Shown piece by piece: positions 1 to 40,836 of a stretch of 40,836 bases of DNA (the first letter of the stretch is position 1; each line of letters starts with the position of its first letter). This DNA comes from Nitrososphaerota archaeon. GTDB taxonomy: Archaea; Thermoproteota; Nitrososphaeria; Nitrososphaerales; Gagatemarchaeaceae. The position numbers and the translations under genes were made by a program. The stretch is from contig JAPCJP010000014.1 in assembly GCA_027886885.1 (NCBI GenBank), positions 1-40,836 of the forward strand, written 5' to 3'. The notes under the pieces are model-generated. The model was not told where the DNA came from, searched no databases, and saw nothing but the letters and a program-made list of their open reading frames with translations.

Positions 1-389
1 ATGTCGATGTTCTCGATCAGCTTCTCGTCGTCCGTGTCCTTGTCCGCGAGGACCTTCTCGAAGGGGTAGAAGTTCACCACCACCATGTCTATGGGGTCGG
101 CCTTCATCGCCTTGAGCTCGGCCAGGTGCTCGGGAGTCCTCTTTGCTAGGATTGCGCCGAACAGGGGCGAGTGAAGGGTCTTCACCCTTCCCGAAAGGGC
201 CTGGGGCAGGTTCATGTCGTCCTGAAGGCTCCGCACAGCGACCCCCGCCTCCTTCAGAGAGGCGTAGGTGCCGCCCGTTGCTAGAAGGGTGACCTCGTAG
301 CTCCTGAGCCCCCTCGCAAAATCGACAATCCCGGTCTTGTCGGCAACGCTGAGAAGCGCGGTCCTCACCTGGACGAGGTCCTTTTCCAT
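1..389 (-). CDS. purH: PurH N-terminal (IMP cyclohydrolase/MGS-like) domain, partial
   Basis: The leftward frame starts with ATG at 389 and runs off the window edge, giving about 129 residues. They match the start of bifunctional AICAR transformylase/IMP cyclohydrolase, the enzyme of the last two steps to IMP. Visible family motifs are SVADKTGIVDFARGL near residue 14, LLATGGTYASLKEAG near residue 35, SGRVKTLHSPLFGAIL near 65 and VVVNFYPFEKVL near 100. These belong to the MGS-like cyclohydrolase domain; the formyl-transfer domain would lie outside the window, so a stand-alone cyclohydrolase cannot be excluded. The gene is divergent from the purS-purM operon and shares a 200-bp intergenic region with it. 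A TATA-like box about 26 nt before the ATG implies a leaderless mRNA. Confidence 0.88.
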   Translation of the reverse strand, partial: MEKDLVQVRTALLSVADKTGIVDFARGLRSYEVTLLATGGTYASLKEAGVAVRSLQDDMNLPQALSGRVKTLHSPLFGAILAKRTPEHLAELKAMKADPIDMVVVNFYPFEKVLADKDTDDEKLIENID

Positions 390-411
390 GTTAGACGTCG
401 GACGTTCTAGG

Positions 412-419
412 GTTATTAG
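412..419 (-). promoter_or_regulatory. TATA-like box for purH
   Basis: On the minus strand this reads CTAATAAC within GCTAATAACC. Its centre is about 26 nt before the purH ATG, the spacing expected if transcription starts at the start codon (leaderless). Confidence 0.45.
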
Positions 420-543
420 CTGATACGGTCGTGTCAATCCGCTCCACGGGTCTGCAGGTCGCCCTAGGTGCAAAAAGTTGGAAAAACATCGAATCACTTT
501 TGCCTCCTGCGCCACTCGATTAACACGTTCATGACAAAAGCGA

Positions 544-551
544 CTTAAATA
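544..551 (+). promoter_or_regulatory. TATA-like box for the purSQLFN operon
   Basis: The octamer CTTAAATA, preceded by an A-rich AAAAGCGA stretch that could act as BRE, predicts initiation near 574. That lies just upstream of the proposed ATT start of purS at 589. The 390-588 interval between purH and purS shows no ORF or RNA gene, only this divergent promoter region. Confidence 0.5.
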
Positions 552-588
552 GATACGCAGATTATCATAAACTACGACCAAAAAAGCC

Positions 589-852
589 ATTTTCTCGGTC
601 AATGTGGTCATCTCGAACAAGAAGAGCGCCCGCGACCCCGAGGGCGAGACCATACTTCGCGACCTCGTCAACAAGTCGGGCTTCGAGCGCTCGGTCAAGT
701 CCATTCGGGCTGGCAAGTACCTCAAGGTGGAGGTCGAGGCGGCTGACGAAGAAAAGGCAAAGAAACTCGTCGAGAAAATGTGCAACGAGCTCCGGATCTT
801 CAATCCCGCGGCCCATTCTCTGACCGTAGAAGTGGGGCGAATCTCAGAATGA
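589..852 (+). CDS. purS: PurS, FGAM synthase small subunit
   Basis: PurS is the about 85-residue dimeric subunit that bridges PurQ and PurL in formylglycinamidine ribonucleotide synthase. Seen motifs are a first beta strand FSVNVVISNKK, the turn DPEGETILRDLV, RAGKYLKVEV and the C-terminal MCNEL. The first GTG (604) would remove about five residues of the conserved first strand. Starting at the ATT codon at 589 puts the DPEG turn at residues 16-19, where I expect it in bacterial PurS (recalled, not aligned). An in-frame TAA at 568-570 closes off any longer form, and no ATG/GTG/TTG lies between. I therefore call ATT at 589, with GTG 604 as the alternative. The stop overlaps the purQ start as ATGA. 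The family call is secure; the start is an inference. Confidence 0.82.
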   Translation: MFSVNVVISNKKSARDPEGETILRDLVNKSGFERSVKSIRAGKYLKVEVEAADEEKAKKLVEKMCNELRIFNPAAHSLTVEVGRISE

Positions 853-1556
853 ACGTCGCGGTCGTCAGGTTCCCAGGGAGCAACTGCGACCTCGACGCCG
901 TTCAAGCCATCTCAAAACTCGGGTCGCCCGAGATTACGACGAAGCTGGTCTGGCACGAGAGCGATGAACTAGCGAAGTTCGACGCCATCATCCTCCCCGG
1001 TGGGTTCTCCTTCGGGGACTGCCTCAGGGCCGGTTCGATCGCCGCGCGGAGTCCCGCGATAGCGACCGTTAGGAAGAAGGCCGAGGCTGGGACGCCCGTG
1101 CTCGGCATCTGCAACGGCTTCCAGATCCTCGTCGAGGCAGGTCTCCTCCCAGGCGCTCTCCTGCGCAACAGTGGTCTCAAGTTCGTCTGCGACTGGACCA
1201 ACGTGAAGGTGGAGAACGCAGACACGCCGTTCTCGAGGGCGGCGCAGGTGGGCCAGGTCCTCAGGATGCCCATCGCTCACGGCGAGGGCCGCTATTATGC
1301 CACCGACGAAGAGGTGGACCTTCTCAGACGGGACCATCGTATCATCTTTCGCTACTCAAACGCGCTCGGCAAGGTGACCGGGGACTCGAACCCCACGGGC
1401 ACCGCCCACGGCATCGCGGGTATATCTAACAAGGAGGGCAACGTAGTCGGTCTCATGCCCCATCCGGAGCGCGCCTGCGACCCGCTACTGAGCCCGTATT
1501 CCTCGAGCGATGGCAGGCTCGTCTTCATGTCGCTTCTCGGAGGTGCGTCTAGCTGA
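849..1556 (+). CDS. purQ: PurQ, FGAM synthase glutaminase subunit
   Basis: This 235-residue class I glutamine amidotransferase supplies ammonia to PurL. It opens with MNVAVVRFPGSNCDLD, typical of PurQ. The oxyanion-strand motif ILPGGFSFGDCLRAG lies at residues 48-62, and the nucleophile Cys88 sits in GICNGFQ. The His-Glu pair is in LMPHPERACDP near the C-terminus. The ATG at 849 overlaps the purS stop (ATGA), so the two are probably translationally coupled. A longer in-frame start at 780 lies inside purS and would add a non-homologous N-terminus, so I rejected it. The length is normal for the family. Confidence 0.95.
   Translation: MNVAVVRFPGSNCDLDAVQAISKLGSPEITTKLVWHESDELAKFDAIILPGGFSFGDCLRAGSIAARSPAIATVRKKAEAGTPVLGICNGFQILVEAGLLPGALLRNSGLKFVCDWTNVKVENADTPFSRAAQVGQVLRMPIAHGEGRYYATDEEVDLLRRDHRIIFRYSNALGKVTGDSNPTGTAHGIAGISNKEGNVVGLMPHPERACDPLLSPYSSSDGRLVFMSLLGGASS
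1539..1545 (+). promoter_or_regulatory. Shine-Dalgarno GGAGGTG deciding the purL CTG start
   Basis: GGAGGTG ends 7 nt before the CTG at 1553-1555, which overlaps the purQ stop as CTGA. It is a strong ribosome-binding site in exactly the right place for a CTG start, and too far (55 nt) from the GTG at 1601. Confidence 0.6.
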
Positions 1557-4500
1557 GCCTCGAGAGCCTCCAACTCGGCCTCACGCCCGGGGAAGTAGCG
1601 GTGGTACGGAAGACGTTGGGGAGGGAACCCAACGAGGTCGAGTGGTCCATCATCGACGCCGAGTGGTCCGAGCACAGTAGCTACAAATCATCTAAGGCGC
1701 TGCTCCGCCTCTTCCCCACAAAGGGCAAGAGGGTCCTCCTGGGCCCCGGTTACGACGCGGGCGTCGTCGATGTCGGCGATGGCTACGCAGTCACCCTGCA
1801 CATCGAGAGCCACAACCACCCCTCAGCCGTGGACCCGTACGGCGGCGCTTCGACCGGGATAGGCGGGGTCCTCAGGGACATACTCTCGATGGGGACGCGT
1901 CCCATCGCCCTCGTGGATATCCTCCGCTTCGGGAACATCGAGAAGAGCCCGCACTCCAGGTGGCTGTTCAACAACGTGGTGAGGGGCATCGCGGACTACG
2001 GCAATTGCATCTCCGGGGAAGATCAGGTCTACTTTACGAACTCTAGTACTTTTCACGTGGCGGAAGCCAAGAATTTGTTCGACAATTTCGCCAAGGAGAA
2101 GAAACTCGTTCCCGAGTTCGGCCGAAAGGACCTTACCATAAGCAGGCCTAATGTCGACTTGCGAGTTCTCTCTTTCGATTTCGAGCATAGGGAAGCCCGA
2201 TTCTGCCGAGTCTCAAGAATGTATGAGGCGAAGGTCAGCCGTCTGCTTCGCATAAAGACTGCTTTAGGTCGAACCATCTCGGTAACGCCTGACCACCCAA
2301 TGTTTGTGGTGAAAGATGGCGTCGTTCGGACTCGGAAGGCTGAGGAGCTTAGGGCGGGCGATTCTGTTCCAATCGCGCTTGACTTCCCTTTCACAAAGGA
2401 CCAGGCGACCACGGCAGTCATTGACATCATCGAAGAGTTGAGCTTCAGAAAGAATCTGGATGGAATAACCGTGAGCCTAAGGGGCCGTGGATTGAAGGAG
2501 TGGAGAACACAGTTAGACACGCTTTTGCGAAAAGTCGGAGTCAGCGCGTCCCAACGCTCACATTACCTCAATTACAACTACCTCCCACTGAAAACCTTCC
2601 TGGCGGTTGAATCGGATCCGGCATTTCCGATAGCCAGGAAAGATTTGCTCCTGTACCCACGCCGTGGTAGGGTGACAAAGATACCAGCGGTAATTGCGAT
2701 AGATTCCGATTTCGCTAGGCTTACAGGTTATTATTTGGCTGAGGGATGCAGGTATGATGAGACAGGAGCGCTGTCAAAAGGAAAGACCTCTAGGATTATT
2801 TGGACATTCAGAACGGATGAATTAGAGTACATCGACGACCTATGCGCGATCCTCGAAAAACTAGGAATCAGATACGGGAGACGCCAGACGAAAACAAATG
2901 CCGTTCAGATCAGAGTCTCCTCTCAAATTCTTGGCTGGATTTTTCGCGAGGTACTACAAGCGGGAAAGGACTCGTATTCGAAGAAGATCCCTAATCAATA
3001 CTATCATCTTCCGCGGGAACTCAGTTTTGAAGTCCTCAAGGGCATCGTGAGGGGAGATGGGTCCCTTGACGCAAGGTCCGAAACTTCTTCTGCCCGTGTT
3101 CGATTTGGGAGTTCGAGTTCTGTATTATTTCAGCAAGTCCTGCTGTTGTTCCAATCTCTCGGATATGTCCCATCTACTACGACGACGGTCCACACGAAAG
3201 GCACGGTCCCCTTCCAGGAGCTTACTATTCATGGAAGGACCGGAATCAAGTCTCTCAAATCCATGTTCTCAAGAGACGTCATGTCGAAGGCCGAAGGAAG
3301 ACTTGCCAAATATTCAGAGCCAGCAATGGAACACTATCGTAGCCAGAGACACGGAAACTTTGCAGCTGTGAAGATTTCAAAGATCGACGAGCTCGCAGGA
3401 GATTTCAGCGTCTACAACTTCGAGGTTGAAGGAACCCACAACTATGTCACCTCAGGTGGTATCATTACCCACAATTGCGTGGGGGTCCCCACGGTCGCAG
3501 GCGATATCGAGTTCGATGAAAGCTTCGAGAGGAACTGCCTGGTCGACGTGGCTTGCGTCGGTCTGGGGAGGGCGGACGCCCTGATCCTCGGGGAGGCGAA
3601 GAACCCGGGGGATGTCCTGGTCCTGGTTGGCGGGAGCACCGGGCGGGACGGCATCAAGGGAGCCACCTTCGCTTCGAAGAACCTCTCCAAGAGCGCCGAA
3701 GACGATCGCTCGTCGGTGCAGGTGCCGGACCCGTTCATGAAGAAGCTCCTGCTGGATTCGCTGCTCGAGGCCGCGGCCACAGGGCTGATACGGGGGATGA
3801 AGGACCTCGGCGGGGGCGGTCTCTCGACGGCGCTTTCGGAGGTCGCGTCCAGCGGAGGGACCGGGGTCGACGTGGACCTCGAGAGGGTAAGAGCCCGGGA
3901 AGGCGACATGTCTCCCGCTGAGATAATGACCTCCGAGTCGCAGGAGCGCATGCTGCTCATGCTCTCCACGAAGGGGTCCGAACCTGTCCTGAGCACCCTC
4001 GACAAGTATGAGGTCCCCTATTCAGTGATCGGCAAAGTGACCAGTGACGGCACTCTTACCATTCGATGGCAGGGCAAGGTGGTCGCTAGGTTGCCAGCAG
4101 AGTTCGTGGTAAAAGCCCCATTGATACCGTGGCCCAGCCGCCGCCCGAAGGCCATCCGCGTCAGACACTCTCGATTCCCGCGGAGATCGATGTCTCGTCT
4201 GCTTCTCTCCCTGCTCGCCTCGCCGAACATCGCGAGCAAAAAGTGGGTCTACCGACAGTACGACCACGAGGTGGGGTTGAGGACGGTCCTGCGACCCGGC
4301 CAGGCGGACGCCGCGCTGATGAGGCTCCCAAACGGGCGCCTGCTTGCGATCAAGGGCGACGGCAACAGCGCCCAGGTTGCGCTAGACCCTTACAACGGAG
4401 CTGCCGGGTGTCTTGCGGAGGCGTGCAGAAACGTCGTCTCCGTTGGAGCCGAGCCCATAGCCATGGTCGACCACCTTCAGTTTGGCGACCCTTCAGACCC

Positions 4501-5206
4501 CGAGGTCTACTGGTCGTTCTCGGAATCGATCAGAGGTATGGCGGACTATTGCTCGGCCCTGGGGATTCCCGTGGTCGGTGGCAAGGTGAGTTTCTACAAC
4601 GAGGACGCCGGTTCCGGGCGGGCCATCAAACCTTCCCCTATAGCCTTGGTAGTGGGCTTGGTCGATGACTCGAGGCACATCCCTTCACTAGGTTTCACCA
4701 AGGACGCGTCCATCGTCGCCGTGGGAGGGACCGACTCCGAGCTGGGAGGGTCGGAGTTCAATCGCAGGTTCGGTCTGAACGGAGGAGGCGTTCCAAAGGT
4801 CAATCCCAAGAACGACGGCGCCCTCTACGGGACGATCCTCGAGTTAATCAGGTCTGGTCGCGTGGGTTCGGTCCATGACTGCTCGAGAGGTGGCTTGGGA
4901 GTCGCCCTGAGCGAGATGTGCGCGGCCGGAGACATCGGGGCCGACGTAACGCTTGACAAGGTTCCAGGAGGATGGAAGAACGCGCACGAGCTGCTCTTCT
5001 CGGAGTCCCACGGTAGATTCCTAGTCGCAGGGAATGACCCCGTGGCCATTAGCGGCGTGCTAGCATCCGCCCATCTTCCTCACGCGGTCATCGGGAGGAC
5101 CGGCGGGAATGAACTCGAGGTGAAGGTAAACGAACGCGGCCTTTCTCTCTCCGTTAAGACCATCGCGGCGAGCCTTCAGGGGACCATCCCGAGGCTGATG
5201 CAGTGA
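1553..5206 (+). CDS. purL: PurL, FGAM synthase large subunit, intein-containing
   Basis: PurL uses ATP and ammonia from PurQ to convert FGAR to FGAM. The precursor is about 1217 residues; removing the 490-residue intein leaves about 727, the normal size of small archaeal/Bacillus-type PurL. Extein motifs include LGLTPGEVAVVRKTLGREPN, WSEHSSYKSSK (often WSEHCSYKSS, so Cys to Ser), HIESHNHPSAVDPYGGAST, the first-half GIADYGN-C-VGVPTVAGD and the second-half GMADYCSALGIPVVGGKVSF. The usual N-terminal LTPxE segment lies before the first GTG (1601), and the only start-like codon there is CTG at 1553, overlapping the purQ TGA and preceded by GGAGGTG. I choose CTG. The end overlaps purF as GTGA/TGATG. 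The region between the two extein halves is an insertion, not a frameshift, because the reading frame is open throughout. Confidence 0.93.
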   Translation: MSLESLQLGLTPGEVAVVRKTLGREPNEVEWSIIDAEWSEHSSYKSSKALLRLFPTKGKRVLLGPGYDAGVVDVGDGYAVTLHIESHNHPSAVDPYGGASTGIGGVLRDILSMGTRPIALVDILRFGNIEKSPHSRWLFNNVVRGIADYGNCISGEDQVYFTNSSTFHVAEAKNLFDNFAKEKKLVPEFGRKDLTISRPNVDLRVLSFDFEHREARFCRVSRMYEAKVSRLLRIKTALGRTISVTPDHPMFVVKDGVVRTRKAEELRAGDSVPIALDFPFTKDQATTAVIDIIEELSFRKNLDGITVSLRGRGLKEWRTQLDTLLRKVGVSASQRSHYLNYNYLPLKTFLAVESDPAFPIARKDLLLYPRRGRVTKIPAVIAIDSDFARLTGYYLAEGCRYDETGALSKGKTSRIIWTFRTDELEYIDDLCAILEKLGIRYGRRQTKTNAVQIRVSSQILGWIFREVLQAGKDSYSKKIPNQYYHLPRELSFEVLKGIVRGDGSLDARSETSSARVRFGSSSSVLFQQVLLLFQSLGYVPSTTTTVHTKGTVPFQELTIHGRTGIKSLKSMFSRDVMSKAEGRLAKYSEPAMEHYRSQRHGNFAAVKISKIDELAGDFSVYNFEVEGTHNYVTSGGIITHNCVGVPTVAGDIEFDESFERNCLVDVACVGLGRADALILGEAKNPGDVLVLVGGSTGRDGIKGATFASKNLSKSAEDDRSSVQVPDPFMKKLLLDSLLEAAATGLIRGMKDLGGGGLSTALSEVASSGGTGVDVDLERVRAREGDMSPAEIMTSESQERMLLMLSTKGSEPVLSTLDKYEVPYSVIGKVTSDGTLTIRWQGKVVARLPAEFVVKAPLIPWPSRRPKAIRVRHSRFPRRSMSRLLLSLLASPNIASKKWVYRQYDHEVGLRTVLRPGQADAALMRLPNGRLLAIKGDGNSAQVALDPYNGAAGCLAEACRNVVSVGAEPIAMVDHLQFGDPSDPEVYWSFSESIRGMADYCSALGIPVVGGKVSFYNEDAGSGRAIKPSPIALVVGLVDDSRHIPSLGFTKDASIVAVGGTDSELGGSEFNRRFGLNGGGVPKVNPKNDGALYGTILELIRSGRVGSVHDCSRGGLGVALSEMCAAGDIGADVTLDKVPGGWKNAHELLFSESHGRFLVAGNDPVAISGVLASAHLPHAVIGRTGGNELEVKVNERGLSLSVKTIAASLQGTIPRLMQ
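2006..3475 (+). mobile_element. PurL intein with LAGLIDADG homing endonuclease
   Basis: This is an in-frame 490-residue insertion in the conserved PurL motif GIADYGN|C-VGVPTV. It begins with Cys1 (CISGEDQV) and ends with IITHN, followed by Cys+1 of the C-extein, so all splicing residues are present: Cys1, block B TPDHP (Thr94, His97), penultimate His489, Asn490 and Cys+1. Two endonuclease motifs are visible, LTGYYLAEG at 239-247 and VLKGIVRGDG at 343-352, with acidic residues Glu246 and Asp351 where catalytic acids belong. Block F/G is VYNFEVEGTHNYVTSGG. The segment is visibly more A/T-rich, with less biased codons than the extein, consistent with lateral arrival. I predict an active splicing element; endonuclease activity is plausible but unproven. 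Confidence 0.95.
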
Positions 5207-6642
5207 TGGGAACCAAAGAAGCCTGTGGGGTCGTGGGCGCCTATTCGGCCAAGGGCACCGACATCGTGCCGATGCTGCTCAAGGGGCTTGAGGCGCTCCA
5301 GCACCGGGGCCAGGAATCCTGGGGCATCGCGGTGGAAGGGAAACCGGTCTTCAAGAAGATGGGCCTTGCCTTCAACTGGTACAATTACGCGTCCGAGCTC
5401 GCAGGCTACAGGGGTAGCTCCGGCATCGGGCACGTGCGCTACTCCACCAAGGGCAGGTCGAACCTCGACAACGCCCAACCCGTCCAGATCGGGAAGGAGT
5501 TCTCCATCGGGCACAACGGAACGATCGTCAACGCCGAGGACGTAGCGAGGGCCGTCGAGGCTGACTACAGGGGGAAGTGCGGGACAGATACCAAGGCCGC
5601 TGGCTACAGGCTCCTCCAGTTCCTCAGAGAGGAGAACGATTGGTTCTGGGCCTTCGAGCGATTGGCCAAGGAGCTCATTGGAGCCTACTCCTTCGTGGTG
5701 CTCAACCGCCGGGGCGAGGTCTTCGCCGTCAGGGACCCTCGAGGATACAGGCCGCTCTGTGTGGGATGGATAGAAAAATCGAAGACCTACATCGCCGCCT
5801 CAGAGAGCTGCGCGCTCACAGCAATAGGGGCGAAGTTCCTGAGGGATGTGGAGCCGGGGGAGATGATACGACTGGGCGGTCCCAAGAGGGCCTTCGAGTC
5901 ATTCAGGTTCGCCCCCCGACAGGCGAGTGCCCACTGCTCCTTCGAATACACCTACTTCGCCCATCCCTCGTCCCGCATCGACGGGGTGAGCGTCTATGAA
6001 GCTCGAAAGCGGTTCGGTAAGACCCTCGCGAAGAAACACCGCATGAAGGGTAACGTCGTGATCCCCGTCCCTGACTCGGCCAGGCCAGCGGCCCTGGGCT
6101 ATGCCCTGGAGAGCGGCGTCCCCATGGAGGAGGGTTTGATGAAGGACAGGTACCGGAGGAAGGGGAGCATGAGGAGCTTCATCGAGCCTCGCCAGAGCGG
6201 GAGAGAGGAGGTGGTGAAGCGCATAATCCCGATCCAGGAGACCATAAGGGGCAAGAATGTGATCGTCATCGACGACAGCATTGTGCGTGGGACCAGCTCC
6301 AAGATCATCGTGGACTCGTTGCGCAAGGAAGGAGCGAGGGGAGTGAAGATGGCAGTGACCTTTCCCCCCATCATGCACCCATGCTACATGGGCGTCGACT
6401 TTCCCAGCCGGGAGGAGCTAATCGCTCACCAGGTCGCCAAGGGCAGCACAAACATCGCCGAGATCGGCAAGAAGGTCGGCCGCGCAATAGGCGTCGACGA
6501 GTTCCAGTACAACGACATCGAGGGGCTCAGCCAGGCCATAGGGCTCCCCAAGAACAGCCTGTGCTTCGCCTGCATAAACGGGGACTACACAAAACTCGGC
6601 ATCTCCCCAACCGTCAAGTCCAGGAAGGAGATGAAGGGCTGA
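5203..6642 (+). CDS. purF: PurF, amidophosphoribosyltransferase
   Basis: PurF makes phosphoribosylamine from PRPP and glutamine, the committed step of purine synthesis. The 479-residue protein has a 7-residue propeptide before the predicted N-terminal nucleophile Cys8 (ACGVVGAYS), as in self-processed Bacillus-type PurF. The PRPP loop VIVIDDSIVRGTSSK is at 353-367. Cysteines at 245 (AHCSFEYTYFAHP), 394 (MHPCYMGVDFP), 454 and 457 (LCFACINGDY) match the four ligands of the structural [4Fe-4S] cluster of that type, so an oxygen-sensitive enzyme is likely. The GTG at 5203 overlaps the purL stop; ATG at 5206 is equally possible and shortens it by one residue. The end overlaps the proposed purN CTG as CTGA. 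Confidence 0.96.
   Translation: MMGTKEACGVVGAYSAKGTDIVPMLLKGLEALQHRGQESWGIAVEGKPVFKKMGLAFNWYNYASELAGYRGSSGIGHVRYSTKGRSNLDNAQPVQIGKEFSIGHNGTIVNAEDVARAVEADYRGKCGTDTKAAGYRLLQFLREENDWFWAFERLAKELIGAYSFVVLNRRGEVFAVRDPRGYRPLCVGWIEKSKTYIAASESCALTAIGAKFLRDVEPGEMIRLGGPKRAFESFRFAPRQASAHCSFEYTYFAHPSSRIDGVSVYEARKRFGKTLAKKHRMKGNVVIPVPDSARPAALGYALESGVPMEEGLMKDRYRRKGSMRSFIEPRQSGREEVVKRIIPIQETIRGKNVIVIDDSIVRGTSSKIIVDSLRKEGARGVKMAVTFPPIMHPCYMGVDFPSREELIAHQVAKGSTNIAEIGKKVGRAIGVDEFQYNDIEGLSQAIGLPKNSLCFACINGDYTKLGISPTVKSRKEMKG
6625..6630 (+). promoter_or_regulatory. Shine-Dalgarno AAGGAG deciding the purN CTG start
   Basis: AAGGAG ends 8 nt before the CTG at 6639-6641, inside the last codons of purF. No ATG, GTG or TTG lies in the purN frame nearby, so this site supports CTG initiation. 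Confidence 0.6.
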
Positions 6643-7277
6643 CCAAGAGGACCGGGGAGGTCCGCCTGGCCGTCCTGGTCTCCGGACGAGGCTCTAACCT
6701 CGGCGCCATCCTCCGCGCCATCGATAGGGGATACATCACCAACGCGGCAGTCGCCGTGGTCATCAGCAACAGGCCCGATGTCCGAGCTCTCAGGGTCGCA
6801 GAATCACACGGGGTGAGGACGGAGATCCTCGTCCCCCGCAAGGAAGAGACCAGGGAGACCTACGATGCGAGGCTCCTGACGGCGCTCAATGCCGCCGGGG
6901 TCGACGCCAAGGACGGGGTCGTCCTCCTGGCGGGTTTCATGAGGCTTCTTTCCCCTGGTTTCGTGGCGTTCTACAGGAACCGCATCCTAAACATCCATCC
7001 ATCGCTCTTGCCAGCCTTCCCGGGGCTGGAAGCCCAGAAGCAGGCCCTGGACCATGGCGCCAAGGTCTCGGGGTGCACGGTCCACTTCGTCGTCCCCGAG
7101 GTCGACGCTGGTCCGATAATCCTCCAGCGCTCTGTGGAAGTGAAAGAGGGGGACACCGTGGAGGCGCTCTCGGCCCGGATCCTGCGGCAGGAGCACCTCC
7201 TCTACCCACGCGCAGTGAAGCTTTTTGTTGAAGGAAAACTCAGGATCACTGGCAAGAGGGTGGTCATCGGCGATTGA
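6639..7277 (+). CDS. purN: PurN, phosphoribosylglycinamide formyltransferase
   Basis: PurN transfers a formyl group from 10-formyl-tetrahydrofolate to GAR. The N-terminal strand and loop LAVLVSGRGSNLGAIL, the catalytic NIHPSLLPAFPG segment (Asn, His) and GCTVHFVVPEVDAGPII (Asp) are present. Starting at CTG 6639 gives 212 residues, a normal length. The frame stays open upstream into purF, but no usual start codon occurs near the conserved N-terminus; a far-upstream ATG (6381) would add 86 residues of out-of-frame purF sequence. CTG overlapping the purF stop (CTGA), with AAGGAG 8 nt upstream, is the best start. The end overlaps folD as TTGA. It depends on folate supplied by the next two genes. 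Confidence 0.93.
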   Translation: MTKRTGEVRLAVLVSGRGSNLGAILRAIDRGYITNAAVAVVISNRPDVRALRVAESHGVRTEILVPRKEETRETYDARLLTALNAAGVDAKDGVVLLAGFMRLLSPGFVAFYRNRILNIHPSLLPAFPGLEAQKQALDHGAKVSGCTVHFVVPEVDAGPIILQRSVEVKEGDTVEALSARILRQEHLLYPRAVKLFVEGKLRITGKRVVIGD

Positions 7278-8161
7278 GCCAGATTTCTCCAACGGTGATG
7301 GACGGGAGGGCTCTCGCGGCCCAGATCAGGCAATCGCTGAAGGAAGAGACAGAGTACATGAAGAAGGTCGGTGTGGAGCCGAAACTCGCCACCATCCTCG
7401 TGGGCGACGACCCTGCTTCGAAAGTCTATCTCACTAGCAAACACAACGCCGCCGCAGAAGTCGGGATTATCTCGGAGAACCACAAGCTCCTCGGGACCGC
7501 CAGCGAGGAGGAGCTCGTGGCGCAGATACAGGCGCTGAACTCGGACCTAACGGTCAACGGAATCCTGCTCCAACTCCCTCTCCCGTCGCACCTTGACGGA
7601 AGGAAGATGGTCGAGCAGATCGCTCCGGCGAAGGACGTCGACGGACTCACCTCCGCCAACATGGGGCTGCTGATGTACGGCCAGGCGAGCTTGATGCCCT
7701 GCACTCCAAGAGGCGTGATGGAGCTCCTCCATCACTACAAGGTCCCGATTGCAGGCTCAAGGGCCGTCATAATCAACCGGAGCACGCTCGTCGGGAAGCC
7801 GCTCATCCACATGCTCCTCGCCGAGGACGCGACCGTAACCGTCTGTCACTCCAAGTCTCGCGACCTGCTCTCGATAACAAGGCAGGGCGACATCCTCATC
7901 TCCGCGGTGGGCAGGCGTCCGAGTTTCACACTGACGAGGGACATGGTCAGGGAAGGAGCGACGGTGATCGACGTGGCCATGAACCGAGTCGGCGGCAAGT
8001 TGGTGGGGGACGTGGATTACGAGAACGTCTCGAAGAAAGCGTCCTTCATAACTCCCGTCCCAGGCGGCGTGGGTCCCATGACCGTGGTCATGCTGATGGA
8101 GAACACACTCATCGCGGCCGCGAAGCAGCACAACCTCAAAGAGGCCTCCGTGTTGCAATGA
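7274..8161 (+). CDS. folD: FolD, methylene-THF dehydrogenase/methenyl-THF cyclohydrolase
   Basis: FolD interconverts 5,10-methylene-, methenyl- and 10-formyl-tetrahydrofolate, providing the formyl donor for PurN and PurH. The 295-residue protein shows VYLTSKHNAAAEVGI with the catalytic Lys, LQLPLPSHLDG, AKDVDGLTSANMGLL, CTPRGVMELL and the dinucleotide-binding VIINRSTLVGKPL. The TTG start at 7274 overlaps the purN stop (TTGA), with GAGGGTGG about 11 nt upstream. An ATG at 7301 (MDGRALAA) is a possible internal start, but the overlap pattern of this operon favours TTG. Its last bases overlap the next gene as ATGA, so the folate genes are built into the purine transcript. Confidence 0.95.
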   Translation: MSQISPTVMDGRALAAQIRQSLKEETEYMKKVGVEPKLATILVGDDPASKVYLTSKHNAAAEVGIISENHKLLGTASEEELVAQIQALNSDLTVNGILLQLPLPSHLDGRKMVEQIAPAKDVDGLTSANMGLLMYGQASLMPCTPRGVMELLHHYKVPIAGSRAVIINRSTLVGKPLIHMLLAEDATVTVCHSKSRDLLSITRQGDILISAVGRRPSFTLTRDMVREGATVIDVAMNRVGGKLVGDVDYENVSKKASFITPVPGGVGPMTVVMLMENTLIAAAKQHNLKEASVLQ

Positions 8162-8751
8162 CGGTCACCAAACCTGAGTTGCGGGAGCGAGCACTCGAGG
8201 CGAGGCGAGGCCTCTCACCTGTGGAGCTAGCGGACCTCAGTGCGCGTGTCGCTCAGAACCTCTCGACGGTCCCCGAATTCCGAAAGTCCATGACCCTGGC
8301 GACCTACGTCGCGAAGGAGGACGAGGTCCACACCGCGCCGATAATCGAGCGGGCCTTGAAGGAAGGCAAGCGAGTGGTCGTCCCGCTAACCCAGCCGTCC
8401 GGATTGCTCTTCTTCGAGATAGGCTCGCTTGACGGGCTGGCACCCGGAAACTTCGGGGTTCTAGAACCGATCCCCGGCAGGGGAACGCCTCCCATACCGT
8501 TGAACGCGACCGACGTCGTCCTGGTCCCGCTCGCCGCCTGGGACGATGGTGGGAATAGGATAGGATATGGCAAAGGTTACTTCGACGCCGCCCTCAGGTT
8601 GCGAGGAGCCTCCCTCTCGATCGGGCTAGCACTTGAGGTCCAGCGCGTGGAAGGAATCCCTGCCACGACGAGGGATGTGCCCCTGGACGTGGTCGTGACC
8701 GAGCTGAGGGTCGTCAGGTTCCCCAACGCGGTGGCGAGCCGCCAGAATTGA
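8158..8751 (+). CDS. 5-formyltetrahydrofolate cyclo-ligase family protein
   Basis: This 197-residue protein belongs to the 5-formyl-THF cyclo-ligase (methenyl-THF synthetase) family, which uses ATP to return 5-formyl-THF to the active folate pool. Support: a basic N-terminal helix KPELRERALEARRGLS, ATYVAKEDEVHT, the hydrophobic strand VVLVPLAAWDDGGNRIGYGKG and the family signature GYGKGYFDAAL. It overlaps folD by 4 nt (ATGA). Its position between folD and purC fits folate salvage for the two formyl transfers of purine synthesis. A 58-nt gap to purC follows, the widest in the operon. Confidence 0.9.
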   Translation: MTVTKPELRERALEARRGLSPVELADLSARVAQNLSTVPEFRKSMTLATYVAKEDEVHTAPIIERALKEGKRVVVPLTQPSGLLFFEIGSLDGLAPGNFGVLEPIPGRGTPPIPLNATDVVLVPLAAWDDGGNRIGYGKGYFDAALRLRGASLSIGLALEVQRVEGIPATTRDVPLDVVVTELRVVRFPNAVASRQN

Positions 8752-8809
8752 TGGAGAAGATTGCGATGTGGAGAGAAAGAACAAAGGCCTCGAGTCTCGA
8801 GGGAGAGCG

Positions 8810-9655
8810 ATGAGCCAAAAGGGTGTCTTCCTCCGGTCCGGCAAGGTGAAGGACATCTACGAGCTGGACTCGGACCATCTCTTGTTCCACTTCAGCGACA
8901 GGGTCTCGGCCTTCGATGTGATACTCCCGTCGACCATCCCCAAGAAGGGGGAGGTTCTCTGCAGGCTCTCGGCCTACTGGTTCGAGACGCTCGGGGTGCC
9001 GAACCACATGGTTCGGATCGATGGCCCCAATTCTATGGTCGTCGAACGGATGACGATGATGCCCGTCGAGTGCGTGGTCAGGGGCTACCTCTACGGAAGC
9101 CTCTATGACCGCATGGGCAAGGGCGAGGTCAGCCTCCCGGGGGTCGAGAAGGTCCAGGCCGCGAAGCTACCTAGCCCCTATTTCGACCCGACCACAAAGT
9201 CGGAGACCAAAGACGAGCCCATAACTGAATCTGACATCGTGTCGCAGGGGAGGATGAGCGACGCCGAACTGAAGAAGGTCAAGGAGTACGCGTTCTCCAT
9301 CTACGGCGAGATGAGCGACAGGGCTGCCGCGGCCGGCTTCCTCCTCGCCGACCTCAAGCTCGAGTTCGGGAGGCACCGAAAGACGGGAGAGGTCACCCTG
9401 GGAGATTCGATTGGCCCGGACGAGTTCAGGATGTGGCCTGCCGCAAAGTACTCCCCCGGGAGGACGCAGGAGAGCTATGACAAGCAGCTTGTGCGCGACT
9501 GGTTGATCGCAGAGGGGTACAAAGCCAAGCTCGACAGCGCTCGCAAGGCCGGGGAGACGCTCCCGGTCCCCCCATCTCTGCCCAGAGACCTCGTGGACCA
9601 GGTGAGCCAGCGCTACGTCTACGTCTACGAGACCCTCTCCGGCCGGAAGTTGTAG
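8810..9655 (+). CDS. purC: PurC, SAICAR synthetase
   Basis: PurC joins CAIR and aspartate with ATP to form SAICAR. The 281-residue protein contains LRSGKVKDIYEL (nucleotide loop), FSDRVSAFDVILPSTIPKKG, ECVVRGYLYGS, LADLKLEFGRH and the C-terminal SPGRTQESYDKQLVRDWL. I chose the ATG at 8810 because it has GAGGGAGAG just upstream and places the conserved GKVKD loop at the usual distance; a GTG at 8768 would add 14 unrelated residues. It is followed by purM after 16 nt. PurE, which makes its substrate, is not in the window. Confidence 0.95.
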   Translation: MSQKGVFLRSGKVKDIYELDSDHLLFHFSDRVSAFDVILPSTIPKKGEVLCRLSAYWFETLGVPNHMVRIDGPNSMVVERMTMMPVECVVRGYLYGSLYDRMGKGEVSLPGVEKVQAAKLPSPYFDPTTKSETKDEPITESDIVSQGRMSDAELKKVKEYAFSIYGEMSDRAAAAGFLLADLKLEFGRHRKTGEVTLGDSIGPDEFRMWPAAKYSPGRTQESYDKQLVRDWLIAEGYKAKLDSARKAGETLPVPPSLPRDLVDQVSQRYVYVYETLSGRKL

Positions 9656-9671
9656 GTCTTCGAGGATTGAG

Positions 9672-10703
9672 ATGAAGAAGGACGCTTACGCCCGCGCGGG
9701 CGTCGACATGACGAAGGTCAAGGCCCTCCAGAGCTCAATCGCCTCCGTCCTGGACTCGACCTTCTCCCTCCGAAGGGGGCTCTTCGGAGAGCCGCTGATG
9801 AAGATAGGCCACTATGCAGGATTGATAGACATCGGACATGGCGACGCGCTCGCGCTGCACACCGACGGAGTGGGTACCAAGGTCTTGGTCGCGATCCAGA
9901 TGGGGAAGTTCGATACCATAGGCATCGATTGCATCGCGATGACAGCGAACGACCTCATCTGCGTCGGTGCTGAACCCGTGGCCCTCCTGGACTACATCGC
10001 GCTCGAGAGGGAGGACTCCCGACTGGTCTCTGAACTCACTAAGGGCTTGGTTGCGGGCGCTAGGCAAGCGGGCGCCTCGATAGTCGGAGGCGAGACTGCG
10101 ATCATGGGAAACATCGAGGGGTTCGACCTCGTATCCATGGGCGTGGGGCTCGTGAAGAAGAAGATGATTCTTGACGGGTCCTCCATCGTCGAGGGGGACC
10201 GAGTGATTGGCGTGGCAAGCTCGGGAATCCACTCCAACGGTTACACGCTCGCGAGGAAGGTCCTGCTCGCGAAACGTTCCGTGGAGGATTGGGTGGATGA
10301 GCTGGGCGAGACCGTGGGAGAGGCGATGCTCCGACCCACCTCGATCTACGTACGGCCTGCCCTGGAGGTCATCAGAAGGAGGGAGGTACACGGCATCGCA
10401 CACGTGACAGGAGGAGCGTTCACGAAGCTCGCTCGGCTAGTATCCGGAAGAAAACTCGGATTTGCGCTCGAAAATCGCTCCCCATCTGCGATATTCAGCC
10501 TGATCCAGCGTGAGGGCGGACTTTCGAAGAAGGAGATGTACAGCACATTCAACATGGGAGTCGGGCTCTGCCTCTTCGCACCCAAATCAGAGGAACCAAG
10601 CATAATCAAGACGTTCCGGAGATCTGGGTTTGAGGCGTTTGATTGCGGCGTCGTGGAACGGGGTTCTGGAGTAAGAATAGGCGGCACCAGGATATCTCGA
10701 TGA
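9672..10703 (+). CDS. purM: PurM, AIR synthetase
   Basis: PurM closes FGAM to aminoimidazole ribotide with ATP. The 343-residue protein begins KKDAYARAGVDMTK and carries the ATP-binding HTDGVGTKVLVAIQMGK, IAMTANDLICVGAEPVALLDY and GGETAIMGN motifs, then SSGIHSNGYTLARKV and the C-terminal HVTGGAFTKLARL. Length and motif order are normal. It is the last gene of the rightward purine operon and is followed by a T-rich stretch and an inverted repeat before the convergent purB. Confidence 0.95.
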   Translation: MKKDAYARAGVDMTKVKALQSSIASVLDSTFSLRRGLFGEPLMKIGHYAGLIDIGHGDALALHTDGVGTKVLVAIQMGKFDTIGIDCIAMTANDLICVGAEPVALLDYIALEREDSRLVSELTKGLVAGARQAGASIVGGETAIMGNIEGFDLVSMGVGLVKKKMILDGSSIVEGDRVIGVASSGIHSNGYTLARKVLLAKRSVEDWVDELGETVGEAMLRPTSIYVRPALEVIRRREVHGIAHVTGGAFTKLARLVSGRKLGFALENRSPSAIFSLIQREGGLSKKEMYSTFNMGVGLCLFAPKSEEPSIIKTFRRSGFEAFDCGVVERGSGVRIGGTRISR

Positions 10704-10715
10704 ATCTTATTGTTT

Positions 10716-10773
10716 CGACGAACCAGCTGAGGGTTCTTGGACATGTCCCTGCGGCTTCCCTGGCCGTTCGTCG
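10716..10773. terminator. Inverted repeat between convergent purM and purB
   Basis: CGACGAAC (10716-10723) and GTTCGTCG (10766-10773) are perfect 8-bp inverted arms around a 42-nt spacer. A T-rich patch (ATCTTATTGTTTC) follows the purM stop directly. It could act as a two-way terminator. The loop is long and archaea often rely on T-tracts, so confidence is low. Confidence 0.3.
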
Positions 10774-10779
10774 CCCGGT

Positions 10780-12255
10780 TTAGTATTCTACCCTGCTCTT
10801 TGCGCCCAGTTTCTTTTTGTGACGCTTCAGGATAGGGTTCACCGATTCCCGAAGGAAGATTTCACACCTCTCTTCGGCGTCTCCAGTATGGTGCCTGGGG
10901 TCGAGCAGCTTCTCCACCTCGGCCGGCTTCAACTTCGATGCGATTGGCGAGCTCTCGGACAGCAGCTTCGCGAGTGGGTTCGCCTTCCCCTTCATGACCT
11001 CCTCCCAGGCGAGGAAGGACTGTACGCGGATGAGCTCGTGAATCGCTTGCCTGTCGCCTCCCTTCTCCACCAGCTTCATCATGATCGCCTCAGTGCCCGC
11101 AAAGGGACCGAACTTTTCCAGGTTCTTCTCGATCATGGCTGGGTAGACCCTGAGGCCTCGGACGAGCCGTTCGTAGATAATCAGGCACTCGTCGATCGCC
11201 AGGAACGCCTCGGGCATCACTACCCTTCTGTTTGCGGAGTCGTCCAGGGTCCTCTCGAGGATGCTATTCGCCGCGTTACCGAATGCCACGGGAGGGAAGG
11301 CCGAGACAAGCCTGGCGAGCGAACACATCCTCTCCGCTGTGACCGGGTTCCTCTTGAACGGCATCGCGCTCGAACCGACCTGGAACTCCTCCATGGGCTC
11401 GGAGAGCTCACCGAAGGCAGGCGATTGGAGGACCCTGAGGTCCAGACCGAACTTGTAGCAGGACGCGGCTATGGACGCTAGACACGACATGATGATGACT
11501 TCCACCTTCCTCGGGTAGGTCTGGGTCGAGAGCGGAAAATAGTCCAGTCCCAACCCCTCCATGACCTTGGCCTCCATCCTCCTCGCGTTCTTTCCGGTCC
11601 CGAGAAGCTTGGTGAAGCTGGCCGAGGTGCCCACCGCGCCCTTCATGCCCTTGCCCTTCAGGAACCTGTCCCGGACGACCTCGAGGAGCTCGATGTCGAT
11701 GACGAGGTCCTGGGCGTAGTTCGCGAACCTGTAACCCATGGTAGTCGGCTCGGCGGGCTGGAGATGGGTCCAGGCCATGCACACCATACCCTTGTACTTT
11801 TGGACCTTCTCGCGCATCGCCCCGAGGCAGTTGACGAGCCTGGTCAGCGTGAGCTCGAGCGCCCTGTTGAACAGGAGCGCGTCGGAGTTGTCCTCGATGT
11901 CCATGGACGTCGCTCCGAGGTGGAGCTTGCCGCCACCCTTCTTGGTCTGCGCCGCGAACGTTCGGAGCTCAGCCATGAGGTCGTGCCTGATTTTCCGCTC
12001 GAGCTCGTGGGCCTTTGCGATGTCAACGTGCTTCGCCGAGGCGCGGGCGCTGATGCCCTGGAGTTCCTCGTCCGAGATCAACCCGAACTCGGACTCGGCC
12101 TTGGCGAGCTCTAGCCAGATTTCCCGCCAGGTCGCCCTGCGGGCCTTCTCCGAGAAGACTGCGCGCATCTCGTCGCTGCCATACCTCCAGGTAAACGGGG
12201 AAAGGAACGTGTCATAGCCGAACGAGTCGTTCCCCTCCTTCCTCTTGCCGCTCAA
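10780..12255 (-). CDS. purB: PurB, adenylosuccinate lyase
   Basis: PurB removes fumarate from SAICAR and from adenylosuccinate. The 491-residue protein shows LHLGATSMDIEDNSDALL near residue 111, the catalytic-His region MAWTHLQPAEPTT near 160 and the fumarase/aspartase signature GSSAMPFKRNP at 294-304, which carries the flexible catalytic Ser loop. The TTG start at 12255 is the only usable start before FGYDTFLSPFTWRYGS, and a TATA-like box about 28 nt upstream supports a leaderless mRNA. It converges on purM, so it completes the cluster functionally but not as part of the rightward operon. Confidence 0.95.
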   Translation of the reverse strand: MSGKRKEGNDSFGYDTFLSPFTWRYGSDEMRAVFSEKARRATWREIWLELAKAESEFGLISDEELQGISARASAKHVDIAKAHELERKIRHDLMAELRTFAAQTKKGGGKLHLGATSMDIEDNSDALLFNRALELTLTRLVNCLGAMREKVQKYKGMVCMAWTHLQPAEPTTMGYRFANYAQDLVIDIELLEVVRDRFLKGKGMKGAVGTSASFTKLLGTGKNARRMEAKVMEGLGLDYFPLSTQTYPRKVEVIIMSCLASIAASCYKFGLDLRVLQSPAFGELSEPMEEFQVGSSAMPFKRNPVTAERMCSLARLVSAFPPVAFGNAANSILERTLDDSANRRVVMPEAFLAIDECLIIYERLVRGLRVYPAMIEKNLEKFGPFAGTEAIMMKLVEKGGDRQAIHELIRVQSFLAWEEVMKGKANPLAKLLSESSPIASKLKPAEVEKLLDPRHHTGDAEERCEIFLRESVNPILKRHKKKLGAKSRVEY

Positions 12256-12279
12256 CTGACCCCGACCCGCGACGCCGTG

Positions 12280-12287
12280 GATTAAAC
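12280..12287 (-). promoter_or_regulatory. TATA-like box for purB
   Basis: On the minus strand GTTTAATC is centred about 28 nt before the purB TTG. It lies in the short gap after the ABC permease stop, so purB can be transcribed independently of the transporter genes. Confidence 0.45.
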
Positions 12288-12294
12288 TTAGTGG

Positions 12295-13956
12295 CTAGAT
12301 CCGATACTCGGCCATGAGCTTCTCGGTGCTCCTCGTGGCCCAACGGTAGAAGATGATGGAGATTGCCGCGGCGAACAGGGGGGCGGCGAGGAACAGGTAA
12401 CCGATGGGGAAGGACGCACCCGGGATCGTCTCGATGATATCCCTGGCGAGGACGGGTATGGCAGTCACGCCAAGGACCGGAAATGCCACTCCGATGATCA
12501 TGACCAATTGCCAGAAGGGGTCCACGTACCTGGGCCGGGGCCTCTCCTGGAAGTCAGGATGGCTTGCCCCGAAGCCCAGCCCGATACAGACCTCCTCTAC
12601 GGCGACGCAGGCCCCCACCAACAGGTCTTCGAGGTACGTGGTCGTGCCCATGCCCGAGAGCAGGGCGAAGTAGATGCTAACGGCCAGGGTCGCACCGAGG
12701 GCGAAGAAGAGGGCGAAGACCGCCTTTGCCCTGAGGATCTCCTTCGGAGAAACGGGAAGAGTGTAGAGCACCATCACTGCCTTGCTCTCCTGGCCGAAGC
12801 TGATGGACGCGACCATCACGCCGAAGATGCACGGCACAAAAAGGATGGGGATGTCAGTCAGGGCGTCGAAGGTCGACCCTCCGGCGGACGTCCCGCCCCC
12901 CACGTCGAGCACGATGTCCAGGGTGAAGATGACCACCAAGACTATGGGCACCGAGAAGAAGGTCAGGAGCTCTCTCCTGCGGGTCGCGCCCTTCAGGTCC
13001 TTCCGGACTATCGCCGTCTCAGCTTGTGTGAGGCCGAGGCGCGCGAGGAAGCTGACCCTGGGCGCGTATTCCGAACTCGTGACCGTGACCGCAGTAGGGA
13101 CGGGCGACCAATATCTGGAGCGGACCCTGACCGCGACCCACACCAGCGCCCCGGCGAAGAGCACGCTAAGGGGAGCGAAAACCACCACGGCGAGGATCTG
13201 CCCCTTGATGATCCCCTCGACCGCAAACGAGCCCCAAAAGAGCGGGATCAGTCCGTATGGGAAGAGAGACGATGAGAAATTCGGGATGTGGGTCAGCAAA
13301 AGGTTCGGGTTCAGGAAGACCTCGAAGACGACAATTATCGACACGATGACGACGAGCCTGATGAGGCCTGCACCTCGCCTAATCCTCCCGCTGAAGGCCG
13401 AGCTTACCCTGTTCACCGCTGCCCTCACGATCTCCACAAGGACCCCACCGATGAACAGGGAGACCAGGGAGAGGATCGCCATGCCTGCCCAGTCGAGGCC
13501 GAGTCCCAGGTCGATGGCGGGTATCACCGTCACTCCCAGCGCGGCGGCGAAGGCGGCGGAATAATCGTAAGACACTGAGATTGCGGACCCCAGCACGTAG
13601 TCGGACTGCTCCACGGGGAGCCAGTTCACGGTGTCGCTAGCCGAGAACTTGGAGGAGGTGTTTAGCTCGAAGAGGATTCCCGCGATGAAGACGATGCCGG
13701 GGATGATGGCCGGTATGACCACCATGGCCTGCTCGAGATAGGAGGTCGCCTGGGCGGTGAAGGAGGGCGACCCGACGGAGAGGAAGGTCACGAATACGTA
13801 GCCCACCCCGGCCGCGCCTAGGAAGAGTATGGCGTCGATGACGAAGAGGGAGATCGGGCGCCTGAAGAGGCTGAACCTGCTCGACCCGGACCTGCTCGCC
13901 CGGAGCTGGGATTTTGCGAGGGCTACTGCGATCGCGTATATCTTCCGCAGGTTCAA
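12295..13956 (-). CDS. ABC-2-type transporter permease
   Basis: This 553-residue, strongly hydrophobic protein has about 10-12 predicted membrane segments, for example near residues 36-60, 80-103, 150-190, 205-220, 255-275 and a run at the C-terminus (residues about 480-535). It starts with a basic amphipathic region and has a soluble stretch near 280-320. No sequence motif fixes the substrate. The TTG start overlaps the stop of the ATPase gene upstream (TTGA), so the two form one exporter-like unit. The family is assigned from topology and the adjacent ATPase; the cargo (drug, lipid, peptide or antibiotic) is unknown. Confidence 0.75.
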   Translation of the reverse strand: MNLRKIYAIAVALAKSQLRASRSGSSRFSLFRRPISLFVIDAILFLGAAGVGYVFVTFLSVGSPSFTAQATSYLEQAMVVIPAIIPGIVFIAGILFELNTSSKFSASDTVNWLPVEQSDYVLGSAISVSYDYSAAFAAALGVTVIPAIDLGLGLDWAGMAILSLVSLFIGGVLVEIVRAAVNRVSSAFSGRIRRGAGLIRLVVIVSIIVVFEVFLNPNLLLTHIPNFSSSLFPYGLIPLFWGSFAVEGIIKGQILAVVVFAPLSVLFAGALVWVAVRVRSRYWSPVPTAVTVTSSEYAPRVSFLARLGLTQAETAIVRKDLKGATRRRELLTFFSVPIVLVVIFTLDIVLDVGGGTSAGGSTFDALTDIPILFVPCIFGVMVASISFGQESKAVMVLYTLPVSPKEILRAKAVFALFFALGATLAVSIYFALLSGMGTTTYLEDLLVGACVAVEEVCIGLGFGASHPDFQERPRPRYVDPFWQLVMIIGVAFPVLGVTAIPVLARDIIETIPGASFPIGYLFLAAPLFAAAISIIFYRWATRSTEKLMAEYRI

Positions 13957-14729
13957 CTGCTGAGCTCCCTTACTATCTCGCTGAGGTCGCCGGTCCCGGT
14001 GATCTTCAGGAAGACCTCCTCGAGGGTCGAGCCTGGGAGGCCGGCGGTCTGCCTGAGCTCGGCTATGGTCCCGTTAGCAAGGATCGAGCCGTGGTACATT
14101 ATCGCCACCTTGTCGCAGAGAGCCTCGGCGATCTCCAGCACGTGGGTGCTGAAGAGTATCGGGGTCCCCTCGCTCGCGAGCCGCTTGCAGAGGTCCTTCA
14201 CCAGCTTGGCCGACCTTGGGTCCAGGCCGTTGAGCGCCTCGTCCAGGACGAGGATCCTAGGGCGGTGGAGCAGTGCCGCGGTGAGGGCGATCTTCTGCTT
14301 CATCCCCTGGGAGTAGCCGCTGATGAGCTCGTTCTCGTGCCCCTTTAGTTCGAGACCGTCCAGGAACGGGCTTATCCTCTCTTTTCGCTCCTCCACCGGT
14401 ATCTCGTACATGTCCGAGATGAAGTCGAGGTATTCCAGTCCCGTGAGGAATTCGTAGAGCTGCGGCGTCTCGGGGACGTAGCCCACGATCCTCTTCACTC
14501 CGACCGGGTCCTTCTGGACCTCGATACCCTCGACGGCTATGGTGCCGGAGTCGGGCTTGAGTATCCCCAGGATCATCTTCATCGTCGTGGTCTTGCCTGA
14601 CCCGTTGGGGCCGAGGAGGCCTAGGATCTCACCCCCCGACATGCTCAGGTCGATGTTGTTGACAGCTTTTATCTGACCGAACGACTTCGAGAGCGACTTT
14701 GCCTCCAGGGCGAGACCGGGCGTTGACAT
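13953..14729 (-). CDS. ABC transporter ATP-binding protein (ABC-2 type)
   Basis: This 258-residue ATPase energises the neighbouring permease. Walker A GPNGSGKTT is at 40-48, the Q-loop region GYVPETPQLYE at 83-93, the signature YSQGMKQK at 139-146, Walker B ILVLDEAL at 159-166, and the switch His in LFSTHVLEIAEALCD. The form VPETPQLYE and LDEALNGLDP are usual in ABC-2 exporters rather than importers. I chose ATG 14729 because a TATA-like box lies about 26 nt upstream and the ATP-binding fold begins directly after; a longer frame from 14837 would put its start beyond the promoter. It is divergent from the acyl-CoA synthetase. Confidence 0.9.
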   Translation of the reverse strand: MSTPGLALEAKSLSKSFGQIKAVNNIDLSMSGGEILGLLGPNGSGKTTTMKMILGILKPDSGTIAVEGIEVQKDPVGVKRIVGYVPETPQLYEFLTGLEYLDFISDMYEIPVEERKERISPFLDGLELKGHENELISGYSQGMKQKIALTAALLHRPRILVLDEALNGLDPRSAKLVKDLCKRLASEGTPILFSTHVLEIAEALCDKVAIMYHGSILANGTIAELRQTAGLPGSTLEEVFLKITGTGDLSEIVRELSS

Positions 14730-14751
14730 GTCCGCGGCTCCGCCGATGTCC

Positions 14752-14759
14752 GATTTAAT
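14752..14759 (-). promoter_or_regulatory. TATA-like box for ABC exporter genes
   Basis: The minus strand reads ATTAAATC, centred about 26 nt before the ATPase ATG at 14729, which indicates a leaderless transcript. Confidence 0.5.
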
Positions 14760-14781
14760 CCTGAGGTTTCCGGAGAAAAAG

Positions 14782-14789
14782 GCTAAGTA
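14782..14789 (+). promoter_or_regulatory. TATA-like box for the acyl-CoA synthetase gene
   Basis: GCTAAGTA predicts initiation near 14811, about 10 nt before the TTG start chosen for the synthetase. The exporter and synthetase thus have back-to-back promoters. Confidence 0.35.
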
Positions 14790-14820
14790 CGGTCCCCCCT
14801 CGACTGGGCGGGAAGTCCGT

Positions 14821-16833
14821 TTGAGCGGTCCCGACATACTGGGCGAGTCCCTGCCGTTCGATGAGATGATCGAGCTGGTGGGATGGAAGAATTTTCACGC
14901 CGACTTGAACGACTACAAGGCGCTGCACTCCTCGAAGACCTCCGAGTACGTCAAGCACTGGGAGTCCGTCGCAAAGGAACTGGATTGGTTCACGCCGTGG
15001 GATACTACCCTGGGGGTCGGGGAGTATCCCCACGTCTACAAGTGGTTTGCCGGGGGCAAGATCAACCTCGCGTACCTCGCACTGGACCGCCACGTGAGGT
15101 CAGGGCGCAAAGACAAGGTGGCCCTCATCTGGGAGGGCGAGCCCGTGGACGAAAGCGGCAGGCCGAAGGAGGTCCGGAAGATCACCTACGGCGAGCTGTC
15201 GAAGGACGTCAACAGGATGGCGTACATCCTAACGGAGAGGTTCGGGCTGAAGACCGGGGACAGGATGGCGGTCTACATGCCCCTCATTCCTGAGGCTATC
15301 GTCACGCTCCTCGCGGCCGCAAAGCTCGGCGTCACATTCACCGTCGTCTTCAGCGGTTTCAGCGCGGAGGCACTCTCGAGCAGGATGAACGACTTGGGGG
15401 CGCGGGTCCTTGTGACTGCGGACGGGTTCTACCGGAGGGGCAAGAAGATATTCCTCAAGGAGATCGTCGACAAGGCGCTGGAGCAGACACCGACCATCGA
15501 ACACGTCGTCGTGGTGGGGAGGCTCGGCGAGAAGTGCGCCATGAAGCCCGGCCGGGACCACCTCTTCTCGGACCTCAGCGCCAGGCTTCCGGCCAACCCG
15601 GTGGTCGCCCCGGTGCACGTCGACAGCACCCACCCGCTTTACGTCCTCTACACCTCTGGTACGACGGGCAAGCCCAAGGGCCTGATACACGACACCGGAG
15701 GTTATGCGGTGCTTCTCCATGCGACGATGAACTGGGTCTTCGATATCCAGGACTCTGACATCTACTGGTGCCCCGCCGACATCGGGTGGGTCACGGGCCA
15801 CAGCTACGTCGCGTTCGGTCCCCTCATCGAGGGAGCCACGAGCGTGATCTACGAGGGGACGCTAGACTTCCCAGAACCGGACAGGTGGTGGTCCATCATC
15901 GAGAGGTACCGGGTTTCGATCTTCTACACGACTCCGACGGGGACCAGGACGCAGATGAAATTCGGAGACGATTTCGTGAAGAAGCACGACATTTCCTCGC
16001 TCCGTCTGATCCACAGCGTCGGGGAGCCGATCAACCCCTCGGCGTGGGAGTGGCTCTTCGAGAAGGTGGGAGGCCGGAGGTGCCCGGTGGGGTCCACATG
16101 GTGGATGACCGAGACCGGAGGCATCATGGTGAGCCATCTGCCCGGACTGATGCTGATACCCTTGAAACCTGGGACGAACGGCCTGCCCATCCCTGGGGTC
16201 GACGCCGACGTGGTGGACGAGAAGGGCACCCCAGTCGAGCCGGGAAAGAAAGGGTACATCGTGATAAAGAACCCGTGGCCTGGGATGCCTGGACCGCCGA
16301 CGGGGATGTGGGGGGACCCCGAACGGTTCGAAAAGGTCTACTTCAGTCGCTTCCCCGGCACGGACTACTTCTTCTGCGGCGATTACGCGGTCAAGGACAA
16401 GGACGGGTACATCTGGGTCGCGGGCAGGGCTGACGAGGTCCTCAAGGTGGCGGGGCACCGTCTGGGCACCTATGAGATAGAGTCGGCGATAGTCTCGCAC
16501 CCTGCGGCCTCAGAGGCGGCGGTGGTGGGGGTGCCCGACCAGGTGAAAGGGGAGGTGCCGATAGCCTTCGTGGTGCTCAAGCAGGGGCATGCCCCGGACG
16601 ACAAACTGAGGGCAGACATCAAGAAGTGGGTCCGGTCTAACTTCAGCCCCATCGCGGAGCCATCGAACGTATACTTCGTGAACAAGCTACCGAAGACGAG
16701 GAGCGGGAAGATAATGCGCCGCCTGGTAAAGGCGGTGGCCGAGGGCAAGTCCCTCGGCGACATCGCCACCCTAGAGGACGAAGCATCCATCACCGAAGTC
16801 AAGGAGGCCTACGAGAGCCTCCGCGTGACCTGA
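14821..16833 (+). CDS. acs: AMP-forming acetyl-CoA (or short acyl-CoA) synthetase
   Basis: The enzyme activates acetate or another short acid to its CoA thioester through an acyl-AMP. In the 670-residue protein the P-loop-like YTSGTTGKPKG begins at residue 277, STWWMTETGG forms the adenylate/carboxylate pocket (Acs usually has TWWQTETG, so Gln to Met), and GRADEVLKVAGHRLGTYEIE is the hinge. The catalytic Lys of KTRSGKIMRR is residue 630. The tryptophan pair favours acetate or another small acid, but propionate or 3-hydroxypropionate cannot be excluded. The start is uncertain: TTG 14821 follows the promoter, while ATG 14728 lies upstream of it and ATG 14866 inside the conserved N-terminus. It could feed acetyl units from the catabolic genes that follow. 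Confidence 0.9.
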   Translation: MSGPDILGESLPFDEMIELVGWKNFHADLNDYKALHSSKTSEYVKHWESVAKELDWFTPWDTTLGVGEYPHVYKWFAGGKINLAYLALDRHVRSGRKDKVALIWEGEPVDESGRPKEVRKITYGELSKDVNRMAYILTERFGLKTGDRMAVYMPLIPEAIVTLLAAAKLGVTFTVVFSGFSAEALSSRMNDLGARVLVTADGFYRRGKKIFLKEIVDKALEQTPTIEHVVVVGRLGEKCAMKPGRDHLFSDLSARLPANPVVAPVHVDSTHPLYVLYTSGTTGKPKGLIHDTGGYAVLLHATMNWVFDIQDSDIYWCPADIGWVTGHSYVAFGPLIEGATSVIYEGTLDFPEPDRWWSIIERYRVSIFYTTPTGTRTQMKFGDDFVKKHDISSLRLIHSVGEPINPSAWEWLFEKVGGRRCPVGSTWWMTETGGIMVSHLPGLMLIPLKPGTNGLPIPGVDADVVDEKGTPVEPGKKGYIVIKNPWPGMPGPPTGMWGDPERFEKVYFSRFPGTDYFFCGDYAVKDKDGYIWVAGRADEVLKVAGHRLGTYEIESAIVSHPAASEAAVVGVPDQVKGEVPIAFVVLKQGHAPDDKLRADIKKWVRSNFSPIAEPSNVYFVNKLPKTRSGKIMRRLVKAVAEGKSLGDIATLEDEASITEVKEAYESLRVT

Positions 16834-16888
16834 CCCGGCAGCGAGCCATAAACTAATAGAGCCTTGCTCTGCTTTGTGGGGGTAGGCT

Positions 16889-18001
16889 ATGGGAATCGGG
16901 ATGGCGAAGGAGGAGATCGATACACCAGCGCTTCTGATAGACTTGGATCTAATGGAGAAGAACATCGAGACCATGGCCAGCTACTATCGCAGTATCAAGG
17001 GCGCGGCGCTGCGCCCCCACCAGAAGGGACACCGGTTGCCGGTGATAGCGAAGAAGCAGATCAACGCCGGCGCGGTCGGTGTATCGATGACGTCGTTTGG
17101 CCTGGCTGAATTCTATGCGGAGAGTGGAATAGACGACATCCTGATCACGAGCGAGGTTCAGGGCCGAAACAAGATTGCGAGATTGTGTGGACTCTCCAGG
17201 CATGCTAACGTCACGGTGTCCGTCGACGACCTTGCGAATGCCAAGGAGATATCAGAGATGGCGCTGAGCATGGGGACCAGGGTCAATGTGGCCGCTGAGG
17301 TGTATCTGAGCGTCCTGAGCGCGGGAGTCGAACCGCGGATGATGAAGGACTTCGTCCGGGAAATCAGCAAGATGAAGGGTCTCAATTTCAGGGGACTGTG
17401 GTGGCACGAGCTCTTTGGGATTGAAGGTCCCGCTGAATTGCGCAAGAAGAACCACTATGCGGTGTTGGACACGATAGCGGACCTGAAAGCTGAGATTGAA
17501 GACTCTGGAATAGACGTTGAGCTCCTTAGCGGCGGCCACAGCTATACCTGGAGAATAACTCCCCAGTACGAGCGCATCCAGAACGTCGAGGTCCAAGTTG
17601 GCAGCTACGTCTTCAACGACTGGTGTTCCCATCAGGTCGAGGGACTGGACGTGTTCGACTGCGCTCTCACGGTCTTGACCAGGTGCATAAGCAGACCAAA
17701 GCCTGATGAGGCAATGTTCGACATCGGGACGAATTCATGCGCAAACGAATCTGGAGAGGACTACGGCAAGGTCGTCGGTCCCAGGTTCAAGGACGTCGAG
17801 GGCATGGACCAGGTTCGCCTGCGAGAGGAACACGGATTCGCGAACTGCAAGGACTCTTCCGTCGAGATTAAGACCGGACAAGCATACGAGGTCATCCCCC
17901 CGCACGCAGACACCACCGCAAAGATGCACGACAGGTACTATGGGATAAGAGATGGGAGGGTTGAGGTCATCTGGCCCAACTATGGGAGAGGTCTCTTCTA
18001 G
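16889..18001 (+). CDS. D-threonine aldolase/D-serine dehydratase-like PLP enzyme
   Basis: This fold-type III (alanine racemase-like) PLP protein of 370 residues starts IDTPALLIDLDLMEKNIE and has the family motif ALRPHQKGHR with the probable PLP lysine Lys46. The barrel strand LLSGGHSYTW and the C-terminal metal site VIPPHADTTAK follow. His339 and Asp341 form an HxD pair; as I recall, D-threonine aldolases use His/Asp and the eukaryotic D-serine dehydratases His/Cys, so aldolase chemistry on D-3-hydroxy amino acids is more likely. The ATG at 16889 has GGGGGTAGG just upstream; an AT-rich CATAAACTA near 16847-16855 may be its promoter. It stands before the M20 hydrolase and amidohydrolase, consistent with D-amino-acid or N-acyl-amino-acid breakdown. 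Confidence 0.75.
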   Translation: MGIGMAKEEIDTPALLIDLDLMEKNIETMASYYRSIKGAALRPHQKGHRLPVIAKKQINAGAVGVSMTSFGLAEFYAESGIDDILITSEVQGRNKIARLCGLSRHANVTVSVDDLANAKEISEMALSMGTRVNVAAEVYLSVLSAGVEPRMMKDFVREISKMKGLNFRGLWWHELFGIEGPAELRKKNHYAVLDTIADLKAEIEDSGIDVELLSGGHSYTWRITPQYERIQNVEVQVGSYVFNDWCSHQVEGLDVFDCALTVLTRCISRPKPDEAMFDIGTNSCANESGEDYGKVVGPRFKDVEGMDQVRLREEHGFANCKDSSVEIKTGQAYEVIPPHADTTAKMHDRYYGIRDGRVEVIWPNYGRGLF

Positions 18002-18019
18002 CATCGGGTCGCTCCAAGG

Positions 18020-18027
18020 CTTAAGTA
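18020..18027 (+). promoter_or_regulatory. TATA-like box for the M20 hydrolase gene
   Basis: CTTAAGTA is centred about 26 nt before the GTG at 18050, which supports both that start codon and leaderless translation. Confidence 0.55.
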
Positions 18028-18049
18028 CGGCAGCGCCGGTCTCTGACGC

Positions 18050-19306
18050 GTGTCCTTGAGGGACGCCGAGGAGAAAGTCCTAAGGAAAATCGACGAAACC
18101 CAAGTCGTGAACCTTACCCGTAGGATCGCCAGGGTGCTCTCACAAACCGGGCACGAAGAAGAGATGGCAGAAGTTTTTGTGGACGAACTAAAATCCCTGG
18201 GCTTCCAGACGGAGATCCTCGAGGTCACGAGGCACAGGCCGAACGTCATAGCGCGCCTTAAAGGAAGCAAGGAGGGTTACTCGCTCTTGTTCAACGGACA
18301 TCTGGACGGAGGCAGGAAGACCCCGCTACCGGGTTGGACCAAAGAGCCCTATGGCGGAGAACTATGTGACGGGAAGATCTATGGCGAGTTCGTGAGGGAC
18401 ATGAAAGGGGGCAACGCCGCGATGCTCATGGCGATGAACGCCCTCAAGGAAGCCGACCTCGAACTCAAGGGGGACGTGACACTGGCGCTGACGATAGGCC
18501 ACGCCGAGCACGGTCTTGGCGTTGAGCAGCTTGTGGAGAAAAAAGTCACGTCCGATCTTGCGATAATTGGGGAGCCTACGCAGATGAACGTCTGCATCAC
18601 TCACCGGGCCTGGATCGACATGGAACTGACCACGAGAGGGCTTCCGACGGCATATCACACGACTACCGCGGACAAGGGCGTGAACGCCATAGAGAAGATG
18701 TCCAAACTGATAGTGGCCATGAATGGCGTCAAGTGGAAACGACCCAAAGTCCCAACTGAGGTTGAAAGGTTGTATCCGAACCAGACGTGCTACTGGAACA
18801 TTGGAACAGTGGAGGGCGGATTCGAGGGATGGAACTCCAAGAGCATTGTCCCAAACTACTGCAAGGCCGGCCTGAACGTGAGACCGATGTATGGGAAAGA
18901 CTACGATGAAATGCTGGGAGAAATGAACGAGATCATAGCCCAAGTCAAGTCGAGCGATCCCAACGTCGAGGCGACACTGGACTACGTTCCGGGTTTCCCT
19001 CTCGATTATCTCTACATCCCATCCAGCTCTCCCCTGGTAAAGGCAAGCTCCGAGTCAATCCGACACGGAAATGGGAAGGCGCCCGACCTTGTAAAGTACG
19101 ACTGGACCACAGACGGTGGGATACTCCAGCGGAGGGCCAAGATGAAGGTCGTCGTCTGGGGGCCGTGCGAAGCACTGTACACCCCTCTTGGTCCTGACGA
19201 GTTCATCACGGTAAAGGAATTGATGGGCGCTACGAAATCATACGCGCTCGCGGCCACGAAGATAAGCACGAGAAACAAGCACGACTTCGACCGGGCCTAC
19301 AAATAG
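18050..19306 (+). CDS. M20-family amidohydrolase/peptidase, atypical metal site
   Basis: This 418-residue protein has the layout of ArgE/DapE-type deacylases, which cleave N-acyl amino acids with two zinc ions. Metal-1 ligands are visible: His84 and Asp86 in FNGHLDG, Asp117 in RDMKGG and Glu175 in IIGEPT. The general base equivalent is Glu153 in GHAEHGLG. However, the usual second Glu of the DEE motif is His154, and the C-terminal metal-2 His of AHxPDE is missing (segment ALYTPLGPDEF). So the second metal site is changed, pointing to one-metal catalysis, another metal, or a different reaction. Start GTG 18050 fits the promoter. The dimerisation/lid region around RGLPTAYHTTTADKGVNAIE is typical. 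The substrate is unknown. Confidence 0.82.
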   Translation: MSLRDAEEKVLRKIDETQVVNLTRRIARVLSQTGHEEEMAEVFVDELKSLGFQTEILEVTRHRPNVIARLKGSKEGYSLLFNGHLDGGRKTPLPGWTKEPYGGELCDGKIYGEFVRDMKGGNAAMLMAMNALKEADLELKGDVTLALTIGHAEHGLGVEQLVEKKVTSDLAIIGEPTQMNVCITHRAWIDMELTTRGLPTAYHTTTADKGVNAIEKMSKLIVAMNGVKWKRPKVPTEVERLYPNQTCYWNIGTVEGGFEGWNSKSIVPNYCKAGLNVRPMYGKDYDEMLGEMNEIIAQVKSSDPNVEATLDYVPGFPLDYLYIPSSSPLVKASSESIRHGNGKAPDLVKYDWTTDGGILQRRAKMKVVVWGPCEALYTPLGPDEFITVKELMGATKSYALAATKISTRNKHDFDRAYK

Positions 19307-19394
19307 GCCGAATTCGGTTTCTCTCCCGATGGGCACGGAACGCGTCTTCCGTAATTGGACCTGTGGAAGCCCTAGCCAAGAGCCAACGCATCAA

Positions 19395-19402
19395 GCTTAA
19401 AA
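19395..19402 (+). promoter_or_regulatory. TATA-like box for the amidohydrolase gene
   Basis: GCTTAAAA is centred about 25 nt before ATG 19423. This makes 19423 the start rather than the upstream in-frame codon at 19363. Confidence 0.5.
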
Positions 19403-19422
19403 CGGCTGCGACCTTCTCACTC

Positions 19423-20604
19423 ATGTTGTACGACCTCGTCGTAAAGGGCGGCAGGGTGATGGACCCGGCACAGGGGTTGAACGAGAGGAAGGACGTGGCG
19501 GTCTCAGGGGGCCGGGTCGTCGAGGTCGCTTCATCCATCTCGGCTTCGAATGCGCGACGCGTGCTGAACGCGTCCGGGAAGATAGTCACGCCTGGCTTCG
19601 TAGACCTACATGCGCACGTCGCCCTTGACGTGGCAAGACTATGCATCGACGCCGAGAGCGTCTGCCTCCCCTACGGCACGACCACCGTCGTGGACGCAGG
19701 CTCGACGGGCGAGCTCAACTTCCCCACTTTCAAGAGGTACATTATCGACAGATGCCAGACGAGAATACTAGCCTTTGTGAACGTGGAGTCCTTGGGCATG
19801 ATAGAGCTCACCGAAGAACCGCCAGACTATACCGATCAAGGATGGCCCGCCCTAATTTCTGCGGTGAACGACACCTTCGCACCTCTTTTTGCCAACCGGA
19901 AGAACCTCGCAGCCGTACTTCGGAGGTACAAGAAGAACGTAGTCGGGATAAAGTGGGCGCACCACGGACTTCCATTGCTGGAGATCGCTCGTTCGGTCGC
20001 GGACGACGTTGGATGCCCGATCATGGCCGAGAACGTCATGACCCCGGACTCGGTAAGATATCTTAAGCGGGGCGATATCATCACCCATCTCTACCTCCCA
20101 TCGTCTAAGGGCGTCAGGGGGCCCGGGAATGGCTTGAGACCCGACGGTGGCAAGCAGATCGTCGAGGAATTCCACAAGGCCAAAAGGAGGGGCGTCATCT
20201 TCGACATCGGCCACGGGAAGGGGAGCTTCTCATGGGAGGAGGCTACCATCGCGTTCAATGAGGGATTGAAACCCGACACGATTAGTACCGACCTCTGGAC
20301 GGGGAACGTGAACGGGCCCGTGTACAACATGCCCACGACAATGAGCAAGTTGCTTCACCTGGGCATGTCCCTCGAGGAGGTAGTCGACGCGAGCACAGCC
20401 AAGCCCGCGGCTGCCATCAATATGCGAGGCCTGATCGGCACGCTCAGGCCCGGGTCAATGGCCGACATGGCACTGGTGAGGGTCGTCGAGGGCAAACATC
20501 CGTTGGTCGACGTGAGAGGAAAGAGGAGATTGGCGGACCGACTGATCACGGTGACTGACGTGGTCAAGGGTGGAAGGATAGTCAATACCTTTTCTCGCGC
20601 CTAG
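19423..20604 (+). CDS. Amidohydrolase/deacetylase (dihydroorotase-like, EF_0837-type)
   Basis: A 393-residue metal-dependent hydrolase with the order LYDLVVKGGRVMDPAQG, the metal motif GFVDLHAHV (His63, His65), the probable carboxylated Lys177 in VVGIKWAHHG, GDIITHLYLP (His222), VIFDIGHGKGSF (His264) and STD (Asp290). The segment DIGHGKGSFSWEEA followed by STD resembles amidohydrolases described as deacetylases or N-acyl hydrolases near PLP enzymes. Where relatives usually have a metal His in PVMVHIG, this protein has Glu203 (PIMAENV), an unusual ligand if the alignment is right. It may deacylate an N- or O-acylated acid. The neighbouring aldolase and M20 hydrolase suggest a shared pathway, but each has its own promoter. 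Confidence 0.8.
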   Translation: MLYDLVVKGGRVMDPAQGLNERKDVAVSGGRVVEVASSISASNARRVLNASGKIVTPGFVDLHAHVALDVARLCIDAESVCLPYGTTTVVDAGSTGELNFPTFKRYIIDRCQTRILAFVNVESLGMIELTEEPPDYTDQGWPALISAVNDTFAPLFANRKNLAAVLRRYKKNVVGIKWAHHGLPLLEIARSVADDVGCPIMAENVMTPDSVRYLKRGDIITHLYLPSSKGVRGPGNGLRPDGGKQIVEEFHKAKRRGVIFDIGHGKGSFSWEEATIAFNEGLKPDTISTDLWTGNVNGPVYNMPTTMSKLLHLGMSLEEVVDASTAKPAAAINMRGLIGTLRPGSMADMALVRVVEGKHPLVDVRGKRRLADRLITVTDVVKGGRIVNTFSRA

Positions 20605-20696
20605 GCAAGGGACGACCCCGACCAACACCTTTGCGAGCGGGAACGCGCCGCGAGGACACCTCCGTATCTCGCGTCCCAAAAACTACTCTGCGCCAG

Positions 20697-20704
20697 CTTA
20701 AATA
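20697..20704 (+). promoter_or_regulatory. TATA-like box for the class V aminotransferase gene
   Basis: CTTAAATA predicts transcription from about 20727, giving a leader of roughly 12 nt before GTG 20739. Confidence 0.5.
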
Positions 20705-20738
20705 TCCTGAAGATTTCGAGCGCCCCGTGACCTGAGCC

Positions 20739-21842
20739 GTGCTCATGATTCCAGGACCCTCTGAGCCCGAGCCCGAGGTGCTGGCCGAACTTTCCCTCCC
20801 GATACTTCCTCACTATGGGGACAAGTGGATGGCGGTCTACCAAGACACGACTGCGATGGCGCAGAAGGTCTTCAGGACGAAGAACGAGGTCATCATCCTC
20901 CCGACTCCGGGACACCTCGCCGTCGAGATGGCCGTGGAGAACCTAGTGGATAAGGGTCAGGACGTCTTCGTGTGCGTCAACGGCTTCTTCTCGGAGACGA
21001 TTGTGGGTATGGCGAATGCGGTGGGGGCCCACCCCGTCATAATATCGAGCGGGCTGGGGACCGGTCCCACACTGGAACAGGTCAAGTCGGCCGTGGAGGC
21101 AAGGGGCGACCCTGCGGGCAAATCGATTTTCCTCGTGCAGAACGAGACCTCTACTGGTGCGGCGACCGACCCGGCCGACATATTCCGCTACGCCAAGAGC
21201 AAGGGGATGCTCACCGCCCTCGACTCCATCTCCGCGATCGGCGCCATGGATGTCCGCGTCGACGACTGGAAGGTCGACTATGCGATCGGTTATTCCAGCA
21301 AGGCCCTCGGGGGCGTCTTCGGTGCTCAGCCCATAGCCATCGGGGAGGAAGCCTGGAGGTCGGCGAAAGGGAAGGAGGGTAAGATAGGGAGCACGTTCCT
21401 CGATCTCAACGCTTGGAGGGAGGCGATAGACGTAGACTCCTCCTGGGGGCACCCACACCCGACCTCGATGCCGACCTCTGTGGTCGTCGCTCTGCGAAAG
21501 GCCCTATCCATGGCCATAGGGGAGGGACTCGAGAACCGCTATCGCAGGCATGCCGATGCCGCGAAGGAGCTGAGGGAAGGATTGGCCGCCCTGGGACTGG
21601 AGCTCTTCACGGACTCGCACTTCTATTCCAACGCCGTGACCGTCGCGAAGCTAGAAGGCAAGCTGAACGCCGAGTTCAGAGCGCGGCTCGTCAAGGACTA
21701 CGACATCATGATCGCCGGAGGTTTGGGGGAGCTCAAAGGAAAGATCATCAGAGTGGGCACGATGGGGAGCTCAGCCCGCCACGAGAAGGTGATGACGGCC
21801 CTGACGTCCTTCGGAGCCGTCCTCAAGCAACTGCGAGCCTAG
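20739..21842 (+). CDS. Class V aminotransferase (alanine/serine-glyoxylate type)
   Basis: This 367-residue PLP-dependent transaminase opens with MIPGPSEPEPEVL, typical of alanine-glyoxylate, serine-glyoxylate and related aminotransferases. TPGHLAVEMAVENL binds the phosphate region, NETSTGA and ALDSISAIGAMD (Asp162) are family motifs, and the PLP lysine is Lys188 in GYSSKALGG. It likely moves an amino group between alanine or serine and a 2-oxo acid; pyridoxamine-pyruvate or aminoethylphosphonate-type specificities cannot be excluded. GTG 20739 or ATG 20745 may start it. It converges on the HpcH/HpaI aldolase gene with only 13 nt between stops. Confidence 0.85.
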   Translation: MLMIPGPSEPEPEVLAELSLPILPHYGDKWMAVYQDTTAMAQKVFRTKNEVIILPTPGHLAVEMAVENLVDKGQDVFVCVNGFFSETIVGMANAVGAHPVIISSGLGTGPTLEQVKSAVEARGDPAGKSIFLVQNETSTGAATDPADIFRYAKSKGMLTALDSISAIGAMDVRVDDWKVDYAIGYSSKALGGVFGAQPIAIGEEAWRSAKGKEGKIGSTFLDLNAWREAIDVDSSWGHPHPTSMPTSVVVALRKALSMAIGEGLENRYRRHADAAKELREGLAALGLELFTDSHFYSNAVTVAKLEGKLNAEFRARLVKDYDIMIAGGLGELKGKIIRVGTMGSSARHEKVMTALTSFGAVLKQLRA

Positions 21843-21855
21843 GTAGCGCGCCGGT

Positions 21856-22614
21856 TCAGTTCCGCCCCGCTGTCGCGAGCATGGACTTGGCGCCGTTGAT
21901 CAGCTGTCTCACATCCGAGGCGAGCGAGACGAACCTGAAGCCCATCGCGAGGTCCCTCTCGATCTCTTCAGGAGAGGCCGCCATGACGCCAGCGGCCTTG
22001 CCCGCGGCTTCGCACGCCTTAACGACCTCCCTCAGCGCTTCGAGCACCCTCGGGTTCCCTCGGTCGTCCATGAGGCCGAGGGTCATCGTAAGGTCGGAGG
22101 GTCCCACGAAGGCGATGTCCACCCCTTCGACGGCGACGATCTCCTTGATGTTCTTCAATGCCTCGGGGGTCTCGATCTGGACTATCACAGTGGTCTGGTC
22201 GTTCGCTGTCCTGATGTAGCTACCCAGGTTCAGCCCATAGTCAGAGGCCTTCACCCCGGCCACACCCCTGATCCCCTTGGGGGGATACTTGCAGAGCCTC
22301 ACGACCTGCCGCGCTTCCTCTGCCGTGTTGACCATGGGTACGATCACTCCGTGGGCGCCGGCATCCAGCACGCTCTTGAAGAGGGCTTGGTCGATCTGTC
22401 CCACCCTGACCAGGGGTGTGACCTTGCTCCCGTTGAGAACCTGTATCATCCGCGAGACCGTCTCGACCGTTATGGGTGAGTGCTCCATGTCCAGGACGAG
22501 CCAGTCGAACCTCAAGTTCCTGAGGATGTCGACGACGTCGGGGCTTCCGGACGAGACCCAGGTCCCTATGGTCGTCTCGTGCGCCTTCAGCTTAGTCGTG
22601 AGAGTGCTCTCCAC
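21856..22614 (-). CDS. HpcH/HpaI-family class II aldolase
   Basis: The 252-residue protein belongs to the HpcH/HpaI aldolase group, which splits 2-oxo-3-deoxy-4-hydroxy acids to pyruvate and an aldehyde with a divalent metal. The key residues fall at nearly the same positions as I recall for E. coli HpaI: His45 in LDMEHSP, Arg70 in PLVRVG, Glu148 in VQIETPEA and Asp174 in GPSDLTMTLG. The start is GTG 22614, with GGAGGCGGAG upstream and only 2 nt after the stop of the FAH-family gene. The two are therefore one transcript, arranged as in hydroxyphenylacetate and deoxy-sugar-acid pathways. Whether the substrate is aromatic- or sugar-derived cannot be told. Confidence 0.9.
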   Translation of the reverse strand: MESTLTTKLKAHETTIGTWVSSGSPDVVDILRNLRFDWLVLDMEHSPITVETVSRMIQVLNGSKVTPLVRVGQIDQALFKSVLDAGAHGVIVPMVNTAEEARQVVRLCKYPPKGIRGVAGVKASDYGLNLGSYIRTANDQTTVIVQIETPEALKNIKEIVAVEGVDIAFVGPSDLTMTLGLMDDRGNPRVLEALREVVKACEAAGKAAGVMAASPEEIERDLAMGFRFVSLASDVRQLINGAKSMLATAGRN

Positions 22615-22616
22615 GA

Positions 22617-23489
22617 CTATCGCTCCGCCTCCACCGGGTTCCTCAGGGTCCCGATCCTGTCAATCCTCGCCTCCACCACGTCCCCCTGCTTCAGGAATGG
22701 CGAACCGGATCCCTCCGCGACGCCGCCGGGCGTCCCGGTGGAGATCACGTCTCCCGGTTGTAGCGTCGTCCCTATCGAGGCGTAGGAGACGAGGTCATCG
22801 ACCTTGAATATCATGTCCGCGGTGTTCGACGACTGTTTCTGCTCTCCGTTCACTGCGAGGGAGATCCCAAGCGTGTGTGGGTCTGGTATCTCGTCCCGCG
22901 TCACGAGCCAGGGCCCCAATGGGAAGGTCCCGTCCATGCCCTTCCCTTTGACCCAGTTCAGCCCTAGGCCGACGCTCGCTTTTTTCTGGAAGTCCCTCAT
23001 GCTTACGTCGTTCGAGACAGTATAGCCGGCCACATGGGCGTAGGCGTCATTCTTCGAGATGTCCTTACCTTTCTTTCCGATCACCACGGTCAGCTCGACC
23101 TCCCAGTCGACCCTCTGGGAAACCTTCGGGACGATGATGGGCTCGCCAGGGCCGATGAGCGCGTTCCGGAACTTTGTGAATAGGTAAGGGTTCTCGGGCG
23201 GTTTGATGTTCTCCTCCTTGCTGTGCCCCCAGTAGTTGACGCCCACCATGATGATCTTCTCTGGGTACATGACGGGACTCCGCAACCTGGCCGATGAGAG
23301 CGGCGTCCCCATGCCGCCAGTCAGCGCCGCCTCCGACCCTCTCACGACGTCCAGCAGACCTCCGTCCAGTATCTGGTCCACGCTGGGTACGTTCTCCTTG
23401 TTCGACCCCACGAATATGTCAAAGACCTGGTCGCCTTTGACCAATCCAGCCCTGACAAACCCGTCTTTCTCGTAATTTGCGAGCTTCAC
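22617..23489 (-). CDS. Fumarylacetoacetate hydrolase (FAH) family protein
   Basis: The 290-residue protein has the FAH fold, whose members hydrolyse, decarboxylate, isomerise or dehydrate acidic 2-oxo compounds. Motifs: MVGVNYWGHSKEE, metal ligands Glu130 and Glu132 in DWEVELTVVIG, Asp161 in SNDVSMRD, then KGKGMDGTFPLGPWLV and PGDVISTGTPGGV. The GTG at 23489 gives the common start KLANYEKDG and lies about 35 nt after a TATA-like box; a longer frame reaching 23591 would add 34 residues upstream of the promoter and was rejected. It is the first gene of a two-gene unit with the aldolase. A 2,4-dioxo-3-deoxy-sugar-acid hydrolase or aromatic meta-cleavage role is possible. Confidence 0.9.
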   Translation of the reverse strand: MKLANYEKDGFVRAGLVKGDQVFDIFVGSNKENVPSVDQILDGGLLDVVRGSEAALTGGMGTPLSSARLRSPVMYPEKIIMVGVNYWGHSKEENIKPPENPYLFTKFRNALIGPGEPIIVPKVSQRVDWEVELTVVIGKKGKDISKNDAYAHVAGYTVSNDVSMRDFQKKASVGLGLNWVKGKGMDGTFPLGPWLVTRDEIPDPHTLGISLAVNGEQKQSSNTADMIFKVDDLVSYASIGTTLQPGDVISTGTPGGVAEGSGSPFLKQGDVVEARIDRIGTLRNPVEAER

Positions 23490-23520
23490 GGTAAATCTCG
23501 GACTCGTCAATTTCGAGAAG

Positions 23521-23528
23521 CTATAAAC
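23521..23528 (-). promoter_or_regulatory. TATA-like box for the FAH-aldolase unit
   Basis: The minus strand reads GTTTATAG, predicting initiation near 23498 and a leader of about 10 nt before GTG 23489. Read on the plus strand (CTATAAAC) it could also serve the propeller gene. Confidence 0.5.
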
Positions 23529-23590
23529 TGTAACCCAGAATCTGAGAATCTTCGCAAGATGACGGAGTTCGTCGCCACGTTTAAGCGGCA

Positions 23591-24787
23591 ATGGATGCCG
23601 CGCCGGCTGGACATCCGTTGCCAGCCGGCCTCACCCGTCGCCCAAGGGTCGCAACCCTGATTCTGCTGGCCACGCTCCTCCTCGCACCGGCGCTTCTGGC
23701 TATGGACGTGAGGTCCCAGTCCGTCGTGTCGACCGTGCAATTGGGGCCGAGCTACTATGGCGGCCCCTACTCCATCGCCTACGACTCGTCAAGAGGCGTG
23801 CTCTTCGTCTCCGAGCCCTACAACGGCACTGTCTCCGTCATCGCGGACTCGACCGATAGTGTCATCGCCACCCTGACGGTCGCTCAACTTCCGCCCGTCG
23901 GTAATGTCGTTTACGGGGCGATTGCCTATGACTCCGGGAACGGCGAGGTCTTCGTAACCGATCCGTACACCGATGTGATCTCAGTCTTCTCAGGCACGAC
24001 GTACGCCTCAGTCGCCAACGTGACGGTGAGCGCGACTCCGGGCGGCCTTGCGTATGATTCCGGGAAGGGAGAGATATTCGCTACTGACGTCGCCTCCGAC
24101 TCCGTCTCCGTCCTCTCTGATTCGACCAACTCGGTCGTGGCGAGCATCGCGGTCTCTGGCGACCCTACCGGCATTGCGTACGACTCCGCGAGCGGCCAGC
24201 TCTTCGTGGCCAACAACGCCAACGACTCTGTCTCGGTGATCTCAGACTCCAATGACAGCGTGGTGGCGACGGTGCACGTCGGAGGTTCGCCCATAGGCGT
24301 CGCCTACGACGCCGCGCGGGGCCAAGTCTTTGTCACCGACTCCGATAGCGCGGCCGTCTCCGTCCTGTCGGTCGCCACGGACAAGGTGGTAGCCAATGTG
24401 AGCGTCGGCACCTATCCGACCGGCGTCGCCTATGACCCGAGTACTGACGAGGTCTTCGTTTCGGACAGCAGCGCCAACACGGTCTCGGTCATGTCGGGCA
24501 CCAACGATACGGTGGTGGGGTCGCTTGGGGTGGGTGGCGACCCGGAGGGAATGGCCTACGACGCCTCCACAGGCGACATGTATGTGGCCAATTTCTACGG
24601 CGAGTCCGTCTCCGTCGTCTCTGCTACTGCTTCCCCTGTTTCCACTACAACGACCACGAGCTCCACTACCGCGTCTTCGGGCTCCCTGGTTCCGTCATAC
24701 CTCTCGATCGTGACCATCGACGCGGCCACGATTGTGCTGCTCCTGGCTGTGGCGATGAAGAGAAGGGCCTCTGGGCCCGACCGCTGA
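23591..24787 (+). CDS. Secreted, membrane-anchored YVTN beta-propeller protein
   Basis: The 398-residue protein has a basic n-region (TRRPR) and hydrophobic signal segment at about 19-38. Seven repeats each begin with AYD (residues 63, 112, 154, 196, 238, 280, 322) and carry VFVTD and SVSVLS strands; the last six are spaced exactly 42 residues apart, a 7-bladed propeller. A Thr/Ser-rich linker (about 350-365) and a C-terminal membrane helix (about 370-389) followed by KRR tether it to the cell surface, outside. Such YVTN proteins are surface-layer-like or ligand-binding proteins; no enzyme role can be read. A TATA-like GTTTAAG at 23579-23585 would favour a TTG start at 23618, which still keeps the signal peptide. 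Confidence 0.85.
   Translation: MDAAPAGHPLPAGLTRRPRVATLILLATLLLAPALLAMDVRSQSVVSTVQLGPSYYGGPYSIAYDSSRGVLFVSEPYNGTVSVIADSTDSVIATLTVAQLPPVGNVVYGAIAYDSGNGEVFVTDPYTDVISVFSGTTYASVANVTVSATPGGLAYDSGKGEIFATDVASDSVSVLSDSTNSVVASIAVSGDPTGIAYDSASGQLFVANNANDSVSVISDSNDSVVATVHVGGSPIGVAYDAARGQVFVTDSDSAAVSVLSVATDKVVANVSVGTYPTGVAYDPSTDEVFVSDSSANTVSVMSGTNDTVVGSLGVGGDPEGMAYDASTGDMYVANFYGESVSVVSATASPVSTTTTTSSTTASSGSLVPSYLSIVTIDAATIVLLLAVAMKRRASGPDR
23777..24592 (+). repeat. Seven tandem propeller-blade repeats in the YVTN gene
   Basis: Units of 126 nt (42 codons) start at each AYD codon triplet; only the first unit is longer (49 codons). Blade similarity is clear at protein level but the DNA has diverged, so this is an old internal duplication. 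Confidence 0.75.
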
Positions 24788-24804
24788 CCTTCTGCGAAGA
24801 GGCT

Positions 24805-25866
24805 CTAGTACTTGCCCTTCGGAAGGGGCAGGTCCACGACCTTGTTTCTCTCCGAGGAGAGCTTGGCCGCAATCACGCCCTCGACCGCTTGTCTTCCATC
24901 CCATCCCGTCACCGTGGGTGGCCTGTGGTCAAGGACGTCGTCGATGAACAGCTGCACCTGCATGTAGAAGGCCTCGAGCCTGATGGGGTCCAACGGCCTG
25001 TTGATGTAGTCGATGGGCGGCATCGTCCACACGGTCTCCCACTTGCCCCCCTTCGCGAGGTTGAGCTTGCCGTAGCCGTCCATGTCGATCATCCCTTTGT
25101 CCCCGACCAGGGTCAGGTTGGATCGGAAGTCCGGAAGGCTAGGTTCGGGCATCTCGAAGGCCATCCAGAGCTGGCACATCACGCCGTTCTGCATCACGAC
25201 CTGGGTCATGGCGTTGAGGTCGGAGAGTCGGGACTTGCCGTAGGTCTTGACCGTGCTGTAGACGCTCTTGATCTCGGACTTTGCAAAGTGTCTCAGGCTG
25301 TCGAAGTTGTGAGTGCCCATGTCCATGAGCGCTCCTCCGTGTTTCGGGTCGTTCAGCCAAGAGGTGGGATGGTCGACGTAGACAGTGAAGAGCCAAGAGC
25401 CGCGAATCATCCGCAGCTTCCCGATGGCGCCCTCTTCCACGAGCTTCTGGGCCCGCAGAGGCACCCCCCTGAACCTGCCCGTCTTGATGACCTCGAGATA
25501 GACGCCCGCCTTCTTGCAGGCTGCTATCATGGCGTCGCAGTCCTTCACGGTCGTCGCCATGGCCTTCTCCACCAGGACGTGCTTCCCGTGCTCCGCGGCT
25601 AGGATGGTCTCCTCCGCGTGCTCCCCGTGGGGCGTCGCGATGAGGACGGCATCGACGTCATCCCTCTTCAGAAGCTTCTCGTAGGATGGCTCATAGTCTA
25701 CGCCATAGTCCTTGGCCAGCTGTGGCGCCCTGCTCCCCCCGTGGACAGCCACTAGCTTCGTGCGCGTATCGTACTTTGTGATCCCCTCGACATAGGACCG
25801 GCCCATGTAGCCCGAGCCTATCACCGCAAACCGCAGAAGCTTGTCCCCCTTCTTCTTGCTCACCAA
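24805..25866 (-). CDS. Gfo/Idh/MocA-family oxidoreductase
   Basis: A 353-residue NAD(P)-dependent dehydrogenase family member. The Rossmann motif VIGSGYMGRSY covers residues 15-25, ATPHGEHAEETILAAEHGKHVLVEKAMA (two parts) contains the catalytic EK motif (Glu100-Lys101, usually EKP), and GGALMDMGTHNFDSLRHF supplies the conserved Asp/His active-site segment. Members oxidise sugars, inositols or related polyols. The start is TTG 25866 or GTG 25863, directly behind a TATA-like box. It converges on the propeller gene (17-nt gap) and, with the enolase-superfamily protein and aldolase nearby, fits sugar or sugar-acid oxidation. The exact substrate is unknown. Confidence 0.85.
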   Translation of the reverse strand: MVSKKKGDKLLRFAVIGSGYMGRSYVEGITKYDTRTKLVAVHGGSRAPQLAKDYGVDYEPSYEKLLKRDDVDAVLIATPHGEHAEETILAAEHGKHVLVEKAMATTVKDCDAMIAACKKAGVYLEVIKTGRFRGVPLRAQKLVEEGAIGKLRMIRGSWLFTVYVDHPTSWLNDPKHGGALMDMGTHNFDSLRHFAKSEIKSVYSTVKTYGKSRLSDLNAMTQVVMQNGVMCQLWMAFEMPEPSLPDFRSNLTLVGDKGMIDMDGYGKLNLAKGGKWETVWTMPPIDYINRPLDPIRLEAFYMQVQLFIDDVLDHRPPTVTGWDGRQAVEGVIAAKLSSERNKVVDLPLPKGKY

Positions 25867-25893
25867 GATAGGTCGCCGTTCGAATCTCCGACA

Positions 25894-25901
25894 GTATTTA
25901 G
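25894..25901 (-). promoter_or_regulatory. TATA-like box for the Gfo/Idh/MocA gene
   Basis: The minus strand reads CTAAATAC, centred about 31 nt before TTG 25866. It sits in the 46-nt gap behind the MFS gene, so the dehydrogenase has its own promoter. Confidence 0.45.
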
Positions 25902-25912
25902 AGCTTCGCGGG

Positions 25913-27265
25913 CTACTGAGCCTGGCCCGGACCCCCGACGAAGCGCATTATCCTCGAGGCCCTGCGGAGGAGCTCCGTGGAGACGAGGAGCACGCCGCTC
26001 GACGCGAGAAAAGTGACAGAATAACCCACATAGAACGATATGACCCCGGAGACGACGGACCCGAGAACCGTCCCCAGCCCGATGAGGGCGTTGTAGGAGC
26101 CCAGAACCCCCGCCTGTCCTTGACTCTCGAGATTCGAGAAGAGCGCGAGCGAGGTCCAAGCGGTCCAGAGAGCGAAACCGGCGCCGGACAGTGAGAAGAA
26201 GAGGAGGTTGGTGATGACGAGGGAGGGCCCGGTGAGCGAAACTGCGGCAACTCCCATCACGCCGAAGGTGAACGCTGTGAGCAAGATCGAGTACAGCCCG
26301 AGCTTCAGGCCGCTCAGCCTCGCCGCCAGGTAGCTGACCAGTGCGAACGCCCCGAGCTGGAAGATGACGTTGGAGAACGCGATCCCGAAGATGACCGGGT
26401 TGGAGACCCCTCGACCGGAGAGGAATGCGACGTATGACATGTTCAGGACAGCGTAACCGGTCATGTAGAAGAAGCCCGAGAAGAACAGGAGGTTCCTTCC
26501 TTCCATGAGGCCAGACCTGAACCCCTTGTACGCTCGTTTCACTCCGTCGCGGGAAAAAGACCTGATTGGGACAGTAACCACGAGGAGTAGCCGGCTCGAG
26601 ATGGAGCTCGGCGAGCCGACAGACCTTCCGGAGCGCGCCGGGGGGAGGGAGGCCACCTCCAGAGTCATCGGTGGGTCCCGGACGACTGCGTAGGTGACCA
26701 CCAGCGATGCGATCGAGGTGAAGGAGCAGAAGAGCAGGAGATAGCCGACGGGGATGGAGCCGGGCCAGACTACGCCCACTAGCGACCCGAGAGCCGAACC
26801 CCCGGTCGCGATGAAGTAGAGGCGGCCGAGCGCTGTGTACCAGTGCTTCTTCTCGATCAACTCCATCGTCAAGAGCGCCGATATCGGCCCGCTCGCCGCT
26901 ATCGAGACGCCGAGGAGGCTGACCATAAGGAATAGGACCGGGATGCTCGCCGTGAGGAACATGGCCGCGAAGACCAGACCACACCCGGCGAACGAAAGAC
27001 CGTAGAAGAACCTCCTTCTGCGCATCCTGTCTATCGCCGCGCCCCATATCACGAACGCGGGGATGGAGACGAGGTTGTATACAGCGAAGAGGTTGGTGAT
27101 GTCGAGGACGTTCCCCTTGATGCTCAGGACGTAGAGCGGAAGCGCGACGCTGAAGCACGTGAATGCGGCGTTGATCGGGAAGGTCGCCCACATCCACCTC
27201 ACCTTAGCCACCGTCTTCCAGCCAAGATCACTCGAAATCCCAATACCGCCTCCGGCCCTGGCCAC
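25913..27265 (-). CDS. Major facilitator superfamily transporter
   Basis: The 450-residue protein has about 12 membrane segments in two halves separated by a basic, Ser/Arg-rich loop near residues 205-250. The motif WGAAIDRMRRRRFFYG after helix 2 is the MFS motif-A region (usually GxxxDRxGRR). A second DR-type loop is not clear in the C-half. The substrate cannot be told; efflux or uptake of a pathway compound is possible. The start is uncertain: GTG 27265 or, if the GATTAACT box at 27278-27285 is the promoter, a GTG near 27211 or ATG 27193. The gap to the next gene on the right (about 90 nt) holds nothing recognisable. Confidence 0.82.
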   Translation of the reverse strand: MARAGGGIGISSDLGWKTVAKVRWMWATFPINAAFTCFSVALPLYVLSIKGNVLDITNLFAVYNLVSIPAFVIWGAAIDRMRRRRFFYGLSFAGCGLVFAAMFLTASIPVLFLMVSLLGVSIAASGPISALLTMELIEKKHWYTALGRLYFIATGGSALGSLVGVVWPGSIPVGYLLLFCSFTSIASLVVTYAVVRDPPMTLEVASLPPARSGRSVGSPSSISSRLLLVVTVPIRSFSRDGVKRAYKGFRSGLMEGRNLLFFSGFFYMTGYAVLNMSYVAFLSGRGVSNPVIFGIAFSNVIFQLGAFALVSYLAARLSGLKLGLYSILLTAFTFGVMGVAAVSLTGPSLVITNLLFFSLSGAGFALWTAWTSLALFSNLESQGQAGVLGSYNALIGLGTVLGSVVSGVISFYVGYSVTFLASSGVLLVSTELLRRASRIMRFVGGPGQAQ

Positions 27266-27358
27266 GCGCGCCTTGGCGATTAACTTGTCTCGCGATTACG
27301 CCTAGGCTTTCTGGTCCTCTCTGTCCGTTCGTTCATGGTCCGAGGGGTAGGTCCGACA

Positions 27359-29659
27359 CTATCCGCTTCCTTGAGCGGCTCGATCTTTCCCGACCTCATC
27401 AGAGACGCTAGTTCGATCCGACGAGAACCTTCGGAGGACGTTCTCCGTTATCTTGGCGACATTGTTTCCCTGCGATGGCCGCGGGAAGCACCCGCACCAC
27501 GAGATTGACCCCACAGAGAACACGGCTCCTCCCTTCGGATATTCCAGGAGCACCATGTCTGCGCGAACTAGGGGGCTAGTCGAGCCCGTCTGGTCCGGTT
27601 CCATGTGATTGAGTTCCTCGATGGCGTGAAGGTATGAATCAGGGAACGCCGTGGACCTGGCCAAGAGCTTGGTGTGCCCGGGCGTGCCCTGGTCGAAGGC
27701 AACGCGGTCTATCTCGAAGCCAGCCGCGCCGTGCTCGAGGACCTCGTTGTCAAGGTCGCCGATGAGCTCATCCTTCCCGATGCCCTCGAAGACGAAGGCG
27801 ACCTCGGGGTCGAAGCTCTGCGGCATGCGGCGATATGGTCGGTTGACATCGACCCCCTCGCCCGAGAAGCCCACACCGACCAGCTTGTGCTCCGCCCTTC
27901 CCCTGTTCCTCCAGCTCCCGCCCATCTCGCCGGTGGTGCTGTGATGATACTCGCCCGGTTCTGAGCGCCAGCCCTGGGTGGCTCCCCACCTCCTAACCTC
28001 GAAGAGATGGGCCCTCTGCGGGTCTATGGAGGTCACCCAATAGAAGCCGTTGCCCCCCAGGTACATCATCCTCCCACCGCCTTTCAGGTATGCTTCCATC
28101 GCGTCGAGCATTTTCTCTGTGTAGTACTCGGGGTGCGACCCCGTGAGGACTACGCGGTACGGCCGCAGGAGTTCGAGGCCCTCGTCGTGCAGGTCTTCGT
28201 CCGTGATGACATCGAAGTCGAACCCCTTTTGCTCCATCCATTCAGCGAGGAAGAGGTCTGCGCTCAAAAGATGGGCTGCGCCCTTCCCGGATGAGAGGTG
28301 GGCTCCAAGGAAGCCTGGCCTCATCGCTAATAGCGGCTTCAGCCTGCTGGTCATCGAGACCCCGGAACCGTCCCTGTGGAGATCGTAGAGCCCGAGTAAC
28401 CTGTTCGTCACGTTGTACCGTTCGAAATCCCGCGCCGGGTAAACGGTCCCGAGGCCCCTTAGCGCTTTGATATCGGCCTGCGTGTACGAGTGGAAATTCG
28501 AGTACGCGATATAGGTCAGGGTGGGGAGGAGGAATGCGATGCTCGCGTGACGACCCCTTTCTGGTGGCCTGACGATGAACGGGATGTAGTCCTCGCTCCC
28601 TGCGGACTCCAGATGCACGGCGTAGACCCCGCTCTTCATCCCGCTCGGGACTTTCAATGTGAAGTCCGGAAGCCATCCGGCATCATCCAGGTCGTCCTCG
28701 TGGAAGTAGATGGCTCCATACTGCTTCGGAGCCAACCTGAAGTCCATCTCTCTCCCCTTCCAGTTGTAGCCCGTAACGGCCCGCTTCGGGACATTGACGG
28801 CCCACCCGTTCATCTCGTGACCGGAGACGTCCGTCACCCTTGCGGACATGATGTCGGACGAAAAGTCCCAGGAGGCCACAAGGTTCGGTTCGAAGGCTCC
28901 CGGAGGCATGCCGAGCGCGAGCGACTCGAACTCCTCCACGGAGAGGGCCTTCGAAAACATGCGGGGACTGTCGAGCTTTCCGTTGAAGAACCCAGTCGCT
29001 CCTAGGCCTCCTCCCTGGCGCTCTTCCTGTGCCCCTATCATGACGTTTGCCCCTCCCAAGGAGCAATCCGGAGAAGCTGGGCCCGAATCGTTGTAGGCGT
29101 TAGACCCTCCGGGCCATTCTATCACAGAACTCTGGTAGAGAACAAGTCGACCGCTAGCTTCGTAGCTGCATCCTACACAATACCATTGCTTCGCCTCGAT
29201 CGGTAACTCTGAGTGAATGCCATCAGGTCCCCCTACGCTCACTGCAAGTCTTCCCATCTCGTCAAGGAAGAGGGCGAAGGCCCCACGCGGCCCTGAGCTG
29301 GAGACGATCACCTGTCGCCCCGCCCCGGGAAGCGTCGGGTAGACCCAAGCCTGGAACGAGAAACTCTCGAGCATCCCGAGGGTGGGCTTCGAGGGAATCA
29401 CCACGTACGAGCCTCTGTGGAACGTCTCCCTCTTCCCGATGTGTTCCCCGTTCAGCGACGATTGGACCTCCGTGGTCCTGGGATGACCACCGTGAAGCGT
29501 CGCACTGCCCACCAACCTCACGAGCCGAGCGCGATATGACGGAGCGTCGCAGCTTACCATGAACGCGATCTCGTCGCCATCCCTGACGGACAGCTTGTTC
29601 GCGTAACCCACTATCGGCATTGAATTCTCAGGTTGAGCCTCATTAGTCCGCTCGGACAT
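27359..29659 (-). CDS. N,N-dimethylformamidase large-subunit-like protein, copy 1
   Basis: This 766-residue protein resembles the large (beta) subunit of N,N-dimethylformamidase, an iron amidohydrolase. The N-terminal part carries a LamG/concanavalin-like beta-sandwich (about 95-250: ESFSFQAWVYPTLPG, FNGKLDSPRMFSKALS), and the C-terminal half has AFLLPTLTYIAYSNFH, LYDLHRDGSGV and LTGSHPEYYTEKMLDAME. Tyr383 or Tyr386, Tyr425 and Glu511 have about the spacing I recall for the Tyr-Tyr-Glu iron ligands of the Paracoccus enzyme, so a 2-Tyr-1-Glu iron site is inferred. No small subunit gene is nearby. It has a promoter 28 nt upstream and lies back to back with copy 2. It probably hydrolyses an amide bond, substrate unknown. 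Confidence 0.78.
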   Translation of the reverse strand: MSERTNEAQPENSMPIVGYANKLSVRDGDEIAFMVSCDAPSYRARLVRLVGSATLHGGHPRTTEVQSSLNGEHIGKRETFHRGSYVVIPSKPTLGMLESFSFQAWVYPTLPGAGRQVIVSSSGPRGAFALFLDEMGRLAVSVGGPDGIHSELPIEAKQWYCVGCSYEASGRLVLYQSSVIEWPGGSNAYNDSGPASPDCSLGGANVMIGAQEERQGGGLGATGFFNGKLDSPRMFSKALSVEEFESLALGMPPGAFEPNLVASWDFSSDIMSARVTDVSGHEMNGWAVNVPKRAVTGYNWKGREMDFRLAPKQYGAIYFHEDDLDDAGWLPDFTLKVPSGMKSGVYAVHLESAGSEDYIPFIVRPPERGRHASIAFLLPTLTYIAYSNFHSYTQADIKALRGLGTVYPARDFERYNVTNRLLGLYDLHRDGSGVSMTSRLKPLLAMRPGFLGAHLSSGKGAAHLLSADLFLAEWMEQKGFDFDVITDEDLHDEGLELLRPYRVVLTGSHPEYYTEKMLDAMEAYLKGGGRMMYLGGNGFYWVTSIDPQRAHLFEVRRWGATQGWRSEPGEYHHSTTGEMGGSWRNRGRAEHKLVGVGFSGEGVDVNRPYRRMPQSFDPEVAFVFEGIGKDELIGDLDNEVLEHGAAGFEIDRVAFDQGTPGHTKLLARSTAFPDSYLHAIEELNHMEPDQTGSTSPLVRADMVLLEYPKGGAVFSVGSISWCGCFPRPSQGNNVAKITENVLRRFSSDRTSVSDEVGKDRAAQGSG
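28019..28135 (-). repeat. 117-bp perfect inverted repeat, arm 1 (in copy 1)
   Basis: Every base of this segment is the reverse complement of 31307-31423 in the divergent paralog. It encodes 39 residues (HPEYYTEKMLDAMEAYL onward to SIDP) with no synonymous change, while codons on both sides differ freely. A shorter 26-nt identical block (27771-27796 with 31646-31671) lies downstream in both genes. Confidence 0.93.
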
Positions 29660-29683
29660 TGCGGGCGCACTTACCCCTTTGCT

Positions 29684-29691
29684 GCTTAATC
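29684..29691 (-). promoter_or_regulatory. TATA-like box for dimethylformamidase-like copy 1
   Basis: The minus strand reads GATTAAGC, centred about 28 nt before ATG 29659, giving a nearly leaderless mRNA. Confidence 0.5.
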
Positions 29692-29733
29692 AACAGATGA
29701 GCAGGGAGGGGTCGTTTCTGCGAAATCGCATTA

Positions 29734-29741
29734 GCTTTTAG
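29734..29741 (+). promoter_or_regulatory. TATA-like box for dimethylformamidase-like copy 2
   Basis: GCTTTTAG predicts initiation near 29764, about 7 nt before ATG 29771. The 111-bp interval between the paralogs therefore holds two divergent promoters. Confidence 0.4.
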
Positions 29742-29770
29742 CGGTGCCCCGGTTTGCCTAGGGGCCGACG

Positions 29771-32029
29771 ATGAGCGACCCCGGAAACAATCCGATGCCC
29801 GTAGTCGGTTACGCGGACAGATTGAGCGTTGCGCCGGGGGACACGATACAGTTCAAGGTCAGTTGTGACCTTCCGTCCTATCATGCCCAGATAGTGAGGA
29901 TCCGGCACGCGAGCGCGAATCCGAAAGGTCCCGGCAGGAAAGAGGAGATGGTTCAGACCTCGGTCACCGGCGATTATCCGGGGAAGAAGGAAGAGTACAG
30001 GTTGGGCTCCTACGTCTTCGTGCCCCTGGAAGGTAGACCGTCCATCGCCGTGGAGGGGTTCTCCATCCAAGCCTGGGTGCTGCCCTCCATGCCGGCGAGA
30101 GGTCTCCAGTGCCTGGCCTCTGGCGTCTCCAGGGATGGGTCCTCGTTTGGTCTGTTTCTGCACCCTGAGAACGGGGTCGAGTTGAGAATAACCGATTCTT
30201 CCGGGGCTGTGCGATCGGTTCATGCCGGTAGAGCGATGCGGCCTGGCCAGTGGGCTTTCGTGGCCGGATCCTACGATAGTGGCACTGGGCGCTGCACCGT
30301 CGTTCAGTCTCCGGTACATGAGTGGCCCGACGATGAGTCGTCTGCCCGGGCGGAGGGTCACGTTAAGGAAGGACCTCTCGGTCGCATGGACGGGTGGATC
30401 ACCATAGGCGCCCGGCGCGAACCGGGTCCGGGGCTGCCTCGGTCGACACAGCACTTCAACGGCAAGATCCAGGCCCCGCGCTTCTTCTCGCGTCCGTTGT
30501 CAGCCCTCGAGCTGGAAGAATTGCGCCTCGGGGTTCCGATTTCGAAGTTCCGGGACGCCCTCCTAGGGGCGTGGGACTTCTCCTTGGACATAATGTCCAC
30601 GAAGGTCAGCGATGTGTCCGGGCTAGGCCTCGACGGGATCACTGTGAACAACCCCAAGAGGGCCGTCACTGGGCACGATTGGACCGGCGCGGAGGTGGAT
30701 TTCAGGAGAACGCCGAACGAGTACGCGGCCATTTACTTCCACGAGGACGACCTGGAGGATTGCGAGTGGGAGACTGATTTCGAGTTCAGGGTTCCGTTAG
30801 ACTTCCCTACTGGAATCTACGCCGCCTCCCTCAGCACCGGGGTGCACACGGACTACGTCCCCTTCTTCGTCAGACCACGCCCAGACGGGCCAAAGTCGAG
30901 GATCGCGTTTCTGATACCGACTCTCAGCTACATGGCCTATGCCAACTTCCACGCCGTGGACAACATCATTGCCAGGGAGTATGCACGGCCGGGCTTCCGT
31001 TATCCGGTCGCGCCGATAGACAAGTACCTTGTGAAGACGAACCTCAAGGGCTTCTACGACCTGCACATCGACCTGACGGGCGTGAACTATGTCTCGAGAC
31101 GGATGCCGCTCATGGACATCCGCCCCGACTTCGAGGACCCTCTGCTTGACCTGGGGAGAGGCGGGATGCACCAGTTCCCCGCGGACACGTGTCTGACGGA
31201 CTGGCTCGACGTCAAAGGCTTCCACTACGACATAATCACGGACGAGGACCTCCATGCCGAGGGGGTCGATCTCCTAAAGCCGTACCGCGTCGTTCTCACG
31301 GGGTCCCACCCCGAGTACTACACAGAGAAAATGCTCGACGCGATGGAAGCATACCTGAAAGGCGGTGGGAGGATGATGTACCTGGGGGGCAACGGCTTCT
31401 ATTGGGTGACCTCCATAGACCCGGTACGTCCGCACATTATCGAGCTCAGGCGCTGGGGTGGGACTCAGGGATGGAGGACGCAGCCCGGCGAGTATTATCA
31501 CAGCACCACCGGCGAGCTGGGCGGGCTCTGGCGAAACAGAGGCAGAGCACCTCAGAGGCTTGTTGGCGTCGGGTTCACCTGTCAGGGCATCGACAACAAC
31601 GTGCCATACAGGCGCATGCCCGGGAGCTTCGACCCTAAGGTCGCGTTCGTCTTCGAGGGCATCGGGAAGGACGAGCTCATAGGTGATTTCGAGAACCTCG
31701 TCAACGAGCGGGGTGCGGGCGGTTTCGAAGTCGACCGACTCGATTACAAGCTCGGCACCTCCCCCAAGGCGTTCCTCCTGGCGACGGCGAGGGGCTTCAG
31801 CGACGCCTACCAGGCGGCGATCGAGGATGTCGACGAGCCAGACTCAAAGCAGAGCGGATCAGTGAGCCCCTTCGCAAGGGCGGACATAGTCTACCAGGAC
31901 TATCCGAAGAAAGGGGCTGTCTTCTCGGTCGGCTCTATCTCTTGGGTATCGTGCCTCAGCTACAATCGCTACGACAACAACGTCTCCAGAATGACCGAGA
32001 ACGTACTGAGGAGATTCGTCGCCGACTAG
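29771..32029 (+). CDS. N,N-dimethylformamidase large-subunit-like protein, copy 2
   Basis: This 752-residue paralog of copy 1 is similar from end to end, in the same order: N-terminal MPVVGYADRLSV, LamG-like sandwich (about 95-250), GAWDFSLDIMSTKVSDVSG, LIPTLSYMAYANFH, GFYDLHIDLTGVNYVSR and GSHPEYYTEKML. The proposed iron ligands are Tyr387 or Tyr390, Tyr429 and Glu515, with exactly the spacing of copy 1. The DED segment IITDEDLHAEGVDLLKPY precedes the shared 39-residue block. It differs most in the LamG part and the C-terminus, suggesting different substrates or a hetero-oligomer. The head-to-head arrangement allows co-expression. No signal peptide is seen, so it acts in the cytoplasm. Confidence 0.78.
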   Translation: MSDPGNNPMPVVGYADRLSVAPGDTIQFKVSCDLPSYHAQIVRIRHASANPKGPGRKEEMVQTSVTGDYPGKKEEYRLGSYVFVPLEGRPSIAVEGFSIQAWVLPSMPARGLQCLASGVSRDGSSFGLFLHPENGVELRITDSSGAVRSVHAGRAMRPGQWAFVAGSYDSGTGRCTVVQSPVHEWPDDESSARAEGHVKEGPLGRMDGWITIGARREPGPGLPRSTQHFNGKIQAPRFFSRPLSALELEELRLGVPISKFRDALLGAWDFSLDIMSTKVSDVSGLGLDGITVNNPKRAVTGHDWTGAEVDFRRTPNEYAAIYFHEDDLEDCEWETDFEFRVPLDFPTGIYAASLSTGVHTDYVPFFVRPRPDGPKSRIAFLIPTLSYMAYANFHAVDNIIAREYARPGFRYPVAPIDKYLVKTNLKGFYDLHIDLTGVNYVSRRMPLMDIRPDFEDPLLDLGRGGMHQFPADTCLTDWLDVKGFHYDIITDEDLHAEGVDLLKPYRVVLTGSHPEYYTEKMLDAMEAYLKGGGRMMYLGGNGFYWVTSIDPVRPHIIELRRWGGTQGWRTQPGEYYHSTTGELGGLWRNRGRAPQRLVGVGFTCQGIDNNVPYRRMPGSFDPKVAFVFEGIGKDELIGDFENLVNERGAGGFEVDRLDYKLGTSPKAFLLATARGFSDAYQAAIEDVDEPDSKQSGSVSPFARADIVYQDYPKKGAVFSVGSISWVSCLSYNRYDNNVSRMTENVLRRFVAD
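31307..31423 (+). repeat. 117-bp perfect inverted repeat, arm 2 (in copy 2)
   Basis: Partner of 28019-28135. Identity starts after a mismatch at 31306 and ends after 31423. Just upstream, codons for ITDEDLH and neighbours differ at several silent sites, so identity is confined to this tract. Confidence 0.93.
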
Positions 32030-32100
32030 TCGCCGCTCCCACACGTTGCCCAACTGGTTGGGAGTCTCTCGAAGCGGATACGAGCGCGTGAAGAGAGGAG

Positions 32101-33099
32101 CTAGGTCTCTCTCGTTCGATAGTATTCCGTAACCTTAGGGTACACCTTCATAGCGTGTTCTGGGTCCTCGCCGAATTCGCTGATTATCACCTGGGTCGCC
32201 CCGGCTTTACGGTACCGCTCGAGCACGTCGATGACCTCGTCTGGCTTCTGATACAAGTAAACGTGCTCGAGTATCTGCTCGTCGGTGATCCCCGTCTCTC
32301 TCGCCGCGATTGCCGCCGGGTCAGATGTGTCGTAGGTCCCCTTGGCATAGCCACCCCCTGCTATCTTGCGGACCTTCTGGACGATCTTGTCCCTCGGGCC
32401 GGTCGCAAAGTCGGTCAACACGGCCCGCTCAATCTTGCCCGGGTCTCTGCCTGCCGCCCTCGCTCCCTCATCGAACTTCGGGAATATTATGTCCCTCACA
32501 GTCTCTACCGTGCCCTCTGTGATGAAACGATCAGCGTGCTTCCCTGCTACGACCGCCGCCTTTACCCCGAACGCGGAGAGATAGATTGGTATCTCGTTCT
32601 TCGGCCTGAGGTAGAGCATCGCCTGGGGGACTTTGAAGTATTTCCCATCGAAGTCGAACGGTGCCTCTTCCTTCCATAGTTTCTTTATCAGCTCCACCCC
32701 TTCCAGAAGCCGCTCCATCCTCTCTTGCCACTTGGGCCAACGGCCGAAGAATCTGGACTCGTTGATGGCCTCACCTGCTCCTACGGCGAGGACGAACCTT
32801 CCCGGGAAGAGTCTGTCCATCGTGGCCGACGCCTGCGCGATGAGCATTGGATGGTACCTGCCACCTATCGGCGCAGTTGCCGCGGGCCCGATCTTTGCTG
32901 TGGTCGTCCTGGCTCCTATCGCGGCGAGGACCTCCCAGGCAAAGAAGACGTGCTTGAACGAGGGCTGGAAAGGGAAAAAGTGGTCTGCGTGCCAGATGTA
33001 CTCGAAGCCCATCTTCTCTGCCGCGACCGAATATTTGAGCGTGTAATCTTCGTCGAACATCAAGAGAAAGTCGGGCTGCATCCCTAGCTGGAACCTCAA
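32101..33099 (-). CDS. LLM-class (F420/flavin) oxidoreductase
   Basis: A 332-residue luciferase-like barrel enzyme. IWHADHFFPF, the AKIGPAATAPIGGRYHP strand, and FVLAVGAGEAINESRFFGRWP resemble the F420-dependent glucose-6-phosphate dehydrogenase branch, whose hallmark is a GxGEAxNE motif, more than the bacterial luciferases. It would move hydride between cofactor F420 and a sugar, alcohol or aldehyde. The TTG start at 33099 follows a TATA-like box by about 35 nt. The gene converges on copy 2 of the amidase, with 71 nt between the stops. F420 use is inferred from family resemblance; FMN cannot be excluded. Confidence 0.85.
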   Translation of the reverse strand: MRFQLGMQPDFLLMFDEDYTLKYSVAAEKMGFEYIWHADHFFPFQPSFKHVFFAWEVLAAIGARTTTAKIGPAATAPIGGRYHPMLIAQASATMDRLFPGRFVLAVGAGEAINESRFFGRWPKWQERMERLLEGVELIKKLWKEEAPFDFDGKYFKVPQAMLYLRPKNEIPIYLSAFGVKAAVVAGKHADRFITEGTVETVRDIIFPKFDEGARAAGRDPGKIERAVLTDFATGPRDKIVQKVRKIAGGGYAKGTYDTSDPAAIAARETGITDEQILEHVYLYQKPDEVIDVLERYRKAGATQVIISEFGEDPEHAMKVYPKVTEYYRTRET

Positions 33100-33129
33100 A
33101 GTCCTTGACCGCGCTCATCTTGCCGGCAC

Positions 33130-33137
33130 GTTATATC
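33130..33137 (-). promoter_or_regulatory. TATA-like box for the LLM oxidoreductase gene
   Basis: The minus strand reads GATATAAC, predicting a start near 33108 and a leader of about 9 nt before TTG 33099. Confidence 0.5.
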
Positions 33138-33174
33138 ACTGTTTTTGGCTGGATCCGTGGGCTGTCCGTTCAAG

Positions 33175-33182
33175 GCTTTAAG
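33175..33182 (+). promoter_or_regulatory. TATA-like box for the enolase-superfamily gene
   Basis: GCTTTAAG predicts initiation near 33205, about 9 nt before ATG 33214; this promoter is divergent from that of the LLM gene. Confidence 0.45.
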
Positions 33183-33213
33183 GGCAGGCGACCAAGCGAT
33201 GAAGCGATAGTGG

Positions 33214-34353
33214 ATGAAGATCACCAAGGTGGAACCCATCGTTCTGCACGTCCCGACTGTCGCCGGCCTCGACGACGATGACATCCCGGACGACCTCGTC
33301 GTGCGCGTCGAGACCGACGAGGGCATCGTGGGCATAGGTGAGATCGACGGGCCTCCGCTCGCCACGACCACGCTCGTCAGGAGCGTCCACCCCGGCACCT
33401 TCTGGAGGGGCTTCGAGGACATCCTCATCGGTGAGAACCCTCTTGACGTCGAGAGGCTATGGGAGAAAATGTACCGCTACTCGCTTCACTTCGGCAGGCG
33501 TGGGATGATAATATGGGTCCTCGGCGGGATAGACATCGCGCTCTGGGACATCGCAGGGAAATACTACAAGCAGCCAGTCTACAAGCTGCTGGGCGGAGCG
33601 AAGGGAGAGAGCATCCCTGCCTACGCGAGCATGCCGCCCTACCAGACGGCCGAGCGGCTTATCCAGGCTTGCGAGGAGGTCGTGAAGAAGCACAACTTCA
33701 CCGCGATCAAGTTCCACACAGACCCGGTCAGGCTCCACGACGGAACGTGGGTGAAGTTCGTCAAGGCCGTGCGCGAGCACTTCGGGGAGAAGCTGACGCT
33801 CATGGTGGACGCCCACAACGGTTTCACGACGGATGAAGCAGTCAGGTTCGCGAAATCACTCGAGCCCTTCGACGTCTACTTCCTCGAAGCCGCTCTCCTC
33901 CCGGACAATCTCGACGGGTTCGCCCGCTTGGTATCCTCCACCGACATCATGATCGCCGTAGGAGAGGAGCAGTCGACCAGGTTCATGTTCCTCGACCTCA
34001 TGGACCGAGGGAAGGTCGACATCGTCCAGGCGGACACGATCGTCCAGGGAGGAATAACGGAGTGCAAGCGTATCGCTGAACTCGCGAAGGACCGAGGAAA
34101 GCTCTACGTGCCCCACGTCTGGAAGACGGACATAGCTTTCGCCTCGAACTTCCACGTAGGTGCGGCTGCGAACTCGCCGTTCGTCGAGTGGCCGGTCTCT
34201 GAATCTCCGTTGCGAAAGAGTCTGACGAACGAGAGTTTCCCTCTCGACTCCAATGGCAGAGTGCATCTCCCCCAGGCCGCGGGTCTCGGAGTGACCCTCA
34301 ACGAGTCTGTCGTGGAGAAATACCGGTTCCCGGGACCGTACAGCCATTACTAG
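33214..34353 (+). CDS. Mandelate racemase/muconate-lactonising-type (enolase superfamily) enzyme
   Basis: The 379-residue protein has the N-terminal capping domain (MKITKVEPIVLHVP) and a barrel with metal ligands Asp199 (LMVDAHNG), Glu225 (FLEAAL) and Glu251 (VGEEQST). Acid/base candidates are Lys166/His168 in AIKFH (a KxH in place of the common KxK) and His301 in VPHVWKT. Such enzymes abstract a proton next to a carboxylate, most often dehydrating sugar acids to 2-oxo-3-deoxy acids. That product would suit the HpcH/HpaI aldolase 11 kb away. Racemase or cycloisomerase activity is an alternative. It precedes the import operon by 80 nt. Confidence 0.88.
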   Translation: MKITKVEPIVLHVPTVAGLDDDDIPDDLVVRVETDEGIVGIGEIDGPPLATTTLVRSVHPGTFWRGFEDILIGENPLDVERLWEKMYRYSLHFGRRGMIIWVLGGIDIALWDIAGKYYKQPVYKLLGGAKGESIPAYASMPPYQTAERLIQACEEVVKKHNFTAIKFHTDPVRLHDGTWVKFVKAVREHFGEKLTLMVDAHNGFTTDEAVRFAKSLEPFDVYFLEAALLPDNLDGFARLVSSTDIMIAVGEEQSTRFMFLDLMDRGKVDIVQADTIVQGGITECKRIAELAKDRGKLYVPHVWKTDIAFASNFHVGAAANSPFVEWPVSESPLRKSLTNESFPLDSNGRVHLPQAAGLGVTLNESVVEKYRFPGPYSHY

Positions 34354-34397
34354 ACCAAAAGCCGAGATGGATGTTCGAATTTCGCAACTTACCAAAT

Positions 34398-34405
34398 GCT
34401 TATAT
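34398..34405 (+). promoter_or_regulatory. TATA-like box for the import operon
   Basis: GCTTATAT predicts initiation near 34428, about 6 nt before ATG 34434. It therefore supports that start rather than ATG 34371, which lies upstream of the box. Confidence 0.55.
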
Positions 34406-34433
34406 CCGGAATTTCGAGCAATCGGGCTTGCAG

Positions 34434-36677
34434 ATGCAACTATCCAGACGTAAGGGTATCTCGACTCCGATAATAGCTATTGTAATTGTGGTGGTCCTTG
34501 TGATTGCTGCGGTCGCAGCATATGAACTCTCGAGGAGCAATGCTACTTCGACGACCAGTTCGTCGTCGACGAGCTCGACATCCTCATCGAGCACCACTTC
34601 GATAACCAGCCCAACGACCACGACTAGCGTTAACACCGCTACGGGTACAGGGCCGACGACCTTGACTTGGGATACCGGGTTTGCACCTTCTGTCATGGAC
34701 ACTAACCTCGGAGGAGCCGGCGGTGCTCTCGACATTGTGATCTCTGAGAACACCAACGAGCAGCTCCTCTGGTACAACGGCAGCTGCGGGACCTGTGTAG
34801 TCCCATGGCTGGCGCAGAACTACTCGGTAAGCTCCAACGGCCTGGTCTACAGTTTCACCCTGAGGCAGGGTATCAAGTTCCAGGACGGAGAACCCTTCAA
34901 CTCGAGCGCCGTCTACTTCAGCTTCAACCGGATGCTCGTCGATGACTCCAGCGCCTTCTTCGGGCACGGGGTCGGCTTCAGCTTCGAGATACAGCAGTTC
35001 CTGAACAACGCCTACGATGGTGCTCTCTGCGGCTGCAGCGAGACCTACAATGACACCTTCGTGAACCACGTCCTGGCCGAGAACTTCGTCCAGGTAACGG
35101 GCACGTACACCTTCAACCTGAACTTCCAGGTCCCGTTCACAGGTGTGCCGTACCTGCTGGCTTCGGCGAACTTCGCGGACATTGTTGCACCCGGGTTCGT
35201 CATGACCCACGACATCCCGTTCTGGTCCCTGGCCAGCAACAATTACACGCTACCTTACAAACTGCCTTTGAGTGGTAACGCCACCACGCAGTACCATGAG
35301 TATTACGACGACCTCATGGCCACCTGCAACGCTGGCGTGACGCCCTCTGGATGCGGACAGTCCTACCAGGACGTCTCCCCCATCGCTGGATCGCCCGGCT
35401 ACAATGGACCGGTCGAGTCTGGGACGGGTCCATACGTGGACGCGGGCTGGGACCACACCACCAACGTGGTGACACTGACGGCGAACAACAACTACTGGGG
35501 TGGAGGCTGGGTTTCGAAGATCAAGCCATACTTCCAGACTATTGACATAAAGCAGACTACACAGGACACGACGAGGGCGCTAGACCTCACCACAGCGGCC
35601 AAGTCCGGCGCGGCCCTCGTGACTGACACCGACCTCGCCCAGGTCCAGAACATCATCAACAGAAATGCATGGCTCGACAACCACACCATGATCTCTGTGA
35701 TTCCGGGCGTGACTGTGAACGGGCCTAACCCGATCTCTGAGGTGAACTTCTTCAGCATCGCCGACAACAACACGAACCCATTCACGGGCAAATACCTCAC
35801 CTTCCAGCCTTGGTCTGATGTCAGGTTCCGACAAGCCATAGGTGACTCTGTGAACATATCGGCGATCAACCAGGCCGATAACCTAGGCCTGGCGCTACAG
35901 GTGGACTCGCCTGTCTCGCCGGCATACAGTCCTACGGGAGCATACAACACCTCCACGACTCCGGGGTACAGTTACAACCCAGACATGGCCGCTCAGCTCC
36001 TGTTGTCGATGATGAAGTCCCCGACAACCACGTTCCACTTCTACAATGGAACGCTGGCCAAGCCGGGCTTCTTCAACAACACCTTTGGCTGCACGGCTCT
36101 CGGCGCGAACAACCAGTGTTCCAACCCGGTCACTCAGACCGTCCTATTGCAGGCCGACCCGACCCGCGCCTACGACACTGCGATTGCGACCGCAATAGTG
36201 GAGTCGATGAACAACATCAGCGCGGCCTACAACCTGGGTCTGACCTTCAACGTCCAGTCCCTCAGCACCTCGCAGATCGGTGCCTACCAGTACGGTGTGA
36301 TTGGTAGCATCCCCTTCTGCTGGGACGGTGGCTGGCCGATGTTCTACCCATACGTGCTGGACGCACTAACTGGCACTGCGAGCCAATCTGCGGCTGGATA
36401 CCCATACATCGACCGGGACAACGTATCTGCCCTGAACACGCTCTACAACGAAGCCTTCACAGCTGCGACCACCGGAAACAGCACTGGGTTCATCCACCTG
36501 ACTTGGAAGATCGAGCAGTACCTGAACAACCAGGCCTACTACATCATCGAGGGTGAGCCAGAGTACATCACGGCGACCACCTCGAACATTCATGGGTACT
36601 TCTTCAACCCCTCCCTCATCACGGACGAGTTCGGCAGCGGAACGATGTACTTCGCTGCCTGGTACTCCACGGCCTAA
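34434..36677 (+). CDS. Dpp/Opp-type solute-binding protein with pilin-like signal
   Basis: This 747-residue protein is the extracellular receptor of an oligopeptide/oligosaccharide-type ABC importer (SBP family 5: SFTLRQGIKFQDGEPFNSSAVYFSFNRM split motif near 140-170). The N-terminus LSRRKGISTPIIAIVIVV looks like an archaeal class III (pilin-type) signal, with cleavage expected after Gly8. A Ser/Thr-rich linker (about 37-75) follows, likely glycosylated and lifting the domain off the membrane. At least eight cysteines come in close pairs (SCGTC, LCGC, ATC..SGC, FGC..QC), suggesting disulfides outside the cell. It leads the operon, with 2 nt to the first ATPase. Ligand unknown; archaeal members bind peptides or sugars. 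Confidence 0.9.
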   Translation: MQLSRRKGISTPIIAIVIVVVLVIAAVAAYELSRSNATSTTSSSSTSSTSSSSTTSITSPTTTTSVNTATGTGPTTLTWDTGFAPSVMDTNLGGAGGALDIVISENTNEQLLWYNGSCGTCVVPWLAQNYSVSSNGLVYSFTLRQGIKFQDGEPFNSSAVYFSFNRMLVDDSSAFFGHGVGFSFEIQQFLNNAYDGALCGCSETYNDTFVNHVLAENFVQVTGTYTFNLNFQVPFTGVPYLLASANFADIVAPGFVMTHDIPFWSLASNNYTLPYKLPLSGNATTQYHEYYDDLMATCNAGVTPSGCGQSYQDVSPIAGSPGYNGPVESGTGPYVDAGWDHTTNVVTLTANNNYWGGGWVSKIKPYFQTIDIKQTTQDTTRALDLTTAAKSGAALVTDTDLAQVQNIINRNAWLDNHTMISVIPGVTVNGPNPISEVNFFSIADNNTNPFTGKYLTFQPWSDVRFRQAIGDSVNISAINQADNLGLALQVDSPVSPAYSPTGAYNTSTTPGYSYNPDMAAQLLLSMMKSPTTTFHFYNGTLAKPGFFNNTFGCTALGANNQCSNPVTQTVLLQADPTRAYDTAIATAIVESMNNISAAYNLGLTFNVQSLSTSQIGAYQYGVIGSIPFCWDGGWPMFYPYVLDALTGTASQSAAGYPYIDRDNVSALNTLYNEAFTAATTGNSTGFIHLTWKIEQYLNNQAYYIIEGEPEYITATTSNIHGYFFNPSLITDEFGSGTMYFAAWYSTA

Positions 36678-36679
36678 GG

Positions 36680-37834
36680 GTGACCCGCTCAACGAGCGAG
36701 TCCCCTGGGTCCCGCTCTGCACCTCGTCAAACCGCACAAGCCGTCCTTGAGATTAGGGACCTCAAGATTTCGTTCCGGACCTACCTAGGGGAAGTCAAGG
36801 CCGTTGATGGGCTGAACCTCTCCGTCTCCAGAGGTGAGATAATCGGTCTAGTCGGCGAGAGCGGTTGCGGCAAGTCGGTCACTGCCCTCGCCATAGCGGG
36901 TCTCCTCCCTCGCAACGCCGACGTCCTGTCGGGAGAGATACTCATCGACGGCAAGGACCTGCGAAAGATGTCCAAGGCCGACCTCCGCCGCACTAGGTTG
37001 GAGGACCTGGCGATGGTCTTCCAGGACCCCATGACCTACCTCAACCCAGTACTCACAGTCGGCTCGCAGATCACCGAGATCATGCTCGAGAACCCGGCGC
37101 TCAACGACTCTGCTTCGATCACCGCCCGCCTGGACGAAATATCCAAGATAGAGGCGGAGCGGGGGAAGACCGAGGAGCTGGGACTCGAGAGACAGATACT
37201 CATGTCAGCCGGAGGCGGAAAGCTGGGCAAGCGCGACGCAAAGAGACTGGCGAGGCTCCGCACCCTCGCCGTCCTGAGGATGGTGAGACTCCCCTACCCA
37301 GAACGCATCTTCAAGATGTTCCCTCACGAGCTATCGGGGGGGATGAGGCAGCGCGCCATGATAGCGATGGCACTGGTCAGGAAGCCCAAGCTAATCCTGG
37401 CCGATGAGATCACTACCGCCCTCGATGTCACCGTCCAGGCCCAGGTGCTGGCGCTCCTCAACCAGCTGAAGGATGAGATTGATTCCTCCATAGTGCTGAT
37501 CACCCACGACCTCGGCGTCGTGGCCAAGGTCTGCAACCGGGTTGCGGTGATGTACGCCGGGAACATCGTCGAGGTGGCCGAGGTGAAGGCGCTCTTCAGG
37601 AAGCCGCTTCATCCCTACACCGTCGGCCTGCTGGCCGCCATACCAAGGGCCGACGTCGCCAAGTCTGAGCTGACCTCGATCCCAGGCTCCGTTCCAGACC
37701 TCATCGCGCCCCCCTCCGGCTGTCGCTACCACCCCCGGTGCCCCCATGCGTTCGCAAAGTGCTCCGACGTCAAGCCCATCCTGACCGAGGTAGAACCCAA
37801 TCACTGGGTGGCCTGTTTCCTCTTCGACAAGTGA
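36680..37834 (+). CDS. Dpp/Opp ABC importer ATPase (DppD-like) with helical insertion
   Basis: This 384-residue ATPase has Walker A GESGCGKSV at 59-67, Q-loop Gln115 in VFQDPMTYLNP, signature LSGGMRQR at 218-225, Walker B LILADE at 238-243 and ITHDLGVVAK. A charged, probably helical insertion (about 142-195, rich in E, R, K) lies in the helical subdomain, making it about 50 residues longer than the usual 330. The C-terminal oligopeptide domain ends with GCRYHPRCPHAFAKC and WVACF, four cysteines in the pattern linked to an iron-sulfur site in DppD. GTG 36680 starts 2 nt after the binding-protein stop. It pairs with the next ATPase. Confidence 0.93.
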   Translation: MTRSTSESPGSRSAPRQTAQAVLEIRDLKISFRTYLGEVKAVDGLNLSVSRGEIIGLVGESGCGKSVTALAIAGLLPRNADVLSGEILIDGKDLRKMSKADLRRTRLEDLAMVFQDPMTYLNPVLTVGSQITEIMLENPALNDSASITARLDEISKIEAERGKTEELGLERQILMSAGGGKLGKRDAKRLARLRTLAVLRMVRLPYPERIFKMFPHELSGGMRQRAMIAMALVRKPKLILADEITTALDVTVQAQVLALLNQLKDEIDSSIVLITHDLGVVAKVCNRVAVMYAGNIVEVAEVKALFRKPLHPYTVGLLAAIPRADVAKSELTSIPGSVPDLIAPPSGCRYHPRCPHAFAKCSDVKPILTEVEPNHWVACFLFDK

Positions 37835-37841
37835 GAGAACC

Positions 37842-38897
37842 TTGGCCCAAGAAGAGACCACGCTAATCCAGGTCCGCGAGCTCTACAAGTGGTTCCCCAT
37901 CAAGGTCGGGCTTCTGGGGCGAAAGTCCATTTACGTGAAGGCCGTCGACGGAGTATCCCTCGAGATCAAGAAGAGCGAGACCCTCGGGATAGTGGGCGAG
38001 TCCGGTTCCGGCAAGACGACTCTGGGCCTCACGCTGATGCGGCTCGTGAACTCCACAAAGGGGTCGATAATCTTCGGGGGGATCGACATCACAAAGATGA
38101 AGGGGAGGGACCTGAAGAGGCTGCGAAGGAGGATGCAGATGGTCTTCCAGGACCCCTACGCCTCCCTCGACCCGCGACAGACGGTAAGGTCGGCCCTGGT
38201 CGAGGTCATGAAGATCCACGGCTCCATCAAGGATTCCAAGCTCGCCTCCGACAAAGCAGCTGAACTCGTCAACATAGTCGGCCTCAACCCCGACCACCTC
38301 GCGAGGTTCCCCCACGAGCTCAGCGGTGGCCAGCGCCAGCGGGTCGCGATAGCGCGCTCCCTCGTCCTGAGCCCAGAGTTCCTATTGCTCGACGAACCGA
38401 CCTCCTCCCTGGATGTTTCGGTGCAGGCGCAGATCCTCAACCTCCTCCAGAGGCTCCAGACGGAGCTGGACCTCACCTATGTCTTGATTTCACACAACCT
38501 TGCCGTGGTGCGACACATATGCCACCGTACCGCGGTCATGTACCTGGGCAGGATAGTGGAGATCGGGGACACCTCTCAGCTCTTCGAGAACCCGAAGCAC
38601 CCGTACACCTTCGCTCTCCTTTCTTCGGTGCCGATCCCGGACCCGGAGGTCTCGCAGCGACTGGACGTCATTGAGGGCGACGTGCCGAGCCCCATCAACC
38701 TGCCCTCGGGTTGTAGGTTCAGGCTCAGGTGTCCATACGCCACTGACAGGTGCGCCGCCGAGGCGCCGCTACTAAGGGAGATCGAGCCCGGTCACTCGAT
38801 AGAGTGTCACTACGACCTGGACCTGAACAGCAGGCCTGCCGCGACGGGTGCGCCGGCCGAGGGCAAGGTGGGTGCCGGCCCGGTGGGGAGTGCGTAG
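37842..38897 (+). CDS. Dpp/Opp ABC importer ATPase (DppF-like)
   Basis: The second, 351-residue ATPase. Walker A GESGSGKTT is at 52-60, Q-loop Gln103 in VFQDPYASLDPR, signature LSGGQRQR at 160-167, Walker B LLLDEPTSSLD from 181, and the H-loop in LISHNLAVVRHIC. SLDPRQTV is typical of DppF/OppF. The C-terminal segment SGCRFRLRCPYATDRC and IECHYD repeats the four-cysteine pattern of its partner. The TTG start at 37842 is 7 nt after the previous stop, with GTGAGAG upstream. The last 20 or so residues are Ala/Gly/Pro-rich and probably flexible. Confidence 0.95.
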   Translation: MAQEETTLIQVRELYKWFPIKVGLLGRKSIYVKAVDGVSLEIKKSETLGIVGESGSGKTTLGLTLMRLVNSTKGSIIFGGIDITKMKGRDLKRLRRRMQMVFQDPYASLDPRQTVRSALVEVMKIHGSIKDSKLASDKAAELVNIVGLNPDHLARFPHELSGGQRQRVAIARSLVLSPEFLLLDEPTSSLDVSVQAQILNLLQRLQTELDLTYVLISHNLAVVRHICHRTAVMYLGRIVEIGDTSQLFENPKHPYTFALLSSVPIPDPEVSQRLDVIEGDVPSPINLPSGCRFRLRCPYATDRCAAEAPLLREIEPGHSIECHYDLDLNSRPAATGAPAEGKVGAGPVGSA

Positions 38898-38900
38898 CGA

Positions 38901-40019
38901 ATGAGGCTCTACGAATTCATCCTCCGCAGACTGTTCCTAATGATATTCGTACTCTTCGCGATAAGCGTGATTACCTTCATCCTCACCAGAGGAATCCTGC
39001 CGCCCGCGAGCGCGGTGAGCGGCTACCTCCACCTCGGGCTCTCCGACACTGGTAAGCTCGACATCGCGCAGGGTGTGGGCGTGGCCACCAGGTCCTGTCC
39101 ATCGTGGAGCGCGTTTATCGATAACCATGCCGGCTGCGTCGTCCCTCTCTACCAGCAATACTTCTACTGGCTCGGCGATGTCCTCAGGGGAGACTGGGGT
39201 TGGAGCAACCTCCCGAACGACTTTGGGGTATATCCGACCCTGGCCGCCTTCAGTGACCGGTTCCCGTACACCGTCCAGCTCGCGGTCTTCTCAGCGATAC
39301 TCACCCTGGTGATCGGCTTCTCCCTCGGAATCATCTCGGCGACGCGGGCCAACAAGCTCCCAGACCATCTTTCAAGGCTCACTGCGATAATCGGATACTC
39401 GATTCCTGCGTTCTGGTTCGGCTTGCTCCTGCAGCTGCTCGTGGTGTACTACCTCACATTCAACGGGTTCTCCCTGTTCCCCGTCAGCGGGGCTCTGGGG
39501 ACCCAGTGCGCGATATGCATAGCGAATCCGGGGACGATACACGCCTACACGACGATACCCGTGCTGGACTCCCTGCTTTCGGGTAACCTGGCATACCTCT
39601 GGGACACGATTGTCGCGATGGTGCTCCCCGCGATAACCCTGAGCATAACCACTGTCGCCTTCCTGTCCCGTATCCTCAGGTCGAGCATGGTGGAGGCCCT
39701 GAGCCAGGACTACATCACCCTTGCGAGGTCAAAGGGGTTGCGCGAGAGGGTCGTCGTCTATCGCCACGCGTTGCGCAACGCAATCCTCCCGGCGATAACG
39801 GTCTCCGGACTGATCTTCTCGTCATTCCTGGGAGGGGTAATCGTCGTCGAACTCATCTTCAACTACCCCGGCATAGGTTCCGTCGCGCGGGACGCCACCG
39901 TGGCCCTGGACGTCAACTTCCTTGAGCTCTACGTCCTCGTCTCGGCTTTCATAATCGTCTCAGCCAACCTGATCGTCGATATCCTGTACGCCTTCCTGGA
40001 CCCGAGGATCCGATACTGA
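38901..40019 (+). CDS. Dpp/Opp ABC importer permease 1 (DppB-like)
   Basis: The 372-residue membrane protein begins with RLYEFILRRLFLMIFVLFAISVITF, the typical first helix of DppB. It has six membrane segments with an enlarged external loop (about 35-105) between helices 1 and 2. The EAA loop QDYITLARSKGLRERVVVYRHALRN (two parts) near residues 273-297 contacts the ATPases. External loops contain Cys pairs (RSCPSW...AGC, QCAIC) that could form disulfides. It starts 3 nt after the ATPase stop, with GGTGGGGAG upstream, and overlaps the next permease as TGATG. Confidence 0.93.
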   Translation: MRLYEFILRRLFLMIFVLFAISVITFILTRGILPPASAVSGYLHLGLSDTGKLDIAQGVGVATRSCPSWSAFIDNHAGCVVPLYQQYFYWLGDVLRGDWGWSNLPNDFGVYPTLAAFSDRFPYTVQLAVFSAILTLVIGFSLGIISATRANKLPDHLSRLTAIIGYSIPAFWFGLLLQLLVVYYLTFNGFSLFPVSGALGTQCAICIANPGTIHAYTTIPVLDSLLSGNLAYLWDTIVAMVLPAITLSITTVAFLSRILRSSMVEALSQDYITLARSKGLRERVVVYRHALRNAILPAITVSGLIFSSFLGGVIVVELIFNYPGIGSVARDATVALDVNFLELYVLVSAFIIVSANLIVDILYAFLDPRIRY

Positions 40020-40836
40020 TGTCGACCATAGACGACCAGGCGAAACGGCCGGAGAGGCGAAACAGGAGCGCCGACATCAGGCACGCACTCCACCTCATCA
40101 GGGGGAACTACCTGGTGCTGGCGGGGATGGTGATCGCTGCGGGAACCGTCCTCCTCGCTATCCTCTCCGCACTCGGGTTGATCGTGAACCTGGAATCGTG
40201 GCATCACCTCAACTTCCCCCTGGTCTTGTGTTGGAACAATCCGTACTTCACATGGAACATACCGAACCTGAAGGTCTGCTCCGGAACGACGGTCTTCCCC
40301 CTGGGGACGGACACCTACGGTCGGAACCTACTCAACATGATCATAATAGCGGTCCCCCTCGACCTGGAGGTCTCGCTAGTCGTGGTGGCATCGGCCATTC
40401 TCATCGGCATCGCCGCCGGGGGAACGGCGGCCTACGCGGGCGGCTGGGTGGACGAGGTGATCCTGAGGGCGACTGACGTCTTCTTCGCGATGCCCACCCT
40501 GGTCCTCGGACTCGTCCTGCTCGTGACCCTCGGCCAGGTTTTCCCGAGGAGCGGCTTCGCCATACTGACCCTTGCACTGGTGATAATCTGGTGGCCCTAC
40601 TACGCTCGGCTCGTCCGCTCCCAGGTGATTTCGGAGAAGCAGAAACCCTACGTGCTGGCCCTCCGCTCAGTTGGCGCGGGCAATTTCCGGATCCTCTTCC
40701 GACACATCATACGTAATTCCATCTACCCTATCTTCGTCCAAGCCTCCCTCGACGTGGGTGGCGTGATACTGGTCTTCTCGGCCTTCACGTTCCTGGGCTT
40801 CTCGCCGAACCAGGAACAGCCCGAGCTCGGGAACCT
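40019..40836 (+). CDS. Dpp/Opp ABC importer permease 2 (DppC-like), partial
   Basis: The frame from ATG 40019 stays open to the window edge, about 272 residues. A polar N-terminus (MSTIDDQAKRPERRNR) is followed by a first helix at about 30-56. The external loop with paired Cys (VLCWNN and LKVCSG) comes next, then PLGTDTYGRNLLNMII, the DppC-typical GTDxxGRD-like motif, and further membrane segments. The EAA loop LALRSVGAGNFRILFRHIIRN near 215-235 is present. It ends inside FLGFSPNQEQPELGN, close to the usual DppC C-terminal region, so only a few dozen residues are missing. Confidence 0.93.
   Translation, partial: MSTIDDQAKRPERRNRSADIRHALHLIRGNYLVLAGMVIAAGTVLLAILSALGLIVNLESWHHLNFPLVLCWNNPYFTWNIPNLKVCSGTTVFPLGTDTYGRNLLNMIIIAVPLDLEVSLVVVASAILIGIAAGGTAAYAGGWVDEVILRATDVFFAMPTLVLGLVLLVTLGQVFPRSGFAILTLALVIIWWPYYARLVRSQVISEKQKPYVLALRSVGAGNFRILFRHIIRNSIYPIFVQASLDVGGVILVFSAFTFLGFSPNQEQPELGN

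Follow-up and report, generated by a model that had tools for sequence, protein, structure and literature searches.

A 117-bp tract shared by two diverged dimethylformamidase-like genes of a Nitrososphaerota archaeon points to local gene conversion

Comparison of two neighboring, divergently transcribed genes from a Nitrososphaerota archaeon (Gagatemarchaeaceae) revealed a perfectly identical stretch of 117 bp covering part of the predicted active site, and local, non-reciprocal gene conversion between these inverted and, judging by their sequences, anciently diverged paralogs is probably the best explanation for it. The genes, here called A and B, lie within a window of 40,836 nucleotides, which is the whole stretch of DNA that was analysed (contig JAPCJP010000014.1 of assembly GCA_027886885.1; contig C41 of a 2.16-Mb, 122-contig genome that is 73% complete). 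An initial annotation of this DNA had proposed gene conversion or recombination between divergent paralogs, a proposal that is supported by a silent-site test on the gene pair; the codon variation of their relatives argues against a constraint on the nucleotides themselves.

Genes A and B belong to the N,N-dimethylformamidase family

Gene A (27359..29659, minus strand) and gene B (29771..32029, plus strand) are 111 bp apart and encode proteins of 766 and 752 amino acids, respectively, that resemble the large subunit of N,N-dimethylformamidase and combine a Laminin_G_3 domain with a DMFA2_C domain. Pfam matches to DMFA2_C had E-values of 1.1e-91 for A and 6.9e-83 for B, with scores of 308.5 and 279.6 bits against a gathering cut-off of 27, and Laminin_G_3 was matched in A with an E-value of 9.5e-12. 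A phmmer comparison aligned gene B over its whole length with the large subunit of the Paracoccus enzyme (PDB 6lvb; E=9.9e-143), which has the same domain order. In Paracoccus N,N-dimethylformamidase the iron ligands are Y399, Y440 and E521, residues H519, N547 and E657 are essential, and N547 is the proposed oxyanion stabiliser (PMC7686228). In the alignment to 6lvb these six positions correspond to Y390, Y429, E515, H513, N541 and E653 of B, such that all of the reported iron-ligand and catalytic residues are kept in B, and the 2-Tyr-1-carboxylate iron site and the catalytic His, Asn and Glu are likewise kept in A and in the relatives. A and B are thus members of the N,N-dimethylformamidase large-subunit family by sequence, and are predicted to be iron-dependent amide hydrolases. 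Their substrate may be an amide other than dimethylformamide, because B is matched over its whole length, if somewhat more weakly (E about 1e-122), by the related N-acetyl-(R)-beta-phenylalanine acylase (8i5a, 8huy) as well. An open reading frame at 34371-36677 that was suspected from its length to be a third paralog proved to encode a solute-binding protein (Pfam SBP_bac_5), and was rejected.

An identical tract within diverged genes

The identical tract occupies codons 509-547 of gene A (HPEYYTEKMLDAMEAYLKGGGRMMYLGGNGFYWVTSIDP; 28019..28135, minus strand) and codons 513-551 of gene B (31307..31423, plus strand). As first described, the two arms form a perfect inverted repeat, each the exact reverse complement of the other, and both begin at codon phase 0, which places 39 codons of each gene in the same frame. 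At 117 bp the tract is the longest exact match between A and B, followed by runs of 26, 23 and 20 bp. Between the arms lie 3,171 bp (28136..31306), made up of the 111 bp that separate the genes and the 5' part of each. A gapless repeat search of the window found a single inverted repeat of at least 30 bp, a 579-nt pair (27684-28262 / 31180-31758) that is 77% complementary and encloses the arms. The tract itself is present twice in the genome assembly, both times at this locus, and a search of that assembly (2.16 Mb, 73% complete) found no third copy.

Silent sites set the tract sharply apart from the rest of the pair. Over the 702 codons aligned outside it, A and B share 57.0% of their nucleotides and 351 residues (50% protein identity), and the same codon is used at 154 of 336 identical degenerate residues, whereas inside it all 39 residues and all 34 degenerate codons are identical. 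In 20,000 permutations of the silent codons a run of 34 was never reached, the largest being 19. The edges are abrupt, with a silent mismatch at codon 508 of A and a non-silent one at codon 548. Among the 210 pairs that can be formed from 21 family members, the next-longest exact run was 55 bp, in a far more similar tandem pair, and identity of this kind is present in the A/B pair only. The annotators' reading of the locus, in which silent differences are absent over 39 codons while flanking codons for similar residues vary freely, was therefore accurate, and the contrast along the paralog alignment is confined to the tract. No changes were found over its 27.3 synonymous sites, giving a 95% upper limit of 0.10 for the synonymous difference. 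Because the difference accumulated since the event is bounded at about 0.10, the event can be called recent, as had been suggested, in relation to the strongly diverged rest of the two genes, and in that relative sense only.

The tract contains one iron ligand and two catalytic residues. In B, the codons of H513 and E515, equivalent to Paracoccus H519 and the iron ligand E521, are found at 31307..31315 and that of N541, equivalent to the proposed oxyanion stabiliser, at 31391..31393 (plus strand); in A the equivalent H509 and E511 are encoded at 28127..28135 and N537 at 28049..28051 (minus strand). The repeat had been described as centred on the proposed catalytic Glu, which needs correction: of the 39 residues, the iron-ligand Glu (A E511, B E515) is the third, close to the 5' edge, and the catalytic equivalent of Glu657 (A E649, B E653) lies outside the tract, as do both tyrosines, although the tract still covers part of the active site.

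Probable gene conversion between inverted neighbors

A and B are neighbors in inverted orientation, which provides the proximity that conversion needs. One copy would have suffered a break or held a stalled intermediate, and its repair would have used the other copy, which lies inverted 3.2 kb away, as the template. Pairing may have been seeded where the genes are best conserved and chance identity is highest, in the segment encoding the Glu that binds iron together with the catalytic His and Asn, and copying would have stopped where A and B differ again. At most 117 bp would have been copied, and perhaps slightly fewer, as bases that match at the edges are not assignable to the event. That the process was conversion and not reciprocal exchange, that one gene served as template, and that repair was the route are probable readings of the identical patch, its sharp edges and its restriction to this pair.

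This pattern resembles interlocus (ectopic) gene conversion between duplicated genes, of which the Salmonella tuf genes are an example (PMC5485169; review, PMC3924818): the paralogs reside on the same chromosome and identity is confined to a patch. According to a maximum-likelihood analysis in that review, mean conversion tracts measure on the order of 10 to 100 bp (PMC3924818). The length of the A/B patch falls within that order. Experimental cases such as tuf involve nearly identical copies, whereas A and B are just 57% identical in DNA outside the patch, are inverted neighbors, and belong to an uncultured archaeon. As an example of a known process the patch is clean, and it does not represent a new kind of system. 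Its interest lies in the strong divergence of the paralogs, in the uncultured archaeal host, in the statistical clarity of the case for conversion and in the content of the patch, an iron ligand and two catalytic residues. Patches of this sort can keep active sites alike while the remainder of the enzyme diverges, and can mislead trees that are built from the patch segment.

The homologs nearest to A and B within the genus are only about 50% identical to them, too distant to polarise the direction of transfer or to identify the donor. An attempt to assign the donor by GC3 was rejected, since the halves of the genes showed no contrast (A 0.742/0.798, B 0.772/0.783).

There is a slight hint of similar events elsewhere. 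In the tract columns, two paralogs of a related genome (G006C40 and G006C51) use the same codon at 19 of 27 positions, compared with 8 of 24 and 12 of 24 in cross-genome pairs (quartet Fisher p=0.04, uncorrected), an excess that loses significance on correction. Recurrent conversion in that genome is unproven, but the excess of shared codons, if true, would make the tract segment a recurrent hotspot.

Alternative explanations

Reciprocal recombination would account for the tract if a crossover in the conserved segment had inverted the inner 3.2 kb, so that A and B swapped their N- and C-terminal parts, and if conversion close to the crossover had made the arms identical; such a segment might flip repeatedly, but we consider this unlikely. 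Given inverted arms that share a frame, inversion could in principle take place, and inverting 28136..31306 would leave both reading frames open while swapping the N-terminal (508 and 512 amino acids) and C-terminal parts of the proteins. The initial annotation had raised inversion of this segment, and its estimate of the size and its geometric argument both stand, but we saw no sign that inversion has occurred. Phylogenetic trees gave a partial indication of exchange: residues 9-508 place A and B as sisters, each on a long branch (support 98.6/91), whereas with residues 548-735 the two separate and B groups weakly with G005C8/G006C40 (84.4/44). This conflict is weakly supported, however, and GC3 does not separate the halves. 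No recombinase was found among the window proteins scanned with Pfam, which were part of the ORFs, and no strain with the other orientation was seen.

In shufflon-like exchange, invertible loci carry their inverted repeats within coding genes. The A/B locus is similar to these loci in having in-frame inverted repeats in divergent genes, where recombination would give intact hybrid proteins, and differs from them in having no recombinase in the scanned proteins, no site-specific repeat structure and no observed alternative orientation. It is very unlikely that the locus is a working exchange system, in which the arms would recombine repeatedly, swap the halves of the two amide hydrolases and homogenise the iron-site segment, with the population carrying hybrid enzymes.

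An assembly artefact could take two forms: the repeat may have been collapsed although one true copy lacks the tract, or the inner segment may have been joined the wrong way round. The genome is fragmented, and when the first 300 bases of 120 contigs were compared with the last 300 of 40 (short contigs masked), eight pairs of contig edges overlapped by exactly 55 bases and no other overlap length was seen. One of these pairs involves the window: its positions 1-55 are identical to the final 55 bases of C1, another contig of this genome, making C1 a graph neighbor of the window contig. Exact 55-base end overlaps are the mark of a de Bruijn assembler (SPAdes-type) ending at k=55. Because 117 exceeds 55, the repeat would have been one collapsed edge in such a graph, and the concern over assembly collapse voiced in the initial annotation was justified to that extent.

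By the logic of the graph, however, the risk is to the orientation of the inner segment and not to the identity of the copies. The four joins between repeat and flank rest on observed k-mers, so that 55 bp inward from either end of each copy, and therefore at least 110 of its 117 bases, should be supported by reads in their own context; only in the central 7 bp or so could differences have been lost to bubble popping. The edge must also be passed twice, since the inner segment leads from the repeat back to the repeat's own reverse complement. An unresolved repeat would, in addition, normally break the contig, and we judge the chance of an artefact of either form to be slight. The orientation of the inner 3,171 bp would not be fixed by the graph and would have to come from reads or read pairs that span 117 bp, and since the pairing of gene halves depends on it, the full-length sequences of A and B carry this caveat. 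With the opposite orientation, the gene halves would instead pair as A(1-508)+tract+B(552-752) and B(1-512)+tract+A(548-766), with frames open either way. The repeat therefore marks a spot at which short-read assembly could join the wrong gene halves. We also looked for hidden repeats at contig breaks near the same segment in two other genomes (G002:C88 and G751:C16), but these were rejected, as the contig ends had no repeat-length match among the retrieved sequences.

The probability is slimmer still that both copies were overwritten from a third donor, such as a further member of the family in this genome or a homolog that came in from elsewhere. Such a donor could lie in the part of this 73% complete genome that is missing, and an N-terminal fragment of a third dimethylformamidase-like homolog, cut by the contig edge, is in fact present in contig C12 (G000:C12:17-415). 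The tract of A and B is nearest to the homolog G002C67, with 79% nucleotide identity compared to 47-67% in the flanks, but a comparable rise is seen in other conserved pairs in this segment. Overwriting from a third source would, moreover, require two events with the same edges, and the assembly holds the tract just twice.

A nucleotide-level constraint, such as an overlapping RNA or regulatory element that kept the copies identical without recombination, is highly improbable: the tract does sit in one of the best-conserved protein segments of the family, but other archaeal homolog pairs vary freely in the same 39 columns, sharing just 437 of 885 same-residue codons (49%), with no pair fully identical and a highest DNA identity of 83%, while the window had no Rfam match and the tract folded no better than shuffled sequences (z = +1.4). 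These comparisons argue against conservation of the segment across the family as the explanation for 117 bp of identity.

Relatives and genomic surroundings

Matches to the TFIIB family mark the genome as archaeal; applied to 14 control genomes, that search returned TFIIB in four archaea and in none of the others. Homologs of A and B were found in three other members of the genus and in one further member of the family. Close orthologs were absent from the seven other genomes of the genus, from the family (46 genomes) and from a phylum sample of 398 genomes, and the phylum sample yielded no further homolog at E<=1e-50. In the class to which a Dehalococcoidia relative belongs, 20 of 393 genomes carry homologs. 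A Dehalococcoidia genome encodes a highly similar tandem pair of the same enzyme family (G481:C5:55218-59867), with exact runs up to 55 bp, and paired paralogs of the dimethylformamidase-like family thus recur in distant hosts.

The genes around A and B (18050-40019) include an M20 peptidase, an amidohydrolase, an HpcH aldolase, an FAA hydrolase, a luciferase-like monooxygenase and an MR/MLE enolase, as well as a family-5 solute-binding protein and parts of an ABC transporter, and from their domain content these genes look like a catabolic island. Farther upstream in the window, a purL-like gene with AIRS and AIRS_C domains (1601-5206, plus strand) contains an intein, with the Intein_splicing match spanning residues 189-625 and a LAGLIDADG_3 endonuclease domain at residues 476-545.
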